Source: Akkermansia sp.
Lineage (GTDB): Bacteria > Verrucomicrobiota > Verrucomicrobiia > Verrucomicrobiales > Akkermansiaceae
Direction: 5' to 3'
NCBI GenBank assembly: GCA_017415555.1
Contig: JAFQGF010000037.1
Location: forward strand, 1 to 64,000
DNA: 64,000 nt
The position numbers and the translations under genes are program-made. Below the pieces are notes generated by a model. The model did no database searches. It worked only from the letters and a program-made list of their open reading frames with translations, and had not been told where the DNA came from. Below, piece by piece: positions 1 to 64,000 of the stretch (within the stretch, counting starts at the first letter, position 1; the number at the start of each line of letters is the position of its first letter).

Positions 1-310
1 CGAGCGAAGCGAGCGGAATTTGCGAGCCTCGCCGCATGGCGAGGCGGCATATAATAGCCACGGTGTGGAGTGAGCAACGCGAACGAAACCCGTGGGTATA
101 GCGCAAAAACAAACCGAACCCCACCGGATGGTGGGGTGGCACAAAGCGATGCTAAACATTGAAGCATGGGCATTATGCCACCCCTCCTTTCGTCGGGGTT
201 CCAATATTTATACATCTCCTCCCCAGGGCTGAAGCCCTGGGCTACCATATGCCGCCTCGCCGTTCGGCGAGGCTCTTAATTAGGCTCGCCTGACGGCTCG
301 CAACACCCCG
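1..310. repeat. Structured dispersed intergenic repeat (copy 1, probably cut by the window edge)
   Basis: Non-coding stretch packed with hairpins. Examples are GCCTCGCC..GGCGAGGC at 27-46, an ACCCCACC/GGTGGGGT hairpin at 119-138 that recurs inside a longer pairing with 174-200, and an AGGGCTGAAGCCCT hairpin near 225-238. Most of it can be aligned with 37780-38075, where the hairpins are kept while loop sequences differ. I see no convincing open frame. It could be a REP/BIME-like palindromic element or a structured RNA; I do not recognise a named family. Confidence 0.7.
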
Positions 311-385
311 CTCAATTTCAATTTGTCGCGCTCTGAGGGGCTATTTATGCCAACGCGTAGAAAAGTAGTTTTTGCGGCACAGAAA

Positions 386-432
386 GGCTCCCATCATGCC
401 TTTTATCTGGGGTAGTGGCATAGATGGGAGCC
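386..432 (-). terminator. Rho-independent terminator of the 457-702 gene
   Basis: Inverted repeat GGCTCCCATC (386-395) with GATGGGAGCC (423-432), extended inward by ATGCC/GGCAT. Read on the minus strand the hairpin is followed by TTTCTGT. It lies 25 bases past the stop codon of the small membrane protein gene. Confidence 0.65.
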
Positions 433-456
433 GGGTTTCAAGCGGCAGATGTTGTT

Positions 457-702
457 TTACTCTGTTTGCTCGGGAGCACTTGTTGACTGTTCTGTCGGAT
501 GGCATGCACTGCCTGTGCATGCGGGGTGTTGCTGCTCCGATGCAGTGGTGAACCATGCGATAGCGCCGGCCAGTGCGGCTGCGAGCCCCCAGAGCCAGCG
601 CAGCCATCCGCTGCTTCGGGTGGCTTGATGTGCGGCTTTGTCTGCGGCGGTTGCTGCTATCTGCCCTATGATATGATTATTATTCTGTTTATTGCTGTTC
701 AT
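457..702 (-). CDS. Small single-pass membrane protein, unknown function
   Basis: 81 residues. A polar Asn/Gln-rich N-terminus and a short helix rich in Ala and Lys are followed by one hydrophobic segment (about residues 33-51, LRWLWGLAAALAGAIAWF). A Ser/Thr/Glu/Gln-rich tail with two Cys residues closes the protein. A convincing terminator follows at 386-432, which supports a real transcription unit. I do not recognise the family. The layout resembles small membrane-anchored accessory proteins, but nothing in the sequence points to a specific role. Confidence 0.5.
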   Translation of the reverse strand: MNSNKQNNNHIIGQIAATAADKAAHQATRSSGWLRWLWGLAAALAGAIAWFTTASEQQHPACTGSACHPTEQSTSAPEQTE

Positions 703-869
703 GGTATAAAGGGCATGGATTGTTATGGATTCTCATGCCTGAGGCAAAAGTATACTGCCCCATGCCCTCAAAGGCGATAAAAATCGTCACGTGTTGCTCC
801 CTCGCCACGATGGATTCGTTCCGTCTGCGGTGGCTCAGGTATGTTGCCGGCTATGCCGGTTTTCTCAAA

Positions 870-2870
870 TCAGTCATCCAGCAAGGCGCGGAGGGAGGCG
901 ATGGCATCCTCGCATTGGTCCTCGGTGAGCGGTGTTTTCATGAGCTTGTCATAGTCTACAAACTCGTAGAGACGGGCGGGAATCTCGGAGATGAAGCAGG
1001 AGGGCTGGCAGCGTTCCTGCTGGCCGTAGCGGGTTCGCTTGGCGCAGTAAGTCATGGTCAGGCGTTCGCGGGCGCGGGTGATACCCACGTAGAAAAGGCG
1101 GCGTTCCTCGTCCAGGTTACCCTCATCCACCGAGCGGGAGTGCGGCAACAGTCCATCCTCCACACCGACGATGTAGACCTGGGGGAACTCCAGCCCCTTG
1201 GCTGCATGCATGGTGATGAGACACACGCCGCTTTTGGCTTCGATGTCATCATCATCCCGATCGTTGTCCAAGTTGATTTTGGAGAGAAAATCTGTGAGTT
1301 TGGCTCCGGGCAGCCAGAACTGACGCAGGGCGGATTTGATGTCATCGATAGCGGACTGTCGGCGGTTTTTTTCCTCCTCAGTTTTGCAGTTTTTGGAGAT
1401 GTACTCCTCGTACTGCGTTTCCTTGAGGAAGTCGGAGAGGATATCTACGAAGGGGCGTTCGCTTTGGGCGAACTCTGTGCCGTAGCGCGTCACCAGCTCG
1501 GTGAAGGCGGCGATGCTGTTCTGGGAGCGGGTGGAGCATTCGGCGAGGAAGGAGAGATCCAGCAGGGTGGCCCAGATGCTCTTTTTGTTGTCGCGGCTCC
1601 AGTCGATAGCAAAGGAGGCCGTGTTGGCACTGATACCGCGGGGCGGGGTGTTGAGCACGCGCAGCAAGTGCAGATCGGCATCCGGGTTGTCCATCATCTG
1701 CAGGTAGCTGATGAGGTCTTTCACCTCACGGCGGTCGAAAAAGCTCTTGGTACCTACCATGCGGTAGGGAATGTGGCGCTCACGCAGCGCCATTTCTAGC
1801 GCCCGGCTCTGAGCGTTGGCTCGGAAGAGTACGGCAAAGGACTCCCACGGCAGACGGTCGCGCAGGTGAATCTGCTCTATCTCATCGGCCATGAACTCGG
1901 ATTCCTCCTCCGGCCCGGGCATGGCGAGCAGCCGCACCGGGTATTCTCCCACTTTGTTGGTGCGCAGGGTTTTGTCGCGTCGCCCCGCATTGTTGCGGAT
2001 GAGGATGTTGGCGCAGTCCAACACCTGTTTGGTGCAGCGGTAGTTTTCCTCCAGTTTGATGACGGTGGGGTTGGGGAAGAAGCTCTCGAAGTCCAGAATG
2101 TTTGAGATTTGTGCGCCTCGCCAGCCGTAGATGGATTGGTCATCATCCCCCACCACGCAGACGTTGTGCTCCGGCCCGACGAGCTGGCGCAGAAGGCTCA
2201 TCTGCAGGGAGTTTGTGTCCTGGAATTCATCTACCGTGATATAGGAGAATCGGCGGTTCCACTTCTCGTGCACATCCGGGTAGCAGCGCAGAAGCCGTTC
2301 GGTGAGAATGAGCAGGTCGTCAAAGTCCACTGCATTCTGGGCTCGCAGCTCGCGCTGGTAAGCCCCGGCTACAGCGGAGATGAGTGAGTCCTCGATATCT
2401 TTGTAATCCTGCCCGTTGTTGCGTACCCGGGAGTACTCCGCTATCACCTGCGCCGGTTCCAGTTTTTCGCGGCGAGCGCCGTATTCCATAATGAGGCGTT
2501 TGAGCAGGCCGCTCTGGTCGCTGCCGGTGTAGATGGAGAAGTTTTCCTTGTAGCCGAGCTTGCCGATGTCCTGCCGCAGGATGCGTACGCAGAGCGAGTG
2601 AAAGGTGCAGACCGTCATCTTGCGTGCGGCTTTGCGGTCCACCAGCCCGGCCACACGTTCGGCCATTTCGTTGGCTGCCTTGTTGGTGAAGGTAAGGGCG
2701 AGTATGCCGGTGGGGTTCACGCCTTTTTCAATCATGTTGGCAATACGGCAGGTCACGGTGCGGGTTTTGCCTGTACCGGCTCCGGCCAGGATGAGCACCG
2801 GGCCGTTGAGGGTTTGTACCGCCTGTCGCTGGGCGGCGTTCAAGCTGTTGATGTCGAACTTCTCTGCCAT
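870..2870 (-). CDS. pcrA: UvrD/PcrA/Rep-type superfamily 1 DNA helicase
   Basis: 666-residue ATP-dependent 3'-5' DNA helicase for repair and replication-fork maintenance. All SF1 motifs are visible: Walker A GAGTGKT (about residues 30-37), motif II DEFQD (about 204-208), motif III DDDQSIYGWRGA, motif IV LEENYR, motif V TMHAAKGLEF, motif VI RRLFYVGITRARE. The open frame continues far upstream antisense to dxr. The start is placed at the ATG giving MAEKFDINSLN because family homology begins there, and a purine-rich GGGAGG stretch and a promoter lie just upstream. It is slightly shorter than E. coli UvrD and lacks a long C-terminal extension. PcrA, UvrD and Rep cannot be told apart here. It is transcribed divergently from dxr. 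Confidence 0.93.
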   Translation of the reverse strand: MAEKFDINSLNAAQRQAVQTLNGPVLILAGAGTGKTRTVTCRIANMIEKGVNPTGILALTFTNKAANEMAERVAGLVDRKAARKMTVCTFHSLCVRILRQDIGKLGYKENFSIYTGSDQSGLLKRLIMEYGARREKLEPAQVIAEYSRVRNNGQDYKDIEDSLISAVAGAYQRELRAQNAVDFDDLLILTERLLRCYPDVHEKWNRRFSYITVDEFQDTNSLQMSLLRQLVGPEHNVCVVGDDDQSIYGWRGAQISNILDFESFFPNPTVIKLEENYRCTKQVLDCANILIRNNAGRRDKTLRTNKVGEYPVRLLAMPGPEEESEFMADEIEQIHLRDRLPWESFAVLFRANAQSRALEMALRERHIPYRMVGTKSFFDRREVKDLISYLQMMDNPDADLHLLRVLNTPPRGISANTASFAIDWSRDNKKSIWATLLDLSFLAECSTRSQNSIAAFTELVTRYGTEFAQSERPFVDILSDFLKETQYEEYISKNCKTEEEKNRRQSAIDDIKSALRQFWLPGAKLTDFLSKINLDNDRDDDDIEAKSGVCLITMHAAKGLEFPQVYIVGVEDGLLPHSRSVDEGNLDEERRLFYVGITRARERLTMTYCAKRTRYGQQERCQPSCFISEIPARLYEFVDYDKLMKTPLTEDQCEDAIASLRALLDD

Positions 2871-2907
2871 AATTTCGCTGAATAGCCTCCCTTCAAGGCG
2901 GCGGGGT

Positions 2908-2936
2908 ATGCTAGCATATTTCCGGCAAGGCGGCAA
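2908..2936 (-). promoter_or_regulatory. Putative sigma-70-type promoter of the helicase gene
   Basis: Minus strand TTGCCG, 17-nt spacer, TAGCAT. It leaves a leader of roughly 30 nt containing GGGAGG before the helicase ATG. Confidence 0.5.
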
Positions 2937-3100
2937 GAAAATTATCGTCCGTTCTCGGGCAAAGGTATCGAACATAGCCGCGCGATAAATTGAGTTTGAG
3001 CGTTCTTCATGCCCGCCGAAATGGAAAGTTATCGGGGCGTGAAGGGGTGCACAACGCGCAACTTGCAATATATCTTCGGCGTCAATACTCAATCTTTTTG

Positions 3101-3129
3101 TTGCAATCCGGTGCCGAAGCGTGTATAGT
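3101..3129 (+). promoter_or_regulatory. Promoter of dxr with very short leader
   Basis: TTGCAA, 17-nt spacer, TATAGT. The -10 box ends 11 nt before the dxr ATG, so the predicted transcript start lies about 5 nt upstream of the start codon, leaving no room for a ribosome binding site. Confidence 0.65.
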
Positions 3130-3140
3130 GTTGTGCAGAC

Positions 3141-4301
3141 ATGAAGCGAAAAAAGGTAGTCATACTTGGATCTACAGGCAGCATTGGTACCAGTGCCCTG
3201 AAGGTGGCACGCGATATTCCGGAGCGTATGGAGGTAGTGGGGCTTGCCGCCCACAGCAGTGTGGATGCTCTGGTGGCACAGGCCGTGGAGTTCGGTGTGA
3301 AGGATGTGTGTATTTATGATGCCACCAAGGCAGCTGAGCTGCAGCGCCGACTGCCGGCCGGAACACGTGTGCTTACCGGGCCGGATGGCCTCTGCGAGCT
3401 GGCTACTATGGAGGGGGCGGATATGGTGCTGGTGTCCATCATCGGAACGGCCGGGCTTAAACCCACCCTGCAGGCTATTGAGGCCGGCAAGGATCTGGCC
3501 ATTGCCTCCAAGGAGATTCTGGTGATGGCCGGTGAGGTAGTGATGAATCGTGCTGCGGCCAAGGGAATCAATGTGTTGCCGGTGGATAGCGAGCATAACG
3601 CTATTTACCAGTGCCTGCAGGGGCACCGGGGTGGGGCAGAGCAGGTGAGTCGCCTCATCCTGACCGCAAGCGGTGGCCCCTTCCGCACCACACCTAAGGA
3701 AAAGCTGGCCGATGTGACTCTGGAGCAGGCCCTGAATCACCCCACCTGGAAGATGGGGCGCAAGATTACCATAGATTCTGCCACCCTCTTTAACAAGGGA
3801 CTGGAGATGATAGAAGCTCGCTGGCTGTTTGGCATTCCCATGGAGCGAGTGGATGTTATCGTACACCCTCAGAGTATTGTGCACTCCCTTGTGGAGTATC
3901 AGGACGGCTCCATACTGGCACAACTGAGCAGCAGCGATATGTGCTTCCCTATTCAATATGCCGTCACTTGGCCGGATAGGACGGTAAACAGCCTCAAAAA
4001 GCTGGACCTTGCACAGATTGCCTCCCTTAAGTTCGAGGCTCCCCGCTGGGAGGATTTCCCGGCCCTGAACCTTGCTCGCCAATCCGGCTTGGTCGGAGGT
4101 ACCATGCCGGCCATGTACAACGCCGCAAACGAGGTGGCCGTGCAGGCTTTCGTGGATGGCAGACTGGGCTTCACCGGCATTTGGGAGACGGTTGAGAAGG
4201 TGCTCTCCAACGCCCGCCCCCGCGACTACCAGGGTAAGCTGGACATGATTCTGGAGGACGATGCTTGGGCGCGCGAAGAAGCCAGCCGCCTTATCGGATA
4301 G
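3141..4301 (+). CDS. dxr: 1-deoxy-D-xylulose 5-phosphate reductoisomerase
   Basis: 386-residue NADPH-dependent enzyme that converts DXP to 2-C-methyl-D-erythritol 4-phosphate, the committed step of the non-mevalonate isoprenoid pathway, in the cytosol. The N-terminal nucleotide-binding motif GSTGSIG is at about residues 10-16. Metal/substrate motifs follow: VDSEHNAIYQCL, LTASGGPFR, HPTWKMGRKITIDSATL and HPQSIVHSLVEY. Length matches the family (E. coli protein about 398). It starts immediately after a strong promoter, and a 45-codon membrane peptide gene follows 17 nt downstream, probably in the same transcript. Confidence 0.97.
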   Translation: MKRKKVVILGSTGSIGTSALKVARDIPERMEVVGLAAHSSVDALVAQAVEFGVKDVCIYDATKAAELQRRLPAGTRVLTGPDGLCELATMEGADMVLVSIIGTAGLKPTLQAIEAGKDLAIASKEILVMAGEVVMNRAAAKGINVLPVDSEHNAIYQCLQGHRGGAEQVSRLILTASGGPFRTTPKEKLADVTLEQALNHPTWKMGRKITIDSATLFNKGLEMIEARWLFGIPMERVDVIVHPQSIVHSLVEYQDGSILAQLSSSDMCFPIQYAVTWPDRTVNSLKKLDLAQIASLKFEAPRWEDFPALNLARQSGLVGGTMPAMYNAANEVAVQAFVDGRLGFTGIWETVEKVLSNARPRDYQGKLDMILEDDAWAREEASRLIG

Positions 4302-4318
4302 AATATTGGGGTACGCGT

Positions 4319-4456
4319 ATGCTGAGTTTTCTGGAGTTGATAGTGGACTTCATCTCGGATTTATTTCCCGGAGCCTCACGGCGCCGGTGGATGGGGCTGT
4401 TCATAACGCTTGCCGCAATACTTGTGCTGATACTGGTATCTGCCTTTGCCTCTTGA
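4319..4456 (+). CDS. 45-residue single-pass membrane peptide
   Basis: Short frame starting MLSFLELIVDFISDLF, with a basic stretch (ASRRRW) and then one strong transmembrane segment (about residues 24-43, MGLFITLAAILVLILVSAF). It begins 17 nt after dxr and precedes the transporter promoter. An in-frame ATG upstream overlaps the end of dxr and is less likely. Function is unknown. The amphipathic N-terminus plus one helix is typical of small inner-membrane regulatory peptides, but that is only analogy. Confidence 0.45.
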   Translation: MLSFLELIVDFISDLFPGASRRRWMGLFITLAAILVLILVSAFAS

Positions 4457-4516
4457 ATGGGGGCGTATTTTCGCCCTTTGTTCTGATGCTTTGGCAATAA
4501 CCGCCTGCTTTTTTGC

Positions 4517-4544
4517 TTGTTTTCCGGGATGAATCGGTTATAAT
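4517..4544 (+). promoter_or_regulatory. Promoter of the AI-2E-type transporter gene, apparently leaderless
   Basis: TTGTTT, 16-nt spacer, perfect TATAAT. Only 6 nt separate the -10 box from the ATG, so the expected transcription start coincides with the start codon. Confidence 0.7.
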
Positions 4545-4550
4545 TCCCGC

Positions 4551-5771
4551 ATGTCTGTGAAAGAAAAGAAAGTGCCGACACCCTTCCAACGCAATGTGTG
4601 CTGGCTGACGCTCAGCAGCGTGTGTCTGGTGGTAATGGTGGCATTGCTGTGTGGTTTTGTGTGTGGGATTGGCTGGCTGTTTGTGACCCTTGAGCCGGTG
4701 TTATTGCCTGTCATTGTGGCGGGGATTCTTGCGTATCTGCTCAGCCCTGCTGTGAAGTGGGTTCAGACGCTGGTCAAGAAGCGTATTCCTGCTGTGCTGA
4801 TTGTGTTGCTGGTAGCGGCGCTGGGCATGGGCGGGCTGGCTATGACCATTGTGCCGCCGCTGGTAAAACAGACCAGCGAGCTCGTCAATAACCGCCAGCG
4901 CATTCTGGAAAGCTCCGTTGCGACCGGGCGTGAATTGCTGCAGGAGAATAAGGCCTTGCAGAATGCCGTGGATACCCTCTACACCCGTACTCTTTCGGAG
5001 GCAGGAAAGGAGGAGAATGCCCTTTCTGCCGTCCGGCCGGCACAGAACTACGAGGAGAAGGTGATTGCCATTATTGACTACAACTCGGATTATCTGGTGG
5101 AGAAGGGGATTGCCTGGCTGACGGCCGGCACCCGCGCCATTTATGGTGCCTCTGCTTTTCTGATTGGTGTTGTCATGGTGCCGGTGTTTCTCTTCTACTT
5201 CCTGCTGGAAAGTGAGGCCATTGTGAAGCATTGGGACAAGGTGTTGCCGCTGCGTGCCTCCCGCTTCAAAGATGAGGTGGTGGGTACACTGCAGGAGATT
5301 AATCAGAATATCGTGGCCTTTGTGCGCGGGCAGATGCTTGTGAGCCTTATTGATGGCGTTCTGCTGGGCATTATCCTTATGTGCCTGGGATTGCCCTATG
5401 CCATCACCATTGCTGCTGCGGCGGCTCTGCTGGGAATCATCCCCTACATCGGCATGATTTCCACCAGCATCCCCGCTCTGCTCATCGCTTGGTTTACCTG
5501 GCACGATGTGACGATGGTGGTGGCTGTCGCGGCCGCTTTCCTCGCGGTCAGCCAGTTGGATGGCTGGGTTATCCAGCCTAAGGTCGTCGGCAATACCATG
5601 AAGATGCACGACATGACCGTTATGTTCTCCGTCCTCTTCTGGAGTATGGTGTTCGGCGGCGTTATCGGTGCCCTTCTCGCGGTGCCTCTTACCGCTTCCA
5701 TTAAGGTGCTTTTCCGCAGATATGTGTGGGGTTCCTGGCAGCAGGAACAACCTGTTACGCCAAAATTATAG
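4551..5771 (+). CDS. AI-2E family transporter (PerM/TqsA-like permease)
   Basis: 406-residue polytopic inner-membrane protein of the AI-2 exporter superfamily. Paired N-terminal membrane segments (about residues 17-75) precede a TM segment near 80-105. A soluble helical region (about 105-195) follows. The conserved C-terminal block contains LFYFLLESE, the proline/glycine-rich hairpin LGIIPYIGMISTSIPALL and the family-typical QLDGWVIQPKVVGNTMKMHD. Family members have been linked to AI-2 export or ion transport; the substrate here cannot be read from sequence. It is a monocistronic unit with its own promoter. Confidence 0.9.
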   Translation: MSVKEKKVPTPFQRNVCWLTLSSVCLVVMVALLCGFVCGIGWLFVTLEPVLLPVIVAGILAYLLSPAVKWVQTLVKKRIPAVLIVLLVAALGMGGLAMTIVPPLVKQTSELVNNRQRILESSVATGRELLQENKALQNAVDTLYTRTLSEAGKEENALSAVRPAQNYEEKVIAIIDYNSDYLVEKGIAWLTAGTRAIYGASAFLIGVVMVPVFLFYFLLESEAIVKHWDKVLPLRASRFKDEVVGTLQEINQNIVAFVRGQMLVSLIDGVLLGIILMCLGLPYAITIAAAAALLGIIPYIGMISTSIPALLIAWFTWHDVTMVVAVAAAFLAVSQLDGWVIQPKVVGNTMKMHDMTVMFSVLFWSMVFGGVIGALLAVPLTASIKVLFRRYVWGSWQQEQPVTPKL

Positions 5772-5810
5772 CATTTTTCCTTATTTTTTAAGAAAAGTGT
5801 AATTTTTTTC

Positions 5811-5838
5811 TTGATTTTTCGGAAAAGTTAAGTATTCT
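5811..5838 (+). promoter_or_regulatory. Putative promoter of the small lipoprotein gene
   Basis: TTGATT, 16-nt spacer, TATTCT. It would give a leader of about 60 nt before the ATG at 5905. Confidence 0.5.
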
Positions 5839-5904
5839 ATGAATTGTAGACATCCTCATGGTGAGGCTGTTCTGCAAACAACCAGAAACCAATATCTCAT
5901 ATAT

Positions 5905-6030
5905 ATGAAGACCATCGCCATCCTTGCCATTGCCGCCGCCGCTCTGGTGTCCTGCCAGCAGCAGCAGCAGCAGCAGACTCCTCCTCCTCCCCCCGCTGAC
6001 CCGATTCCCACTCCGGTTCCCGGCAAGTAA
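5905..6030 (+). CDS. 41-residue Gln/Pro-rich lipoprotein
   Basis: Starts MKTIAILAIAAAALVSC, a short type II signal sequence whose lipobox LVSC would make the Cys the lipidated residue 17. The mature part is only 25 residues: a run of seven Gln, then Thr and a Pro-rich stretch (PPPPPADPIPTPVPGK). It is preceded by a promoter and followed by a strong hairpin. Such minimal lipoproteins resemble entericidin-like peptides in size only; function is unknown. The homopolymeric CAG/CCT codons make the length potentially variable between strains. Confidence 0.55.
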   Translation: MKTIAILAIAAAALVSCQQQQQQQTPPPPPADPIPTPVPGK

Positions 6031-6053
6031 AGCAGCAGGAGTTGCAAACAAAG

Positions 6054-6096
6054 ATTTCGACCCGACAGGCTCGGCCTGGCGGGTCAAATCGTTTTG
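6054..6096 (+). terminator. Hairpin terminator after the small lipoprotein gene
   Basis: Long stem: GATTT/AAATC, GACCCG/CGGGTC and CAGGC/GCCTG pair around a TCG loop, followed by GTTTTG on the plus strand. It also lies at the end of the converging DeoR gene and may serve both. Confidence 0.6.
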
Positions 6097-6132
6097 TAGG
6101 GGACGGGAGCCCGTAGAGCATCTGCCGGGGAC

Positions 6133-6891
6133 TTAGTAACCGAAGTCGTTGATGGTGGATTCCGAAATATAGGGCACGGTTTCTGCCGGGATGCCTGAGA
6201 AATCGGGCGGTATATTATCCTCTGTCATAAGGGTATAGGCGGGCAGCGGAACCTGGTGCCGTGCGTGAGCGGTAAGGGCGGAGGAGGGCACCACGAGCAG
6301 AGTGCTCTTTGCCACCTGTGCAGCTGCTGCGGCCCAGGCGGCCCGGGTGGATTGGGCATAGGCGGCATGCGTGGGGCTGAGTGCCGGGGGGCAGAGAATG
6401 GCAACATCAATACCCGGTGTCTGCAATGCTTCCGTTGGTGCGGGGTGGGTTAGCAGACCGCTTTTTTTATTCAGCGTACCTCCTGTGCAGATAACGGTGT
6501 GCGGTTGTGCCGCAGGCCCGAGGTCTGCTAGTTGAGCCGGGGAAGGGGTAATGAAAGTGCAGGGGAGTTCCTGCATCTGCGCCAGTAGCACCCGGGTGAA
6601 GGAGCAGGGCTCTGCGTACAGGTGCATACCTAGGCGAATGTGGCTGAGGACGCGGTGAGCCAGCTGGACATCCAGTCTCGGGCTGTCGCCGGTTGCAGGG
6701 GCAGAGGGGATGATGTATCGTGCGCCGCCGTGCATGCGCTGCAGCAATCCCCGGTTTTGCATCGCTACGAGGTCGGTGCGGATTGTTTCGTCCGTCACTC
6801 CCAGCTCCCTGGCGAGGGCCGTGGTACGTATGCTGCCACGTTGCTCCAGGAGGCGGAGAATGTATTGGCGTCGTTCCTCGGCGAGATACAT
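6133..6891 (-). CDS. DeoR/GlpR-family transcriptional regulator
   Basis: 252 residues. The N-terminal winged helix (residues 1-60) carries the DeoR signature: RRQYILRLLEQRGSIRTTAL, then LGVTDETIRTDL and GLLQRMHGGA. The C-terminal domain keeps the TVICTGGTL motif of the sugar-phosphate-sensing fold, but the later part is rich in Ala/Pro and poorly conserved, so the effector is not predictable. It lies 21 nt downstream of an unknown gene that follows leuD, so it may be the last gene of the leuCD group rather than its dedicated regulator. Confidence 0.85.
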   Translation of the reverse strand: MYLAEERRQYILRLLEQRGSIRTTALARELGVTDETIRTDLVAMQNRGLLQRMHGGARYIIPSAPATGDSPRLDVQLAHRVLSHIRLGMHLYAEPCSFTRVLLAQMQELPCTFITPSPAQLADLGPAAQPHTVICTGGTLNKKSGLLTHPAPTEALQTPGIDVAILCPPALSPTHAAYAQSTRAAWAAAAAQVAKSTLLVVPSSALTAHARHQVPLPAYTLMTEDNIPPDFSGIPAETVPYISESTINDFGY

Positions 6892-6912
6892 GAGAGGGTG
6901 TTCGGAATAGGA

Positions 6913-8034
6913 TTAGCCGGGGATGGTGGCAATGAAGAGTCGCATGTTCTTCATGAGCGATTCCGCAGCCTGTTGCAGTGGGGGGCGGCATTCTGTCGGG
7001 AGGTCTTCGAGCATCTTGCCCAGGGTGCTGAGTCGCTTGCAGAGAGCCTCCATGCGCTGGGCTGCCAGGGTGGTGGAGTATTGTTTCTGCCCGGTGAGGA
7101 GAATTGTAGCCAACAGGTGTGAAACAATGCAGGAATAGAGAGCAAGGAAGGCAGCTCCCTGCGGCGTTGTCTGCAATTTGTCCCGATTGCGGTTCAGCAC
7201 ATATTCATGCACTACGGCAGTCATGTGTGAGGCCTCGGCGAAAAGCGGATGGTGCATGGCATGGCGCATTTCCTTTTCGTAGGGAGCCATGAAGTCGATT
7301 ATCTCCCAATCCTTATGGGTAATTTCGGGATCGGGGGGCATGTTTGCCTCATCTGCCGCAGCTTCCCGCCCCAGGAATTCCGTACGGTTCATCACGAAGG
7401 CGGCAGAGAGATAGCCTCCGGGTATGGGACCATATTTGTCGTGAATGGTGGGGTAAATAGCCATGCATGCCTCGGCATGATTGATGCGGTAGTCCCAGTC
7501 GCATGGGGGCATATCTTCCCCCAGCCCCTGCATGGAAGGCCCCCTATAGATGCCGACATTGGCTTGCACATGGGCTCTCAGTGCTTCCATGTTGAGGAGC
7601 TGCTGCAGGTTGTCGCCTTCCCAGCTCTGTTGCCACTGAGGCAGGGTGAGCTCGTAGGAGGTGGCGGAGAACTCCATGAGCACGCGCACAGTGTCATTGA
7701 CAAAGAACTCGATGTAGAGGACGTTGGCAATGCCTTGGCGGTTGTCCCGCTCCATGATACGGCGGGAGAAGGTCATGTCCCCGGCTGTGAATCGGGCGGA
7801 CCCGGCGGAGCGCCGCAGTTCGTCAATGAGGGCAGGGAGCTGCGCCGGTGGGCTTCCTGCGGCCTTGTTGGTGAACTCCAGGCGGCAGCCGGCTATGTCC
7901 TGCAGGCAATTTCCACGCATGCGCAGGTGCAGGGGCTCGCTGCCGTCTGTGAACCACAGGCGCAGGTCGATAAGCTCCTGCAGGGTGTTATCAATAACAC
8001 CTCGTGCGATGAGTGGTGAAATGCAGGCCAGCAT
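6913..8034 (-). CDS. Unknown 373-residue protein in the leuCD group
   Basis: The frame is open further upstream inside leuD. The first plausible start is the ATG at 8034 ([12 protein letters not shown]), 11 nt after the leuD stop. No signal peptide or transmembrane segment is clear. The sequence is mixed alpha/beta with a conserved-looking block [20 protein letters not shown] and a helical C-terminal half containing a His-rich patch ([22 protein letters not shown]). I do not recognise a family. Its position between leuD and a DeoR regulator suggests cotranscription but says nothing about leucine synthesis. Confidence 0.65.
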
Positions 8035-8045
8035 GGCAGACAGGA

Positions 8046-8651
8046 TTACGACAGAGCCGGTGCCGGAAGCTTTGCTGCCAGGGCCGCTATGGCTTCCGGG
8101 GCATTCATCAGTTCCACCACGGCATCCCAGCGTCCCTGCATCAGCGCTTCGCGGGGTTCTGCCGGCATGGTGACGGGCAAGGTAGCCGCCGGGCAGCTGA
8201 GACTCATGGCGGCGAGGTCGAGCACCCATTCGGTTTCCGGCTGCTCGGTGGTGATGCGCAGGGCGGTCTGCATGTCCTCGTGGGAGGCGCAGACACAGGG
8301 CATACCGATGCCGGAGCTGTTGCCGAAGAAAATCTCGGCAAAGCTTTCGGCCACAACGGCTTTTACTCCGCTGCGCTTAATGGCTTGCGGGGCGTGCTCG
8401 CGGGAGGAGCCGCAGCCGAAGTTTTCGCCGCCCAGAATGATGGCTGCTCCCGCATGGTGGGGGGCATCGATGGGGTGGCCTTTGCTGCTGCCATCGGCGT
8501 TGAAACGCTCATCGTAGAACATAGTGCCGGCCAGTTCATCGAAGGTGACGCATTTGAGGAAGCGTGCGGGGATGATGCGGTCTGTATCCATATCTGCCCC
8601 GGGCACGGGTACTGCTTTGCCGCAGATGGTGATGATTTTGTTGAGAGGCAT
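8046..8651 (-). CDS. leuD: 3-isopropylmalate dehydratase small subunit
   Basis: 201 residues, normal for the swivelling small subunit of isopropylmalate isomerase, which converts 2-isopropylmalate to 3-isopropylmalate together with LeuC. Diagnostic motifs are [14 protein letters not shown] near the N-terminus and [18 protein letters not shown] in the substrate-specificity loop region. It starts 21 nt after leuC, so the two subunits are cotranscribed. Confidence 0.96.
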
Positions 8652-8672
8652 GTGTGTGAAAAATGCAGGGGG

Positions 8673-10085
8673 TTAGTGGATGTTGAATACCTCGCGGGGG
8701 TCGGCCACGGTGCCGGTTACGGCAGCGGCGGCAGCCATCAGCGGGCTCATGAGCAGGGTGCGCCCGGTGGGGCTGCCCTGGCGGCCTTTGAAGTTGCGGT
8801 TGCTGGTGCTGGCGCAAATCTGGTCGCCTTTCAGCTTGTCCGGGTTCATGGCCAAGCACATGGAGCAACCGGCCAGACGCCATTCGAAGCCGGCGGCGCG
8901 GAAGATATCGGCAATGCCCTCGGCTTCACACTGACGGGCGGTCTCCTGAGAGCCGGGCACAGCCAGAGCTTTTACGCCGGCTGCAACCTTGTGGCCTTTG
9001 AGCAGGGGCGCCACGGCTCGGAAGTCTGAAATGCGCCCGTTGGTGCAGGAGCCAATGAACACTACATTGATGGGCATGCCTTTCAGGGGTTGTCCCGCCT
9101 GTAGCTGCATGTATTCCAGCGCGGTCTGGCGGGCTTTGCGCGTTTCGTTGTCGGGGGCGTCCTCGGGGGAGGGAACGGTTCCGTTGATGCCTATGCTCAT
9201 GTCCGGCGAGATACCCCAGGTGACGGTCGGCTCTATGTCCGCTGCGTCAAAAATCACCACGTCATCGTACACGGCATCTGTATCGCTTGCAAAACTCTTC
9301 CATCGCTCCACAGCGGCGTCCCATGCAGCACCCTTGGGGGCATAGGGGCGCCCCTTCAGGTAGGCAAAGGTCTTTTCGTCCGGGTTCACATAGCCGCAGC
9401 GGGCGGCCCCCTCGATGGCGAGGTTGCAGAGTGTCAGTCGGCCGTCCATCTCCATGTTCTCAATGGCAGACCCGCCAAACTCGTAGGCGTAGCCCAGTCC
9501 GCCATCTGCGCCGAGCTTCCCGATGATGTAGAGAGCCACGTCCTTAGCCGTTACGCCGGGGCGCAAGCTCCCCTCCACGCGCACGTTGCGTACTTTGAGT
9601 GGAAGCATGGCGAGGGTCTGTGTGGCCAGCACATCTCGCACCTGGGTGGTGCCGATGCCCATGGCTATGGAGCCCACAGCACCGTGAGTGGCGGTGTGGG
9701 AGTCACCGCACACAATCGTCATCCCCGGCTGGGTGATGCCCAGCTCCGGCCCGATGGAGTGTACAATGCCCTGATTACCCGTGGGAAGGTCAAACAACCG
9801 TATTCCGGCACCCTCGCAGTTGCTGCGCAGTGCATTGAGCATGGTCTGTGCCCGAGGGTCGGCAAAAGGCTCTGCCTGATTATCCGTGGGGATGATGTGA
9901 TCCACCGTGGCGAAGGTGCGCTCTGGGTGTAATACAGGTAGGTTCAGCTCCCGCAGCATGGCAAAGGCCTGCGGGGAGGTCACTTCGTGAACAAAATGTG
10001 TGGCTATAAAGAGCTGCGTACGACCATCCGGCAGAATGCCTACCGTATGTGCGTCCCAAACTTTCCTGTATAATGTCTTACCCAT
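8673..10085 (-). CDS. leuC: 3-isopropylmalate dehydratase large subunit
   Basis: 470 residues. Aconitase-fold catalytic subunit holding a [4Fe-4S] cluster; with LeuD it isomerises 2-isopropylmalate in leucine biosynthesis. Visible motifs are [20 protein letters not shown] at the N-terminus, [32 protein letters not shown] (first cluster Cys) and [11 protein letters not shown] (remaining cluster Cys). An upstream in-frame ATG exists at 10109, but it would lie in the promoter spacer. The ATG at 10085 ([13 protein letters not shown]) matches the family N-terminus. Confidence 0.96.
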
Positions 10086-10099
10086 GGTTTGCAAACGAC

Positions 10100-10128
10100 A
10101 GTCTACCATTGCGTGCGCGAGGCGTCAA
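10100..10128 (-). promoter_or_regulatory. Promoter of leuCD with short leader
   Basis: Minus strand TTGACG, 17-nt spacer, TAGACT. The -10 box ends 14 nt before the leuC ATG. Confidence 0.7.
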
Positions 10129-10176
10129 GATAACATGCCGGAGAATGACACAGAAGGTGGATTCTGAATACGCTGC

Positions 10177-10210
10177 AAAAAAAACAACAGCCTGCGTAGT
10201 GCAGGCTGTT
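10177..10210 (-). terminator. Rho-independent terminator of mdh
   Basis: Perfect 10-bp stem AACAGCCTGC/GCAGGCTGTT with a 5-nt loop. On the minus strand it is followed by eight T residues (the A run 10177-10184 on the plus strand). Confidence 0.92.
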
Positions 10211-10238
10211 GCAGAACAAGGTTGGGTATGCCCGGCTT

Positions 10239-11219
10239 TTAGCCAAGCACCTCGGCGCGCTCCTCGAGCAGCTCGGCGCAGGAGGCGTCAATCTTGCCGC
10301 GGGAGAACTCGTCGATGGGCAGGCCCTCCACGATGGTGAGGGTGCCGTCTGCCTCCGTGCGGCTGGGCATGGAGCAGATGATACCCTCGGGCAGGCCGTA
10401 TTTGGTGCCGTCGCTGTAGCGGGCCACGGAGTACCAGTCACCCTCAGCTGTGGGAGTGGTGAGGTTCTTCACGGTCATGAGGGCAGCATTCGCTGCGGAA
10501 GCGGCGGAGGAAAGACCGCGGGCGGCAATGATGGCGGCACCACGCTGCTGGACGGTCTTAATGAAGTCTGTCTTAAGCCACTCGGAGTCCGTGATGACCT
10601 CGGTAGCGGGCTTGCCGCAAATCTTGGCGTTGGTGAAGTCCGGGTACTGTGTGGCGGAGTGGTTGCCCCAGATGGTCATGTTGGTCACATCGGACACGGC
10701 CACGCCGGCCTTGGCGGCAAGCTGAGCCTTGGCACGGTACTCATCGAGCATGGTCATGGCGAAGAAGTTCTCCTTGGGCATGCCGGTGGCGTTGTGCATG
10801 GCAATCAGGCAGTTGGTGTTGCAGGGGTTGCCCACCACGAATACCTTGCAGCCGGGAGCGGCATTCTCGGCAATGGCCTTGCCCTGGCCCACGAATACCT
10901 TGCCGTTGATGGAAAGAAGATCCTTACGCTCCATGCCGGCCTTGCGGGGCACAGAACCCACGAGCATGCACCAATCGGCGTTCTTGAAGGCCACGGTGGG
11001 ATCATCGGTGGGAACAATCTCCTGCACCAGCGGGAAGGCGCAGTCCTCCAGCTCCATCACCACGCCTTTCAGCTTGTCCAGGCAGGGGGTGATTTCCAGA
11101 AGCTTCAGGATAACGGGCTGGTCGGCACCCAGCATTTCGCCGGCTGCAATGCGGAACAGCAGAGAGTATGCAATATTGCCGGCAGCGCCGGTCACGGTCA
11201 CGGTTACGGGTTTCTTCAT
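10239..11219 (-). CDS. mdh: Malate dehydrogenase
   Basis: 326-residue NAD-dependent enzyme of the TCA cycle that interconverts malate and oxaloacetate, of the cytosolic/type 2 class. Visible are the Rossmann motif [20 protein letters not shown], the ELEDCAFPL region, the substrate-loop arginines around [28 protein letters not shown], and the catalytic His in [13 protein letters not shown]. Length is normal. It is a single-gene unit with its own promoter and terminator. Confidence 0.96.
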
Positions 11220-11228
11220 AACGCAGCA

Positions 11229-11257
11229 ATTATGCCTGTTTGTGGGCGTAAAGTCAA
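11229..11257 (-). promoter_or_regulatory. Promoter of mdh, near-leaderless
   Basis: Minus strand TTGACT, 17-nt spacer, CATAAT. The -10 box ends 9 nt before the ATG. Confidence 0.75.
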
Positions 11258-11354
11258 CCCCGAAATCCGTTCACTGTCGCGCTTTTTTTGCCTGTAATGT
11301 ATATTTTAAACTTAGAGTAGTATCGAACTTTCTCGGGAAAAGGCGTGTTTCTCA

Positions 11355-11383
11355 TTGACAAAGCTGCCGCTAGGGGGTATGAT
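11355..11383 (+). promoter_or_regulatory. Promoter of the sua5/tsaC gene; it decides the start codon
   Basis: Perfect TTGACA, 17-nt spacer, TATGAT. Two in-frame ATGs at 11379 and 11382 lie inside the -10 box, so the first usable ATG is 11391, 7 nt beyond the box. Confidence 0.78.
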
Positions 11384-11390
11384 GACGCGC

Positions 11391-12437
11391 ATGGAAACAC
11401 GAGTGATGGAGGTAGACCCGCTGGAGGACTGCCGCAGTGTGTATAAAGAGGCAGCCGGCGTGCTGGCGGATGGTGGGTTGGTAGCCATCCCCACAGAGAC
11501 AGTGTACGGCTTGGGGGCGGATGCTCTCAACACGGAGGCCGTGGCGAATGTGTTTGCCGTGAAGGCGAGGCCGAGTTTTGATCCGCTTATCTGCCATTTT
11601 GCACGGGCAAAGGACATTAAGGACTACACGGAGGTGCCGGCTGAGCTACAGGAGCTGGTGGATAAACTGGCAAAAGAGTTCTGGCCGGGGCCAATGACGC
11701 TGGTGCTGCCGCGCAAATCCATCATTCCCGACATTGTGACGAGTGGCTTGCCCACCGTGGCCTGCCGTGTGCCGAGCCATGAGGTGATGCGTGGAGTGGC
11801 GCGTGCGCTGGAGCATCCCATCGCAGCACCCAGTGCGAATCGTTTTGGCCACATATCTCCCACGAGTGCTCAGGCTGTGGTGAAGGAGCTAGGGGGCAGT
11901 ATTCCGCTGGTGCTGGATGCCGGTGCCTGTTCGGAAGGTCTGGAGAGCACGATATTGATGCCTTGTCTGGATGAGAAGGGGAAGCCTGCCGTGCGCCTGC
12001 TGCGCGAGGGCCCCATCACCCGCGAAAAACTGCGTGGTATCTGCCGTGTGCTCAAACCCGGTAAGGGGAAGGTTGCTGATGATGTATTGCCCAGTGCTCC
12101 CGGCCAGTTGAAGAGCCATTATGCACCCGGAAAGCCGCTCATGCTCTGGAATCCCCGCGAGGCGTTTGTGCCGGAGGCGGGGGTGAGCTATGGCCTCATC
12201 AGTTACGAAGGTGAGTCCGAGCTGGCGCAGCAGGACTGCTGGACTGAGGTGATGCCGCTTTCTCCGGGGAGTGGGCGTCTGGCCGAGGCTGCCGTGCGCC
12301 TGTTTGCGGTGATGCGTGCCATGGATGAGAACGAGGATGTGCAGGTGATTGTGGCAGAAGAGTTGCCCGAGACGGGGCTGGGATGTGCCATGATGGATCG
12401 CCTGCGCCGTGCTGCGGCCAAACGAGAGGAGGTCTAA
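11391..12437 (+). CDS. L-threonylcarbamoyladenylate synthase (Sua5/YrdC/YwlC family)
   Basis: 348 residues. It makes threonylcarbamoyl-AMP from Thr, bicarbonate and ATP for the t6A37 tRNA modification; the partner transferase TsaD is encoded at 27790-28842. The YrdC domain (residues 15-200) contains AIPTETVYGLGADALN, KARPSFDPLI, FWPGPMTLVLPR and PSANRFGHISPTSA. A C-terminal Sua5 domain (about 230-348) beginning SAPGQLKSHYAPGKPL makes this the long Sua5 type rather than short TsaC. The start is chosen from the promoter position. Four genes follow on the same strand, the first after only 5 nt. Confidence 0.93.
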   Translation: METRVMEVDPLEDCRSVYKEAAGVLADGGLVAIPTETVYGLGADALNTEAVANVFAVKARPSFDPLICHFARAKDIKDYTEVPAELQELVDKLAKEFWPGPMTLVLPRKSIIPDIVTSGLPTVACRVPSHEVMRGVARALEHPIAAPSANRFGHISPTSAQAVVKELGGSIPLVLDAGACSEGLESTILMPCLDEKGKPAVRLLREGPITREKLRGICRVLKPGKGKVADDVLPSAPGQLKSHYAPGKPLMLWNPREAFVPEAGVSYGLISYEGESELAQQDCWTEVMPLSPGSGRLAEAAVRLFAVMRAMDENEDVQVIVAEELPETGLGCAMMDRLRRAAAKREEV

Positions 12438-12442
12438 ACGGT

Positions 12443-12943
12443 ATGCGTTTTCTGCAATCTTTCGTAGTGGCTATTGTGCTGCGCTTTGTGCATGCTGCCC
12501 TCATCGAGCTGCGGGCGCTGGACAGTCGCGTGGTAAAAGAGTTTGAGCGCATGCCGGAGGGGCTCAGCTACGCTATTCGTACCGGTCACAACGGCCCCTC
12601 TCTTTATGTGGAATGGGATGGGCGGGAGCTGCGGCGCCTGCCGTCTCTGGCTCACCCGGCTTGTGCTTTGCGTATTAAGAGCATGCCGCTGGCCTTTCAG
12701 CTTTTCACCGGGCAAATGGGCTTGTCCCAGGCATACGCCCGCCATGCGTTCACCATGGGCGGCGAGGTGGCGGATGTGATGCGCCTGGCCCGACTGGTGA
12801 ACCTGGTGGAGGCCTACCTCTTCCCGAAAATTATGACGCGGCGCATCATGACGGATGTGCCGGAAACCGAGGTGTGTTTTCTGCGCGCCTATGCCCGCAT
12901 ACTGCTGGGCTTCCTGACCTGTAAATACAAACTTTCCAAGTGA
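12443..12943 (+). CDS. SCP2-like sterol/lipid-binding domain protein (tentative)
   Basis: 166 residues starting MRFLQSFVVAIVLRF, preceded by GAGGAGGT. An amphipathic N-terminal stretch leads into a beta-rich central part (LSYAIRTGHNGPSLYVEW, LRRLP, CALRIKSMPLAFQLFTGQM) and a glycine motif FTMGGEVADVMRLARLVN, which resembles SCP2/sterol-carrier-like lipid-binding proteins. This family assignment is by pattern and uncertain. It is packed between sua5 and two dehydrogenase genes, its stop codon overlapping a possible GTG start of the next gene. The context suggests handling of a hydrophobic alcohol or aldehyde. Confidence 0.65.
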   Translation: MRFLQSFVVAIVLRFVHAALIELRALDSRVVKEFERMPEGLSYAIRTGHNGPSLYVEWDGRELRRLPSLAHPACALRIKSMPLAFQLFTGQMGLSQAYARHAFTMGGEVADVMRLARLVNLVEAYLFPKIMTRRIMTDVPETEVCFLRAYARILLGFLTCKYKLSK

Positions 12944-12945
12944 TT

Positions 12946-14127
12946 ATGGTACCATATTTTGAATTTCAGAATGCTGTTAAACTGCTCTGCGGCGAGCTGG
13001 CATTGGAGCGTATTGCGATTGAGCTGGAGCTGATGGGCGCCTCGAAACCCCTGATGCTTTCTGACGCAGTATTGACAAAAATCGGCACACTGGCTACGGT
13101 GATTAAAGCCATGGAGTCCGAGGGCGTGGAACCCGCTGCCACCTTTACGGATATTCCGGTGGATTCCTCTCTGGCGGTGGTGAACCATATTGCGGCGTTC
13201 TACCGAGAGCAGGGGTGCGACTCCATCGTGGCTGTGGGTGGCGGCTCGGTGATTGATACGGCCAAGGGCGTGCGCCTGGTGCTCTCGCAGAATAAGCAGG
13301 ATATCCTGTCTCTCAGCGGGCTGGATAACCTGGTGCGCGGAAAGCATGTGCCCTTTATTGTGGTGCCCACAACCGCGGGAACCGGCTCGGAATGCACCGG
13401 TGTGGCGGTGATTCGCAATGATTCGAATGGCGTGAAGATGGAGTTTCTCTCTCCCTATGTGGAGCCGGATGCCGCTGTGATTGACCCGCGCATGACGGTC
13501 GGGCTGCCGCCCAAGGCTACTGCGACCACCGGTATGGATGCCCTGGTGCATGCCATTGAGGCTTGCACCTGCCAGCAGGCTAACCCCCTCAGCACGTCAT
13601 ACGGCACGGCTGCCATCCGCATGATTGCAGAGAATGTGGTGGAGGCCACGCGCAATGGCAGCAACAAGCAGGCGCGTTTTGCCATGGCTCTGGCGTCCAC
13701 AATGGCCGGTATATCCTTCTCCAATTCTATGGTGGGAGCCGTGCATGCCATAGGGCACGCACTGGGCGGTGTGTGCCATGTGCCGCATGCCGTGGCCATG
13801 ACGATTCTTCTGCCGCATGTGATGCGTTACAACCTGAGCCATTGTGCACAGGGATATGCCGAGCTTCTGCCTCTGCTGGTGGGTATGGAGGCCGCTATGG
13901 CTACGCCGGCAGAGAAGCGGGCAGAGGCTGCCATTGAGGCCGTTGTCGCGTTGGGCCGCAAGCTGCACGATATTTGTGGCATTCCCCTGACGCTGAGCGA
14001 TGCCGGGGTGGTGCGCGATACCTTTGCTCATGTGGCGGAAGTGGCCGTGAATGATGGCGCTCTTATTGTCAATCCGCGCGCTGCGGATGAATCTCAGGTT
14101 ATCGAAATCCTTAACGCCGCCTACTGA
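12946..14127 (+). CDS. Iron-containing alcohol dehydrogenase
   Basis: 393 residues of the Fe-ADH (group III) family, which oxidises or reduces small alcohols/aldehydes with NAD(P). Visible are the nucleotide motif SIVAVGGGSVIDTAKGV, TTAGTGSECTGVAVI, the metal-binding segments MDALVHAIEA, HAIGHALGG and HVPHAVAMTILLPHV. An in-frame GTG at 12940 overlaps the previous stop; ATG 12946 is preferred. An aldehyde dehydrogenase gene follows 2 nt later. The two could carry out successive oxidation steps, or reduction, of the same carbon chain. Confidence 0.92.
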   Translation: MVPYFEFQNAVKLLCGELALERIAIELELMGASKPLMLSDAVLTKIGTLATVIKAMESEGVEPAATFTDIPVDSSLAVVNHIAAFYREQGCDSIVAVGGGSVIDTAKGVRLVLSQNKQDILSLSGLDNLVRGKHVPFIVVPTTAGTGSECTGVAVIRNDSNGVKMEFLSPYVEPDAAVIDPRMTVGLPPKATATTGMDALVHAIEACTCQQANPLSTSYGTAAIRMIAENVVEATRNGSNKQARFAMALASTMAGISFSNSMVGAVHAIGHALGGVCHVPHAVAMTILLPHVMRYNLSHCAQGYAELLPLLVGMEAAMATPAEKRAEAAIEAVVALGRKLHDICGIPLTLSDAGVVRDTFAHVAEVAVNDGALIVNPRAADESQVIEILNAAY

Positions 14128-14129
14128 TT

Positions 14130-15494
14130 ATGCACGAGCTTGTCGAAAAACAACGCACATTTTTCCTCACTCACGCCACGCGCGATGTGAAGTTCCGCCT
14201 GGCTGCACTGAAAAAACTGAAGAAAACCATCATTGAGTGGGAGCCGCGTATTGCTGAGGCTCTGCAGAAAGACCTCGGTAAGTGTGGTACGGAAACCTAC
14301 ATGACCGAAATCGGTATGGTGCTGGCCGGTCTGAGCGAGAATATCCGCCACCTGCGCCGCTGGAGCCGCCCGAAGAAGGTGATGGCCCCGCTGGCTCAGT
14401 TCCCCTCCACCTGTCGTGTGCAGCCGGAGCCCTACGGCGTGACGCTTATCCTGAGCCCTTGGAATTATCCCATCCTGCTTTGTCTGGATCCGCTGGCCGC
14501 AGCTCTGGCTGCCGGCAACTGCGCTGTAGTGAAGCCTTCTTCCATGTCTCCAGCCACATCTCAGGTGATTGCTGAGATGCTGGCCAGCATTTTCCCGGCA
14601 GAGTATGTGACCACCGTGCTGGGCGGGCGTAATGAAATAGGTGCTTTGCTGAAGGAGAAGTTCGACTATATCTTCTTTACCGGCAGCCCGGTGGTGGGGC
14701 ATGTGGTGATGGAGGCAGCATCCCGCCATCTGACCCCCGTAACGCTGGAACTGGGCGGCAAGAGCCCCTGCATTGTGGACGAAACCGCCAACATTCGCGT
14801 AGCGGCCCGTCGCATCGCCTTCGGCAAAATCCTCAATGCGGGGCAGACCTGTGTGGCTCCCGATTACCTGCTTATTCACAGCAGCCGCAAACAGGAGTTC
14901 ATTACCGCATACTGTGCAGAGGTAAAGCGCATGCTGGGTGAGGAACCGCTGAAGGATGAAACCTTCACGCACATTGTCAACGAGAAGCATTTCAATCGCC
15001 TCATGGGGCTCATGCAGGGCGCCAAGGCCCTCATTGGCGGGCAGGGTGACCCTGCCACCCTCCGCATTGCTCCCACTCTGCTCGATGACGTCACACCCGA
15101 GTCTCCCTGCATGAAGGAGGAGATTTTCGGCCCCATCCTGCCCATTCTCACCTGGGATAAGTGGGAGGAGGTCGAGAAGTTTGTGCTCAGCCGTCCTCGC
15201 CCGCTGGCTTCCTATCTCTTCACCACCTGCTCTGCCAATGAGAAGCGTTTTGTCAACCACCTTTCCTTCGGTGGTGGCTGCGTGAATGATACCATCATAC
15301 ACCTCGCCGTACACGGCCTGCCATTCGGCGGTGTGGGCGACAGTGGCATGGGCTCCTACCATGGCAAGGCCGGGTTCGATACCTTCACGCACTACAAATC
15401 TGTGCTCACCAAGGCGAACTGGCTGGATTTGCCCATGCGCTATCATCCTTACAAGCCATTTGCTGAGAAGCTGTTGCGTGTATTCCTGCGCTGA
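14130..15494 (+). CDS. Aldehyde dehydrogenase, class 3 / fatty-aldehyde type
   Basis: 454 residues, the short ALDH type (YwdH/class 3). Motifs: LSPWNYPILLCLDPLAAALA, GNCAVVKPSS, FFTGSPVVGHVVMEAA, the general base in LELGGKSPCIV, the nucleophilic Cys in GQTCVAPDY, and KEEIFGPILPI. The C-terminus ends LPMRYHPYKPFAEKLLRVFL, basic and hydrophobic as in membrane-associated fatty aldehyde dehydrogenases. With the Fe-ADH and SCP2-like neighbours, a long-chain alcohol/aldehyde substrate is a reasonable inference. Confidence 0.93.
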   Translation: MHELVEKQRTFFLTHATRDVKFRLAALKKLKKTIIEWEPRIAEALQKDLGKCGTETYMTEIGMVLAGLSENIRHLRRWSRPKKVMAPLAQFPSTCRVQPEPYGVTLILSPWNYPILLCLDPLAAALAAGNCAVVKPSSMSPATSQVIAEMLASIFPAEYVTTVLGGRNEIGALLKEKFDYIFFTGSPVVGHVVMEAASRHLTPVTLELGGKSPCIVDETANIRVAARRIAFGKILNAGQTCVAPDYLLIHSSRKQEFITAYCAEVKRMLGEEPLKDETFTHIVNEKHFNRLMGLMQGAKALIGGQGDPATLRIAPTLLDDVTPESPCMKEEIFGPILPILTWDKWEEVEKFVLSRPRPLASYLFTTCSANEKRFVNHLSFGGGCVNDTIIHLAVHGLPFGGVGDSGMGSYHGKAGFDTFTHYKSVLTKANWLDLPMRYHPYKPFAEKLLRVFLR

Positions 15495-15496
15495 GC

Positions 15497-15583
15497 TTAG
15501 AGTTCAAAATTATCCTCAGGCTGTATACCCGGTGTGGGGTAGACCTTCATGCCATCGGGAGTGCAGCCTTTGCCGTGTCGCAT
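15497..15583 (-). CDS. Possible 28-codon peptide or coding remnant
   Basis: A minus-strand frame reads MRHGKGCTPDGMKVYPTPG and ends PEDNFEL, preceded in frame, without ATG/GTG/TTG, by FFYNKKRGFPYI back to about 15636. The composition looks protein-like rather than random, but no conventional start covers the upstream part. It could be a decayed small gene or one with an ATA start. Confidence 0.2.
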   Translation of the reverse strand: MRHGKGCTPDGMKVYPTPGIQPEDNFEL

Positions 15584-15597
15584 GATATAGGGGAAAC

Positions 15598-15623
15598 CGC
15601 GTTTTTTGTTGTAAAAAAACGCG
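15598..15623. terminator. Hairpin after the aldehyde dehydrogenase gene
   Basis: CGCGTTTTTT (15598-15607) pairs with AAAAAACGCG (15614-15623). The stem is A/T-rich and lies between the plus-strand ALDH gene and the next promoter. It could end transcription in either direction, although there is no separate T tract. Confidence 0.35.
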
Positions 15624-15658
15624 TTTATGTCATGCGGTGACTAAACGCTACTTCATGC

Positions 15659-15687
15659 TTGACATTTATGTGGTGATAAGGCACTCT
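15659..15687 (+). promoter_or_regulatory. Putative promoter of the carboxynorspermidine synthase gene
   Basis: Perfect TTGACA with a weak -10 (CACTCT) after 17 nt. The -10 would end 9 nt before the ATG, the same spacing as in other units of this window, which is the main reason to accept it. Confidence 0.4.
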
Positions 15688-15696
15688 TACCGCGCA

Positions 15697-16926
15697 ATGA
15701 ACAACACTGTACTCATTATCGGAGCTGGTGGTGTGGGCCATGTGGTGGCTCACAAGTGTGCCCAGATGGCAGATGTTTACAAGAACATCCATCTGGCTTC
15801 GCGTACCAAGAGCAAGTGCGATGCGATTGCGGCCGATGTGCTGGCCCGCAGCGGCGTGCAGATTACCACCCATGCGGTGGATGCCGACAATGTGGCCGCC
15901 ACGGTGGCTCTCATTAAGGAGGTGCAGCCCGACCTCGTGCTCAATGTGGCACTGCCCTATCAGGACCTCCCCCTCATGGATGCCTGTCTTGAGGCCGGAG
16001 TGAACTATATGGACACTGCCAATTATGAGCCTCGCGACGTGGCCAAGTTCGAGTACAGCTGGCAGTGGGCTTACCAGGAGCGCTTTAAGAAGGCCGGTCT
16101 TTATGCTCTGCTGGGTTCCGGTTTCGACCCGGGTGTGACCAACGTTTACACCGCTTGGGCTCTCAAGCACCATTTCGACGAGATTGAGTACCTCGATATC
16201 ATCGATGTGAATGGCGGCGACCACGGCCAGGCTTTCGCTACCAACTTCAACCCGGAAATCAACATCCGCGAGGTGTCTGCCCCCTGCCGCCACTGGGAGA
16301 ACGGCGATTTCCAGGAGACCGGTGCCATGAGCATGCACCAGCCCTTTACCTGCCCGGATGGCGTGGGTACCTACGAGATTTACCGCATGTACCACGAGGA
16401 GATGGAATCCCTTGTGAAGCATATCCCCACCATTAAGCGTGCTCAGTTCTGGATGAGCTTCTCCCCCAACTACATCAACCACCTCACCGTGCTGAAGAAT
16501 GTGGGTATGACCCGCATCGACCCTGTGATGTATAATGGCGTGGAGATTGTGCCTCTGCAGTTCCTGAAGGCTGTTCTTCCCGACCCCGGCGACCTGGGCA
16601 AGACCACGCACGGCCGCACCTGCATCGGCTGCGTCATTCAGGGTAAGAAGGATGGCAAGTACAAGGCTGTTTACATCTACAACATCTGCGACCACGAGGA
16701 GTGCTTCCGCGAGGTGGGCTCTCAGGCCATTTCCTACACTACCGGTGTTCCCGCAGCCATTGGCGGTCGCATGATTATGACCGGCACCTGGAGCGGGGAA
16801 GGCGTGTTCAATATGGAACAGAACGACCCGGATCCCTTCATGGATGCTCTCAACAAGTACGGCCTGCCCTGGCAGTGCATCGAGCTTACCGAAGAGCAGG
16901 CTGCGGCTCTGCGTGTGACAGAGTAA
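15697..16926 (+). CDS. Saccharopine dehydrogenase-family protein, probably carboxynorspermidine/carboxyspermidine synthase
   Basis: 409 residues. It reductively couples aspartate semialdehyde with a diamine to form carboxy(nor)spermidine, the alternative bacterial polyamine route. The N-terminal Rossmann motif is VLIIGAGGVGHVVAHKCAQ (residues 4-22). Family-typical segments follow: ASRTKSKCDAIA, NVALPYQDLPLMDACLEAGV, GSGFDPGVTNVYTAWA, and DVNGGDHGQAFATNFNPEIN. The frame extends upstream, but ATG 15697 (MNNTVLIIGAGG) matches the family and lies just past the promoter. The decarboxylase partner is not in this window. The C-terminal part is complete. Confidence 0.88.
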   Translation: MNNTVLIIGAGGVGHVVAHKCAQMADVYKNIHLASRTKSKCDAIAADVLARSGVQITTHAVDADNVAATVALIKEVQPDLVLNVALPYQDLPLMDACLEAGVNYMDTANYEPRDVAKFEYSWQWAYQERFKKAGLYALLGSGFDPGVTNVYTAWALKHHFDEIEYLDIIDVNGGDHGQAFATNFNPEINIREVSAPCRHWENGDFQETGAMSMHQPFTCPDGVGTYEIYRMYHEEMESLVKHIPTIKRAQFWMSFSPNYINHLTVLKNVGMTRIDPVMYNGVEIVPLQFLKAVLPDPGDLGKTTHGRTCIGCVIQGKKDGKYKAVYIYNICDHEECFREVGSQAISYTTGVPAAIGGRMIMTGTWSGEGVFNMEQNDPDPFMDALNKYGLPWQCIELTEEQAAALRVTE

Positions 16927-16950
16927 GCCGCTCATACGCTTTTACTACAC

Positions 16951-16983
16951 AGAGTCGCGCACTGTCCGGCAGAGCGCGACTCT
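16951..16983. terminator. Hairpin between the polyamine gene and the GGQ-protein gene
   Basis: Perfect 10-bp inverted repeat AGAGTCGCGC/GCGCGACTCT with a 13-nt loop. No T run follows, so it may be an attenuating or RNA-stabilising structure rather than a full terminator. Confidence 0.45.
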
Positions 16984-17000
16984 GTGGCTCAAGACACATT

Positions 17001-17354
17001 ATGGCGGTATCTCAGCAGAAGCGACTGGAACTTGTCGAGCGCATGAAGGCGCTCGAAATATACGAGCGCGACCTGGAGGAGTCCTTTGTGCGCGGCAGCG
17101 GCAAGGGAGGGCAGAAAGTCAACAAAACGAACAATGCGGTATGTCTGATTCATCGCCCCACGGGAATTGTCATTAAATGCCACCGCGAGCGGGAGCGCGA
17201 GATAAACCGCTTCCTCGCTCGCCGGGCTCTCTGCGATGAGCTCGACCATCGGCTTAACGGCGCTCCCAGCCCGAAGCAAATGGAAGCCATCCGTGCCCGC
17301 AAACGTGGCAGTCTGCAAAAGAATATCAGCATCGTGCAGCGCAAGAATGTGTGA
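17001..17354 (+). CDS. Peptide chain release factor-like protein (GGQ domain only)
   Basis: 117 residues consisting essentially of the class I release-factor catalytic domain. The motif GSGKGGQKVNKTNNAVCLIH carries the GGQ that triggers peptidyl-tRNA hydrolysis, and the C-terminus is basic (RARKRGSLQKNISIVQRKN). It has no codon-recognition domain, so it resembles ArfB/YaeJ, PrfH or mtRF-R type ribosome rescue factors that act on stalled ribosomes. Which subgroup it belongs to cannot be settled by eye. It begins 74 nt after the previous gene, separated by a strong hairpin. Confidence 0.85.
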   Translation: MAVSQQKRLELVERMKALEIYERDLEESFVRGSGKGGQKVNKTNNAVCLIHRPTGIVIKCHREREREINRFLARRALCDELDHRLNGAPSPKQMEAIRARKRGSLQKNISIVQRKNV

Positions 17355-17393
17355 AAATTGAACGCGGTGGCGCGTTAGTGACTCTAACTTAAT

Positions 17394-17792
17394 ATGAGTG
17401 CGCGAGCAATGAGATTGCTGCTGGTATGGGGAGCCGGAGGGATATGGGGGGGCCTGCTTCTGGTGTTTGCCCTGAATAGCTTTATAGTAGCTTGTTTTTC
17501 CGGGAGCTTTAATGTGTGGTGTCAGATGTGGTGCTATCTTGTTGCCGTATTGGGTGCTCTGTTGATGCCATGGCTTATCTCATGCCGGAATCGATGGGCT
17601 GTTGTACCGGGCAGCGTGTCTGTGGTTGCGCTGCTGCTTGTGTTGTCTGAGTCATTGGGGCGATACGATATGCAATTACCGATGGACGGCTGGATTGGCT
17701 CCATATTGTGTTTCCTGGTGTTGTGGGGAAGTGTGGTAGCTTTTTTGCTCGCTACAGCAGTGTCTTGTATCCGTAGTAAGCAAAGAGTATGA
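17394..17792 (+). CDS. Four-helix membrane protein, paralogue of the next gene
   Basis: 132 residues with about four hydrophobic segments (around 8-32, 45-63, 72-85, 100-122). The central motif MWCYLVAVLGALLMPWLISC is nearly repeated in the following protein (MWCYLTAAGAGLVMPWLIS). The two genes overlap by an ATGA. Function is unknown. Confidence 0.7.
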   Translation: MSARAMRLLLVWGAGGIWGGLLLVFALNSFIVACFSGSFNVWCQMWCYLVAVLGALLMPWLISCRNRWAVVPGSVSVVALLLVLSESLGRYDMQLPMDGWIGSILCFLVLWGSVVAFLLATAVSCIRSKQRV

Positions 17793-18589
17793 GCAGAGAA
17801 TGTAAACTTTGGAGTGTAGGTGCGCTTTTGTGCTGCCTGTTTGTTTGCCTGGCCGTGTGTGCCATGTGGCAGGACGGTCCCTACAGCCCGGATGAAGTGT
17901 GGGCGCGCATGTGGTGCTATCTGACCGCCGCCGGGGCTGGGCTTGTGATGCCGTGGCTCATTTCCCGGCGTGCTGTGTGGAGTACCCGATTGGGAACCGG
18001 GCTGGGCTTGCTGGCAGCGTTGGGCATATTTGCCGTGGCCTGTGGAGATTGTGGCTCTGTTGAGGAGATTCCGTGGGAGGCACTGCGCGCTGTCTTCTTG
18101 TGGGGGAGTGTTGCCGGTTTTCTGTTGGCCGGATTATTGCCGAACCTGCGCCGTTCCCTCCGAGTGGCCACTCCGGCAGAGCGCGCCGGGCTTCTCAGAG
18201 CAGGGCGCGTGCTGCTGGCTCTGGTGGCTGGGTTTGGGCTCTTTGTTTTGCAGGCGTTAGCCGGAGTTGCCGTGGCAATATGCCGGGATGATTTTTTGTG
18301 GTGGGAGTATCTTATACTTGTGCCGTTGTTTATAGGCCTGTATATACCCATATTATGGGTTCTTGCGGAGCTTTTGCCGACCGGCCGCTGGCAACGCGTG
18401 TGTTTTCGCGCGTTTTTGTGGCCCTTGCTTCCCGGATTGGTGGCAGCTTCCATTGCCTATTTTCTGGAATGGAGAATACTTGCCGGGCTTAATCTTATAT
18501 CCGTTCGGGTGGCGGCCGCTGCTTTCCCCTTGCTTCTCGCCGTGGGATTCATGCACTACATTCGCTACCGTATACGGAATGAGGGGTGA
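17789..18589 (+). CDS. Polytopic membrane protein, unknown function
   Basis: 266 residues. The first half repeats the topology and the MWCY..MPWLIS motif of the preceding protein, and also its LWGSV.FLLA segment. The second half adds about three further membrane helices (roughly 136-160, 172-196, 208-255) and ends with a basic HYIRYRIRNEG tail. It overlaps the preceding gene by 4 nt, so translational coupling is expected. Best explained as tandem duplication followed by extension or truncation of one copy. Confidence 0.72.
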   Translation: MSRECKLWSVGALLCCLFVCLAVCAMWQDGPYSPDEVWARMWCYLTAAGAGLVMPWLISRRAVWSTRLGTGLGLLAALGIFAVACGDCGSVEEIPWEALRAVFLWGSVAGFLLAGLLPNLRRSLRVATPAERAGLLRAGRVLLALVAGFGLFVLQALAGVAVAICRDDFLWWEYLILVPLFIGLYIPILWVLAELLPTGRWQRVCFRAFLWPLLPGLVAASIAYFLEWRILAGLNLISVRVAAAAFPLLLAVGFMHYIRYRIRNEG

Positions 18590-18639
18590 GGCTTGCGCCG
18601 TAAAAAGTCCTTGTGAAAAGCAGGGGCTGGTATTGTTTA

Positions 18640-19293
18640 TTAATGAAACGTCTCGCCGCAGATGTAGAAGCTGATGAAAAGGCAGGTGGTACCGGTGGTG
18701 GCTGTTACGACGGATGTGGCGATGCTGAGGGGGACATCCACGCCCCAGGATATGGCTGCAACGAGGGGGAGGCGCAGGTAGTTGCCGAGGGTTCTCTGCT
18801 CCGGCAGGATGGCGAGTTCCCGGGGGTCACCCTTGTCTTTGAGTAGGTCGGCACTCCAGAAATGCCAGCCGGTACAGATGGAGCCCGGAATCTTGAGTCT
18901 TACATCTTTGGGGAGTGCTTCATGTTTGATGCGGCGTGCTTTCCGGAAGTCGAATTCCGCTGCTTTTACTAGTCGGGGGGCTTTTTCGTCCAGCTTCAGC
19001 AGGTAACGCTCCGGTTGTGGCGTGTTCAGATAGGGTTGGGCGTCTTCGTATTGGGCCCGCATGCCCCAGTGTATAGGATCCGGGTACCAATCCATCAGGT
19101 TGGGAGCGTAGCGCATATAGCGTACCTCGCATTCCGTGTAGTAGTCGCCGTTCAGTTCGTAGAGCTGAGGATTGTTGAGGTGAATGGTGGGTACGGCTTT
19201 GCCGATGCTGTCCAGTTTGGCTCCGATGTTGCTGGAGACACAGCTGGAGAGCAGTAGGGCCGGTAGGGCTAAAAGTGGGAGAATCGATTTCAT
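18640..19293 (-). CDS. Lipoprotein of a tandem paralogous family (third copy)
   Basis: 217 residues. Signal sequence MKSILPLLALPALLLSSC ends in a lipobox. Right after the Cys comes the family motif SSNIGAKLDSIGKAVP. The middle contains YYTECEVRYMRYAP and AAEFDFRKARR. The C-terminal motif LGNYLRLPLVAAISWGVDVP leads into a hydrophobic segment (TSVVTATTGTTCLFISFYIC). Same architecture as the two upstream genes. The DVPLS-type ending resembles YceK/YidQ-like lipoproteins, a weak comparison. Function is unknown; an outer-membrane or periplasmic location is expected. Confidence 0.75.
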   Translation of the reverse strand: MKSILPLLALPALLLSSCVSSNIGAKLDSIGKAVPTIHLNNPQLYELNGDYYTECEVRYMRYAPNLMDWYPDPIHWGMRAQYEDAQPYLNTPQPERYLLKLDEKAPRLVKAAEFDFRKARRIKHEALPKDVRLKIPGSICTGWHFWSADLLKDKGDPRELAILPEQRTLGNYLRLPLVAAISWGVDVPLSIATSVVTATTGTTCLFISFYICGETFH

Positions 19294-19307
19294 TGTGTGT
19301 GGGGAAA

Positions 19308-19943
19308 TTACTCGAGAAAAAGTACAAAGGGTAGCACGACAAGGCCGACTGCGGCAAACGGCAGACTGCCTATCACGGAGAGGGGAACATCAATGCCGTA
19401 AGAAAGAAGCACAACGAGCGGAGTCCTCATCCTGTTACCGCGGCTGCGCAGTTCGGGCAGGCAGTTCAGTTCTTCTGTGGTACCCGTCAGCGTGGCACTC
19501 AGGGGGCGCCAGTCGTTGCGTAACTCTCCGGTGAGCCGAAAGGTGAAATCCTTTTTATCCAATTCATCGGTGCTCATGGCTCGGGCTCGTTTGTAGTCAA
19601 AGTCTTTTGGGTAAACGACAGTTGGCTTTGCGGCATCCATACAGATAAGAACCTGCTGAGGTGGCGGGGCATTCAGGCCGGGCTCCGGCTTGTCGTAATA
19701 TCCCTTGCCGCCGTAGGCGTGGCCGATAACCCAGTGGAGGACGCCGCGCTCTATTCGCTTGTAGGCTAGTTCTGCTTCCATGTAGATGGTGCCATCCAGT
19801 TCATAGACTTTCTGTGTTCCGTATTTATGTACAGCGGTTGGCACTGCTTTGCCAATGCTGTCGAGAGTATCGCCCAGATTGCAGGTGGCAAAGCAGCCGG
19901 TCAGCAAGGGCAACAGGGAAAGAAGGGAGAGGAGTTTTTTCAT
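19308..19943 (-). CDS. Lipoprotein of a tandem paralogous family (second copy)
   Basis: 211 residues, MKKLLSLLSLLPLLTGC lipobox signal, then FATCNLGDTLDSIGKAVP. Internal motifs are YELDGTIYMEAELAYKRI and KDFDYKRARAMSTDE. The C-terminus is RGNRMRTPLVVLLSYGIDVP plus a hydrophobic tail. Its start overlaps the stop of the upstream copy by 4 nt (ATGA). The start at 19943 is chosen because the signal peptide begins there. Confidence 0.76.
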   Translation of the reverse strand: MKKLLSLLSLLPLLTGCFATCNLGDTLDSIGKAVPTAVHKYGTQKVYELDGTIYMEAELAYKRIERGVLHWVIGHAYGGKGYYDKPEPGLNAPPPQQVLICMDAAKPTVVYPKDFDYKRARAMSTDELDKKDFTFRLTGELRNDWRPLSATLTGTTEELNCLPELRSRGNRMRTPLVVLLSYGIDVPLSVIGSLPFAAVGLVVLPFVLFLE

Positions 19944-20566
19944 AAGACGGCATCTATCAGGCAACCTACGCCCGTGAGTGTGTAAAGAATGGCATTCCCG
20001 GCCAGAGTGAGGGGCACATCTATCCCCCAGGAAACTGCGGCCACCAACGGCGTACGCAGGTAGTTGCCTGTGCTGCGTCGCTCCGGCAGAAAGTTTACCT
20101 GTGTATCCCATGGACTGTTAGCAAAATCGGCACTCAGAAGGAGGTATTGGGTGCAGTACCGGGAAGGTACACCATGACCTATGAATTTGGGTTTGGTGCT
20201 GCGAGTGGCTTGTTTATAATCAAAATCTCTGGCTGAAATGATTTCATGTTCGTTTAATGCCAACAGATAACGCTCAGCGGGAGAGGCGGGCGCGTCTACA
20301 TGGTCATTCCAGTGGTACAAGTGGCCGAATTTGAACTGAAGTATAGGTGTATTGACGCTCCGGTAGCTTACCTCACACTCAGAATAAAGCTTGTCATTCA
20401 GCGTGTATTTGGCACCGGTCGCGCGGGCGATGGGGATGCTTTTGCCGATGCTGTCCAGCCTGGCGCCCAGATTACTGCTTACTCCAATGGAACTGCAACT
20501 CATGTTGCACAGCGTAGTTGCAATACATACAAGCATGAGGGGAATGACGAGGAGTAGCTTCTTCAT
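19940..20566 (-). CDS. Lipoprotein of a tandem paralogous family (first copy)
   Basis: 208 residues. Signal MKKLLLVIPLMLVCIATTLC with a following MSC lipobox-like cysteine, then SSNLGARLDSIGKSIP. YSECEVSYRSVNTP and ARDFDYKQATRS correspond to the middle motifs of the other copies, and STGNYLRTPLVAAVSWGIDV to the C-terminal motif. The frame is open to 20629, but the earlier codons do not look like a signal peptide. It is the first gene of a three-gene set. Confidence 0.75.
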   Translation of the reverse strand: MKKLLLVIPLMLVCIATTLCNMSCSSIGVSSNLGARLDSIGKSIPIARATGAKYTLNDKLYSECEVSYRSVNTPILQFKFGHLYHWNDHVDAPASPAERYLLALNEHEIISARDFDYKQATRSTKPKFIGHGVPSRYCTQYLLLSADFANSPWDTQVNFLPERRSTGNYLRTPLVAAVSWGIDVPLTLAGNAILYTLTGVGCLIDAVL

Positions 20567-20752
20567 ACACTGCCCGCAGTGTAAATTATTTTGTGCTGAA
20601 AAACAAGCAAAAAGTTCCGCACCCATCAAATGCTTTGGAAAAAATGCTTGTAAATTGAAATCATATAGAGAAGTTGCGAGGCGTCAGGCTGCCGAGACCG
20701 ACGATGGAGGAAGCTCGCGTGCGTATGACAGGCAGGTTGACAAAGTTTGCAT

Positions 20753-21214
20753 TTAGCCGGGGACGGGCATTAAATGCCTTTGCCCTGTTTCCAAAGTCAG
20801 CAGCAAGTGTTTGAGCGCCTTACCGCCGCGGTAATGGCCAGGGGGGTGTTGGGCCGGCAGCACACGGTGGCAGGGGCGTAGGATGGGCAGGGGATTGCCG
20901 GCACACACGCTGCCGACAACTCGGGCGGGTCCCATGCTGCCATAGGTTGCAGTGTGCCCGTAGGGGATGGTGCAGATGCGCTGCATGATGTCCTGTTGCA
21001 GCGGGGTGCCCTGTGGTGTGGCCAGAGGCAGTTGGAAGTGCTTGCGGGTGCCGGCCAGGTATTCCTCCAGTTGCGTGAAGGCGAGGTCCGGCAGGGTGCC
21101 TGCAGCGGGAGGAGGTGCCGGAGGCGCTTCGCCTGGCAGAAAAAGGCGGGTGATGAGCCCGCCTTCTGTATTCAGCGCGATGCGCCCTATACTCAACTGT
21201 TTACTTGTCAGCAT
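20753..21214 (-). CDS. Methylated-DNA--protein-cysteine methyltransferase
   Basis: 153-residue O6-alkylguanine-DNA alkyltransferase (Ogt/MGMT), a suicide repair protein that takes the alkyl group onto the Cys of the PCHRV motif (LPILRPCHRVLP). Upstream are CTIPYGHTATYGSMGPARVV and the hinge AGNPLP; downstream is YRGGKALKHLLLTLE, all typical. The start at 21214 (MLTSKQLSIGRIAL) overlaps the end of the Sel1 gene by 14 nt, suggesting one operon. Some family proteins have longer N-terminal domains; this one is the short form. Confidence 0.92.
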   Translation of the reverse strand: MLTSKQLSIGRIALNTEGGLITRLFLPGEAPPAPPPAAGTLPDLAFTQLEEYLAGTRKHFQLPLATPQGTPLQQDIMQRICTIPYGHTATYGSMGPARVVGSVCAGNPLPILRPCHRVLPAQHPPGHYRGGKALKHLLLTLETGQRHLMPVPG

Positions 21215-22610
21215 CCGTGGTAGGTGGTTGTTCCTCTTCTGCCTGCGCTTTCTTATTAAGAAGATGTACCACAAGGATAGGCACGCCGAATGTAAGAATA
21301 AGCACCAGCGGAATGAACACGAAAAGGAAGAGGTTGAGGTAGCGCGAGCAGGTAGCATCTCCCGCGTCGCTGCCGGTGCGCCACCAGCGGTACATCTGTG
21401 TGGGGCTCCAGTTCACACCGGAGTTGGGGGTGATGTGCAGCAGTCCTCGGCGAGCCATGGCTTCGATGACGCCGCGGTCGCTGGCAATGCGGTACCAGTT
21501 GTTGGCAAGTTCCGGTTCACCCACGCTGTCGTAATACAGCCCCAGCTCATACGGGGCTCGCAGGTCATTATAGTAGTCGCTGGCTGTCTGGAGCATGTTC
21601 AGCGCCCGGGATTCATCCTTTTCCACTCCATCGGCGCCGGTAAGAAGCAGCTTTGCCGTGGCTGTCATGGCGGCGGGCAGTCCCATGCTGCCGGCCTGAT
21701 TAAAGCAGTCGAACGCCTCTTTTGTCTTGCCTTCGGCCAGCAGGAGTGTACCCTTGTGGTAAATCGCTTCTGCTATGTTGGCGTCTGCTGCCAGTTCCAG
21801 GTACTTGCGTCCCAGTGTTTCGTCTTTCGGTGCATTCTTCCCTTCCAGGTAAGCAGAACCTACCACCCAGGCCATCATGCCATCCTTTGCTTCATCTGCC
21901 AGCTTGCGGGCATAGCCAATGGCGCGCTCTGCGTCTTTTTCCACACCGATGCCTTTTACATAGCACTTATAGAGCTGGCTCCAGGCCCAGGCGTTATCGG
22001 CCTGTTCCATTTTTGATATACCCTCGGCGGCATTTTTTGCAGTGCCGATACCCATGAGCTGCATATAGCCCTGCCAGTAGAGGGCATTGCGCTGCGCGGT
22101 GGTCGGCTCTCCGGATATGGCCGCCGTGAGCTTTTCATACTCCGCGTATGCCATGCGGTAGAATTTATCTGCCTCTGCCGTATTGTTCTGCTGGCTGAAG
22201 AGTTCGCCCAGAATGAAGGCAGCTGCCGGTTGTCCGGATTCCGCAGCCCGCACAAACCAATTTACGGCTTTGCCAAAATCCTGAGGCATGTAGTCCTGCC
22301 CTTTGAGATAGGCTGTGGCCAGCTGCATCATACTTTGGGTATCCCCGCTTTCGGATTTGCTCGTCAGCTGTTCCTCATAGCGTGCAGCCCAGGCTTTTGC
22401 CTGCTCGGTGTTGCCCAACAAGGCATAGGCTGTGTAGATCTGCTGTGTGGCGTCGGTATCGCCGCTTTCTGCCTTGCGTGTCAGTTCCGCAAGGTCTGGG
22501 TCCTGTTCTGCATTCTGTGCGGTTGCTGTGGGAGAGGGTAAAGGCTTTTCCTGAGCTGCCAGGGGCATACAGAGCAGGGCAATGAACACAAGCCGGTTGA
22601 AAATCTTCAT
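21201..22610 (-). CDS. Sel1/TPR-repeat protein with signal peptide and C-terminal membrane anchor
   Basis: 469 residues. Signal peptide MKIFNRLVFIALLCMPLAAQ. Then a series of Sel1-like helical repeats, with typical blocks such as AESGQPAAAFILGELFSQQ, AIGYARKLADEAKDGMMAWV and GSAYLEGKNAPKDETLGRKY, running to about residue 410. A C-terminal transmembrane segment (LFLFVFIPLVLILTFGVPIL) and a short acidic tail follow. Such proteins act as periplasmic or surface interaction scaffolds. The partner cannot be guessed. It overlaps the DNA-repair gene downstream. Confidence 0.85.
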   Translation of the reverse strand: MKIFNRLVFIALLCMPLAAQEKPLPSPTATAQNAEQDPDLAELTRKAESGDTDATQQIYTAYALLGNTEQAKAWAARYEEQLTSKSESGDTQSMMQLATAYLKGQDYMPQDFGKAVNWFVRAAESGQPAAAFILGELFSQQNNTAEADKFYRMAYAEYEKLTAAISGEPTTAQRNALYWQGYMQLMGIGTAKNAAEGISKMEQADNAWAWSQLYKCYVKGIGVEKDAERAIGYARKLADEAKDGMMAWVVGSAYLEGKNAPKDETLGRKYLELAADANIAEAIYHKGTLLLAEGKTKEAFDCFNQAGSMGLPAAMTATAKLLLTGADGVEKDESRALNMLQTASDYYNDLRAPYELGLYYDSVGEPELANNWYRIASDRGVIEAMARRGLLHITPNSGVNWSPTQMYRWWRTGSDAGDATCSRYLNLFLFVFIPLVLILTFGVPILVVHLLNKKAQAEEEQPPTTDADK

Positions 22611-22667
22611 GTTGTATGTGATGTGAAATCTGAGTGTGTGTTGAAGCATCTGACGCATTAACATCAG

Positions 22668-22695
22668 AAAAAAGGCTCCGCACCAGCGGAGCCTT
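22668..22695 (-). terminator. Terminator of the pseudouridine synthase gene
   Basis: GGCTCCGC/GCGGAGCC stem with an ACCA loop, followed on the minus strand by six T residues. Confidence 0.9.
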
Positions 22696-22713
22696 TGCGT
22701 GTAAGATAGCAGT

Positions 22714-24126
22714 TTACTCGCCGCGCCCCTTATCGTACGGGCGGCGTTTGTTGAAAGTGCGTGTATTGCGGCGCTCGCCAAATGAGGGACGCTGGTTAAA
22801 GCTCTTGCGCTCTCCGCTAAAGCTGCGGCGTTCCCCGCGGTCGTTGCTGAAGGAGCGGCGCTCGCGGTCGCCAAAGCTGCGGCGTTCCCCGCGGTCGTTG
22901 CCGAAAGAACGGCGCTCGCGGTCACCAAAGCTGCGGCGTTCCCCGCGGTCGTTGCCGAAGGAACGGCGCTCGCGGTCGCCAAAGCTGCGGCGTTCCCCGC
23001 GGTCGTTGCCAAAGGAGCGGCGCTCGCGGTCACCAAAGCTGCGGCGTTCCCCGCGGTCGTTGCCAAAGGAACGGCGCTCGCGGTCGCCAAAGCTGCGGCG
23101 TTCCCCGCGGTCGTTGCCGAAGGCGCGGCGGGGGCCACGGTCATCGCCGGTAAACACGCGGCGGTTGCGGGGGGCGCGGCCAAAGGGACGTCGGGTATCA
23201 TCGCGCTCCGGCTCAAAGGCCTCGCCGGCAGTAAACTTGGTAGATGTCTCCAGTGCTTCCTCTTCTGTTTCGAAGTCATCGGGGTTGAAGACGTAGTTAT
23301 CGTCATCATCATCCTGCGTCGCGGCAGAGTGCCCCATCTGAGGACGCGGTTTGAATGCCTGTTTGGCTCCGATAAGCCCTTTGCGGCGGCGCGGGTTCGT
23401 GGTGGCCTGAGCTATCTGCTCGGCAGTCATGAGGGTTGCCTGACCGGGCTCGAGGTCGCCGCCCCACAGAGAACCGATGCGCACGCGCACCAGCTTCTTC
23501 ACGCGCAGCCCCAGGCAGGAGAACATCTGGCGCACCTGGCGCTTGAGCCCTTGCTCCAGCACCACGCAGGCGCGGCGGGCACTCAGGCGGGAGATGTACT
23601 TGGCCTTGGCCTGCCCCTCGGGAATGCGAACTCCCTTGAGCAGCTGAATGAGCACACTGTTGTCGAAAGCCTGGTCAAGAGTTACCCAGTACTCCTTCTC
23701 GATTCCGCCGCTGGGGTGGCCGATGCTCTGGCCGAGGGTGCCGTTGTTGGTGAAAATAATCAGCCCTTCACTGTCGGCATCCAGACGCCCCACATAGTTG
23801 GCGTAGCGGTACTTGGGCGGCAGCAAATCGTATACTGTGCCAATGGCGCCCTGTGCATCGCGGCTGCACACATAGCCACGCGGCTTGTTGAGCAGCAGCA
23901 CAACCTCTTCCTTGGGGGTGGCATGGCGGCCATCCACCTTCACAAAATCCGTGGGAAGCACGCGCAGACCGGGGGTATCCACGGCCTTGCCGTTCACTTC
24001 CACTCGCCCTTCTGCTATCAGGCGGTCGGCAGCGCGGCGGGACTCATATCCGCAGGCTGCCAGAAACTTGTTCAGACGCACGCTGCCTTCGGGGGCGGGC
24101 GGGTAACTGCTGTTCTCTTCTGTCAT
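22714..24126 (-). CDS. RsuA/RluB-family pseudouridine synthase with long Arg/Ser/Gly repeat tail
   Basis: 470 residues. The N-terminal S4 RNA-binding domain (VRLNKFLAACGYESRRAADR, residues about 16-80) precedes the catalytic domain with GRLDADSEGLIIFTN (catalytic Asp) and GLKRQVRQMFSCLGLRVKKL. After about residue 250 comes a disordered tail with an acidic patch (DDDDDNYVFNPDDFETEEEA), then five to six copies of an 18-residue unit (GERRSFGDRERRSFGNDR) and KSFNQRPSFGERRNTRTF. The enzyme isomerises uridine in rRNA. The tail is typical of RNA chaperone-like RGG/RS regions and is much longer than in RluB. A separate target for the tail is inference. Confidence 0.92.
   Translation of the reverse strand: MTEENSSYPPAPEGSVRLNKFLAACGYESRRAADRLIAEGRVEVNGKAVDTPGLRVLPTDFVKVDGRHATPKEEVVLLLNKPRGYVCSRDAQGAIGTVYDLLPPKYRYANYVGRLDADSEGLIIFTNNGTLGQSIGHPSGGIEKEYWVTLDQAFDNSVLIQLLKGVRIPEGQAKAKYISRLSARRACVVLEQGLKRQVRQMFSCLGLRVKKLVRVRIGSLWGGDLEPGQATLMTAEQIAQATTNPRRRKGLIGAKQAFKPRPQMGHSAATQDDDDDNYVFNPDDFETEEEALETSTKFTAGEAFEPERDDTRRPFGRAPRNRRVFTGDDRGPRRAFGNDRGERRSFGDRERRSFGNDRGERRSFGDRERRSFGNDRGERRSFGDRERRSFGNDRGERRSFGDRERRSFGNDRGERRSFGDRERRSFSNDRGERRSFSGERKSFNQRPSFGERRNTRTFNKRRPYDKGRGE
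22830..23130 (-). repeat. In-frame 54-nt tandem repeat coding for the Arg/Ser tail
   Basis: Units of 54 nt (18 codons) repeated about five to six times with few substitutions, entirely inside the pseudouridine synthase reading frame. The near-identity at DNA level suggests recent expansion or ongoing copy-number change. Confidence 0.9.
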
Positions 24127-24176
24127 GTCTAGTCTTCTTGTTGGGACGCTTTCGCGCCGGGTTCACATCGGGTTGT

Positions 24177-24210
24177 AAAAAAGCCTCGCGGCACGTGAAT
24201 ACCGAGAGGC
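24177..24210 (-). terminator. Terminator of the small basic protein gene
   Basis: GCCTCGCGG/CCGAGAGGC stem (one mismatch), followed on the minus strand by a six-T run. Confidence 0.8.
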
Positions 24211-24268
24211 TCCGGAAAAATATCTGTTGAATGCCCCGCTCATGCAGAGAGGGGAGGAATGGGCGGCA

Positions 24269-24424
24269 TCAGGCCTCGAACTTGGTCTTGGGAAGACCGA
24301 TGGGGCTCTGACCCTCCTTCCACTGGCCGCGCTCCTTCATGAGCTTAACGCGCTCGAAGCGCTTGAGGACAGAACGCTTACCGCCAACGGTACCGGTTGC
24401 TTTGAGTGTGGAGTGCTTGGACAT
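24269..24424 (-). CDS. Small basic protein of the Verrucomicrobia/Chlamydia family
   Basis: 51 residues: MSKHSTLKATGTVGGKRSVL, then KRFERVKLMKERGQWKEG, then QSPIGLPKTKFEA. The RFER..LK..G.WKEG..P.GLPK pattern is the one I know from a short, highly expressed, ribosome-associated-looking basic protein confined to Verrucomicrobia and Chlamydiae. Its biochemical role is, to my knowledge, not established. It has its own promoter with an untranslated leader of about 50 nt and its own terminator, as expected for an abundant product. Confidence 0.85.
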   Translation of the reverse strand: MSKHSTLKATGTVGGKRSVLKRFERVKLMKERGQWKEGQSPIGLPKTKFEA

Positions 24425-24480
24425 ATCTTGTGTGTTGTGTAAAAGGTTAATCCCGCATCACTGCGGAGAGGTGGTCGCCT

Positions 24481-24509
24481 CTTATACTCTAATTGCACGC
24501 TTTTGGCAA
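24481..24509 (-). promoter_or_regulatory. Promoter of the small basic protein gene
   Basis: Minus strand TTGCCA, 17-nt spacer, TATAAG. Unlike most units here it leaves a long leader (about 50 nt). Confidence 0.65.
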
Positions 24510-24596
24510 GCCAAATTTGCGTCTTTTTTCAAATATCAGGTTTTTTCAGGTAAAAATGTCGAGGAAATCTTTCCGCCGGAGCGCGGGGATGGGCAG

Positions 24597-24872
24597 TTAA
24601 TAACGGCGGCGCGGTTGACGCGGGCGGACATCGACGGGCTTGGGATTCCTGAGTGCCCTCGCGGGATTCCTGAGGCTCGGAGCCGGGTTCAGAGCCCCCG
24701 GTGCCGGATTCATCGGCCCCTGCTTCGGATTAATGGAGCGCCACTGGCCGTTCTGGTGGCGAGTGGGCGGGTTGATGACCGGGAGTAACTTGTCTCGCGT
24801 TCTGCCGTACTGAGCTTGCGCTGCTGTGGGCAGCAGCGCAAGCATAAGAAGCATGGTTATGAGAGTTTTCAT
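24597..24872 (-). CDS. Small secreted Asn/Pro/Arg-rich protein
   Basis: 91 residues. Signal peptide MKTLITMLLMLALLPTAAQA with likely cleavage before Q21. The mature part is basic and low-complexity, with variations of N-P-A-P/R (MNPAPGALNPAPSLRNPARA, LRNPKPVDV), and ends RPRQPRRRY. It resembles the secreted basic proteins at 57733-60403 in style. Unknown function. Confidence 0.6.
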   Translation of the reverse strand: MKTLITMLLMLALLPTAAQAQYGRTRDKLLPVINPPTRHQNGQWRSINPKQGPMNPAPGALNPAPSLRNPARALRNPKPVDVRPRQPRRRY

Positions 24873-24906
24873 GGTAGCATGGAGGCATGCTGCTCTCTGG
24901 TGCGCT

Positions 24907-25359
24907 TTACTTGAAAAGCTTGTTGAGCCCCTTGTTTACAGCTTTGTTGGTAGCTTTAGTGGCATTCTTTTTGGCATTGGCCTTGCTGGCTGCCTTCTTA
25001 TCTGCTGCTGCTTTCTTGGCTGCTGCGGCCTGTTCTTTTATCGCTTTTTCGGTGGCCTCGCGGGAAGCTTTTACGGCAGCAGCGTCAGCTTCTGCCTGTG
25101 TTTTGATGGCTTCTACAGCCTGCTTCTTAGCCTCGATGTCGGCAGCCACGGCATCGGCCTTGGCCTGAGCATCAGCTATTTTGCTTGCAATGCCGGAGGT
25201 GCTGTCAGCGGCACCGGCTGTAGCGGCATTCACTTTCTCGGTAATGGCGGCGGTAGCCTGGTTCTTGGCTTCGTTCACGGCGGCATCCTTCACGGCTGTC
25301 AGCATGTCGGCCTGAGCAATGGCGGCGGTCAGCAGGGCAAAAATGGCGATTTTCTTCAT
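24907..25359 (-). CDS. Secreted Ala/Lys-rich coiled-coil protein
   Basis: 150 residues. Signal peptide MKKIAIFALLTAAIAQA, then an almost uninterrupted helix rich in Ala, Lys, Glu (DAQAKADAVAADIEAKKQAV, KEQAAAAKKAAADKKAASK). The tail is strongly basic (ANAKKNATKATNKAVNKG). Histone-H1-like or coiled-coil periplasmic protein by composition; homology inference is unsafe because of low complexity. Confidence 0.65.
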   Translation of the reverse strand: MKKIAIFALLTAAIAQADMLTAVKDAAVNEAKNQATAAITEKVNAATAGAADSTSGIASKIADAQAKADAVAADIEAKKQAVEAIKTQAEADAAAVKASREATEKAIKEQAAAAKKAAADKKAASKANAKKNATKATNKAVNKGLNKLFK

Positions 25360-25492
25360 TGTCTTGAAAGTCAGGTTAATGTTTTATGTTGGCACGGGCT
25401 TGTTCCCGCGGGCACAAGCCTACCATATATTCCGGGAGGAGTCAATCCCTAATATGTCTGGGGCAAACCCATGCGGCCTGAAGATTTTACCT

Positions 25493-25545
25493 TCGATAGA
25501 ATAATCAACGCCTTTCCCGACAAGCCCCCCTAAGCTCGACAAATG
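25493..25545. repeat. Dispersed 53-bp motif also present at 37668-37720
   Basis: TCGATAGAATAATCAAC and CCCCTAAGCTCGACAAATGG blocks match the left arm of the inverted-repeat element at 37634-38154 almost base for base. The surrounding stretch 25360-25588 has no supported gene. Confidence 0.6.
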
Positions 25546-25588
25546 GGACTCGTGAGGCGTTAGCCTGGACAGTGGGTATCTCTGCGTT

Positions 25589-26101
25589 TTAGTTTGCAAC
25601 GTCTTTTTTGAATTGCTGGACTTTCTCTCTGGCTTCCCGGATGGCGGGCAAGTCCATAAGTGATTTGTATGCTGCATCCGGCAGGACAATTTGCGGGGGC
25701 ATACATCCTGTGTTATCCTTCTGTTCCGCCAGTCGAGCCAGTTCTTCTTTTTCTTTGCTCTTGCTCCATATGAACTCCAGATTCAGCCATTCTTTCTTGT
25801 TGTCGGCGTCTGTCCAGCAAATACAGGTGATGGTTAACCCGGGGTGCGGAATTGCGATATTCGCCGGACTGTATGTGGCCGCGGAACCTTGTTGAACGAT
25901 GTTGCGCACGATGGCCGAGTCTTCATCATTCAGACGTATAGCAATGAACTCATGGGGGATGAACTCATGATTCACAATGATTTCTGTCGTTGTTGCAGCT
26001 GAGGCTGCTTCCTGAATAATCTCGGAGCGGAGGGCATTATCGGAACAGCAGCTGAGTAGTAGTCCGGAAATGGCTGTGGTGATGATGTGTCGCATGTTCA
26101 T
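25589..26101 (-). CDS. Lipoprotein, unknown function
   Basis: 170 residues beginning MNMRHIITTAISGLLLSCCS, with a lipobox-like LLSC. The mature part shows no recognisable domain: HEFIPHEFIAIRLNDEDSAI, AIPHPGLTITCICWTDADNK, then a charged helical end (EAREKVQQFKKDVAN). The frame is open well upstream, but the signal peptide fixes the start at 26101 or 26095. It is the most distal gene of the minus-strand series behind clpPX, 25 nt from the previous one. Confidence 0.65.
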   Translation of the reverse strand: MNMRHIITTAISGLLLSCCSDNALRSEIIQEAASAATTTEIIVNHEFIPHEFIAIRLNDEDSAIVRNIVQQGSAATYSPANIAIPHPGLTITCICWTDADNKKEWLNLEFIWSKSKEKEELARLAEQKDNTGCMPPQIVLPDAAYKSLMDLPAIREAREKVQQFKKDVAN

Positions 26102-26126
26102 AGGTGTTATTGTGAGATAGGAAAAC

Positions 26127-26879
26127 TTACACCTCGGTCTTTTTCTTCCTTGGCTTGCGTGGCTTGGGGGGCGCATTCGGGTCGACTTCCTTTTTCTTGC
26201 GCGGAGCACGGGGCTTTTTGGGGGCATCGGGGGCCTCTTCTTTTTTCTTGCGCGGAGCGCGAGGCTTTTTGGCTGGAGGCGGTGTGGGGGATGACTCCAG
26301 AGTGAAGGTCGGCTGCTCCGGCTCGGGGGCTCGGCGGGGCGGAGTCTGAGATTTCGCAGGGGCTTTCGGCTGAGCCGGGCGCTGGGTGGGCTTGCGTACG
26401 GCAGCGCGGCGCTTGCGGGGGAAGAGTACAAACCAGGCGGGCAATCCCAGCGAGAGAGAGAGAGCAAGCAGCATGCAGTCTGCTCCCCACAGGAACTTCC
26501 ACTTGTAGACATGGCAGTGGGTGGGATCCTGCGGGTGCGTGAGCAGCTCCAGCTGAGCACCGCAGGTGTAGTCCTCGTTATCCAGATCCGGAGCGGTGAG
26601 GGCACTGGTGCGGAAGCCGCCGGGCATGCTGAAGGCGAGGATAGGTTTGTAGGCTACGTCGCCATTCCAGGGCAGGTTGCCGTATTTGAGCGCCTCGGTA
26701 AATGATTCGAAGGGGCGCTGGCGCACATCCACCACGGTGGCGGGTACCACCACGGCTTCGTGAGCATAGAGGAGGGTATTGCTCAGGTTCCACAGTGCCA
26801 AGGCACCATAATACAGCCCGGCCAGCAGCATGAGTAAAAAGATGCCGCGCTGTCTGATGAACTGTTTGAGCTTTCCCAT
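26127..26879 (-). CDS. DUF3592-like membrane protein with H1-like basic repeat tail
   Basis: 250 residues. Two transmembrane segments (about 12-32 and 135-155) flank an extracytoplasmic domain containing VVVPATVVDVRQRPFESF, the layout of DUF3592-type proteins (assignment tentative). After residue 160 a long cytoplasmic tail consists of Pro/Lys/Arg and repeats of KKPRAPRKKKEEAPDAP, resembling histone H1 or AT-hook tails. The tail could bind nucleic acid or another polyanion at the membrane; that is inference. Confidence 0.7.
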   Translation of the reverse strand: MGKLKQFIRQRGIFLLMLLAGLYYGALALWNLSNTLLYAHEAVVVPATVVDVRQRPFESFTEALKYGNLPWNGDVAYKPILAFSMPGGFRTSALTAPDLDNEDYTCGAQLELLTHPQDPTHCHVYKWKFLWGADCMLLALSLSLGLPAWFVLFPRKRRAAVRKPTQRPAQPKAPAKSQTPPRRAPEPEQPTFTLESSPTPPPAKKPRAPRKKKEEAPDAPKKPRAPRKKKEVDPNAPPKPRKPRKKKTEV

Positions 26880-26894
26880 GGTGGTGGTGATGAA

Positions 26895-27785
26895 TCAGTT
26901 TACGGCTACGCGGTGCTCCCAGGGCTCGATGCGACCACGGGCAATGCAACCCTCTGCCCACTGACGGGCGGCGGCAGTGGCCGGCATGTATTCTTCCGTC
27001 TGCAGGGGCTGACTGCGGTAGCGAGGGTGAGCCAGTGCCGGCTGTTGCAGGTCTGCCAGCATGGCTCGCGCATCCGCAGCCGGGGCGCGGAAGATTTCGT
27101 CCGCCCGCGGCAGCTCCGTCAGCACCTCATCATTGGCAGCGAGGGTGCGTACTCCCACGCCGAACTGGGCCGCCAGACGGGTGAGCTCCTCGGCAGCCTC
27201 GGCATCGTCCCCCACGATGAGCAGCTCTGCCTCTTGCGCCCACAGGCCACAGGCCAGTGTGCGGAAGAAGGCTCGGCGGCACTCTTCGGCGTCTTCTGCC
27301 GGAGCCACGCATACGGAGCGGTAGGCCGGCTGTTGCGGCGCGGTGGGGTCGATGATATAGGCTCCATCCGGCGTTGTGGTGCCGGTGGGCCATTGCACGG
27401 CCACGAGGTCGGGGTGTTCCCAGCTGTCTTCATCCGGCGGGTAGGCAAACACGCCCAGCCCGGCCGTGTCGTACAGGCGCACAGCCAGGGCAAAGGCTTT
27501 GTGGAGCGGGGCGTCACCGTCGGCCTCGTCTGTAAAGACATTGTGCAGGGAGGGGACTTCTGCCTCCCCTCGCAGGTAATATCCCTGGCCATTGGGTACA
27601 CGCGCCAGGCAGGAGTCCGGCTCCAGTGCAATGAAGGAGAATTGGGAGCGCAGGGAGCGATCCGAGTAGGAATCCCCCAGTACGGCGCGTACGCGGGCAA
27701 TGAGCTCAGTACCCTTGATAGCCTCTTCCGCCCGGGTCGGTAATAGGTCGGGTAGAATCTCCTCGAGTTTGTCTCTCAGGCTCAT
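26895..27785 (-). CDS. Unknown 296-residue soluble protein between tsaD and the DUF3592-like gene
   Basis: No signal peptide. The N-terminal 70 residues look like a small helical, possibly winged-helix domain (AIKGTELIARVRAVLGDSYS, DRSLRSQFSFIALE, GYYLRG). The rest is an Ala/Glu-rich alpha/beta region with LFVVGDD-like strands (AELLIVGDDAEAAEELTRLA) followed by LRTLAANDEVL. It starts 4 nt upstream of tsaD's end in the same direction, so it is cotranscribed with tsaD. I do not recognise the family. Confidence 0.7.
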   Translation of the reverse strand: MSLRDKLEEILPDLLPTRAEEAIKGTELIARVRAVLGDSYSDRSLRSQFSFIALEPDSCLARVPNGQGYYLRGEAEVPSLHNVFTDEADGDAPLHKAFALAVRLYDTAGLGVFAYPPDEDSWEHPDLVAVQWPTGTTTPDGAYIIDPTAPQQPAYRSVCVAPAEDAEECRRAFFRTLACGLWAQEAELLIVGDDAEAAEELTRLAAQFGVGVRTLAANDEVLTELPRADEIFRAPAADARAMLADLQQPALAHPRYRSQPLQTEEYMPATAAARQWAEGCIARGRIEPWEHRVAVN

Positions 27786-27789
27786 GGTG

Positions 27790-28842
27790 TCAGGCTCGTG
27801 TTTGTGCGCCTGCCAAGCGCAGGTTTGGGTCTACGGGGGTATCCAGCGGCGAGAAATCGCCGACGCGGGCGCGCAGCAGGCCGGCGAAGGCTATCATGGC
27901 GGCGTTATCCGTGGTGAGGCTGTTGGGCGGCAGGATGAGTTCGATGCCGGCTTTCCGGCAGGCTGCTGCCAGTTCCCGACGCAAGGCTCCATTGCAGGAC
28001 ACGCCGCCGCTGACGGCCAGTACGCGGTGTCCTGTCTGTTTGGCTGCTCGTAACGCTTTGCAGATGAGCACCTCCACAATGGCGGCACGCACACCGGCGC
28101 AGAGGTCGCACATAGTCTGTTCATCCAGATTATTCGGGTTGCCGCTTGCCACCAGCCCGGGCAGGGTGTAGAGCACGGCCGTCTTGAGCCCGGAGAAGGA
28201 GAAATCCAGATGCGGCTCGTGCATCATGGGGCGCGGGAAGCTAAATCGCTCGGGGGCGCCTTTCTCTGCCCGTTTGTCGATTTCGGGGCCGCCGGGGTAT
28301 GGCAAATCCAGCATCTTGGCCACCTTGTCGAAGGCTTCGCCCGCAGCATCGTCTCTGGAACGTCCCAACAGGGTGTAGTTGCCGGAACCCTGCACATCCA
28401 CCAGCAGGGTATGCCCGCCACTGACGACCAGCCCCAGGTGGGGGATGAGGCCTTGAGGATGAGTAATGAAGGGGGAGAGCATGTGTCCCTCCAGATGGTT
28501 AACCGCCACGAAGGGCTTGCCGGCGGCCAGAGCCAGAGCCTTGGCCGCGGTGTTGCCCACCAGCAGCGCTGCCACCAGACCGGGACCGGCCGTGCTGGCA
28601 AAGACGTCCACCTGTTCGATGCGGCGGTCGGCTTTTTCCAGCGCTTCCTTCAGCACACCGGGCAGGTTGGTGGAGTGGTTGCGGGAGGCCAGCTCGGGAA
28701 TCACGCCGCCATAGAGGCGGTGCAGGGGAATCTGCGTGGAGATGACGGAACTGAGCAGGCGCGGCTGCGCTTCGCCCGGCACCTCTTCGATGAGTGCCAC
28801 GGCTGTTTCATCACAACTCGACTCGATTCCCAGTACCAGCAT
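27790..28842 (-). CDS. tsaD: tRNA N6-threonylcarbamoyladenosine transferase subunit TsaD
   Basis: 350 residues of the Kae1/Qri7/TsaD family. It transfers the threonylcarbamoyl group made by Sua5/TsaC (11391-12437) to A37 of ANN-decoding tRNAs. The start MLVLGIESSCDETAVALIEE, the metal-binding HLEGHML, GLVVSGGHTLLV and DDAAGEAFDKVAKMLDLPYP are all intact. It lies 5 nt after clpX and 4 nt before the next gene, giving a dense operon. The accessory subunits TsaB and TsaE are not in the window. Confidence 0.97.
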   Translation of the reverse strand: MLVLGIESSCDETAVALIEEVPGEAQPRLLSSVISTQIPLHRLYGGVIPELASRNHSTNLPGVLKEALEKADRRIEQVDVFASTAGPGLVAALLVGNTAAKALALAAGKPFVAVNHLEGHMLSPFITHPQGLIPHLGLVVSGGHTLLVDVQGSGNYTLLGRSRDDAAGEAFDKVAKMLDLPYPGGPEIDKRAEKGAPERFSFPRPMMHEPHLDFSFSGLKTAVLYTLPGLVASGNPNNLDEQTMCDLCAGVRAAIVEVLICKALRAAKQTGHRVLAVSGGVSCNGALRRELAAACRKAGIELILPPNSLTTDNAAMIAFAGLLRARVGDFSPLDTPVDPNLRLAGAQTRA

Positions 28843-28847
28843 GGCAC

Positions 28848-30203
<1,356 letters not shown>

Positions 30204-30217
30204 GAGAGAAAGGTGCG

Positions 30218-30832
30218 TTAGGCTTTCTTGCCGTGCTCTTTGTGCTCCAGCACGCGATCTACCAGGCCGTAGGCAAGGGATTCCTCAGCAGTCATGTAGT
30301 TGTCGCGGTCCTGGTCGGCCTTCACTGTGTCGAAATCCTTGCCGGTGTGCTTGGCCAGGATGCCGGTGAGGCGCTTATCCAAGCTGAACATGAACTTGAT
30401 GGTACGCTCCACATCGGCGGCTGTACCCTGGGCACCACCGCGTACCTGGTGAATCATCACATGCGAGTTCGGCAGGCAGAAGCGCTTGCCCTTGGTGCCG
30501 GCAGCCAGCAGCACGGAGGCCATGCTGGCGGCGATGCCGATGCAGTAAGTATTGATATCGCAGGAGATAAACTGCATCGTGTCGTAGATGGCAAGCCCTG
30601 CTGTCACGGAGCCGCCCGGGGAGTTGATGTAGATGTGAATGTCCTTCTTGGGGTCGGTCATCTGCAGGAAAAGCAGCTGAGCAATCACAGAGTTGGCCAC
30701 GGTGTCATCTATCTCCGTGCCGATGAAGATGACGCGATCCAGCAACAGGCGGGAGTATATGTCATAGGCCTTTTCGCCTTGGCCCGTCTTTTCGATGACG
30801 GTCGGTATGTAGTAATTTTTCGGAAGTTCCAT
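30218..30832 (-). CDS. clpP: ATP-dependent Clp protease proteolytic subunit
   Basis: 204 residues. Serine peptidase that forms the double heptameric chamber. Catalytic Ser in [14 protein letters not shown], catalytic His in [14 protein letters not shown], Asp in [19 protein letters not shown] and the YGLVD C-terminal motif are present. The ATG at 30847 lies inside the -10 box. ATG 30832 ([12 protein letters not shown]) with GAGAGG upstream is taken as start. Confidence 0.96.
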
Positions 30833-30845
30833 ATTGTTGCCTCTC

Positions 30846-30874
30846 ATTCTACCACAGCGTCTGCCCCGCGGGAA
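30846..30874 (-). promoter_or_regulatory. Putative promoter of the clpP-clpX-tsaD operon
   Basis: Good -10 TAGAAT on the minus strand, weak -35 (TTCCCG) at 17-nt spacing. The -10 box ends 13 nt before the chosen ATG. Confidence 0.45.
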
Positions 30875-30918
30875 GCGTCTTCTGTGGCATACTGGCTTGT
30901 TGGCGATTGCGTGCTGGC

Positions 30919-30952
30919 AAAAAAGGAAGCCCCGGTCGTATGACCGGGGCTT
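30919..30952 (-). terminator. Terminator of the citrate synthase gene
   Basis: Perfect 11-bp stem AAGCCCCGGTC/GACCGGGGCTT with a 4-nt loop, followed on the minus strand by CCTTTTTT. Confidence 0.93.
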
Positions 30953-30966
30953 GCATCAGAAAAAAA

Positions 30967-32109
30967 TCAGCGCATATCGAGCACGGGCACGAGCAGGGGC
31001 TCTTCCGGCCCGGTGTAGCGGGAGAGGGGGCGATAGAGGGTGTTGTCCTCCAGCTGCTCCAGAATCTGAGCCACCCAGCCGGCAGCGCGGGCAATGGCGA
31101 ACACGGTGGTAAACATGCGGGTGGGAATACCCAGGCTGTAATACACTGTGGCGCTGTAGAAGTCCACGTTGGCGTTCAGGTTTTTGCGGGCTCGCACCAT
31201 CTTGGCAATCATGTCGCTCATGCGAATCCACTTGGGCTCACCAATCGTCTGGGTGAGGCGGATGGCGATGCGGCGCAGCTGCGGGGCGCGCGGGTCGAGA
31301 GTTTTGTACACACGGTGCCCCATGCCGAAAATCTTCTCGCGGTTGGCAAGCTTTTCGTTCACATAGGATTCCACATTTTCCTCGCAGCCGATTTCCTTGA
31401 GCATCTCAATCACAGCCTCATTGGCACCACCATGCAGCGGCCCCTTCAGGGAACCGATGGCGGAGGTGATGGCAGAGTACATGTCGGAAAGGGTGCTGGC
31501 CGTCACACGGGCGGAGAAGGTGCTGGCGTTCATGCCGTGGTCAGCATGCAGGATGTAGGCCACATCCAGAATATGTGCCTCCTGCGGATCCGGCTCGGTG
31601 CCTTTCAGCAGCCACAGGAAGTGCGCGGCCTCATCCAGGTCTGTGCGGATGGGCGGCAGCTCCAGCCCCTGGCAGATGCGGTAGTAGTATGCAGCCATGA
31701 CTGGTATCTTGGCAATGAGGGAAAGGCCGATTTCCTTCATCTGGCTGGGATCCTTCGTGCGGTCATCGTACATGCCGAGCATGGAAACGGCTGTACGCAA
31801 CGCACTCATGGGGCGAGCTGTTTTGGTGGCGGTTTTGAAGAAATCCAGAATGGGCTGGGGCAATTCGCGGTCATTGCGCAGGCGCTGTTCCAGAGCGGCA
31901 AGTTCGTCGCGATTTGGAAGTCGTTTATTCAGAAGAAGGTAGACAATCTCTGTGTAACTGCAGAGGTCTACCAGGTCCTCAATCTCATACCCGCAGTAGA
32001 GGAGTCGCCCTTCCTCACCGCGCACATCACTCAGCCCGGTCTCGTTGGCGATGACGCCCTTAAGACCCTTGGCAAACAGGGGCTGCTCAGATGTCTGCTG
32101 TTCTTTCAT
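30967..32109 (-). CDS. gltA: Citrate synthase
   Basis: 380 residues, the shorter bacterial/archaeal-type enzyme condensing oxaloacetate and acetyl-CoA. Active-site segments: LHADHGMNASTFSARVTAST, GPLHGGANEAVIEMLKEIG, and GMGHRVYKTLDPRAPQLRRI. CoA/citrate-binding arginines near the C-terminus (SRYTGPEEPLLVP). 2-methylcitrate synthase is the main alternative in this size class, but there are no propionate-catabolism neighbours and mdh lies in the same window. A strong terminator follows it. Confidence 0.93.
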   Translation of the reverse strand: MKEQQTSEQPLFAKGLKGVIANETGLSDVRGEEGRLLYCGYEIEDLVDLCSYTEIVYLLLNKRLPNRDELAALEQRLRNDRELPQPILDFFKTATKTARPMSALRTAVSMLGMYDDRTKDPSQMKEIGLSLIAKIPVMAAYYYRICQGLELPPIRTDLDEAAHFLWLLKGTEPDPQEAHILDVAYILHADHGMNASTFSARVTASTLSDMYSAITSAIGSLKGPLHGGANEAVIEMLKEIGCEENVESYVNEKLANREKIFGMGHRVYKTLDPRAPQLRRIAIRLTQTIGEPKWIRMSDMIAKMVRARKNLNANVDFYSATVYYSLGIPTRMFTTVFAIARAAGWVAQILEQLEDNTLYRPLSRYTGPEEPLLVPVLDMR

Positions 32110-32125
32110 TCTTCGTTTCTATGTG

Positions 32126-32155
32126 GAAAACGCCGATGCGGTGCTGCCGCACCGG
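32126..32155 (-). terminator. Probable terminator of the YggL gene
   Basis: CCGATGCGG/CCGCACCGG stem (one G-U pair in RNA) with a 5-nt loop, followed on the minus strand by CGTTTTC. It separates yggL from gltA. Confidence 0.6.
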
Positions 32156-32205
32156 CTGAGGTTAAGTCTTATTGCGGGAATTTCGTCCCGAGCGGTTGCG
32201 GTGCA

Positions 32206-32529
32206 TCAGAAGTTGTACCAGGCGTCCACCAGCTCGCCGAAGGACTTAATTTCCACGTCCTCGCGGGCTTCCAGCCAGGTCTTCACAGCATCGCGCTGGG
32301 CTTCCGTAGTCTGGGTGGGGTCGGCGGCGTAGGCCACCAGGCTGCAGCCCTCCTCGGTCAGCAGTCCGTTGGTCTCCAGGCCGTTGGCGTCGATGCACTC
32401 GTCTACAAACTGGCGCAGAAATGCTTCACACTCAGGGCTTTCTACATCGCCTTTGTAGTCAAAGGTAAACTCAAAGCAGAGTTCGCGGAACTCGCCCACA
32501 CGGTACTTTTTGCGGAGTCGCTTTTTCAT
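32206..32529 (-). CDS. yggL: YggL family (DUF469) ribosome-binding protein
   Basis: 107 residues. Family pattern: basic N-terminus MKKRLRKKYRVGEFRELCFE, then FTFDYKGD, FVDECIDANGL, and the end VKTWLEAREDVEIKSFGELV followed by DAWYNF, as in E. coli YggL (WLEERKLDEVRTSELFDVWW). YggL binds the 50S subunit in E. coli; its exact role is still open. It has its own near-consensus promoter. Confidence 0.88.
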   Translation of the reverse strand: MKKRLRKKYRVGEFRELCFEFTFDYKGDVESPECEAFLRQFVDECIDANGLETNGLLTEEGCSLVAYAADPTQTTEAQRDAVKTWLEAREDVEIKSFGELVDAWYNF

Positions 32530-32538
32530 GGTACGCGC

Positions 32539-32567
32539 AGTATATCAAAGCCATCACCGCTTGTCAA
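32539..32567 (-). promoter_or_regulatory. Near-consensus promoter of yggL, near-leaderless
   Basis: Minus strand TTGACA, 17-nt spacer, TATACT. The -10 box ends 9 nt before the ATG. Confidence 0.82.
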
Positions 32568-32583
32568 TGACAAACATTAGCCA

Positions 32584-33279
32584 TCACAGTCCCTCGCTGG
32601 TGACTTTTTTGTGCGGATTTCGCTGTTGGTATTCCTCTTGTTGCTGTTGGCGCTGGGAGGATTGCAGGGGGATGATGATGGGTGAGGCCACAATAATGCC
32701 GCCGTACAGGAGCGTGTATTTGCACAGGTTGGTAAGAACTCCCAGGCTGAGGTCCGTGGCGTGTAGTGGTGCCTGAGCTATGGTGCGCCAGGTGCTTGCT
32801 GTGCCAGGGCGGTCTAAAGCTGCATGCAGGTGTATGAAGTATGCGTTGCGGATGGGTTGGGTATGCGGTGGTAACGCTTTGGCTCCATTAAAGTTGAAAT
32901 CGTGTTTGGGGATAGCTTTTCCTTTGTCGGAGATGAGGTAGGATTGTGCAGGAAGGGAGGAATCGATGGTGAAGTTGGCTGTCGTTTCTTCAGGAGATAG
33001 AGCAGGGGCGTAGAAATCGTTATCCAGTGCACGGATGATGGGGCGGTGAGCTTTGGCGTATTGAACTGTTACCTCGTAGTATGTTGTACCGTCTTTTCGC
33101 CAGGTGGCGGTGGGGGTGAAGCCACTTTGCCAGCGGGTGGGATAACTGCCGTTAATGAGGGCTACCCGTTTGTCGGGAGGGGCGAGTAGTTCGGCGGAGT
33201 TGAAACTGTGCGGGGGAATGCCGCAGCTGCTCAGCAGGGCGGCTGCGGCCAGGGTGCAGGGTAGTAGGTTCGTTTTCAT
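32584..33279 (-). CDS. Lipoprotein, unknown function
   Basis: 231 residues. Signal MKTNLLPCTLAAAALLSSC with a lipobox. Then GIPPHSFNSAELLAPPDKRV, a beta-rich middle (GTTYYEVTVQYAKAHRPII) and KHDFNFNGAKALPPH, which recalls the FDF/FDY motif of the 18640-20566 family. A C-terminal hydrophobic segment (LTNLCKYTLLYGGIIVASP) precedes a Gln-rich end. It is probably a distant member of the same lipoprotein family. The start is fixed by the signal peptide. Confidence 0.7.
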   Translation of the reverse strand: MKTNLLPCTLAAAALLSSCGIPPHSFNSAELLAPPDKRVALINGSYPTRWQSGFTPTATWRKDGTTYYEVTVQYAKAHRPIIRALDNDFYAPALSPEETTANFTIDSSLPAQSYLISDKGKAIPKHDFNFNGAKALPPHTQPIRNAYFIHLHAALDRPGTASTWRTIAQAPLHATDLSLGVLTNLCKYTLLYGGIIVASPIIIPLQSSQRQQQQEEYQQRNPHKKVTSEGL

Positions 33280-33292
33280 GCAAATTGTGTTA

Positions 33293-34480
33293 TCAGATGG
33301 CAGCCCGGTAGATGGCCTCAGCCGCTGCGGCATCCAGCGGGCGAACTCCCGGCAGGGTGCCCGTGCCCAGGCGCGAGCCATAAGTATCCACAGCCGCTTG
33401 TGCCATGGCGGCATAGTCTGCATCGGCGGGAATCCCCAACTCGCCCATGGTTTGAGGCAGTCCCAGTTCACGGTACCAGGCGCGCAGGCGGGCAATGCCT
33501 TCCTTCACTACCCTCTCCGTGTCGCGGGAGGGGGACACTCCCATCACATTCGTGGCCCACTGGGCAAAAATGCCGGGGTTGGCATTCCATACAGCCTCGA
33601 AATAGGCCGGCACAATGACGGCCAGCCCCGCGCCGTGCGGTACATCGTATGCGGCGCTCAGCTCATGCTCCAGCCCGTGGCAGGCCCAGCTCTGCTCACG
33701 CCCTATGCCCAGCAGGTTGTTGTGGGCTATTGTGCCGGCCAGTGCCAGTTGGCCCCATGCGTGCTCATTCTGCGGCTCGAGTCGCAGGATGCTGGCCTGC
33801 TGCATGATGGTGCGCATCGTGGCTTCGCCCAGGGCGTCCGTCAGTTCCGTCCCCTGTGTGTTGGTGAAGTAGCGCTCAAAGATGTGGCAAAGCATGTCGC
33901 AGGCACCATAGGCCATCTGCTCCGGTGGCAGGGTAAGGAAAAGTTCCGGGCTGACGATGCTGAGGGTGGGGCGCAGACTTTCGTGGCCATAGCCCAGTTT
34001 ACGCCCGGTTTGTTCGTGGGTCAGCACGGTGTTGGGGCTATTCTCACTGCCGGCGGCGGGCAGGGTAAGGATGGTGGCCACAGGAAGGGGAGCTACAGCC
34101 TGTTGTTCCTCGCGTGTGTAGAGCTTCCAGATGTCGCCGCTGTGCGGCACTCCCACGGCAATGGCCTTGGCGGAGTCGATGACACTGCCGCCACCCACAG
34201 CCAGCACGCAGTCCACGCCTTCCGTCCGCGCCAGTTCGATGCCTGTCCGCACCAGTTCTACACTCGGGTTGGGTTTTACGCCCCCCAGTTCGCACCAGGC
34301 AATGCCGGCCTCGTTCAGCGATGCCACCACGGCATCGTACAGTCCACTGCGTTTTACACTTCCGCCACCGTAGTGCAGCAATACTTTGCGCGCCAACGGG
34401 TTCAGCAGGCGGCCGATGTGGTGGTACTCGCCATGTCCGTAAATGTAGCGGGTGGGGTTGTAATAGTTGAAGCTGTTCAT
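33293..34480 (-). CDS. Iron-containing alcohol dehydrogenase, butanol dehydrogenase/YqhD type
   Basis: 395 residues, NAD(P)H-dependent aldehyde reductase/alcohol dehydrogenase. It begins MNSFNYYNPTRYIYGHGEYH as in BdhA/YqhD proteins. CVLAVGGGSVIDSAKAIAVG is the nucleotide motif, TLPAAGSENSPNTVLTHE replaces the classical TTAGTGSE. Metal ligands lie in ACDMLCHIFERYF and SWACHGLEHELSAAYDVPHG. Broad aldehyde detoxification is the usual role. It has a strong own promoter and a lipoprotein gene 13 nt downstream. Confidence 0.92.
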   Translation of the reverse strand: MNSFNYYNPTRYIYGHGEYHHIGRLLNPLARKVLLHYGGGSVKRSGLYDAVVASLNEAGIAWCELGGVKPNPSVELVRTGIELARTEGVDCVLAVGGGSVIDSAKAIAVGVPHSGDIWKLYTREEQQAVAPLPVATILTLPAAGSENSPNTVLTHEQTGRKLGYGHESLRPTLSIVSPELFLTLPPEQMAYGACDMLCHIFERYFTNTQGTELTDALGEATMRTIMQQASILRLEPQNEHAWGQLALAGTIAHNNLLGIGREQSWACHGLEHELSAAYDVPHGAGLAVIVPAYFEAVWNANPGIFAQWATNVMGVSPSRDTERVVKEGIARLRAWYRELGLPQTMGELGIPADADYAAMAQAAVDTYGSRLGTGTLPGVRPLDAAAAEAIYRAAI

Positions 34481-34493
34481 ACGTATGCTCCAT

Positions 34494-34521
34494 ATTGTAG
34501 CCTCGATTCCCCTATTGTCAA
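34494..34521 (-). promoter_or_regulatory. Promoter of the butanol-dehydrogenase-like gene
   Basis: Minus strand TTGACA, 16-nt spacer, TACAAT. The -10 box ends 13 nt before the ATG, with GGAG in between. Confidence 0.78.
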
Positions 34522-34613
34522 TCCTTTAGTGTTATTTGTCCGGAGATTATCTCATCTGGAAAGCGATACAATGCTTTCTCATCTGCATAGACGGCAATAT
34601 AGGTTGCGACGAA

Positions 34614-34646
34614 TTTCCCCGGGTATGCCTCGCATACCCGGGGAAA
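34614..34646 (-). terminator. Perfect 14-bp hairpin after the capsid gene
   Basis: TTTCCCCGGGTATG/CATACCCGGGGAAA with a 5-nt loop. No T run follows on either strand, so it may cap the capsid mRNA rather than terminate by the classic mechanism. Confidence 0.55.
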
Positions 34647-34698
34647 CCCATATGAATCAATAATATCAACTAATCGTCATGAACATCCGGATTCGGAA

Positions 34699-35610
34699 TT
34701 AATTTTCCGAGCAGAGGATTTTCACAAAAGCTTCTTCCTGCAGACGGGTGGCGCCGCAAGCGAATTTGGCTCGAATTTGCAGAGCCTCATCGAGGTCGTC
34801 GCGCACGGAGAGCTTGACTTTAAAGTCCTCCCAGAGACCGAACTGAGCCTTGCTCTTGACCCAGGCGAGGCAGGAGCGAGTGCCGCTGCTGTTGACGGGG
34901 AGTTGCTCTGTACGGATGATGCGGAAGCCGAGGAAGGTTTCCACCTTTCCTTCCAGAAGAGCACGCGCGGTGTTGTAGTCGAAGCTGCCTACCTCGGGTT
35001 CGCGGAGCAAAGCTGCAATCTGCGAGGCGGTGCAGGCCAGCACCAGCTCATCGCCATAGGCGCGGCGTTCCTCGTTCCAGGCTTCTGCTTTCTGCAGCAT
35101 GGCGAGTGCCTTGCGGAGTTTGGCGAGAGTGAGGTTGCTATCGGTGGCGGAGCCGGTCTCCACATAGTCGGAGGGGATGACCTGATTGCCATCGAAGGGA
35201 ACAGCCTCGGTGCCGTTTTCGCCGGCGTAGCAGGTGCCGAGGAAGGCATCGAGCATAACGGCATCCATGCAGCGGCCGGCTGCAGCGCGCAGACCTTCGA
35301 TGGTTTTGCTGACGGGGACGTCGATGTTGGCGAGCTTTTTGGCGTCGAATTCATCAAAGCCGATGGCTTTGGTGAAAATCTTGGGATAGAGGACACGGCG
35401 GGTGGTGGGTGCTTCATTCAGCACGGTGGACTGCATACGGCTGGTTTTCTCGTCGAAAGAGAGGAGGCCATACTGGTCGAAAGCCACCATCTTGCCGGAG
35501 AGTCCGGACTCGACCGTGACGTATTTTTCGAGACGGGAAGCTTCCTGCTGGAGGTAGGAACCCCATTTCTCGCTGTACTTAATCTGATAATTCTGAGCTA
35601 TTTCAGCCAT
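34699..35610 (-). CDS. Phage major capsid protein (orphan)
   Basis: 303 residues starting MAEIAQNYQIKYSEKWGSYL. The succession QQEASRLEKYVTVESGLSGK, MVAFDQYG, APTTRRVLYPKIF, KLANIDVPVSKTIEGLRAAA and MDAVMLDAFLGTCYAGENG matches the phage capsid type seen in tailed phages, with a long helix, an E-loop-like region and a late conserved block IAALLREPEVGSFDYNTARA followed by FLGFRIIRTEQLP. The reading frame is complete. No portal, terminase, protease, scaffold or tail gene lies nearby, so the gene stands alone between a metabolic gene and a DNA methyltransferase. The family call is from sequence memory and should be checked by structure prediction. Domesticated or relic prophage gene are the two explanations. 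Confidence 0.75.
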   Translation of the reverse strand: MAEIAQNYQIKYSEKWGSYLQQEASRLEKYVTVESGLSGKMVAFDQYGLLSFDEKTSRMQSTVLNEAPTTRRVLYPKIFTKAIGFDEFDAKKLANIDVPVSKTIEGLRAAAGRCMDAVMLDAFLGTCYAGENGTEAVPFDGNQVIPSDYVETGSATDSNLTLAKLRKALAMLQKAEAWNEERRAYGDELVLACTASQIAALLREPEVGSFDYNTARALLEGKVETFLGFRIIRTEQLPVNSSGTRSCLAWVKSKAQFGLWEDFKVKLSVRDDLDEALQIRAKFACGATRLQEEAFVKILCSEN

Positions 35611-35618
35611 GGTAATGT

Positions 35619-35849
35619 ATGTATTGTGTAATTGTTTGCTTGCTTGTGGCAAACCGGCTGCAACAGATTACCCATGCGGGGTCAGGCCGTGTGGTGCGGG
35701 TGGGCTGTTCGTGTGCCGAATTGGAGCTTCCCCGGCGCTCTTGCCGTGTACAGGGTTACACAAATTGGCCGGAATGTCAGCACAAAAAGTGGCATCCGCC
35801 GGACCTTTGTCAGTTTATCGACGCTCTAGTAGATACAATAACTCTTTAA
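35619..35849 (+). CDS. Possible small Cys-rich protein
   Basis: 76 codons in the gap between the capsid and methyltransferase genes, on the opposite strand. The second half, VGCSCAELELPRRSCRVQGY then TNWPECQHKKWHPPDLC, has a Cys/His spacing that could bind zinc. It overlaps the end of the methyltransferase gene by about 35 nt. Coding status is doubtful; no promoter or ribosome binding site is evident. Confidence 0.25.
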   Translation: MYCVIVCLLVANRLQQITHAGSGRVVRVGCSCAELELPRRSCRVQGYTNWPECQHKKWHPPDLCQFIDALVDTITL

Positions 35850-36909
35850 CCGTCAATGCTCGGTTTTGCAGATTGCGGCAACCTCGGAAGGTGGCGTATT
35901 CCTGCTCGATGAGGCTTACTTTCCAATCCGGCTCGAGGAGTTGCTGCATATCCCGGGGGCAGATGAAACCTTCCGAGTTGTAGGAAAGCAGCACAAAGGG
36001 AGCCCGGATGGCAGACAGTAGTTTCAGCAGAGCCTCTGCCACGTGGCGGCGGGAGTTGTAGGCGGAGTGGTTCCACCCCTCAGGGATTCCGGAAACCGGG
36101 GAGAGGCGTTCCGGTTTGCGGTAATCCAGCAGGAAGTTGAGCATGAAGTAATTGCTGGCGTAGGGGTGTTGATTGTATGGCGGGTCCAGGTAGGCAACAT
36201 CCAGCTCGGGGATGCTGTGGGCGGCGGCCGTAGCATCCTGCTGCAGAATGTGACAGCAACACTCAAAATGGGAGAATACCGGCAGTGGAAGTCGGATGTC
36301 TGCCAGAATGCGCCGCAGGGCGTTGCGCCCTTCACCTCCGAATTGGCCGATGCCATTGCGGTTTTTGTAAAAGCCCTTGAATACGCCGGAGGTGTTGGTG
36401 TGGATAGAGGCTTCGACGAGGAGGGGGGCCAGGAAGAAGTGTTGAAGCGGCTCCGGCATGGCTGCAATGGCGAGGCGGGCTGTGTCCAGATAGATGGCAT
36501 TGCGGCGAGTGTAGAAGACGCGTTCGCCGGGACGTATGGCGGCATCGTTCTGCGGGGCGTACAGCTCTGCCACCAGCCCGGGGGCCCATTCCTGTTCTAT
36601 GCGGGCCTGCAAGTCTTTGTGCAGCTGTTGCAGAGAGAGGGGGGCAGTTTCGCTGCGGTTGCTCAGATAGCACCGGTTGAGCACGGCCGAGTAGTGCTCC
36701 AGATCGTTGCTCCACAGTTCGCTGCAATGTTGCTTCAGGTAGCGGCTTACAACGCCGGAGCCGGCAAAGGCATCCAGCGCGCGCAGTTTGCGCCCGCCGA
36801 GCCGTTGCTGTACGGCCTGGATGCCTTTTCCTATGAGCGGCAGCAATTTTCGCTTATTACCCAGATAGGTGATAAGCTGAGTGTTCAGGTATGCTGCGTT
36901 TTCTTCCAT
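35815..36909 (-). CDS. D12-class (Dam-like) N6-adenine DNA methyltransferase
   Basis: 364 residues. SAM-binding motif I region RALDAFAGSGVVSRYLK (about residues 43-59), catalytic motif IV DVAYLDPPYNQHPYASNYFM, and a C-terminal strand/helix part (PFVLLSYNSEGFICP). The N-terminal TQLITYLGNKRKLLPLIGKG is the classic D12 opening. No restriction endonuclease is adjacent, so an orphan or phage-borne methylase is likely. It sits between the capsid gene and the scarred tRNA-Gly locus, consistent with phage ancestry. The recognition site is not predictable. Confidence 0.9.
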   Translation of the reverse strand: MEENAAYLNTQLITYLGNKRKLLPLIGKGIQAVQQRLGGRKLRALDAFAGSGVVSRYLKQHCSELWSNDLEHYSAVLNRCYLSNRSETAPLSLQQLHKDLQARIEQEWAPGLVAELYAPQNDAAIRPGERVFYTRRNAIYLDTARLAIAAMPEPLQHFFLAPLLVEASIHTNTSGVFKGFYKNRNGIGQFGGEGRNALRRILADIRLPLPVFSHFECCCHILQQDATAAAHSIPELDVAYLDPPYNQHPYASNYFMLNFLLDYRKPERLSPVSGIPEGWNHSAYNSRRHVAEALLKLLSAIRAPFVLLSYNSEGFICPRDMQQLLEPDWKVSLIEQEYATFRGCRNLQNRALTVKELLYLLERR

Positions 36910-36925
36910 TGCTGCTTACTGAATA

Positions 36926-36978
36926 CAAAAAAGCCCCTCAGATGAGGGGCTTCAAAGCGGGCGATGGGATTCTACCCA
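36926..36978 (-). other. Duplicated 3' end of tRNA-Gly plus its terminator (attachment-site-like scar)
   Basis: The hairpin AAGCCCCTCAGATGAGGGGCTT at 36931-36952 with a T run on the minus strand (36926-36932), and the tRNA 3' segment AAAGCGGGCGATGGGATTC at 36954-36972, are an almost exact copy of 37101-37144. A direct repeat of tRNA 3' end plus terminator is the usual footprint of integrase-mediated insertion at a tRNA gene. Confidence 0.7.
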
Positions 36979-37047
36979 TTCCGCCAAGCCCTCCCATTGG
37001 GTCGGGTTCCCTCGCAGAAGTGTCTGCTCGGCTTGTCGGCAAGTTGC

Positions 37048-37090
37048 TCGCGAACTCGCACCTTGCCCACTCGTCGTGGGTTCGAATCCC
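37048..37090 (+). other. Inverted, internally deleted tRNA-Gly fragment
   Basis: GTCGTGGGTTCGAATCCC at 37073-37090 is identical to the T-arm region of the tRNA-Gly, and ACCTTGCC at 37060-37067 to its anticodon region, but in the opposite orientation to the intact gene. Four nt are missing between the two, and the acceptor end is replaced. Confidence 0.6.
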
Positions 37091-37098
37091 TTGATGAG

Positions 37099-37124
37099 TA
37101 AAGCCCCTCAGATGAGGGGCTTTT
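37099..37124 (-). terminator. Terminator of tRNA-Gly
   Basis: AAGCCCCTCA-GATGAGGGGCTT hairpin immediately downstream of the tRNA on the minus strand. Its T run has been shortened to TTTA compared with the copy at 36926-36952. Confidence 0.7.
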
Positions 37125-37127
37125 AAA

Positions 37128-37199
37128 AGCGGGCGATGGGATTCGAACCCACGACATCAACCTTGGCAAGGTTGCGCTCTACCACTGAGCTACGCCCGC
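37128..37199 (-). tRNA. tRNA-Gly (anticodon GCC)
   Basis: 72 nt on the minus strand. It begins GCGGGCGTAGCTCAGTGGTA, has anticodon loop TTGCCAA, T-arm GGGTTCGAATCCC, and acceptor end matching GCGGGCG/CGCCCGC. CCA is not encoded. All cloverleaf stems pair. Confidence 0.96.
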
Positions 37200-37299
37200 G
37201 CTTGCTGCGTGCGGAGGCATTATACATGTTCCGGAGCAGAATGCAAGACTTTTTTTAAGAAAACGCAATTTTTTTGTGTTTTCGTCATGTGCCGAATGG

Positions 37300-37575
37300 T
37301 TACGAGCAGGCTCCCACCAGCATGATGAGCAGAAAGAATCCACCGGCCATTAGGGAATATTGAGCATCGTGGTTCTTGTGGAATCCATTGTTTATTAAGG
37401 ATATAATGCTGATGATGGGAGCGATGCACAACACAAGTATGAAAAGCACGCCTATAAGTGTGAGGATGATGGAGTCCGTACTCAGCCATTTGATGAGTCC
37501 GCAATCTATCAGCAGGCCACTCCAGGAAAGGAGGGCCAGTTTTGTAAGCGGGTATGTTCTGAGAAAGGGCTTCAT
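37300..37575 (-). CDS. Small polytopic membrane protein, unknown
   Basis: 91 residues starting MKPFLRTYPLTKLALLSWSG. Three hydrophobic segments (about 11-28, 33-60, 73-89) and a short polar loop NNGFHKNHDAQYS. Family unknown. It lies between tRNA-Gly and the inverted-repeat element. A possible GGCGGC stretch precedes the ATG. Confidence 0.5.
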   Translation of the reverse strand: MKPFLRTYPLTKLALLSWSGLLIDCGLIKWLSTDSIILTLIGVLFILVLCIAPIISIISLINNGFHKNHDAQYSLMAGGFFLLIMLVGACS

Positions 37576-37633
37576 GCTGCCGCCATTGTAGCAGCTGGCC
37601 GACATGCGAGCAAGTGCAAAATACGGAAAGGTC

Positions 37634-38154
37634 AATAGTCGCACATGTGCCCCAAAGATTGTACTATCGATTGAATAATCAACTCCATTTCCCAACAAGC
37701 CCCCTAAGCTCGACAAATGGAGATTTGTGGAAGTACAATGTACAATGGACAATGTACAAAGTGGAAATTCCGCGAGCCGCAGGCGAGCCTGACTTAGAGC
37801 CCGTACAAGTGCGGGCGGCATATAGTAGCCCACGGTGCAGCCGCGTCAGCGGCGGAACCGTGGGAAAGGGAGAAAATAAATTAGAACCCCACCGGATGGT
37901 GGGGTGGCATAAAGCAATGTAATAAATTGATGCGTGGGCATTATGCCACCCCTCCCTGCGTCGGGGTTCAAATAATTTATTCCTCCCAACCCAGGGCTGA
38001 AGCCCTGGACTACTCTGTGCCGCCTCGCCATGCGGCGAGGCTCCTGAATTTGGCGAGCCTGCGGCTCGCGGAACTTCCACTTTGTACATTGTCCATTGTA
38101 CTTCCACAAATCCCCATTTACCGGGCTAATCTTTGGGACACATGTGCAATAGTC
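37634..38154. mobile_element. 0.5-kb non-autonomous element with long imperfect terminal inverted repeats
   Basis: The left end (CAATAGTCGCACATGTG, CCCCAAAGATT, then AAATGGAGATTTGTGGAAG, ACAATGGACAATGTACAAAG and TCCGCGAGCCGCAGG to about 37795) is found inverted at the right end (about 38056-38154). The left arm carries an extra stretch of roughly 45 bp containing the dispersed motif 37668-37720, and an 8-bp tandem duplication (GTACAATGTACAATG). The core 37780-38075 matches the repeat at 1-310. No transposase is encoded. Its right tip stops 4 nt before the stop codon of the oxidoreductase gene. MITE-like element or compound palindromic repeat. Confidence 0.7.
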
Positions 38155-38158
38155 GATT

Positions 38159-39250
38159 CTAAATGAGTCTGCCCAGGGCATGGGGGGTAAAGGCGGTGAT
38201 GCCGCTCTCCAACCCCAGGTGCTTTTTTCTGGCCCATTCGTGGTCTGCGAGCAGGGCGCGACCAATGGCTATGAGATCCAGCTCGCCGGCGCTGAGCATT
38301 TCCCACAGGCGTGTGAGCTGTGTTTTTTCCACACCGACCGCTCCCACGGCAATGACGGGTTTACCGGTGATGCGGCGTACCCAGCCGGCCAGGGTACGTG
38401 GGCTTCCCGGGAACTCTGCCGTGTCGTAATACTGGGTGGAACAATCGAATATATCTACACCGGCTTCGCTGAGTGGCAGCACGATTTGTGCCAGTTCCTC
38501 CGGCGTGTGTGCCAGTCGGGCGTGGTAGTGCTCAATTTTCCATTGAGACAGGCGAAAGAGGATGGGGAAGTAGCGCCCCACAGCTTTGCGTATGGCCTGC
38601 ACCACCTCGGTGGCAAAGCGTACCCGGCGGGGAAGATCGCCCCCGTATTCATCCGTTCTGCGATTGGTGGCTTCCCACAAGAACTGGTCCACCAGGAAGC
38701 CATGAGCCCCCTGTATCTCCACGCCATCAAAACCCAGCCGCCGGGCGTTTGCTGCTGCGCGGGCGAAGGAGGCGATGACTTCTTGTATGCGACTGTGGCT
38801 CATAGGCGCGGTAAGTTGCCGGAGCGTAACTGGGTGGATTCCGGAGGGCCCGATGGGCTCATACTGCGGGTGTGGGGCGGAGCCATCCATGGGGCGCGCC
38901 ATACCCACGTGCCAGAGCTGTGGGATGATTTTGCAATTGGTGGCGTGCACACTGCGGCAGATGTGTTTCCAGGCGCGCAGTGCAGAGCCGCCGAAAAAGC
39001 GCGGCGTGTCCGGGTCGGCCGCCGCTGCCGGGTCATCGATGACGCTACCTTCTGTGATGATGAGACCGAGCTCATTTTCGGCTCTGCGCCGATAGTAGTC
39101 TGCCATGTCCGGGGTGGGCATGCCATTGAGTGCGAAATTGCGGGTCATGGGAGCCATGACCAGACGTGTGGTGAGGGAGATTTTGCGGTGTTGAAAGGGG
39201 CGGAAGAGCGCTTCGATATCGCGCAGAGCCAGGGCTGTTCTTGTATCCAT
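38159..39250 (-). CDS. NADH:flavin oxidoreductase, Old Yellow Enzyme family
   Basis: 363 residues, FMN-dependent TIM barrel that reduces activated C=C bonds. LTTRLVMAPMTRNFA near residues 27-41, QLWHVGMARP (FMN/substrate pocket), FDGVEIQGAHGFLVDQFL, TNRRTDEYGGDLPRRVRFA, VGAVGVEKTQ and LIAIGRALLADHEWARK (phosphate binding) are all typical. Physiological substrate unknown. The stop codon abuts the inverted-repeat element. Confidence 0.93.
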   Translation of the reverse strand: MDTRTALALRDIEALFRPFQHRKISLTTRLVMAPMTRNFALNGMPTPDMADYYRRRAENELGLIITEGSVIDDPAAAADPDTPRFFGGSALRAWKHICRSVHATNCKIIPQLWHVGMARPMDGSAPHPQYEPIGPSGIHPVTLRQLTAPMSHSRIQEVIASFARAAANARRLGFDGVEIQGAHGFLVDQFLWEATNRRTDEYGGDLPRRVRFATEVVQAIRKAVGRYFPILFRLSQWKIEHYHARLAHTPEELAQIVLPLSEAGVDIFDCSTQYYDTAEFPGSPRTLAGWVRRITGKPVIAVGAVGVEKTQLTRLWEMLSAGELDLIAIGRALLADHEWARKKHLGLESGITAFTPHALGRLI

Positions 39251-39256
39251 GCCCCT

Positions 39257-39284
39257 ACTGTAGCACAGCAGAACGCGGAAACAA
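39257..39284 (-). promoter_or_regulatory. Promoter of the Old Yellow Enzyme gene, near-leaderless
   Basis: Minus strand TTGTTT, 16-nt spacer, TACAGT. The -10 box ends 6 nt before the ATG. Confidence 0.65.
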
Positions 39285-39326
39285 GAAGTTAGAAAAACCG
39301 TTTACCTTCTGTATGATATATGGGAG

Positions 39327-40007
39327 CTACAGCCCCAGAACGCAGCGAAGAGCAAAGCCCCGGGGCAGGTTTTTGGGGGGAGTGAGCACCTCTGCCCCCG
39401 GAACGCGGGCGGCAAAAGCTGGTTTGGGGTTTACCAGCACGGCGCGCTCACAGATGGAGAGCATAGGCAAATCCGCTGCGCTGTCCGTGTAGCCCACATC
39501 GGCATGGGTGATGCCTATGGCGGCCAGGCGGACGAGTTTGTTGGCTCCTTTGTTGTTGCCCGGAGCGGGGATGGTGGGCATGAAGGGGACTCGTTCAAAG
39601 TCTTGCGTGGGTGTGCCGATGGTGTGGGTGAAGCCCAATGCACGGCCGGCAAGCTGCGTCCACCAATCCGGTGAGGCAGAGCAGAGAACAGTCGTATCTC
39701 CGGCTTGCTGGTGGGCGCGAAGTTTTTCCAGCACGGGGGGATAGAGCACCTCCAGAAGTTCCTGCTGTACGAAGTCCCGGCAGTGTTGCATCAGCTGCTC
39801 TGCGGGCATGCCAAGCGCGTATGACAGGAAGGCGCGTTTCATTTGCTCGGTGTTGAAGAGATGCAGTCCTCGCAGGATGCCGCAGGGGGCTGCGGCCAGC
39901 AGATACAACCTGCGCCAGCCATGGCGCCGCAATACCCAGCGGCAGAAACGCAGCTGCGAATCGCCGGCAAAGAGCGTGCCGTCCATGTCAAAAAGTGCTG
40001 TTTTCAT
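39327..40007 (-). CDS. HAD-superfamily phosphatase, subfamily IB (SerB-like)
   Basis: 226 residues. Motif I FDMDGTLFAGDSQLRFCRWV with the nucleophilic Asp at about residue 6, motif II TTVLCSASPDWW, motif III lysine around NNKGANKLVRL, motif IV VGYTDSAADLPML. The helical cap between residues 15 and 95 suits subfamily IB, which includes phosphoserine- and lipid-headgroup phosphatases. Substrate unassigned. It is followed by the rhomboid gene's 3' end 15 nt upstream on the same strand. Confidence 0.88.
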   Translation of the reverse strand: MKTALFDMDGTLFAGDSQLRFCRWVLRRHGWRRLYLLAAAPCGILRGLHLFNTEQMKRAFLSYALGMPAEQLMQHCRDFVQQELLEVLYPPVLEKLRAHQQAGDTTVLCSASPDWWTQLAGRALGFTHTIGTPTQDFERVPFMPTIPAPGNNKGANKLVRLAAIGITHADVGYTDSAADLPMLSICERAVLVNPKPAFAARVPGAEVLTPPKNLPRGFALRCVLGL

Positions 40008-40022
40008 CTCTTCTGGGCAAAG

Positions 40023-40760
40023 TTAATAATTGCCTCTGGTGCGCCATTTCCATACGGTCATGACAAGGGCTCCCAGGATGATGCCGCCCAGGTGGCCGGC
40101 CTCGCCGCCTGCATTGTCGAAGTTGAAGAGAATGGTGGCCGAGGCAATGGCTATAACCACCAGCGCAAAGGTGCGCATGGTCATGGTGACGGGCGGGAAG
40201 AGCAGGGATATGCGCTCGTTGGGGAACATGTATGCCACACACACCATGACTCCGTATACGGCAGCAGAGGCTCCAATCATCGGTATCATCTGCCAGGGTT
40301 CCACAGTGCCCGTGTAGTTCGTGAACTGATGCACCAGCGCGTTGACGTACATGAAGCTCTGCGGGTCATCCCCAACCATGCTGTAGATGCCCATGCCTGC
40401 CAGCAGGGAGGAGAACAGCGCCCCTGCCACTCCACAGCTCAGATAGTAGGCCAGGAACTTGCGCGACCCCATAATGTGCTCCACGGCAGGGCCGAAGAAG
40501 TAGAGTGCCCACATGTTGAAGAGCACATGCCCGAAATTGGCATGCAGAAACTGGTAGGTGATGAGGCGCCACAGCTCACCTTCCGTAAAACAGGTGAACC
40601 AGGAGTAAGCTCCCATTATCTGGAGCGCCGGCTCTGTATTGTCTGCCCCGGGAATGGCTATGCCCAGCAGTGCGGGGCGCGGTGTCATAAGCCCCACCAC
40701 AAAGACGACAATGTTGATGATGATGAGGGAACTGGTGACGCTGAGAGTGTTTCTGTTCAT
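40023..40760 (-). CDS. Rhomboid-family intramembrane serine protease
   Basis: 245 residues with six to seven membrane segments. Catalytic Ser in PMIGASAAVYGVMV (GxSx motif) and catalytic His in GGEAGHLGGIILGALV. The HxxxN-type segment HANFGHVLFNMWALYFFG contributes the oxyanion-hole residues, and ELWRLITYQFLH is the family L1-loop entry. It cleaves transmembrane substrates within the bilayer; the target is unknown. No cytoplasmic extra domain. Confidence 0.92.
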   Translation of the reverse strand: MNRNTLSVTSSLIIINIVVFVVGLMTPRPALLGIAIPGADNTEPALQIMGAYSWFTCFTEGELWRLITYQFLHANFGHVLFNMWALYFFGPAVEHIMGSRKFLAYYLSCGVAGALFSSLLAGMGIYSMVGDDPQSFMYVNALVHQFTNYTGTVEPWQMIPMIGASAAVYGVMVCVAYMFPNERISLLFPPVTMTMRTFALVVIAIASATILFNFDNAGGEAGHLGGIILGALVMTVWKWRTRGNY

Positions 40761-40796
40761 GAGTGAAGGGTGAGACGCCTGTCAGTGCAAAAATGT

Positions 40797-41210
40797 TCAG
40801 AATGCATGAGGTATGGCCGGGGGGGTGAGGCGGGCTCCCATGGCGGCAATTTCTTCGTAGGTGAGGATGTGCTCCATGCTGCAGGCTGCTTCGTCTGCTC
40901 GCTCCGGAGCTAGGCCGGCTACCTCAGTCATGAAGCGCAGTAGGATGGTGTGAGCATAAATCACCCGCTGAGCGTATTTTTCGCCCTCGCGGGTGAGGGT
41001 GATGGGGGCATACTGATGGTACTCGATGAGTCCCATGTCTGCCAGCTTGCGCATGGCCGCGGTAACGCTGGGTTTCTTGACTCCAAGCATCTGTGCAATG
41101 TCGCTCACCTGAGCCGCTCCATTCTTATGGCAGAGGTGGCCGATGGCCTCCAGATAGTCCTCACCACTGCGCCCAATGCGCTTTCTGAGTTCTTCGGGTA
41201 CCTGCATCAT
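40797..41210 (-). CDS. DtxR/MntR-family metal-dependent transcriptional regulator
   Basis: 137 residues. N-terminal winged helix (about 14-75: SGEDYLEAIGHLCHKNGAAQ, VSDIAQMLGVKKPSVTAAMR), recognition-helix surroundings GLIEYHQYAPITLT, and a metal-binding/dimerisation domain (AHTILLRFMTEV, EAACSMEHILT). It has no SH3-like third domain, thus closer to MntR than to DtxR. It represses metal-uptake genes upon Mn or Fe binding in known members. Its ATG directly follows the rlmD stop, so the two are cotranscribed; no metal transporter lies nearby. Confidence 0.88.
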   Translation of the reverse strand: MMQVPEELRKRIGRSGEDYLEAIGHLCHKNGAAQVSDIAQMLGVKKPSVTAAMRKLADMGLIEYHQYAPITLTREGEKYAQRVIYAHTILLRFMTEVAGLAPERADEAACSMEHILTYEEIAAMGARLTPPAIPHAF

Positions 41211-41212
41211 GG

Positions 41213-42427
41213 CTATTTCTCCAGTGTGGCGACGCACTCCAGGTGCTTGGTCTGTGGGAAGAGGTCGAAGGGTTGAACCTCTACGACTTTGTAGCCGGCT
41301 TTGTCGAACTCTGCGAGGTCGCGAATCTGTGTGGCCGGGTTGCAGGATACGTACACAACGCGCTTGGGGCCAAAGGTAAAGAGCTGGCTCAGGAAGGCTA
41401 TGTCGCAGCCTTTGCGGGGCGGGTCGATGACAACGGCGGTTTCCTCCGCCGGGAAATCCACCTGTGCAAAGATGGCCTCGGCACTGGCTGCCAGGAAGGA
41501 TGCGTGGGTGATACCGTTGCTGCGTGCGTTGGCTCGTGCCCAGTCTGCGCTGGTTTCGCTTACCTCCACGCCGAGCACCTTCTCGAAATGCGGGGCCAGA
41601 GTAAGCGCGAAGAGACCGCTGCCGCAGTAGGCATCCACCAGGTAGCGGGCACCTCCGGCACAGGCTTGTTTTGCCACATAGCCGGTAAAGGCCGGGAGGA
41701 TGAAGGGATTATTCTGGAAGAAATCGCCGGCGAGGAAGTTGAAGGTGAGATCTCCCACTTTTTCTGTGCAGACGGCGTTGTTGTTGGTGATGACGCTGCC
41801 CTCACTCACTCGCATGAGCAGGGTGGCCCCTCGTTTGTACTGAGCTGCGGCCTGTTGCACACTCCGGCGGACAAGGGGCAGAGCCGCATTCAGCTCATCC
41901 ATGGCAATGGGGCATTGCTTAATGTCGCATACCTCGCTGCGGGAGCCGGCTCGCAGAAAGCCGATGTTGCCCATTTTCGCTTCCTTGGGTTTATGGAAGT
42001 GCGGGGTTATTTTGGAGCGGTAGCCGTAGGTGACAGGTGAGGGAATGGCCGGCAGCACCGGCAGCTGTAGCCCCGCCTGCAGGCGCAGCAGGTCTGCCAC
42101 CTGGGCCGTTTTCCATTCCAACTGGGCGGCGTAGTCCAGGTGCTGGTATTGGCAGCCGCCACAGTAGCCGAATACGGGGCACTGCGGCTCTACGCGCTGA
42201 GGAGACGGCTCCAGCACTTCCACCAAATCTGCCATGGAACAATTCTTGTCGTTGCGGTAGACCCGGGCGCGTACCCGCTCACCGGGGAGCGTGTAGGGGA
42301 CAAAAACAACCCAATTGTCTACGCGGCCAACGCCATCTCCCTGATTGGAAAGATTTTCGATGGTGAGCTCAATTTCCTGGTGGTAGGCAAAGGGAGTGGG
42401 TACAAATTTGCGGGGCGGTGTTGCCAT
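41213..42427 (-). CDS. rlmD: 23S rRNA (uracil-C5)-methyltransferase, RlmD/RumA type
   Basis: 404 residues. The N-terminal TRAM domain (ELTIENLSNQGDGVGRVDNW, VVFVPYTLPGERVRARV) precedes iron-sulfur cysteines CPVFGYCGGCQYQHLDY. The Rossmann-like methyltransferase domain has VDAYCGSGLFALTLA, VVIDPPRKGCD and VYVSCNPATQIRDLAEF (catalytic Cys and partner Glu/Asp region). It methylates uridine with SAM. The RlmD/RlmC/TrmA-like distinction is not certain. The start at 42427 (MATPPRKFVPTP) fits the family better than the upstream extension. Confidence 0.9.
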   Translation of the reverse strand: MATPPRKFVPTPFAYHQEIELTIENLSNQGDGVGRVDNWVVFVPYTLPGERVRARVYRNDKNCSMADLVEVLEPSPQRVEPQCPVFGYCGGCQYQHLDYAAQLEWKTAQVADLLRLQAGLQLPVLPAIPSPVTYGYRSKITPHFHKPKEAKMGNIGFLRAGSRSEVCDIKQCPIAMDELNAALPLVRRSVQQAAAQYKRGATLLMRVSEGSVITNNNAVCTEKVGDLTFNFLAGDFFQNNPFILPAFTGYVAKQACAGGARYLVDAYCGSGLFALTLAPHFEKVLGVEVSETSADWARANARSNGITHASFLAASAEAIFAQVDFPAEETAVVIDPPRKGCDIAFLSQLFTFGPKRVVYVSCNPATQIRDLAEFDKAGYKVVEVQPFDLFPQTKHLECVATLEK

Positions 42428-42443
42428 GTTCCGTTTTTTTGTG

Positions 42444-43082
42444 TTAGTTTGTTGTTTTGCCGTCGATATCCATGGGCAATGAGTCTGGCAATTTGGGCGA
42501 GCGCAGACCGTGGCGTTCTGCTGCATTCGGCTGTGGTGCTGCGGCGTCCTGGCTGCTGACGGCCTCCTCGGGCGGGGCGAAGCGCCCCATGCGCAATCCG
42601 CTGCGTCCGGGTATGCCGGAGGTATTATTAACAGTTACGACCGGGGCAGGCTCATCCACGAGGATGGGCTCCGGCTCTGTTACAACTACTCTGGCGGGAC
42701 GTTTGGCTGGCTTGTCGGCTTTCGGGGCCTGTTCCTGCATGATTTTATGAGCTGCGGCAATCTGTTCCTCGCTGGGAAGAACAGGGTTTTCTTTTTCCCC
42801 GTCACTCGTATCTTCTGCCTTTTTGGCGGCCTCTTTGTTCTTGCGCCCATTGGGGCAGAGGCCGAGTTTGCAGCTCATAAGGTCGGAGCACACATGCTTC
42901 TTCTCTTCCTTTGTCGGCTCTGCCTGTTCGTTGTCTGCTGTTACCTCCTGTTCTTCCGTGGTGTTTTCCGCGGCCTCGGCAGTTGCCTCCGGTGTGTCTG
43001 CCAGGGGGGCAGGCTGCGCCTGCTGTGTCTGGGTACACGCAGCAAGCAGCATGGCTCCGCTTATCAGAAACATTCTCTTCAT
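42444..43082 (-). CDS. Lipoprotein with acidic/Pro-rich low-complexity body
   Basis: 212 residues. Lipobox signal MKRMFLISGAMLLAAC. Acidic Glu/Thr/Ala region to residue 60, then a short Cys motif HVCSDLMSCKLGLCPNGRKN (three or four Cys close together, possibly disulfide or metal site), a charged Lys/Glu stretch, and a Pro/Val/Glu region (VVVTEPEPILVDEPAPVVTV). It is preceded by the divergent rpsT region and lies 16 nt upstream of rlmD. Unknown function. Confidence 0.7.
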   Translation of the reverse strand: MKRMFLISGAMLLAACTQTQQAQPAPLADTPEATAEAAENTTEEQEVTADNEQAEPTKEEKKHVCSDLMSCKLGLCPNGRKNKEAAKKAEDTSDGEKENPVLPSEEQIAAAHKIMQEQAPKADKPAKRPARVVVTEPEPILVDEPAPVVTVNNTSGIPGRSGLRMGRFAPPEEAVSSQDAAAPQPNAAERHGLRSPKLPDSLPMDIDGKTTN

Positions 43083-43210
43083 GGCTACATCTTAACATGC
43101 AGCCCGCACGGGCGCAAGCCTAAATGCTGTCTCTGTGGCGCGAATGCCCTGTTCTCGCCCTCCATTTCGGGCGTAAGACAATAAAAAATGTCTTTTTTGT
43201 TTCAATTCGC

Positions 43211-43238
43211 TTGACTTTCTGCCAGATTCATGTAAACT
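43211..43238 (+). promoter_or_regulatory. Promoter of rpsT
   Basis: TTGACT, 16-nt spacer, TAAACT. It leaves a leader of about 35 nt, longer than at most other promoters here. Confidence 0.6.
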
Positions 43239-43278
43239 CTCCCGCACATAAAACGAAAAACCACTTTTCATATCTACT

Positions 43279-43542
43279 ATGGCTCACACACAGTCCGCTA
43301 AGAAGCGCATTCGTCAGACGATTGCCCGTACCGCTGTTAACCGTTCCACCATGTCCCGTGTTCGCACCCTTCGTAAGAAGGTAGCTGCTGCTGTTGAGGC
43401 CAAGGACAAGGAGGCCGCTGTGGCTGCTTACAATACGTTTGCTTCCGCCATCGACAAGGCTGCCAAGAAGGGCACCGTGCCCGCCAACCGCGCTGCCAAC
43501 TACAAGAGCAAGGCAGCCAAGGCTGTGGCCACTCTCGCCTGA
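43279..43542 (+). CDS. rpsT: 30S ribosomal protein S20
   Basis: 87 residues, typical S20: MAHTQSAKKRIRQTIARTAV, SRVRTLRKKVAAAVEAKDKE, FASAIDKAAKKGTVPANRAA and NYKSKAAKAVATLA. It binds 16S rRNA helices 9/44 early in 30S assembly. Monocistronic with own promoter and terminator. Confidence 0.97.
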   Translation: MAHTQSAKKRIRQTIARTAVNRSTMSRVRTLRKKVAAAVEAKDKEAAVAAYNTFASAIDKAAKKGTVPANRAANYKSKAAKAVATLA

Positions 43543-43567
43543 GTTAGTTTTCAGGTTTTCCGTTTTC

Positions 43568-43598
43568 AGCGGGGATGCGTTCCGGACGCATCCTCGCT
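43568..43598 (+). terminator. Terminator of rpsT
   Basis: AGCGGGGATGCG/CGCATCCTCGCT stem (one bulge), followed by GTTTCGTT. Confidence 0.65.
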
Positions 43599-43695
43599 GT
43601 TTCGTTCAAGCTTTCTGCTTTGTATGTGGGAAAAGCTCAAAAACAAGAGCAATGCCCAATGTCTTGTAGCCTTTCGATGAGGCATTGAGGGCAAT

Positions 43696-43727
43696 AAAAA
43701 GCCGCCCTCTGCGAGGCAGAGGACGGC
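43696..43727 (-). terminator. Terminator of the LpxL-GT9 fusion gene
   Basis: GCCGCCCTCTGC/GCAGAGGACGGC stem (one mismatch), then five T residues on the minus strand. Confidence 0.88.
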
Positions 43728-43748
43728 GATAGGAAAAGCTGTTGCTTA

Positions 43749-45644
43749 TCAATTACCCAACATGTTGGCTACGCTGATGCCTGTGGTACAGGTGGCCGGC
43801 TGGTCGCAATCGGCCTTGTGGCAGGGGTGGCAGGGAACATGATTGTTCAGGCAGCGGTGGCCTGTGCCCAGAATGGGCGCGTAGCGCTGCGGCAGACGAC
43901 TAGCCATCAACACGGTACAGGTAGCACCGGCCTGCGCGGCGAGTGCCGGCAGAAGTCCGTCCACGGCATACAATTTGCAATTGGGCCCCAAGTGTTCGCA
44001 CACGTCTTCCGGCTTGCTGATGCAGAGGGAGCAGCCCAGTTTTTCTGCAAGAGTTGCAGCGCGGGCTTCATCCTGTGGCAGGGCCAGCAGGGTGGCTCCC
44101 CCGAGTTGGCGGACGAGTTCGTTCCATTTTTCTTCCTCCCAACTGTCTGCCGAGCCCAGGCTGGAGAAGGGGGCAATAAAGTTCCCGCTTGCCTGAGTGT
44201 TACCCCGACCCGGTGCCAGCATGTCCGCAGGCTCGCTGAGTTCGTGGTGAATGATAGCTTGTGCGGTGTATTCCCGAGCCTTGTGAAGTTTACTGATACG
44301 GGCGGACTGGGGGTATTTGCGGCGGAAGCGGAACTTGCGGGCAAGCGGGTTGGCGTCAAAGGTGACGGTAAACACCGGCATGATGTCTGCAAAGTTTTTC
44401 ATGACGCGTGGGTTCTCGCTGAACATGAACAGCATATCGAAGGGGCCATCCTTGTACAGCTCATCGCTATCCAGCTGGGCGGCAAGGGAGACACGGCCAT
44501 CGGTGGTGGCAGTGTAGGTGACCAGTTCGTTCTGCTTCTGCCAGTATGCCTGTTGTTCTTCCGGACAGACAATGGTAATCTGCATGTCGATACGGCTGGC
44601 TTTGAGCATGCGCAGCTGCGGTACCAGGAGTACGGCTTCCTCAAAAGCTTCCGGCACACAGACAATGGCGCGGAACGGCAGTCTGGCATGGCGGCGGATA
44701 ATATCGTTCTGGAATGCATTGGCCGGGGCAAACTCGCTGGTGCATTTCCAGCGGTGGTGCATCCAGAAGCCATCCAGCACGTTCTTGCGCTGGCATTCTT
44801 CGAGAGCCTGATTAACTCGCATGGTGATTTCCTCCACGCTGTCGGAGCCTTCGGGAATGTCGATGCGGAAGTTCATGATGGCTTCCCACTTACCCAGCGC
44901 AGTGTTGGCTGTGTAGACAGCGTAGAGGGAGCCCTTGCCCTTGCAGCGTTTGTACAGCAGTGCCGGCAGGGGGGTAGTTCCCGTCACTTTGCCGAAATAG
45001 GGGATAAAAATGCCTTCCTGGGTGAACTGGTCGCTCAGTACGCCCAGCAGTCCTCCGGTGCGAGCCAGTTTGAGCACGGTTTTCAGGCCGTCTTCCTTGC
45101 TGTGCATGCTGCAGCCGTGCCGGGTGCGGGTGCGGTACACGTAGTCCTCCAGCAGCGGGTTGCTGAGCTTGCGGTACATGCAGCTGTAGTGCTCAATCTC
45201 GGAGAAAAGCGGGCGGATGCGTGCCAGGATTTCCCAGTTGCCGGCATGGGGAACACAGCCGATGGCCGTGCGGCCATTGGTGCCGTTGGCCGCAAAGATT
45301 TTGCCATCTACCACGCTGATGGAGCGCTGCATCTCGCGGTCGCTCATGATGCCGGTTTTGAGCGAGCAGACCAGATTCATGGTGGTGCGCACAATATTGC
45401 GGTGTACCATGGTGCGGAGCTTGTCCGCTCTCAGCATCGGGTTGACAACGATGCGCATGTTGCGCGCAACAATGCGGCGGCGCGAGGGCGAGGCCATCCA
45501 TACCAGGTAGCCCAGAGCTCGGCCGAAGATGGCTACGATGCGGACGTCCGTGATGGAAAGCAGGCCACACAGCAGCTTGTAGCCCAGCAGCGCGATGCGT
45601 TGGGCTATGCCCGCTTTTTTTGCCGATTCGGGGGGTGCGTCCAT
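43749..45644 (-). CDS. Fusion of lipid A (LpxL/HtrB-like) acyltransferase and family-9 glycosyltransferase-like domain
   Basis: 631 residues, about twice the size of LpxL. Residues about 10-310 are an LpxL-type lysophospholipid acyltransferase with the catalytic HxxxxE motif in GCVPHAGNWEILARI, GVLSDQF and FIPYFGK. Residues about 335-631 resemble a GT9 heptosyltransferase: RAIVCVPEAFEEAVLLVPQL, FMFSENPRV, ATLLALPQDEARAATLAEKL, then AAQAGATCTVLMASRL and the terminal CHPCHKADCDQPATCTTGIS typical of the family's Cys-rich end. The predicted product acylates lipid A and may bind or transfer a sugar on the same LPS precursor at the inner membrane. The join is in one intact frame. Key GT residues cannot be verified by eye, so a degenerate second domain is possible. 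Confidence 0.85.
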   Translation of the reverse strand: MDAPPESAKKAGIAQRIALLGYKLLCGLLSITDVRIVAIFGRALGYLVWMASPSRRRIVARNMRIVVNPMLRADKLRTMVHRNIVRTTMNLVCSLKTGIMSDREMQRSISVVDGKIFAANGTNGRTAIGCVPHAGNWEILARIRPLFSEIEHYSCMYRKLSNPLLEDYVYRTRTRHGCSMHSKEDGLKTVLKLARTGGLLGVLSDQFTQEGIFIPYFGKVTGTTPLPALLYKRCKGKGSLYAVYTANTALGKWEAIMNFRIDIPEGSDSVEEITMRVNQALEECQRKNVLDGFWMHHRWKCTSEFAPANAFQNDIIRRHARLPFRAIVCVPEAFEEAVLLVPQLRMLKASRIDMQITIVCPEEQQAYWQKQNELVTYTATTDGRVSLAAQLDSDELYKDGPFDMLFMFSENPRVMKNFADIMPVFTVTFDANPLARKFRFRRKYPQSARISKLHKAREYTAQAIIHHELSEPADMLAPGRGNTQASGNFIAPFSSLGSADSWEEEKWNELVRQLGGATLLALPQDEARAATLAEKLGCSLCISKPEDVCEHLGPNCKLYAVDGLLPALAAQAGATCTVLMASRLPQRYAPILGTGHRCLNNHVPCHPCHKADCDQPATCTTGISVANMLGN

Positions 45645-45656
45645 GTGGTCTTATAA

Positions 45657-46073
45657 TCAGTTAAAGGTGTAGGTTCTGCTGATGTAGAACGGTTTGCGGG
45701 TGTAGGGATCCCATACCTTGGAGCCAACGGGTACGTTGGTGTAGTCCAGCTGATAATAGGGATAATACGGGGAGATGACGATGTCGCTGAACTCGGAGGG
45801 TATACCATACGGCAGACCGTCAGGGGCGGTTTCAATCTTCGTTATTTGGTAGGATGCCGGCGGCAGCATGTGCTCATCTACTTGCAGCCAGTTGGTATGG
45901 GCCGGCTTGCCGTTTACTTCCGAGATGACGGACGGCGGTCGCTGCCCGGGATACTGGTCGCGGGTGAACTGCTGCTGGATGGGTTGCCAGATACACGAGC
46001 TGAGGGTGCAGGCTCCCAAGAGCGCGAGAATGACGGATGTGGCAGAGGACTTGTTCATAGATTTTAAATTCAT
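45657..46073 (-). CDS. Lipoprotein, unknown function
   Basis: 138 residues. Signal MNLKSMNKSSATSVILALLG followed by ACTLSSC with a lipobox Cys. The mature part is Pro/Tyr-rich: QYPGQRPPSVISEVNGKPAH, SEFSDIVISPYYPYYQLDYT and VPVGSKVWDPYTRKPFYISR. The PVGSKVxDPYTxKPF wording suggests a beta-structured surface protein. It starts directly after the 46074 gene's stop and ends 12 nt before the LpxL fusion gene, so the three are probably cotranscribed. Confidence 0.72.
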   Translation of the reverse strand: MNLKSMNKSSATSVILALLGACTLSSCIWQPIQQQFTRDQYPGQRPPSVISEVNGKPAHTNWLQVDEHMLPPASYQITKIETAPDGLPYGIPSEFSDIVISPYYPYYQLDYTNVPVGSKVWDPYTRKPFYISRTYTFN

Positions 46074-46907
46074 TTATGGAGCGGTGTAGGGGATAAGTGT
46101 AATGCGGCCTTCGCCGTTGGCGGGGCCATCTTCAAAAATCGGACAATACCCGTATTCTTCCATTGTCTTAACAATGTCCGGGTAGCAGTCCAGAAGCGTG
46201 AGCAGCGAGGGTTGTAGAACTTCGATGTGTTTTTGCGGTATGCCCATCTGGCCGATGCGTCCGCCGCGCGGCAGCTTGCCGGGCAGAGGCTCGCCTCCCC
46301 GGAACTCGACATTCAGCTCGGGGCGACCATGATTGTGTTGCAGCTCGAAGGTGAGGTTGACTGCTGTTGTCTGGTGCATATTGGCTCCGACGAGGCGGTC
46401 CAGAATGAGTTCTGCATAGCCGTTGTGCACGCGCACAGCGACGCCCTGGGCGTTGGCAAAAATGGAGAAGAGCCCGGTCTGTCGCATGCGGCAGGTATCT
46501 CGCAGATAGCGGTTGAGCTCTCCTTCCGAGAAGCTGACGGTGGCACCATTGGCGTTGCGGATAAGAACACCGAGGTCTTTTGACGGCACTTTATCATTAT
46601 AGCCGGCAATGTCCTCGAGCGATTGCGGGTTCCACATACCTACCACAACATACACCAACAGGGAGAGAAAGCTCAGGAAAAGCAGCACAGCGACCGTGGA
46701 CCAGAAATTGAAGCGGCGCCACAGTTCAATAAAGAGATTGCCGTTCTCTTCAGGATTCTCACCGTCCTCCTCTCCCGTCCGGTTGTACAGGGTACCGCGT
46801 GTCATGTCATTGGGGGGTACCTGTTTGTGGAACAGGTAGCCCCAGAGGGAGGCGCTATCCGGCCTCTTGACTCTGCGCTTGCGTTTTCTGTTTTGTGTGG
46901 ACGCCAT
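46074..46907 (-). CDS. Single-pass membrane protein with periplasmic domain, unknown
   Basis: 277 residues. A basic N-terminus (RKRKRRVKRPDSAS) and a cytoplasmic segment are followed by one transmembrane helix (about 69-92, STVAVLLFLSFLSLLVYVVV) and a periplasmic beta-rich domain (ATVSFSEGELNRYLRDTCRM, VRVHNGYAELILDRLVGANM, FEGGEPLPGK-like). The layout resembles small lipid- or polymer-handling proteins with a conserved helix-grip-like domain, an impression only. It is the first gene of the envelope set ending with the LpxL fusion. Confidence 0.68.
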   Translation of the reverse strand: MASTQNRKRKRRVKRPDSASLWGYLFHKQVPPNDMTRGTLYNRTGEEDGENPEENGNLFIELWRRFNFWSTVAVLLFLSFLSLLVYVVVGMWNPQSLEDIAGYNDKVPSKDLGVLIRNANGATVSFSEGELNRYLRDTCRMRQTGLFSIFANAQGVAVRVHNGYAELILDRLVGANMHQTTAVNLTFELQHNHGRPELNVEFRGGEPLPGKLPRGGRIGQMGIPQKHIEVLQPSLLTLLDCYPDIVKTMEEYGYCPIFEDGPANGEGRITLIPYTAP

Positions 46908-47077
46908 TGTGCTCGTGCGTTATTATAACCTATCGGCTGCTGATGAAAAGAAAAAAAAGCCACGGCTGCCTATTTTGCGCGACATACGAGCCGCTTTTGC
47001 GGGCGCGGTATATGTTGGATTTCGGGGGCCTTGTCGGCAGCTCCGGTTCGCAGACGCGGTGTGTGGCAGTTTATAGT

Positions 47078-48028
47078 TTATACCCCCAGAGCCCAGCGCA
47101 GGTATTTCTCGCTTTCCTGCCAGATAAGGCGTTTTTCGCATCCCAGCACCACCACAACAACGGAGCTGCCGTTCACGGAGCCGCAGGAAATAAGGCAGCG
47201 GCGGGCAGCATTGGTGTAGCCGGTTTTCATGCCCTGTACCCAGTTGTACTTGGTAAGCAGCTTGTTGGTGTTGTTAAATGCAACCTGCTGTCCGTTGGGA
47301 CGGGTGAGCACAATCTGCTTGTCGTTGATGTAGTTGCGGATGATGGGATTGGTGTAGGCATAGCAGGCGGCCAGTGCCATGTCGTATGCCGTGGAATATT
47401 GTGGGCCGGGCAGGCCGCTGGGGTTGGCAAAGTGGGTGTTGCGCATGCGCATGCGGCGGGCTCGCGCATTCATCTGCTGCACAAACTTTTCCACGCTGCC
47501 GGCACTGTCGCGAGCCAGAGCCTGTGCCAAATCGTTACAGCTGGCTGTGAGCATGGCATGCATGATGGCTCCGCGCGTGTAGCTTTCGCCTACACGCAGT
47601 TTTGAGCGGATGGGGGTGACGCTGGTCTTATCCGACTGCTGAATGGTCATCGGGCGATCCAGTTCGCCGGCATCGCAGGCACAGAGCGCGGTGATGATTT
47701 TCTGGGTGCTGGCTACCTGGCGGCGTTCGTGCATGTTGTGCCCATAGAGCACGTGGCCGGTGCGGGGGTCTATCACGCACACGGCAGCACTGTTCGGCTT
47801 GGGCGCGGGGGTAGAAGGCTGGGAAAGCGGGCGTGCCGGAGCCAGGGAGGAGCTGTTGTTGTATACGCGTTTTGCAGCGGTGGGAATCGGCGTCTGCGTA
47901 TGTACGGCAGGCACATAGCTGCGATGGGTGCGGTAGTTCTTACCGCTCAGATACCCGGCATACGTCAGGCTGCAGCTGCTGGCCAGTGCTGCGGTGCATA
48001 CTGCTGCAAGATATACAAGAAAACGCAT
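47078..48028 (-). CDS. D-alanyl-D-alanine carboxypeptidase (PBP5/DacA-like serine peptidase)
   Basis: 316 residues of peptidase family S11. The three active-site motifs are SxxK in VASTQKIITALCA, SxN-type in LTASCNDLAQALA (SCN), and KTG in VQGMKTGYTNAARR. The N-terminus is a lipobox-like signal (AAVCTAALASSC) and a long Pro/Ser linker to about residue 85, so the enzyme is probably lipid-anchored rather than held by a C-terminal amphipathic helix, which is missing. It trims D-Ala from peptidoglycan stem peptides. Confidence 0.9.
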   Translation of the reverse strand: MRFLVYLAAVCTAALASSCSLTYAGYLSGKNYRTHRSYVPAVHTQTPIPTAAKRVYNNSSSLAPARPLSQPSTPAPKPNSAAVCVIDPRTGHVLYGHNMHERRQVASTQKIITALCACDAGELDRPMTIQQSDKTSVTPIRSKLRVGESYTRGAIMHAMLTASCNDLAQALARDSAGSVEKFVQQMNARARRMRMRNTHFANPSGLPGPQYSTAYDMALAACYAYTNPIIRNYINDKQIVLTRPNGQQVAFNNTNKLLTKYNWVQGMKTGYTNAARRCLISCGSVNGSSVVVVVLGCEKRLIWQESEKYLRWALGV

Positions 48029-48143
48029 GCGCGCATGCTACCACAGCCCCATTTATTTAGCAAGTCTTAATTAAGGCATTTTTATTTGCGGCTTTGTATT
48101 TATTTGCTGGACAAAGTGCAGGAAATCCGCTACCCTCCTGCGC

Positions 48144-49157
48144 ATGCAACAACCTCAACCTCTTCCGGTACAGCGTGCGGTGCTGCTGGATATTTTCCGC
48201 ATCATCCTCTGCATAGGTGTGTTAGTTTACCACTACACGCCGGAGCGTCCTTCCAGCGGGCCTTTCATGGTAAACGGCTTTTTTGTGATGAGCGGGTTCC
48301 TGCTTGGCGTGTCATTCCTGTCCGGGAAGGCGTTTGATGTGTGCCGATTTTACGAGGGGAAGGCGCGGCGTTTGCTGCCGATGTTTCTGATAGCGCTGGT
48401 GCTGGGCTTCTGCTATCGCTGGCGCGTGGGGGATGGTGTGTTACCGCCCGGGCCGGAAGGTGAGTGGTGGCCATTTTACCCGGTAAAGTGGCTTTCCTAT
48501 TACAACACGCCGCTCTGGTACATGGGGGTGGAGTTTGTGCTGCTATTTCTGGCGCCGTTTTTCTGTTTTCTGTTTGCCGGGCGCTGGCGCCTGGAGCTGT
48601 GCACTCTGGGCATGGCTTTGCTGACGGCTTTCTATTTTTCGCGGGTTCCGGAAAATGCACCCTTCGGTAATGGGCTGTACTATTCCCCGTTGGCTCGCAG
48701 CTGGCAGTTCATGGTCGGTATTGTGGCGGCCCGCCTCTTTGCATACATCCGCCGGACGGGCGTGGCTCAACGCTCGTTTTTCCGCTGGTCCACGTATGGT
48801 TTATTCGGCGTGTTCATTGTGCTGGGGGGTGTGCTGATGGTGGTAAAGCAGGTCAAACAGCTTAACTACTGGAACTATACTTTCGAGTTTGATTGCTATA
48901 CCACGCTGTTCTTTGCACTGCTGGTGCCGTTGCTTTTTGCTCAGACTCCGCGTGTGAGTACTCGTGCCGCCCGCTGCCTGGCCTGGTGTGCTGCTCTCAC
49001 CTACCCGATATTCCTGCTGCATGTGGCAGTATACCACCACTGCTGCTTCTATGTGTGGTGGATGTCTAAGTGGGGCTTCTCACTCACAGCTGCCGGGGTA
49101 ACGTTGCTGCTTTCTGCCGTCCTCATGTGGCTGGAAGCCCGATGGCTGAAGCATTAG
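48144..49157 (+). CDS. Acyltransferase family 3 (OafA-like) membrane protein
   Basis: 337 residues, about ten membrane helices. N-terminal LDIFRIILCIGVLVYHYTPE carries the family's RxxA/YHY catalytic His-type motif. FMVNGFFVMSGFLLGVSF and RFYEGKARRLLPMF follow as usual. Such proteins O-acylate surface polysaccharides, peptidoglycan or antibiotics. The acceptor is unknown. The 3' end overlaps the convergent 49154-49546 gene by 4 nt. Confidence 0.88.
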   Translation: MQQPQPLPVQRAVLLDIFRIILCIGVLVYHYTPERPSSGPFMVNGFFVMSGFLLGVSFLSGKAFDVCRFYEGKARRLLPMFLIALVLGFCYRWRVGDGVLPPGPEGEWWPFYPVKWLSYYNTPLWYMGVEFVLLFLAPFFCFLFAGRWRLELCTLGMALLTAFYFSRVPENAPFGNGLYYSPLARSWQFMVGIVAARLFAYIRRTGVAQRSFFRWSTYGLFGVFIVLGGVLMVVKQVKQLNYWNYTFEFDCYTTLFFALLVPLLFAQTPRVSTRAARCLAWCAALTYPIFLLHVAVYHHCCFYVWWMSKWGFSLTAAGVTLLLSAVLMWLEARWLKH

Positions 49158-49546
49158 CCCTGCTGCAATGCCTCCGTAAACTCCCGGGGGAGTGAGACAT
49201 TGGGCATTTTTAGCGCCGCCCGGAAGAGTGGCGCTATCTCCTCCACGTTGCGCCCGGCTATGCCGCAGCCGATTTTTGTGACGTAGAAATGCAGCTCAGG
49301 GTGCAGGGTGGCAAAGTTCAGGAATTCCTCTACATACGGGGCGATTTTGTCTGTTCCGCCGTGCATGGTCGGGATGGCATAGCTTTGCCCGTGCATCCCT
49401 TTGCCGCAGAAGAGCACAGCCCCGAACTTCAACATGGCGGTGAGAGCCGCGCCGCCCCCATGCCAGCCAAGGCGGTTGCTGCCGAAAACGAATACCTCAT
49501 TCGGAGCGAGTTTTGTTATCCTGTCCGGGGTGAAAGACTTATCCAT
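49154..49546 (-). CDS. Conserved 130-residue protein of the A1S_2505-like type
   Basis: Reads MDKSFTPDRITKLAPNEVFV, then FGSNRLGWHGGGAALTAMLK, GKGMHGQSYAIPTMHGG and FYVTKIGCGIAGRNVEEIAP. The pattern 'pNEvFVFGSN..G.HGGGAA' and 'IGCGIAG....EIAPLF' is widespread in gut bacteria and annotated as A1S_2505-like; I recall it as a macro-domain-like fold, but that is unsure. Function is unknown; an ADP-ribose- or nucleotide-related role would be inference. Confidence 0.72.
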   Translation of the reverse strand: MDKSFTPDRITKLAPNEVFVFGSNRLGWHGGGAALTAMLKFGAVLFCGKGMHGQSYAIPTMHGGTDKIAPYVEEFLNFATLHPELHFYVTKIGCGIAGRNVEEIAPLFRAALKMPNVSLPREFTEALQQG

Positions 49547-49558
49547 AGAGTGTCAAAC

Positions 49559-49599
49559 AAAAAGCCCCCGCCTGCATGTGGGCATATACAGGCGGGGGC
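49559..49599 (-). terminator. Terminator of leuS
   Basis: Perfect GCCCCCGCCTG/CAGGCGGGGGC stem with a 14-nt loop, followed on the minus strand by five T residues. Confidence 0.92.
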
Positions 49600-49609
49600 G
49601 GAGGAAATA

Positions 49610-52180
49610 TCAGTTGGCCACGATGTTGACGAGGCGGCCCGGCACCACGATGACCTTGCGGATGGTCTTGCCGGCTGTGAACTCCTGCACGCGGGCAGAG
49701 GCCAGTGCCGCAGCTTCCACTTCTTCCTTGGACGCATCGGCTGCCACGGTAATCTTGTCGCGCAGCTTGCCGTTCACCTGGATGACGATTTCCTTCGTGT
49801 TCTCCACGAGGTACTCGGGGTTGAAGGTGGGCCAGGGCTGCTGACAGAGCTGGCAGGCGGGCAGGGTGGTAAACTGCTTGCACAGGATGCTGTAGAGCTC
49901 CTCGGTGATGTGCGGGGCGAAGGGATTGAGCACATGCAGCAACTGCACATAATCGCTCACGGTCACGGTGGCAGCCCCGGTCATGGCGTTGGTGCACTCC
50001 ATCATCTTGGAGATGGCGGTGTTGAAGCTCATGGCCTCGATGTCTTCCGTCACTTTCTTGATGGTCTTGTGCACCTCTTTGCGGACGGGTGTCACCTCAC
50101 CATTGTCCTCTGCGGTAATCTTGCCGGAGAGCTCCCACTCGCCTTCCTGGTTTTCCGCCATGGCAACGCGCCACACGCGTGCCAGGAAGCGGCTGATGCC
50201 TTCCACTCCCTTGGTCTGCCAGGGCTTCACTTCCTTGAGCGGTCCCATGAACATCTCGTACAGGCGCAGGGAGTCTGCTCCGTACTCGCGCACGATGTCG
50301 TCCGGGTTCACCACGTTGCCGCGGCTCTTGGACATCTTCTGGCTGTCTTCACCAAGGATGAGCCCCTGGTTGACGAGCTTGTTGAAGGGTTCGTTCGTGC
50401 TCACCAGACCGTAGTCGTAAAGCACCTTGTGCCAGAAGCGGGCATACAGCAGGTGCAGCACGGCGTGCTCAGTGCCACCTACATACAGGTCTACGCCACC
50501 GGGGTTGTTGCCACCCATCCAGTACTTTTCTACCTCGGGGTCGATAAAGGCTTGGTCATTCTTCGGGTCGAGGTAGCGCAGGTAGTACCAGCAGGAACCT
50601 GCCCATTGGGGCATGGTGTTGGTTTCGCGGGTGAAATCCTCGGAGTACTGAATCCACTGGGTTGCTTTTACCAGCGGTCCGCGGGGGTCGCCACTGGGCT
50701 TGAAGTCTTCCATCTCGGGCTGCAGCAGGGGCAGCTCGCTCTCGGGGATGGCATAGTGATTCCCGTCTTTCGTATTCCAGACGATGGGGAAGGGCTCGCC
50801 CCAGTAGCGCTGGCGGCTGAAAAGCCAGTCGCGCAGCTTGTAATTCACCTTGCCGCAGCCGTAGCCTTTCTCCTCCAGCCAGGCAGTCATCTGCTTCTTG
50901 GCTTCGGGGACGCTCAGGCCATTCAGGTGCTCGGAGTTCACCATCGTGCCATCGTAGCCGCAGAAGTCCTGCCAGGGAGTTTCGGCGTTGTCCGGCTGCA
51001 CCACCTGGATGATGGGCAGGCCGAACTTCACGGCAAACTCATAGTCTCGGCTGTCGTGGGCGGGCACGGCCATGATGGCGCCCGTGCCGTAGCCGGTCAG
51101 CACATAGTCAGCAATCCAGATGGGAATCTCCTTGCCGTTGACGGGGTTGATGGCGTAGGCTCCGGTAAAGACGCCGGTCTTGTCCTTGCTCTCTGTGCGC
51201 TCCAGGTCGCTCTTGGCGGCGCAGACTGTCTGGTAGGCTTCCACGGCCTCTTTCTGCTCGGCTGTGGTAATCTCGTTTACCAGTTCGTGCTCCGGGGAGA
51301 GTACCATGTAGGTGGCTCCGAACAAGGTGTCCGGGCGGGTGGTGTAGACGGTGATGGTCTTGCCCTGGCAGGTGAAGTTTACCTCGGCACCCATGGACTT
51401 GCCAATCCAGTTGCGCTGCAGCAGCTTAATGCTCTCCGGCCAATCCAGCGGCTCCAGCTCATCGATGAGGCGCTCGGCATAGGCAGTGATGCGCAGCATC
51501 CATTGGCGCAGCTTGCGGCGCTCCACTATGTGACCCTTGCTCTTCCACTCTTCGGCCTCCTCGTTGGCCAGCACGGTGCCCATGTCCGGAGACCAGTTCA
51601 CCATACCTTCTGCCACATAGGCCAGGCGCACGTTGTCAATCTGTTCGCGGGTCCACCCCTTAGCCTCCAGCTCACTCACGGGACGGGCTTTTTTCAGCTC
51701 CTCGTTGTAGTAGGAGTGGTACAGGCGCAGGAAAATCCACTGCGTCCAGCGCACATAGGTGGGGTCTGTCGTAGCAATCTCGCGGTCCCAGTCGTAGGAG
51801 AATCCCAGCATCTTGAGCTGGCGGCGGAAGGTGTCGATATTGGCGTATGTCGTGATGGACGGGTGCTGCCCGGTCTTAATGGCGTACTGCTCGGCAGGCA
51901 GACCAAAGGAGTCCCAACCCATGGGGTGCAGCACGTTGTAGCCGTTCATGCGCTTGTAGCGGCTCACGATGTCGGTGGCTGTGTAACCCTCCGGGTGGCC
52001 TACGTGCAGACCGGCTCCGCTGGGGTAGGGGAACATATCCAGCACATAGCACTTGGGCTTAGTGGCGTCAAAGCCTTCTTCGCCGGGGTTGAGTACCTTG
52101 AAGGTCTTCTCTTCGTCCCATACGGCTTGCCAGGCGGGCTCGAATACATCAAAAGGATACGGATTTTTACGTTCAGACAT
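49610..52180 (-). CDS. leuS: Leucyl-tRNA synthetase
   Basis: 856 residues, class I aminoacyl-tRNA synthetase. HIGH-type motif in [17 protein letters not shown] (about residues 55-71), KMSKS in [16 protein letters not shown], and an editing (CP1) domain with [20 protein letters not shown] and [19 protein letters not shown] (conserved Asp/Thr editing residues). Start [16 protein letters not shown] is set by family homology and by the promoter directly upstream. Confidence 0.97.
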
Positions 52181-52190
52181 GTCGCGCGAG

Positions 52191-52219
52191 ACTATAATAC
52201 AATCACTCACGAAAATCAA
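52191..52219 (-). promoter_or_regulatory. Promoter of leuS, near-leaderless
   Basis: Minus strand TTGATT, 17-nt spacer, TATAGT. The -10 box ends 10 nt before the ATG. Confidence 0.78.
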
Positions 52220-52301
52220 GACTTTTCCCGCGGCTTCTCTGTCTGCTGCCACACTTCTTCGGGGAGAACGACAAATCTTACCCGATAATCAGATTTTTTT
52301 G

Positions 52302-52330
52302 CTGACATTTCTTATCTTTTGCGTTAAACT
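52302..52330 (+). promoter_or_regulatory. Promoter of the LOG-family gene, near-leaderless
   Basis: CTGACA, 17-nt spacer, TAAACT (the same -10 as rpsT). The -10 box ends 7 nt before the ATG at 52338, which excludes the longer upstream frame as coding. Confidence 0.65.
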
Positions 52331-52337
52331 ATGGAGT

Positions 52338-53426
52338 ATGAAAAAGCCAGAAATCCTTGCCGCCCGCGATTTGAACAGCCGCGCCGAGCATCATCTGCCG
52401 GCCTCGGAAATCCCGGCCAATACCGGTAATGCCGTGCTGGATGCAAACCTCTACGACCTTTCCCGCCGCTTCTGTGGCAAACACAAGCCGGAAGTTGTGT
52501 TGCAGATGCTTGCTACGGTGATGAATGCGGCAGATTCCGAGATTGCCGAGCACGATCTGGACATGATGAACCGCACCCTCAGCGAAATGTTTGCTGCGGA
52601 TAAAATGTTTATGCCCTACAGCAATGTGCGTAAGATTACCTGTTTCGGTTCTGCCCGCATTAAGCCGGAAGATCCATCCTATGTGCAGGCGGTGGATTTT
52701 GCCCGGCGTGCTGTGGACAATGGCTACATGATTATCACCGGTGGCGGCCCCGGCATTATGCAGGCCTGCAATGAGGGCGCCGGTAAGGAAAACTCATTCG
52801 GTCTCAATATCACGCTGCCTTTCGAGCAGCACGCTAACCCCTTCGTGGAAGGCAGCGATAAGATGATGGATTTCTATTACTTCTATACACGTAAGCTCAA
52901 TTTCCTCAAACAGACAGATGCTCTCGTGGCATTCGAGGGTGGCTTCGGTACGATGGATGAGATTTACGAGACCATCACCCTCATGCAGACCGGTAAGTGC
53001 ACTATCTTCCCCATAGTGCTGCTGGATGTGCCGGGCGAGACCTTCTGGTATCGTTGGCATCGCTTTATCGAGAAGGAACTGCTGGATGAGGGGCTTATTT
53101 CCCCCAACGACATGCACCTGTTGTACCTGAGTAAGAGCGCCGAGGATGCAATGGCCTACATCGAGCGTTTCTACAGTCGTTTCCACTCGTACTATTTCGA
53201 TGGCGACTGTTGCGCTATCCGACTCCTGGAGCCCCTCAGCGATAAACTCCTCGATTGGATTCGCCACGACTACACGGACATTATGCCCAAGGGGGACCTC
53301 GTGCAGCTGGATGGTGATGAAAATGACCCCGAACCCTTGCTGGCCGCTCTGCCTCGACTCTGCTTTACGCTGAAACGTGGAGACTACGCCCGCCTGAAGG
53401 ACCTCATCGACATTGTCAACGACTGA
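52338..53426 (+). CDS. LOG-family (lysine decarboxylase-like) nucleotide 5'-monophosphate phosphoribohydrolase-type protein
   Basis: 362 residues. Central Rossmann-like LOG domain: ITCFGSARIKPEDPSYVQAV, MIITGGGPGIMQACNEGAGK, FVEGSDKMMDFYYFYTRKL and the signature EGGFGTMDEIYETITLMQTG (usually PGGxGTxxE). N- and C-terminal extensions make it the large type rather than the about 200-residue cytokinin-activating LOG. Enzymes of the superfamily hydrolyse nucleotide monophosphates to base and ribose phosphate; the substrate here is unproven. Terminator at 53497. Confidence 0.88.
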   Translation: MKKPEILAARDLNSRAEHHLPASEIPANTGNAVLDANLYDLSRRFCGKHKPEVVLQMLATVMNAADSEIAEHDLDMMNRTLSEMFAADKMFMPYSNVRKITCFGSARIKPEDPSYVQAVDFARRAVDNGYMIITGGGPGIMQACNEGAGKENSFGLNITLPFEQHANPFVEGSDKMMDFYYFYTRKLNFLKQTDALVAFEGGFGTMDEIYETITLMQTGKCTIFPIVLLDVPGETFWYRWHRFIEKELLDEGLISPNDMHLLYLSKSAEDAMAYIERFYSRFHSYYFDGDCCAIRLLEPLSDKLLDWIRHDYTDIMPKGDLVQLDGDENDPEPLLAALPRLCFTLKRGDYARLKDLIDIVND

Positions 53427-53496
53427 TATCTCGACTCGAAATGTTTACAACGCTCTGATTATTATAGTTCAGTGGCGCTCGCACCGCCGAATTTGA

Positions 53497-53519
53497 AAGC
53501 CCCGCCCAGCGGGGCTTTT
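53497..53519 (+). terminator. Terminator of the LOG-family gene
   Basis: AAGCCCCGC-CCA-GCGGGGCTT stem-loop followed by TTG on the plus strand. Confidence 0.9.
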
Positions 53520-53689
53520 GAATTCCGCTCCCCTTCGGTTCGCCATACAGCTTGACAAATTGTAGATTGTAAATAGAAACCAATTTACGTTGGGTTATTT
53601 ACCGAACGACATACAAGGCGAGCCTACGGCTCGCACTCCAAATTTTAATTATTCCAACGAGTAACTTATCAAGATTCCGGTGCCAGCAT

Positions 53690-53821
53690 GTTGTCGCTGT
53701 CTGCAAGATGAATCAGAGGAGGTGCCTGTAAATAAATTGGCGGATATCGCGGATGATGTTAATTATCCTGTGCCGCATACGCCATAGCAGGCTGCTGCCG
53801 AATATGGTCTTGGTGATATGC
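53690..53821. repeat. 132-bp direct repeat, left copy (duplicated 3' end of the glycosyltransferase gene)
   Basis: Matches 56451-56582 with only two mismatches (53723 and 53809). The right copy covers the last codons and the 3' flank of the glycosyltransferase gene at 56474-57304. The left copy has no gene body attached: sequence similarity stops abruptly at 53822. The spacer 53520-53689 has one more GCGAGCC-TA-CGGCTCGC hairpin like that of the dispersed repeat and no gene. Confidence 0.92.
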
Positions 53822-53986
53822 CTGAATCTCGCAGAAACTGGATTGACATCAGGGGTGGAGAATGATATAAGAACTACATACGCCGGATGAGCACAAGAGT
53901 GGAGGCTTAAATTGCCTTCCTATGAGTAGAAAGGATGGCACCAGTTTATATAATACCTCATTCATCGAATATCTCAAAAATCAGCT

Positions 53987-54850
53987 ATGTTTACGGCAAA
54001 CTGCTTTCTTAAATTACGTAGACCTCTTCAATTATTGGCGAGAAGTGTCATGTTGGTTTTGCTTTTTGAATACCCAATTTCCCCAGCTCAGGAATACAAT
54101 GATCGTATAGCTGATAACTATTTGATTCACGGAACAAAAAAATTAGTTGCCAGCAATAGCAGTATAGCGGAAGCATCTCTTTTTGAAAAAGAGGCTTATA
54201 TATTATTAACAAACCAGATAGTTTCAACAGGAACACGCTATAATCAAGATGAAATAAGATTATTTATAGATAAATATAGAAACAGAGAGCATTTGAATAA
54301 AATGTTGATTCTTTTAACTAGTAGAATTTCAGAAAACACACTCGGGCCAAGTAAAGAAAATTACGATAAGTTAGCATTAAATGTGGGTAAATTGCTTATA
54401 GAATCAGGGGCTGATATTAATTGCAGCAATTTATTGATAAGTGATTCCATTTTAAACAAATCATATAGTTTGGCATCGTATCTTATAACACAAGGAGCTC
54501 CTTTCGATAAGAATGATGCGTATATCTTATGCTCCTTAACAATGAGTACTCCAAGCTTCAGGGAAACAGAACGCCTGTTGCTCGCAGAAGAATTACTTAA
54601 ATCAGGAATGAATCCTAATGTACGGGATTCTGATGGATTAAGCCCGTTGTGGTATTCTGTAGCGTTAGAAAACTATAAAATAGCTGAGCTACTACTAACA
54701 TACGGGGCTAATCCCGATATTACACACGAACGTCACAAAAGCGCCAGGAGTTTACTAAATTCAAAATTACAAAAAGCGATAGACTCGAACAACCACCAGA
54801 AAATGTTTCTTTTAAAGTCTTTAAAAGAAACATTAAACTCACAGAATTAA
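53987..54850 (+). CDS. Ankyrin-repeat protein with signal sequence, in an AT-rich island
   Basis: 287 residues. A basic then hydrophobic N-terminus (LKLRRPLQLLARSVMLVLLF, cleavage near SPAQ) suggests export; an internal ATG at 54050 is an alternative start. Ankyrin-type repeats occur at about 130-165 (KLLIESGADINCSNLLIS), 165-200 and 205-250 (MNPNVRDSDGLSPLWYSVAL, then ENYKIAELLLTYGANPDI). AT-rich codon use contrasts sharply with the neighbours and indicates transfer. It faces a decayed RHS gene. Ankyrin proteins are a known immunity type in polymorphic toxin loci, so an orphan immunity protein is a plausible role, as is an exported interaction protein. Confidence 0.75.
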   Translation: MFTANCFLKLRRPLQLLARSVMLVLLFEYPISPAQEYNDRIADNYLIHGTKKLVASNSSIAEASLFEKEAYILLTNQIVSTGTRYNQDEIRLFIDKYRNREHLNKMLILLTSRISENTLGPSKENYDKLALNVGKLLIESGADINCSNLLISDSILNKSYSLASYLITQGAPFDKNDAYILCSLTMSTPSFRETERLLLAEELLKSGMNPNVRDSDGLSPLWYSVALENYKIAELLLTYGANPDITHERHKSARSLLNSKLQKAIDSNNHQKMFLLKSLKETLNSQN

Positions 54851-54974
54851 CTATTCGGGGCATAGAGTTCCTCCAACAATAGGCCTATAACTATTTTTCA
54901 TATCAAAGAACAATTATAGAACCATGTAGGTCATTTGGCGCTAAAGGCAACCAAATGACCTACAATTAGCAATT

Positions 54975-56364
54975 TTATTCTGAGTAATTTGCTATAATTT
55001 TACCATTTTGTTTTATGGAAATACTTCTAGTATAAACAACAGGCTTATTAAATTCATTTGATGATAGATTCAACTCTACCATCATATTATTTTCTATTGT
55101 TCTTTCTTTGTATGATGCCTTTCCGCCCCACCAATAAGGTTCAATATCAGTAGATGGCAAGGTTCCTGACCACTTAACGTGCCTTTTTTTCCATAAATCG
55201 TCCAGATTATCATTACCATTTTCGTAATATGCAATCCTTCCATATGAATAAAAAACGCCAACGAATTAACAGTTATTATGCCTTTCGAACATATTTCGGA
55301 ATAATAGTGTTTTGGTTGCATTTTCCAACGGTCATGCCACCTTAATTGATTAAAATTACTTTGCGGAAGAATAAAACCATATTGAAAAACATGCCAGGCT
55401 TCCCAATATACATATTTTCTCGAAACGTATTCGATATCATATGGAGGAGAGTTCTTGTAATGTTCATAATTTTCCATATAGACAATTTTTTGAACTATGT
55501 ATCCTTCGTGTTTTTTTGATTCATCGTCCATCTGAAACTGCCAATAGAAATCAAATGCCCCATCTATTCTTTCCGCATTGAACAATTTATTATCTGGTGT
55601 TAACAACTTCATACTTAATAACCCAATATTATCAAAAAATAGGACAGGAGAATTCCTTACATACTTTAAGCTTAAAAGGCCATCTTGTATGATATCATAA
55701 CAACACCATCTTCCATCTACTGCATTATAATATCTCCAATTATAATACACCAGCCCCAGTTCGCTATCCCACACCTCGCTGCTCCACTGAATAGGCTGCG
55801 TAATATCGCCGGAGGCGCTTACCTGCCCGAAGGGAGTGTAGGTGTAGGTTGTGCGGGTGTAGCCGAGCTGACCGAAGACCTCGCAGATGTTCTTGGTGAG
55901 ATCCCAGCCGTAGGTGTACCATGTGCCATCTTTCTGGACGTCTTCACATTGCCTCGGGCATCCGTTTCCGTTGCGAGGCGGTTGTAGGCATCGTAAGACT
56001 TCTGAACCTGAGCACCTTCCGCGTAGGTCTTGGATATTTCAAGGCCTGTCACGGAATCGAAAGCCCAGGTTGTTACATCCCCATCAGTTCTCTCACTCGG
56101 GTCGGTGGTAATGACCTCAGCCTCGGCGCGGAACGTGCGGAGAGAGGTCATGTTGTCCATGTCATCGTAGCCATAGCAGGCGGGCTGAATCGCCGTCCCC
56201 CACTCGGCAATCTTGCGACCGCGGGCATCGTACTTGTAGCAACTGGGGTTGCCGAGAGCATCCGTCACCATCGCGGGTAAGTCGTGCAGCGCATCGTAAA
56301 CCGTAGTTGTCACTGCCCCGGCGGCATCCGTCACACTGATTGTGCGGCCTGCTTCTTCTGCCAA
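54975..56364 (-). pseudogene. Decayed RHS-repeat protein gene (core fragments plus C-terminal tip)
   Basis: Three pieces. (1) 55960-56364, no proper start: YD/RHS repeats such as YKYDARGRKIAEWGTAIQPA, SLRTFRAEAEVITTDPSERT and YDAYNRLATETDARGNVKT. (2) After a frame change, where homologues have several hundred further residues, 55256-55950: QKDGTWYTYGWDLTKNICEV, TYTYTPFGQVSASGDITQPI and the RHS core end ELGLVYYNWRYYNAVDGRW. (3) An AT-rich variable tip down to 54975, interrupted at an A6/T6 run (55250-55255); one extra base there would restore a frame ending KQNGKIIANYSE. RHS proteins deliver C-terminal toxins. This copy lacks its N-terminus and middle and is not expected to work. Confidence 0.85.
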
Positions 56365-56450
56365 TGCTCATTCAGTGTATCGGCATTGTCCGCCTTGAAA
56401 ACATCGAATAAGAAATTCGATAAAGTCGTGATTTCGGGGAGGGCTGATAA

Positions 56451-56582
56451 GTTGTCGCTGTCTGCAAGATGAATCAGAGGAGGCGCCTGTAAATAAATTG
56501 GCGGATATCGCGGATGATGTTAATTATCCTGTGCCGCATACGCCATAGCAGGCTGCTGCCGAATATGGTTTTGGTGATATGC
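56451..56582. repeat. 132-bp direct repeat, right copy
   Basis: Partner of 53690-53821. It contains the stop codon and last 36 codons of the glycosyltransferase gene plus 23 bp of downstream flank. Confidence 0.92.
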
Positions 56583-57304
56583 GGTCTGCCGTTGAGGCGC
56601 TCAGGGGTGTTGGCATTGCGGGAGAAGAAGGCAATTTGACCTTTGGCATGGTATACTTCGAAGTTCTCCCACAGTATTTTCAGCTTGTATTTTTTTTCGT
56701 ATTTGTAGGCTACGCATGCCATTACAGATTGGTCATGCCTGTTCTCTTGGAACACCTTGTCTTCCAGGTCTGATTCGGTGGCATCTACCACGTACTCGGG
56801 ATGGTCGCGCATAATGCTGTACCACTCTTGCACTACAGGTAGTGCTTTGCGGGTCCACAGAGAAAGCGCGCCGTGGCATTGGCGCATTTCTCCCAAATGG
56901 TTGCAGGTGCCTTTGTAGTGCTCCAGCAGGTTGCGGCGGGTCCAGTGCTTCATCAAGCCCCAGAACTTGAACAAAATGGCTCCGTGCTCCTTCAACATGT
57001 CAAAATACCTGTACCACATCGGGTCGCCGAAAACCTCGCTGCCGGCGTCGGAGTACACCACAATGTCATCCTCCACTGCAATTTCTTGCAGGGTCTTTAG
57101 TATGACATAGGGTTTCCAGAACCAATAGCCGCCGCCGCGCTTGTATTGCATCAGCTCATGATTTTTCACCTCATCCGGCAAATCGGCCGGGGTATAGACG
57201 CGTATCTCATCAAAAATGCCTGTATCTTCGGCCATCTTCCTGATGCGGGCACGCGAATCCCGATAAATCTCGTCTCCGTATGTTATGAATATGACTTTAC
57301 CCAT
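56474..57304 (-). CDS. Putative GT-A-type glycosyltransferase
   Basis: 276 residues starting MGKVIFITYGDEIYRDSRAR. YKRGGGYWFWKPYVILKTLQ followed by DIVVYSDAGSEVFG (DxG/DxD-like metal and sugar-nucleotide site) is a pattern I associate with polysaccharide-locus glycosyltransferases. ENRHDQSVMACVAYKYEKKY is a second conserved block. The basic C-terminus (RMRHRIINIIRDIRQFIYRR) may contact the membrane. Start ATG 57304 is chosen because homology begins there. Its 3' end is duplicated 2.76 kb away, so an island was inserted immediately behind it. No other LPS gene is adjacent. Confidence 0.75.
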   Translation of the reverse strand: MGKVIFITYGDEIYRDSRARIRKMAEDTGIFDEIRVYTPADLPDEVKNHELMQYKRGGGYWFWKPYVILKTLQEIAVEDDIVVYSDAGSEVFGDPMWYRYFDMLKEHGAILFKFWGLMKHWTRRNLLEHYKGTCNHLGEMRQCHGALSLWTRKALPVVQEWYSIMRDHPEYVVDATESDLEDKVFQENRHDQSVMACVAYKYEKKYKLKILWENFEVYHAKGQIAFFSRNANTPERLNGRPHITKTIFGSSLLWRMRHRIINIIRDIRQFIYRRLL

Positions 57305-57472
57305 GTTGCGCGTACTCAGCTTAGCTTGCGAAAGATTACCTGTTTTATCTCCCTGCGTCAAGCGCGATTTCTGTATTTCGTTTTACTTGCACGGGCCACG
57401 ACATGCCGGGTATCGCCCGTTATGTGGGAATTAGCGGGGAGCTTTTGCTGATGGGGGGGAGGCGCCGGCGCA

Positions 57473-57657
57473 CAAAAAAGCCGTCCGCGTTGGGCGAACG
57501 GCCTGGAAAAGGGATAGGAGTAAATGTTTACTTCTTCTTGCAGGACTTCTTGGCGCAGCCCTTCTTCTTGGGCTGAACGACGGTCTTGAATGTGGAAGAC
57601 GGCTTGAAGGCCAGGGTGGTGGAGGCGGCAAGCTTCATTTCCTTGCCGGTCCGGGGG
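57473..57657 (-). pseudogene. 3' fragment of an HU gene with its terminator
   Basis: Nearly identical to 61063-61247. It retains the last 43 codons in frame (RTGKEMKLAASTTLAFKPSS, then TFKTVVQPKKKGCAKKSCKK) down to the stop at 57528, and the terminator hairpin at 57473-57501. Upstream of 57658 the similarity ends. It therefore lacks the dimerisation core and start. Remaining stretch 57305-57472 has no gene. Confidence 0.9.
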
Positions 57658-57732
57658 CTCGGAGTGTTCCTTCAAATATTATGACGGAGCAGCGGATTTT
57701 CCGGTGTTGGTTCCAATCATGGCGACGTTGGC

Positions 57733-58335
57733 CTAATACTTTTTATCGGTTCCGAATATTGGCCCCTGAGAATTATGTCCAGAAGTACTACCCTCCGGGA
57801 CAATGACCGGGCTTACCGGGCGAACTACCGTGGTCGAGCTTCCCGTATTGGTTTCTGTATTCGTCGGGGTGTGGATGCTTACACCCGAGCTTCCCGTATT
57901 TGTTCCGTTCCCCCATTCGTCTTCGTGATCCGGAAGCAGAGACGGACGATTGGGCTTAACAGGTCGCTGGGGCTGAGCCTGTGGCTTGCCATGGTGCTTT
58001 CCGGGACGCTGGGGCTGAGCCTGCGGCTTGCCATGGTGATTTCCGGGGCGCTGAGGCTGAGCCTGTGGCTTAGCGTGTGGCTTTCCGGGGCGCTGGGGCT
58101 GAGCCTGCGGCTTAGCGCGTGGCTTTCCGGGACGCTGAGGCTGAGCCTGCGGCTTGCCATGGTGCTTTCCGGGGCGCTGAGGCTGAGCTTGTGGCTTAGC
58201 GTGGTGTCCCGGGCGATTGTGCTGCATGGCCGGGTGCGGCTTGCCCTGCGGCTGGTGGCCGCGGTGCTGGGGGCCGTGAGCCAGAGCCACAGATGCCGTG
58301 AGCAGCGTGGCGATGGTGGTGAGGATGTGATTCAT
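57733..58335 (-). CDS. Secreted His/Pro/Gln/Lys-rich repeat protein
   Basis: 200 residues. Signal peptide MNHILTTIATLLTASVALA. Then six to seven copies of a 14-residue unit KPQAQPQRPGKHHG (42-nt DNA repeats, about 57955-58200), strongly basic with His pairs. The C-terminal 80 residues are different: acidic DHEDEWGNGTNTG followed by Thr/Ser/Asn-rich sequence ending in QGPIFGTDKKY. Unknown family. The His pairs could bind transition metals and the basic repeats could bind polyanions such as LPS or mucin glycans; both are inference. Last gene of a same-strand set of five. Confidence 0.65.
   Translation of the reverse strand: MNHILTTIATLLTASVALAHGPQHRGHQPQGKPHPAMQHNRPGHHAKPQAQPQRPGKHHGKPQAQPQRPGKPRAKPQAQPQRPGKPHAKPQAQPQRPGNHHGKPQAQPQRPGKHHGKPQAQPQRPVKPNRPSLLPDHEDEWGNGTNTGSSGVSIHTPTNTETNTGSSTTVVRPVSPVIVPEGSTSGHNSQGPIFGTDKKY
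57955..58200 (-). repeat. In-frame 42-nt tandem repeat of the secreted His/Pro-rich protein
   Basis: 42-nt units, alternating between GKHHG- and GKPHA/GKPRA-type codons, entirely inside the reading frame. Confidence 0.85.
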
Positions 58336-58425
58336 TGTGTTGATGTCCGAAAAGTTAGCGAACGAAATGTGTCGTTTGCCGACAGAAAAAGGCGTGTCGG
58401 CAAACGACTTGTGTACGGTGGATGT

Positions 58426-58815
58426 TTACAGATAACGAGCAGTGGAGAGCGCTGTGCGAACTTGCTCGGAGTTGAAATAGTTGTGCTTTTCGAGGCGGGC
58501 AAGAGCCTTGTTGTAGGCGTTTTTGGCGCTCGAGGGAACCTTGATGTTGAGAGACTGAGCCGCCTCGATGGCCGTGAGCAGGGTGTCCATGGTGTCTGCC
58601 AGGTCTTCTGCTTCCTCCGGGGTGTCAACACCATTCAGGGTACCCAGAAGTTCGTTTACAGCACCATCGATAGTCTTGCCGATAACGCACTCTTCTGTGG
58701 TGCAATCGCCGGGGTTGAACACGCAGCCGATGTAGTCGCCAATGCCTATGCCGCCGCAGGAGCTGAGGCTGGTAGCTGCAGCACATGCCACTAGTGTGGA
58801 GATGATTTTTTTCAT
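58426..58815 (-). CDS. Lipoprotein, unknown function
   Basis: 129 residues. Lipobox signal MKKIISTLVACAAATSLSSC, then Gly-rich GGIGIGDYIG with two to three further Cys (CVFNPGDCTTEEC). The rest is helical (EEAEDLADTMDTLLTAIEAA, SAKNAYNKALARLEKHNYFN). Not low-complexity, unlike its neighbours. It sits 45 nt downstream of the glycine-zipper lipoprotein gene. Confidence 0.7.
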   Translation of the reverse strand: MKKIISTLVACAAATSLSSCGGIGIGDYIGCVFNPGDCTTEECVIGKTIDGAVNELLGTLNGVDTPEEAEDLADTMDTLLTAIEAAQSLNIKVPSSAKNAYNKALARLEKHNYFNSEQVRTALSTARYL

Positions 58816-58860
58816 GTTTTTGTATGTATGTGTTTGTTGTTAGGGATAGGTAGAAGGGGT

Positions 58861-59337
58861 TTACATGCCATCCGGCACGAAATGAGCGTTGGAACCGTGG
58901 TAGTAAGTGCCGTGGCAACCGACGGGGATTTCGCCGTGCTGGTCTGTTACGTTTTGCACAAATGTGAAGGTCTCGTGCGTGCCATCCACACGAACAGTCA
59001 GGCGCTGGCTGTCCACTCCGGCCATGGAGGAGGTCAGGTAGCGCCCAGCCAGAGCCCCGGCTGCACCCAGCCCCACTGTGGAGACTATGCGACCTTTGCC
59101 CTTGCCAAGAAGCTGCCCGCCGGCTACTCCTACTGCAGCGCCGATTCCGGTGCCGAGATTTTTCGCAGTGGAGCTGGCTTCCTGGGTTACTTTCTGTGCG
59201 GCTATTACGGTAGCCGGCAGAGCTTGCTGTGTTACACCAATCTGATTGGCTCCCACAGAGTTATAATCCTTGGTCCAGGTGCAGGAGGAAAGACCGAGAA
59301 GTGCTGCACTGAGTGCGATAAGTGAATAGTTTTTCAT
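58861..59337 (-). CDS. Lipoprotein with glycine-zipper segment (SlyB/17-kDa-like topology)
   Basis: 158 residues. Lipobox signal MKNYSLIALSAALLGLSSC. Two glycine-rich membrane-like stretches, GTGIGAAVGVAGGQLLGKG and RIVSTVGLGAAGALAGRYL, form a 2TM glycine zipper as in outer-membrane SlyB/Pcp lipoproteins. A C-terminal beta part (RLTVRVDGTHETFTFVQNVT) ends in HGTYYHGSNAHFVPDGM. It starts 11 nt after the gene at 59349, so the two are coupled. Confidence 0.75.
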   Translation of the reverse strand: MKNYSLIALSAALLGLSSCTWTKDYNSVGANQIGVTQQALPATVIAAQKVTQEASSTAKNLGTGIGAAVGVAGGQLLGKGKGRIVSTVGLGAAGALAGRYLTSSMAGVDSQRLTVRVDGTHETFTFVQNVTDQHGEIPVGCHGTYYHGSNAHFVPDGM

Positions 59338-59348
59338 ACGAGTTCTGA

Positions 59349-60059
59349 TTAGTGTCTGCCTTTCTTTTTGTCCGGACGTCCGGGCTTATCTGCCCGTTTG
59401 TCGGGGCGAGCGGGTTTGTCTGCGCGCTTGTCGGGTCTGCCGGGACGCTCTGCGCGCTTGTCGGGGCGGCCGGGTTTGTTTGCGCGTTTGTCGGGGCGGC
59501 CGGGGCGGTCTGCGTGTTTGCCGTGGTGGCCGGGGCGGTCCGCCCGCTTGTCGTGGGGTCTATCGGAGTGTCCGAAAAGACCCCGGGGGCGCTCATGCTT
59601 GCGTCTTTCTTCGCGCATCTTGCGGCGCTCCTCGCGGGTTGCACGCCTGTGTATTTTCTCACCGGGCTTTCGGAGGCGGGGGCCGTGGTTGTGTCGAGCG
59701 TGGGCGGGAGGCGGAGCTTGACGTACGCCGGCCGGACGCGGTGCCGCTGTGGGCATGGGTGCCCAAGTAGGTACAGTGGAGCTTGTTGTCAGGTTTGCAA
59801 CACTGTAAATAGGTGCCCCCAATTCATCGTAGCCGTACACAGCGTTTTCGCCATCGTAGCCGTAGATGGGGTTGCCCTCTTCATCGTACATTTCGCCGCT
59901 TTCTGTGGTTGTCCCGGCGAGCAGATCTTCGATAATTCCGTCCAATGTGCCGTCTGCTGCCATGCGGTCCAGCATGTCTACCAAGGCACAGGAAGGTGTG
60001 ACTGAGAGCGTGAGCGCAGCTGCCAGAGTTGCCAGTATTCGTGTGGCGTCCTTTTTCAT
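59349..60059 (-). CDS. Lipoprotein with long Arg/Lys/Pro/Asp repeat tail
   Basis: 236 residues. Signal MKKDATRILATLAAALTLSV with Cys in TPSCALVDML. An acidic Gly/Tyr region (YDEEGNPIYGYDGENAVYGY) has an internal YGYD repeat. After a Pro/His linker comes a highly basic tail: REERRKMREERRKHERPRG, then 10-residue units RPDKRADKPG (30-nt DNA repeats, about 59370-59560). Strong positive charge tethered to the envelope suggests binding to LPS, DNA or acidic glycans (inference). Confidence 0.68.
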   Translation of the reverse strand: MKKDATRILATLAAALTLSVTPSCALVDMLDRMAADGTLDGIIEDLLAGTTTESGEMYDEEGNPIYGYDGENAVYGYDELGAPIYSVANLTTSSTVPTWAPMPTAAPRPAGVRQAPPPAHARHNHGPRLRKPGEKIHRRATREERRKMREERRKHERPRGLFGHSDRPHDKRADRPGHHGKHADRPGRPDKRANKPGRPDKRAERPGRPDKRADKPARPDKRADKPGRPDKKKGRH

Positions 60060-60139
60060 GATGTTCTTTTCGGGAAAGGCAGCCTGTACAAAAAGGTTTT
60101 ATACAGGCTGCCGCTGAAATGATACCTTAAGCTCCGGGC

Positions 60140-60403
60140 TTAACGGTGATGATGGTGTGCGGGCCCATGGGGGCGTGCGCCGGGCTTAGGTCCGGGATGC
60201 TTATCGTGGTGTCCGTGCGGGCCGGGCTTGGGAGCGTGCGGCTTGGCATGGGGATGGTGCGGAGCCGGCTTGCCGGGACGCTCAATTTTGGGGCCATGGT
60301 GCGGGCCATGGTGCGGGCCATGGTGCGGAGTCACGGGATGTCCGGGGCGGGCAAGTGCTACGGAAGTAGCTGCCACCAAGGCGATTATGAGTATGTTTTT
60401 CAT
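60140..60403 (-). CDS. Small secreted His/Pro-rich protein, potential metal binder
   Basis: 87 residues. Signal peptide MKNILIIALVAATSVALA. The mature part is almost entirely His, Pro, Gly, Lys: HHGPHHGPHHGP, PHHPHAKPHAPKPG, HGHHDKHPGPKPG and a terminal HHHHR. Comparable in composition to Hpn-type nickel/zinc-binding proteins, though periplasmic or surface-exposed. First gene of the five-gene set; a palindrome lies in its promoter region. Confidence 0.65.
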   Translation of the reverse strand: MKNILIIALVAATSVALARPGHPVTPHHGPHHGPHHGPKIERPGKPAPHHPHAKPHAPKPGPHGHHDKHPGPKPGARPHGPAHHHHR

Positions 60404-60468
60404 CTTTCTTGACTGTTGATGTGCGGTTGTTTTCGATCTTCGGAAGCCGATGCCTCCGCGATGTTCGC

Positions 60469-60497
60469 AGTCTATCGCATTATAAATGCGATAATAT
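60469..60497 (-). promoter_or_regulatory. Promoter-embedded palindrome upstream of the His-rich gene
   Basis: TCGCATTATAAATGCGA (60475-60491) lies directly upstream of a minus-strand TAGACT -10 box and fills a 17-nt spacer after a poor -35 (ATATTA). The same 17-mer recurs in opposite orientation at 60872-60888. Confidence 0.5.
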
Positions 60498-61062
60498 AAA
60501 AGAAAAATGAGTCCAAAAGGAGAGGAGGTGGCAATTTGTGTATTTTGAGTCGATAAGGGATGCTTGCTGTCTAACAAATAAATAAGCAGCTGTGACCAAA
60601 TAACATAAAAAGTGCGGAGGAATGCGAGTTTTTGTCGTGCTTTTATGTTATATAATTCCAGTCTGTTATGCTATATTGTCATGTTGTTTTATGGCTTTAG
60701 AGAGCCGATGTGTTGTTCAGTTCTTCTTTTTGATGAGGACTTATTTGTAATGACTGAATATTATATTCTTGCAATATTTTGATTATGGTATAAAATCAGA
60801 TATATAATGAGAGTATTATAATTTTGTGTTTTAAAACAAAAAAACGAAAAAAATGAAAAAATGGGTTGACATAGCATTTATAATGCGATTATCTCGAAGT
60901 TGCTTGATTATCAATAGTAATGATGTTTTTGAATAAGCACCCCTGAATTCAGGGTGACGCGGTGTGGGTAGGAGGGGGAGGAGTGGGGCCTGATACGCAA
61001 GATTTTGGGCTGTGTGCGCTGTGAGAAGTTGGCGTTTCGTTTTGGCCGTAATTATGGTACAC
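60498..61062. other. AT-rich intergenic stretch without supported gene
   Basis: About 560 bases, distinctly AT-rich. It contains the second palindrome with a promoter (60866-60894) and a CCCTGAATTCAGGG palindrome near 60943-60956. No frame with coding character was found. An AT-rich regulatory/nucleoid-protein binding region or a small RNA are possible uses. Confidence 0.5.
60866..60894 (+). promoter_or_regulatory. Plus-strand promoter with palindrome in the spacer
   Basis: Perfect TTGACA, then TAGCATTTATAATGCGA as the entire 17-nt spacer, then TTATCT. No plus-strand gene follows before the HU terminator. Confidence 0.45.
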
Positions 61063-61091
61063 AAAAAAGCCGTTCGCGTTGGGCGAACGGC
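61063..61091 (-). terminator. Terminator of the HU gene
   Basis: GCCGTTCGC/GCGAACGGC stem followed by six T residues on the minus strand. Duplicated at 57473-57501. Confidence 0.9.
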
Positions 61092-61116
61092 CTGGAAAAG
61101 GGATAGGAGTAAATGT

Positions 61117-61437
61117 TTACTTCTTCTTGCAGGACTTCTTGGCGCAACCCTTCTTCTTGGGCTGAACGACGGTCTTGAAGGTGGAAGACGGCTTGAAGGC
61201 CAGAGTGGTGGAGGCGGCAATCTTCATTTCCTTGCCGGTCTGGGGGTTGCGGCCGGTGCGCTCCGGGCGGGTCTTCATCTCAAAGGTACCGAAACCGATG
61301 AGCTGTACCTTGTCGCCACCCTTAACGGCATCGGAGATGGAACCGAGTACCGCGGAAAGTGCTGCCTCGGCGCACTTCTTAGTTGCGCCCTCGCCAAGCT
61401 TAGCCTGAATGCTGTCTACAAGTTGAGTCTTGTTCAT
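61117..61437 (-). CDS. HU-family DNA-binding protein
   Basis: 106 residues. Classical HU/IHF fold: MNKTQLVDSIQAKLGEGATK, ALSAVLGSISDAVKGGDKVQ, LIGFGTFEMKTRPERTGRNP (beta-arm with RNPQTG intercalating Pro) and KEMKIAASTTLAFKPSSTFK. The C-terminus is extended by a Lys/Cys tail PKKKGCAKKSCKKK, longer than in E. coli HU, which adds two Cys and DNA-binding charge. It bends and compacts DNA. Own near-leaderless promoter and terminator. Confidence 0.95.
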   Translation of the reverse strand: MNKTQLVDSIQAKLGEGATKKCAEAALSAVLGSISDAVKGGDKVQLIGFGTFEMKTRPERTGRNPQTGKEMKIAASTTLAFKPSSTFKTVVQPKKKGCAKKSCKKK

Positions 61438-61445
61438 AGGTCTTT

Positions 61446-61473
61446 ATGATAGCATGAGCGCCTTTAATTTCAA
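61446..61473 (-). promoter_or_regulatory. Promoter of the HU gene, near-leaderless
   Basis: Minus strand TTGAAA, 16-nt spacer, TATCAT. The -10 box ends 8 nt before the ATG. Confidence 0.7.
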
Positions 61474-61573
61474 GCGAAAAAGTGAGAAGAAAAGCCAATT
61501 TGTACAAAAAAATGCACAAATTGGCTTGTTTTGAGATGTTTTGAGCCGGAAACGCCCGTAAATCAAGGATTTT

Positions 61574-62314
61574 TTACCATTGATAAGTCGCAATCGCGTC
61601 CTTCATTTCGCGCACAGCATTGCTGAGGCCGATGAAGATGGCGCGGGAGATAATGGTGTGGCCTATATTGAGCTCGGTGAGATGGGGGACGGCATTCAGC
61701 TCTGCCAGGTTGGCTAACTGAATGCCATGGCCGGCGTGTACCTCCAGACCCAGTTCATGGGCCAGAGTGGCTGCTGCCACGAGACGGGCTGTTTCGGTAG
61801 CACGTTCCTCGCCCAGCGTGTTAGCAAAGCGGCCGGTATGCAGCTCAATCATGGCGGCCCCTATGGCGGCAGACGCGCGTACCTGCTCCGGCTCGGGGTC
61901 AATAAACATGCTCACTTTGCTCCCATTGGCCTGCAGGGCGGTCACCAGAGGCTGCAGGGTAGTTTCGTTGCCGACTACACTCAGTCCGCCTTCCGTGGTG
62001 ATTTCTTCTCGGCGTTCCGGCACCAGGCACACGAAATCCGGTTTGAGGCTCAGAGCGAACTCCAGCATGGCCTCAGTGGCTCCCATTTCCAGGTTCAGCG
62101 GCAGGGGAATCTCCCGGCGCACGGCGCGGGCATCCTCATCCTGCATGTGGCGGCGGTCTTCCCTCACGTGCAGGGTGATGGAGTCTGCTCCGCCTTCCAG
62201 GGCGGCGCGGGCGGCTTCCAGCACGGAGGGTTCCGTGTTGTGAGCGTCCGGCATGGTGGCGTAGCGTGCCTGACGCAGGGTGGCTACGTGGTCGATGTTA
62301 ACTCCGAGGTGCAT
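61574..62314 (-). CDS. pdxJ: Pyridoxine 5'-phosphate synthase
   Basis: 246 residues, TIM-barrel enzyme that condenses 1-deoxyxylulose 5-phosphate and 3-amino-2-oxopropyl phosphate to pyridoxine 5'-phosphate in the DXP-dependent PLP pathway. MHLGVNIDHVATLRQARYA, SITLHVREDRRHMQDED, LNLEMGATEAMLEFAL, VCLVPERREEITTEGG, FIDPEPEQVRASAAIGA and VHAGHGIQLANL are all diagnostic. Start ATG 62314. It is downstream of purH on the same strand, with a terminator-like hairpin between. The product DXP of the first isoprenoid step is shared with dxr. Confidence 0.96.
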   Translation of the reverse strand: MHLGVNIDHVATLRQARYATMPDAHNTEPSVLEAARAALEGGADSITLHVREDRRHMQDEDARAVRREIPLPLNLEMGATEAMLEFALSLKPDFVCLVPERREEITTEGGLSVVGNETTLQPLVTALQANGSKVSMFIDPEPEQVRASAAIGAAMIELHTGRFANTLGEERATETARLVAAATLAHELGLEVHAGHGIQLANLAELNAVPHLTELNIGHTIISRAIFIGLSNAVREMKDAIATYQW

Positions 62315-62333
62315 AGTGGGATTTATTGTGATG

Positions 62334-62364
62334 AAAAGACCCTGCGAGCCGGAGCCCGCAGGGC
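62334..62364 (-). terminator. Terminator after purH
   Basis: CCCTGCGAGC/GCCCGCAGGG stem (one mismatch) with a 4-nt loop, then TCTTTTC on the minus strand. Confidence 0.7.
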
Positions 62365-62378
62365 TGTGTTGTGGTAAT

Positions 62379-63935
62379 TTAGTGCAGGAAGTGGCGGGCA
62401 CCGGTAAACACCATGGCAATGCCAGCGGCGTTGGCGGCGTCGATAACCTCCTGGTCGCGGATGGAACCGCCGGGCTGAATGCAGGCGGTGGCACCGGCAT
62501 CGATGGCGGTCTGCAGGCCGTCTGCGAAGGGGAAGAGCCCATCAGAGGCAATGACGCTGCCCTTGAGGCTCAGCCCGGCCTGGCCGGCCTTCCATACGGC
62601 AATCTTGGCGGAGTCCACGCGGCTCATCTGGCCTGCGCCGATGCCAAGGGTGCCGTTCTTGTCGGTAAAGACAATGGCGTTGGAGTGTACCTGCTTGCAC
62701 ACGCGCCAAGCAAAGCGCATGGCCTCCAGCTCTTCGGCTGTGGGAACGCGGCTGGTCACCACCTTGGCCTCCAGGTTGTCCAGGCCCATCACTTCATCAT
62801 CGCGCTGCATGGTCATGATACCACCGGGAGCAGTACGCATCATGGGGGTCTTGCAGAATTCGCGCCAGGCATCCATGTCGATGCGCATCACGCGGCAGTT
62901 CTTCTTCTTCTGCAGGATGGCTCGAGCCTCGGGCTCGTAGTCGGGGGCGATGATAACGTCTGTGAAGATGGCGCCAACGATGCGGGCCAGAGCCTCGGTC
63001 ATGGGGCGGTTCATCACGATGACACCACCGAAGGGAGCCTGTGTATCTGTCTGGTAAGCGCGCTTCCAGGCTTCCACCAGGTCTTCATCGTCCTGGCCCA
63101 CACCGCAGGGGTTGGTGTGCTTCAGGATACCCACAGTCGGGCGGCGGAAGTTCATGATGAGGGAAGCGGCTGCATCCAGGTCGAGGATGTTGGTGTAGGA
63201 GAGCTCCTTGCCCTGCAGCTGGGTGAAGATGGAGTCGAAATCACCATAGAGCACGCTGGCCTGGTGGGGATTGTCGCCATAGCGCAGGGTCTGGTTGAAG
63301 GGCAGGGACAGGGAGAAGTTGTTCTTGGTGCTGTCTTCGGCACGGTGTCCCAGGTAATTGGAGATGGCGTTGTCGTATGCGGAGGTGCGCATGAACACCT
63401 TTACGGCCAGCTTCTCACGGGTCTTCAGGGTGGTGTTACCCTGGTGGTTCTCCATTTCCTCCAGGATGGTGTCGTAGTCGGCGGGATCGCTCACGACGGT
63501 CACGGAAGCGTAGTTCTTGGCGGCGGAGCGCAGCATGGAGGGACCACCGATATCAATCTTCTCGATAGCCTCGGCCAGAGTCACGCCTTCCTTGGCGATC
63601 GTCTCCTCGAAGGGGTAGAGATTGACGCACACCAAGTCGATGGTGGGGATGTTGTTGTCGGCTGCCTGCTGCTGGTGCTCTGCCAGGTCGCGGCGCTGCA
63701 GCAGACCACCATGCACCTTGGGATGCAGGGTCTTCACACGACCATCGAAGAGCTCGGGAGCTCCTGTGTAATCCGAAATTTCCGTCACCGGCAGCCCCAG
63801 CTCCTGCAGGTACTTGCAGGTACCGCCCGTGGAGATGAGCTGTACATTCTGGGCCACCAGCCCCTTGGCAAACTTATCAAGCCCGGTCTTGTCGGAGACT
63901 GACAGCAGGGCGCGCTCAATTTTCATCGTTTCCAT
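62379..63935 (-). CDS. purH: Bifunctional AICAR formyltransferase / IMP cyclohydrolase
   Basis: 518 residues; performs the last two steps of de novo IMP synthesis. The N-terminal MGS-like cyclohydrolase domain: RALLSVSDKTGLDKFAKGLV, LISTGGTCKYLQELGLPVTE, GRVKTLHPKVHGGLLQRRD, VNLYPFEETI. The formyltransferase domain: LRYGDNPHQASVLYG, KHTNPCGVG, AFGGVIVMNRP and SDGLFPFADGLQTAIDAGAT, ending QPGGSIRDQEVIDAANAAGI. The start may be METMKIERA (63935) or MKIERA (63926); the second fits the short-leader spacing from a possible CATAAC box at 63938-63943. Confidence 0.96.
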   Translation of the reverse strand: METMKIERALLSVSDKTGLDKFAKGLVAQNVQLISTGGTCKYLQELGLPVTEISDYTGAPELFDGRVKTLHPKVHGGLLQRRDLAEHQQQAADNNIPTIDLVCVNLYPFEETIAKEGVTLAEAIEKIDIGGPSMLRSAAKNYASVTVVSDPADYDTILEEMENHQGNTTLKTREKLAVKVFMRTSAYDNAISNYLGHRAEDSTKNNFSLSLPFNQTLRYGDNPHQASVLYGDFDSIFTQLQGKELSYTNILDLDAAASLIMNFRRPTVGILKHTNPCGVGQDDEDLVEAWKRAYQTDTQAPFGGVIVMNRPMTEALARIVGAIFTDVIIAPDYEPEARAILQKKKNCRVMRIDMDAWREFCKTPMMRTAPGGIMTMQRDDEVMGLDNLEAKVVTSRVPTAEELEAMRFAWRVCKQVHSNAIVFTDKNGTLGIGAGQMSRVDSAKIAVWKAGQAGLSLKGSVIASDGLFPFADGLQTAIDAGATACIQPGGSIRDQEVIDAANAAGIAMVFTGARHFLH

Positions 63936-63943
63936 GAGTTATG

Positions 63944-64000
63944 ATTCGATTTGTTCACTTAATCCGCCGGCGGCGGTACCACAGCCTACACTCATTTACA
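63944..64000. other. Upstream region of purH, no gene seen
   Basis: Short stretch with CCGCCGGCGG palindrome near 63963-63972; no convincing -35 box for purH and no open frame. It is cut by the window edge. Confidence 0.4.

Follow-up and report, generated by a model that had tools for sequence, protein, structure and literature searches.

We found that the lone capsid gene in the window, meaning the whole 64,000-nucleotide stretch of Akkermansia sp. DNA that was analysed, probably codes for the major capsid protein of a DNA-packaging particle of podovirus type that has been domesticated and whose genes are spread in pieces over the chromosome. The particle is most likely a gene transfer agent (GTA). 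We place the probability of this reading, which was reached from sequence, at about 0.77. The features around the gene and the units of the dispersed system are collected in Table 1.

Table 1. Features of the capsid region (window positions) and units of the dispersed system.
Feature	Position	Strand	Basis and remarks
Putative transcription terminator of capsid unit, GC-rich hairpin	34613..34647	-	Sequence; comparable hairpins 3' of capsid at other loci
Major capsid protein gene, 303 aa, HK97 fold	34699..35610	-	PF19821, phrog_3437; stand-alone unit of dispersed system
Structured leader RNA of capsid transcript (P1, P2/P2b, P3, P4)	35646..35747	-	Covariation; model R1 98.8 bits here
Putative promoter, TGACA-like -35 and AT-rich -10	35746..35780	-	Conserved positions upstream of leader, 37 genomes
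D12-class adenine DNA methyltransferase	35815..36909	-	PF02086 E 2.7e-21; neighbour, outside system
tRNA-Gly(GCC), partial 3' duplication at 36930-36977	37128..37199	-	Neighbour, outside system
Unit 1			Capsid alone with structured leader RNA
Unit 2			Adaptor, divergent from orf122-orf67-portal-orf94-scaffold
Unit 3			Fast-evolving protein of 1650-2008 aa, then large terminase
Unit 4			Tail (nozzle-type) protein, 830 aa; follows unit 3 directly in G022

The first-pass annotation had described a complete major-capsid-like gene standing without portal, terminase or tail genes, and both observations were borne out. The reading frame is intact and is spanned over its full length by the PF19821 (Phage_capsid_2) match (E 1.8e-78), with a second match to the major head protein family phrog_3437 (E 5e-46), and when the whole genome was searched, none of the homologues of portal, terminase or tail fell in the window (contig C50). 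The closest phage matches were HTVC010P-type podoviruses and similar phages, at 25–36% identity. Structure prediction against HK97-fold capsids and encapsulins, the check that had been proposed, gave a capsid fold. The AlphaFold2 (AF2) model, made from 37 sequences, was modest (pLDDT 62, pTM 0.60); Foldseek returned HK97-fold capsids and encapsulins as its best matches (E about 1e-3), and the top rows of the VIA comparison were all HK97-fold capsids or encapsulins (Z up to 11.9), the RcGTA capsid (6tb9) being among the structure matches at Z 8.0. The argument that an intact frame speaks against decay also stood, as the capsid is held intact by selection (dN/dS of 0.01–0.1 in close pairs).

Encapsulins, which are thought to derive from phage capsids (PMC8346489), are among the nearest structures, and in families 1–4 they are likewise HK97-fold proteins of phage origin held by bacteria. 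These likenesses would fit phage genes that were domesticated independently and without joint function, the capsid now serving as an encapsulin-like shell, a scenario that we consider very improbable. An encapsulin is recognised by its shell family and a linked cargo gene (PMC8346489), and neither was found. As a family, the Akkermansia capsids match PF19821 only (37/37 members, with PF25209 and PF13995 in one member each), and none of the 37 matched the encapsulin shell families PF04454, PF05065 and PF08967 in a test that used Pfam profiles and so covers encapsulins other than family 2, which has no Pfam model. No cargo gene is conserved beside the capsid, whose neighbours vary from locus to locus, and unlike encapsulins it has partner portal, terminase and tail genes.

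Conservation within the genus had been named as a second check, and it agreed with the purifying selection: a capsid homologue of 59–87% identity was found in 56/76 Akkermansia genomes, mostly at a locus of its own, and the loci examined lay mostly in different chromosomal contexts. A mobile single-gene element was considered and rejected. With FeADH, the metabolic host gene adjoining the window capsid, as the comparison, a flank was common to 38 of 325 genome pairs for the capsid and 46 for FeADH, and the distances of the two genes were correlated (Mantel r 0.79, 0/999 permutations). Because its neighbourhood turns over no faster than that of a metabolic gene, and because its distances track host genes, the capsid is judged not to be mobile. 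Gene order across the genus is generally shuffled. The capsid is flanked by the same genes, which we take to be menA-like, lipoprotein, gluQ-like and transporter genes, in G075 (A. muciniphila-type) and the distant species G067.

The D12 methylase is real (Table 1), but all genes concerned are on the minus strand, so it lies upstream of the capsid and does not follow it as had been thought. Among the loci mapped, a homologue was found directly upstream of the capsid in G022 only, and the upstream flank of the window is common to G022, G073 and G080 only. The proposal of a prophage reduced to capsid plus methylase was not upheld, as the methylase adjoins the capsid only in the closest relatives and the real partners lie at other loci. 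A link between the two genes was likewise rejected, the association being local to close relatives; the methylase and the scarred tRNA-Gly are incidental neighbours. The duplicated 3' end of the tRNA was confirmed: together with the adjoining hairpin it recurs, in one segment exactly (36930-36952 = 37100-37122, 100%) and in another at 89% (36951-36977 vs 37123-37149), and an inverted copy of the T-arm lies at 37073-37090. This region (36930-37149) is possibly a scar that an integrated element left behind, one with no relation to the capsid. Further along, at 37720-38115, two long inverted copies around gtacaatggacaatgtacaaagtgg, with ~300 bp between them, resemble a palindromic mobile repeat.

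Searches of the genus with the portal, terminase and tail proteins of the Akkermansia prophages L182 and L048 found that nearly all genomes with the capsid also carry a distinct portal, a terminase and a tail protein, one of each, at other loci. The portal matches PF12236 (E 5e-111) and phrog_332, the adaptor phrog_394, the scaffold phrog_3742, the terminase phrog_2 (E 5e-18), and the tail protein phrog_376 (E 6e-134). In A. muciniphila MucT the units are unlinked, at 464, 1787, 2208 and 2504 kb, and no homologue of the tail, portal, terminase, adaptor or scaffold genes lies in the 15 kb around the capsid. In the genome that the window comes from, contig C50 carries the capsid, C38 unit 2 and C64 the tail gene; searches of this assembly, which is 79% complete, did not turn up the terminase. 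The parts identified are structural and packaging genes, lysis and regulatory genes not being among them. The intergenic region of unit 2 was considered as an RNA and rejected, since it holds two small genes. At the loci examined, a protein of 1650-2008 aa is encoded upstream of TerL (e.g. L192 7594-12780(-)); its MucT copy had no Pfam or PHROG match, and it is possibly an ejection protein or cargo.

Across all parts of the system measured, dN/dS was about 0.01–0.22, and the terminase motifs RQxGxST, ESTHEGG, WDxGxxD, PHD and SHxADA are the same in the dispersed copies as in those of prophages. To our knowledge, tailocins have no capsid, portal or terminase. This counts, as do a portal and a terminase with unchanged ATPase/nuclease motifs that point to DNA packaging, against a domesticated phage-like particle with another purpose, such as competitor killing, effector delivery or the packaging of particular nucleic acid. 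We regard such a particle as unlikely, though the same structural set would be kept for it, the large pre-terminase protein of no recognisable family could be its cargo or ejection protein, and the traces in the genomes would look alike whether the particle was kept for DNA transfer or for another purpose.

The prophages L182 (in G075) and L184 (in G082) carry portal, scaffold, capsid, adaptor and tail genes contiguously within about 20 kb, with the capsid between scaffold and adaptor, and their capsids are 59–62% identical to that of the window. These clustered podovirus prophages likely represent the ancestral lineage of the dispersed set. They share with it, as do the HTVC010P-type Pelagibacter podoviruses, a homologous capsid, portal, scaffold, terminase and tail and the same order inside unit 2, whereas the dispersed capsid has left its position between scaffold and adaptor. 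The small genes flanking the portal also look homologous between dispersed and prophage copies, by reading (e.g. the YDPLDAMRRDAHRE stretch of orf94); the two kinds of copy were separated partly by judgement, from identity and contig. Where PF19821 capsids of the order's other genera were examined (L189, L230-L233, L049, L051), they lie beside other phage structural genes, mostly several within 20 kb, and dispersal of the structural genes was seen in Akkermansia only. In a separate locus, L183 (G071:C1:550501-570500), an integrase is followed at about 8735-12000 by an adaptor-like gene and a capsid 74% identical to the dispersed one of MucT, and homologues of the portal, scaffold, terminase and tail were not found in 20 kb; this is possibly a capsid-carrying satellite or a prophage remnant.

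The components of the dispersed set have diversified together. Their distance matrices correlate with one another at Mantel r 0.89–0.97 and with FeADH at 0.72–0.92, mostly below the inter-component values (0/999 permutations for both). The ClpX tree covers 70 species and is midpoint-rooted; as a single-gene tree, it is not a species tree. On it, capsid, portal, terminase and tail are all absent from 16 genomes in three well-separated places: a group of 13 nested inside carriers (support 0.98), G013 with G028 (0.71), and G097 beside the carrier G015 (0.995). In this scoring, prophage-type hits in G013, G025, G070 and G020, of low identity or on prophage contigs, were counted as absent by judgement. 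The remaining 54 genomes are complete for the four parts, except for nine, mostly incomplete drafts, that lack a single one. The four loci have thus disappeared jointly on at least three occasions, with no partial loss apart from single gaps in drafts. These joint losses of four unlinked loci are the strongest evidence that the four work together, and they also count against independent domestication as a shell.

Other readings also bear on this pattern. Decaying remnants of an old prophage, broken up by rearrangement, would account for the phage order kept inside unit 2 in a genus whose gene order is shuffled in general, but intact frames in dozens of species, strong purifying selection and the co-diversification of the components make this highly improbable. 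Akkermansia prophages carry capsids about 60% identical, as might be expected if the dispersed capsid were an interference or decoy protein against related phages; we give this hardly any credence, as it gives no reason for the retention of portal, terminase and tail beside the capsid, or for their loss along with it. Among the host purposes suggested in the first-pass annotation, gene transfer agrees with the present reading, while the nanocompartment and the decoy leave the co-inheritance and co-loss of portal and packaging motor unexplained. Nor were contiguous structural genes found around the capsid, as an intact prophage would have; the genes are unlinked.

A GTA, as a viriform, is defined by six criteria, four genomic and two experimental (PMC9662315), the experimental ones being that its particles package mostly random host DNA and that this DNA reaches other cells. 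The capsid, portal, adaptor, scaffold, terminase and tail match tailed-phage families. They are fully endogenised, at three or four unlinked loci per genome. By geometry only, the GTA genome would be too big to be packaged in full, as about 1.3 Mb is the shortest arc of the 2.66 Mb MucT chromosome that holds all units. The Mantel correlations (r 0.72–0.97) and the ClpX tree indicate that the set is inherited vertically and has diversified along with its host. Because these four genomic properties were all found, the Akkermansia system, known here from genes alone, is very likely, though unproven, a GTA.

Shortly upstream of the capsid start codon, ~100 nt are conserved. A covariance model (R1) was built from 14 sequences, the structure being drawn after inspection of the sequences. 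In the alignment of these 14 (A4), 7 pairs change on both sides compared to 2.1 in shuffles (0/500), and in a 40-sequence alignment fitted to the model (A5), there are 11 such pairs and 62 cells compared to 5.8 and 15.9. None of 500 shuffles reached the observed value in four of five measures on A4 and in five of five on A5, and sliding the partners by one to three columns destroyed the signal in both. A genus-wide scan with R1 gave 42 matches in 41 genomes, each just upstream of the capsid and none elsewhere. No Rfam family matched the leader at E<=1, and no convincing shared leader was found before the other units (best E 0.19). R1 did not find the leader in the A. muciniphila group, which has a conserved block with similar short motifs in which one pair only changes on both sides. 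As the RNA fold of the window copy taken singly was no better than shuffles (z 0.5), the claim of a structure rests on covariation.

Since the promoter-like positions end just before the leader, the capsid transcript probably begins with it. Column 176 of A5 covaries with column 113 (P4, MI 0.50) and with column 11 (5' strand, MI 0.46), which suggests either two competing pairings, as in a helix switch, or a base triple, and shared ancestry may inflate these values. Setting or coupling capsid synthesis is the probable role of the leader, which might act through autoregulation and possibly senses capsid or a growth signal through two alternative pairings. In the mechanism that we propose, the units would be expressed together in some cells, scaffold and portal would nucleate capsid shells, the terminase would fill these with host DNA by headful packaging, and a short tail would be added to give a particle that delivers DNA to kin. 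A capsid moved out of its phage position between scaffold and adaptor, with its own promoter and leader, could then be made in the hundreds of copies that a head would need, compared to about a dozen for the portal. On balance, we favour a functional GTA in Akkermansia, the human gut symbiont A. muciniphila included, with fully dispersed core genes and capsid dosage set by a dedicated new leader RNA.

Two known systems offer useful comparisons. The structural genes of RcGTA include a core cluster, and its tail is siphovirus-like. The Akkermansia set, unlike it, has no core cluster, and its parts are podovirus-like (phrog_332 connector, tail tubular proteins); it resembles RcGTA in vertical inheritance, an HK97 capsid and the spread over several loci, of which RcGTA (Rhodogtaviriformidae) has five (PMC9662315). 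FpGTA of Faecalibacterium is a podovirus-like GTA of a gut bacterium whose particles have been shown (PMC12946183). It is likewise encoded at more than one locus and includes terminase, portal, scaffold and capsid, a likeness drawn from the two gene sets as described. In FpGTA, these four genes form a single operon of 10.5 kb, and a second operon lies, in one strain, ~125 kb from it, whereas in Akkermansia, where the system is known only as genes, the core lies on three or four unlinked loci with the capsid alone behind its leader RNA.

No report of a GTA in Akkermansia was found in the open literature searched, and the capsid is not named in the papers covered on the proteome and transcriptome of A. 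muciniphila. In 2011, the paper describing the MucT genome gave a list of nine phage-related genes and read them as traces of earlier infection (PMC3048395). The 'phage production' genes Amuc_1355, 1936 and 1335 rise at the end of growth (PMC11480725), and two of them are among those nine tags (PMC3048395); no match between the three and the dispersed units could be made.

What is new here is a probable GTA with a dispersed structural core: nothing remains of a core cluster, and the capsid gene forms a unit by itself behind an RNA leader of its own. If the reading is true, it would be, as far as we know, the first GTA in Verrucomicrobiota, extending the range of GTAs to that phylum and indicating that a GTA can work without any core cluster. 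Dosage control of unlinked genes would become testable, and looking for phage structural genes that are unlinked yet share their retention and loss would serve as a recipe for finding other such systems. Akkermansia, a widely studied gut symbiont and candidate probiotic, would have an inherited machine that moves its own DNA between cells, one overlooked because its genes resemble scattered phage scraps.
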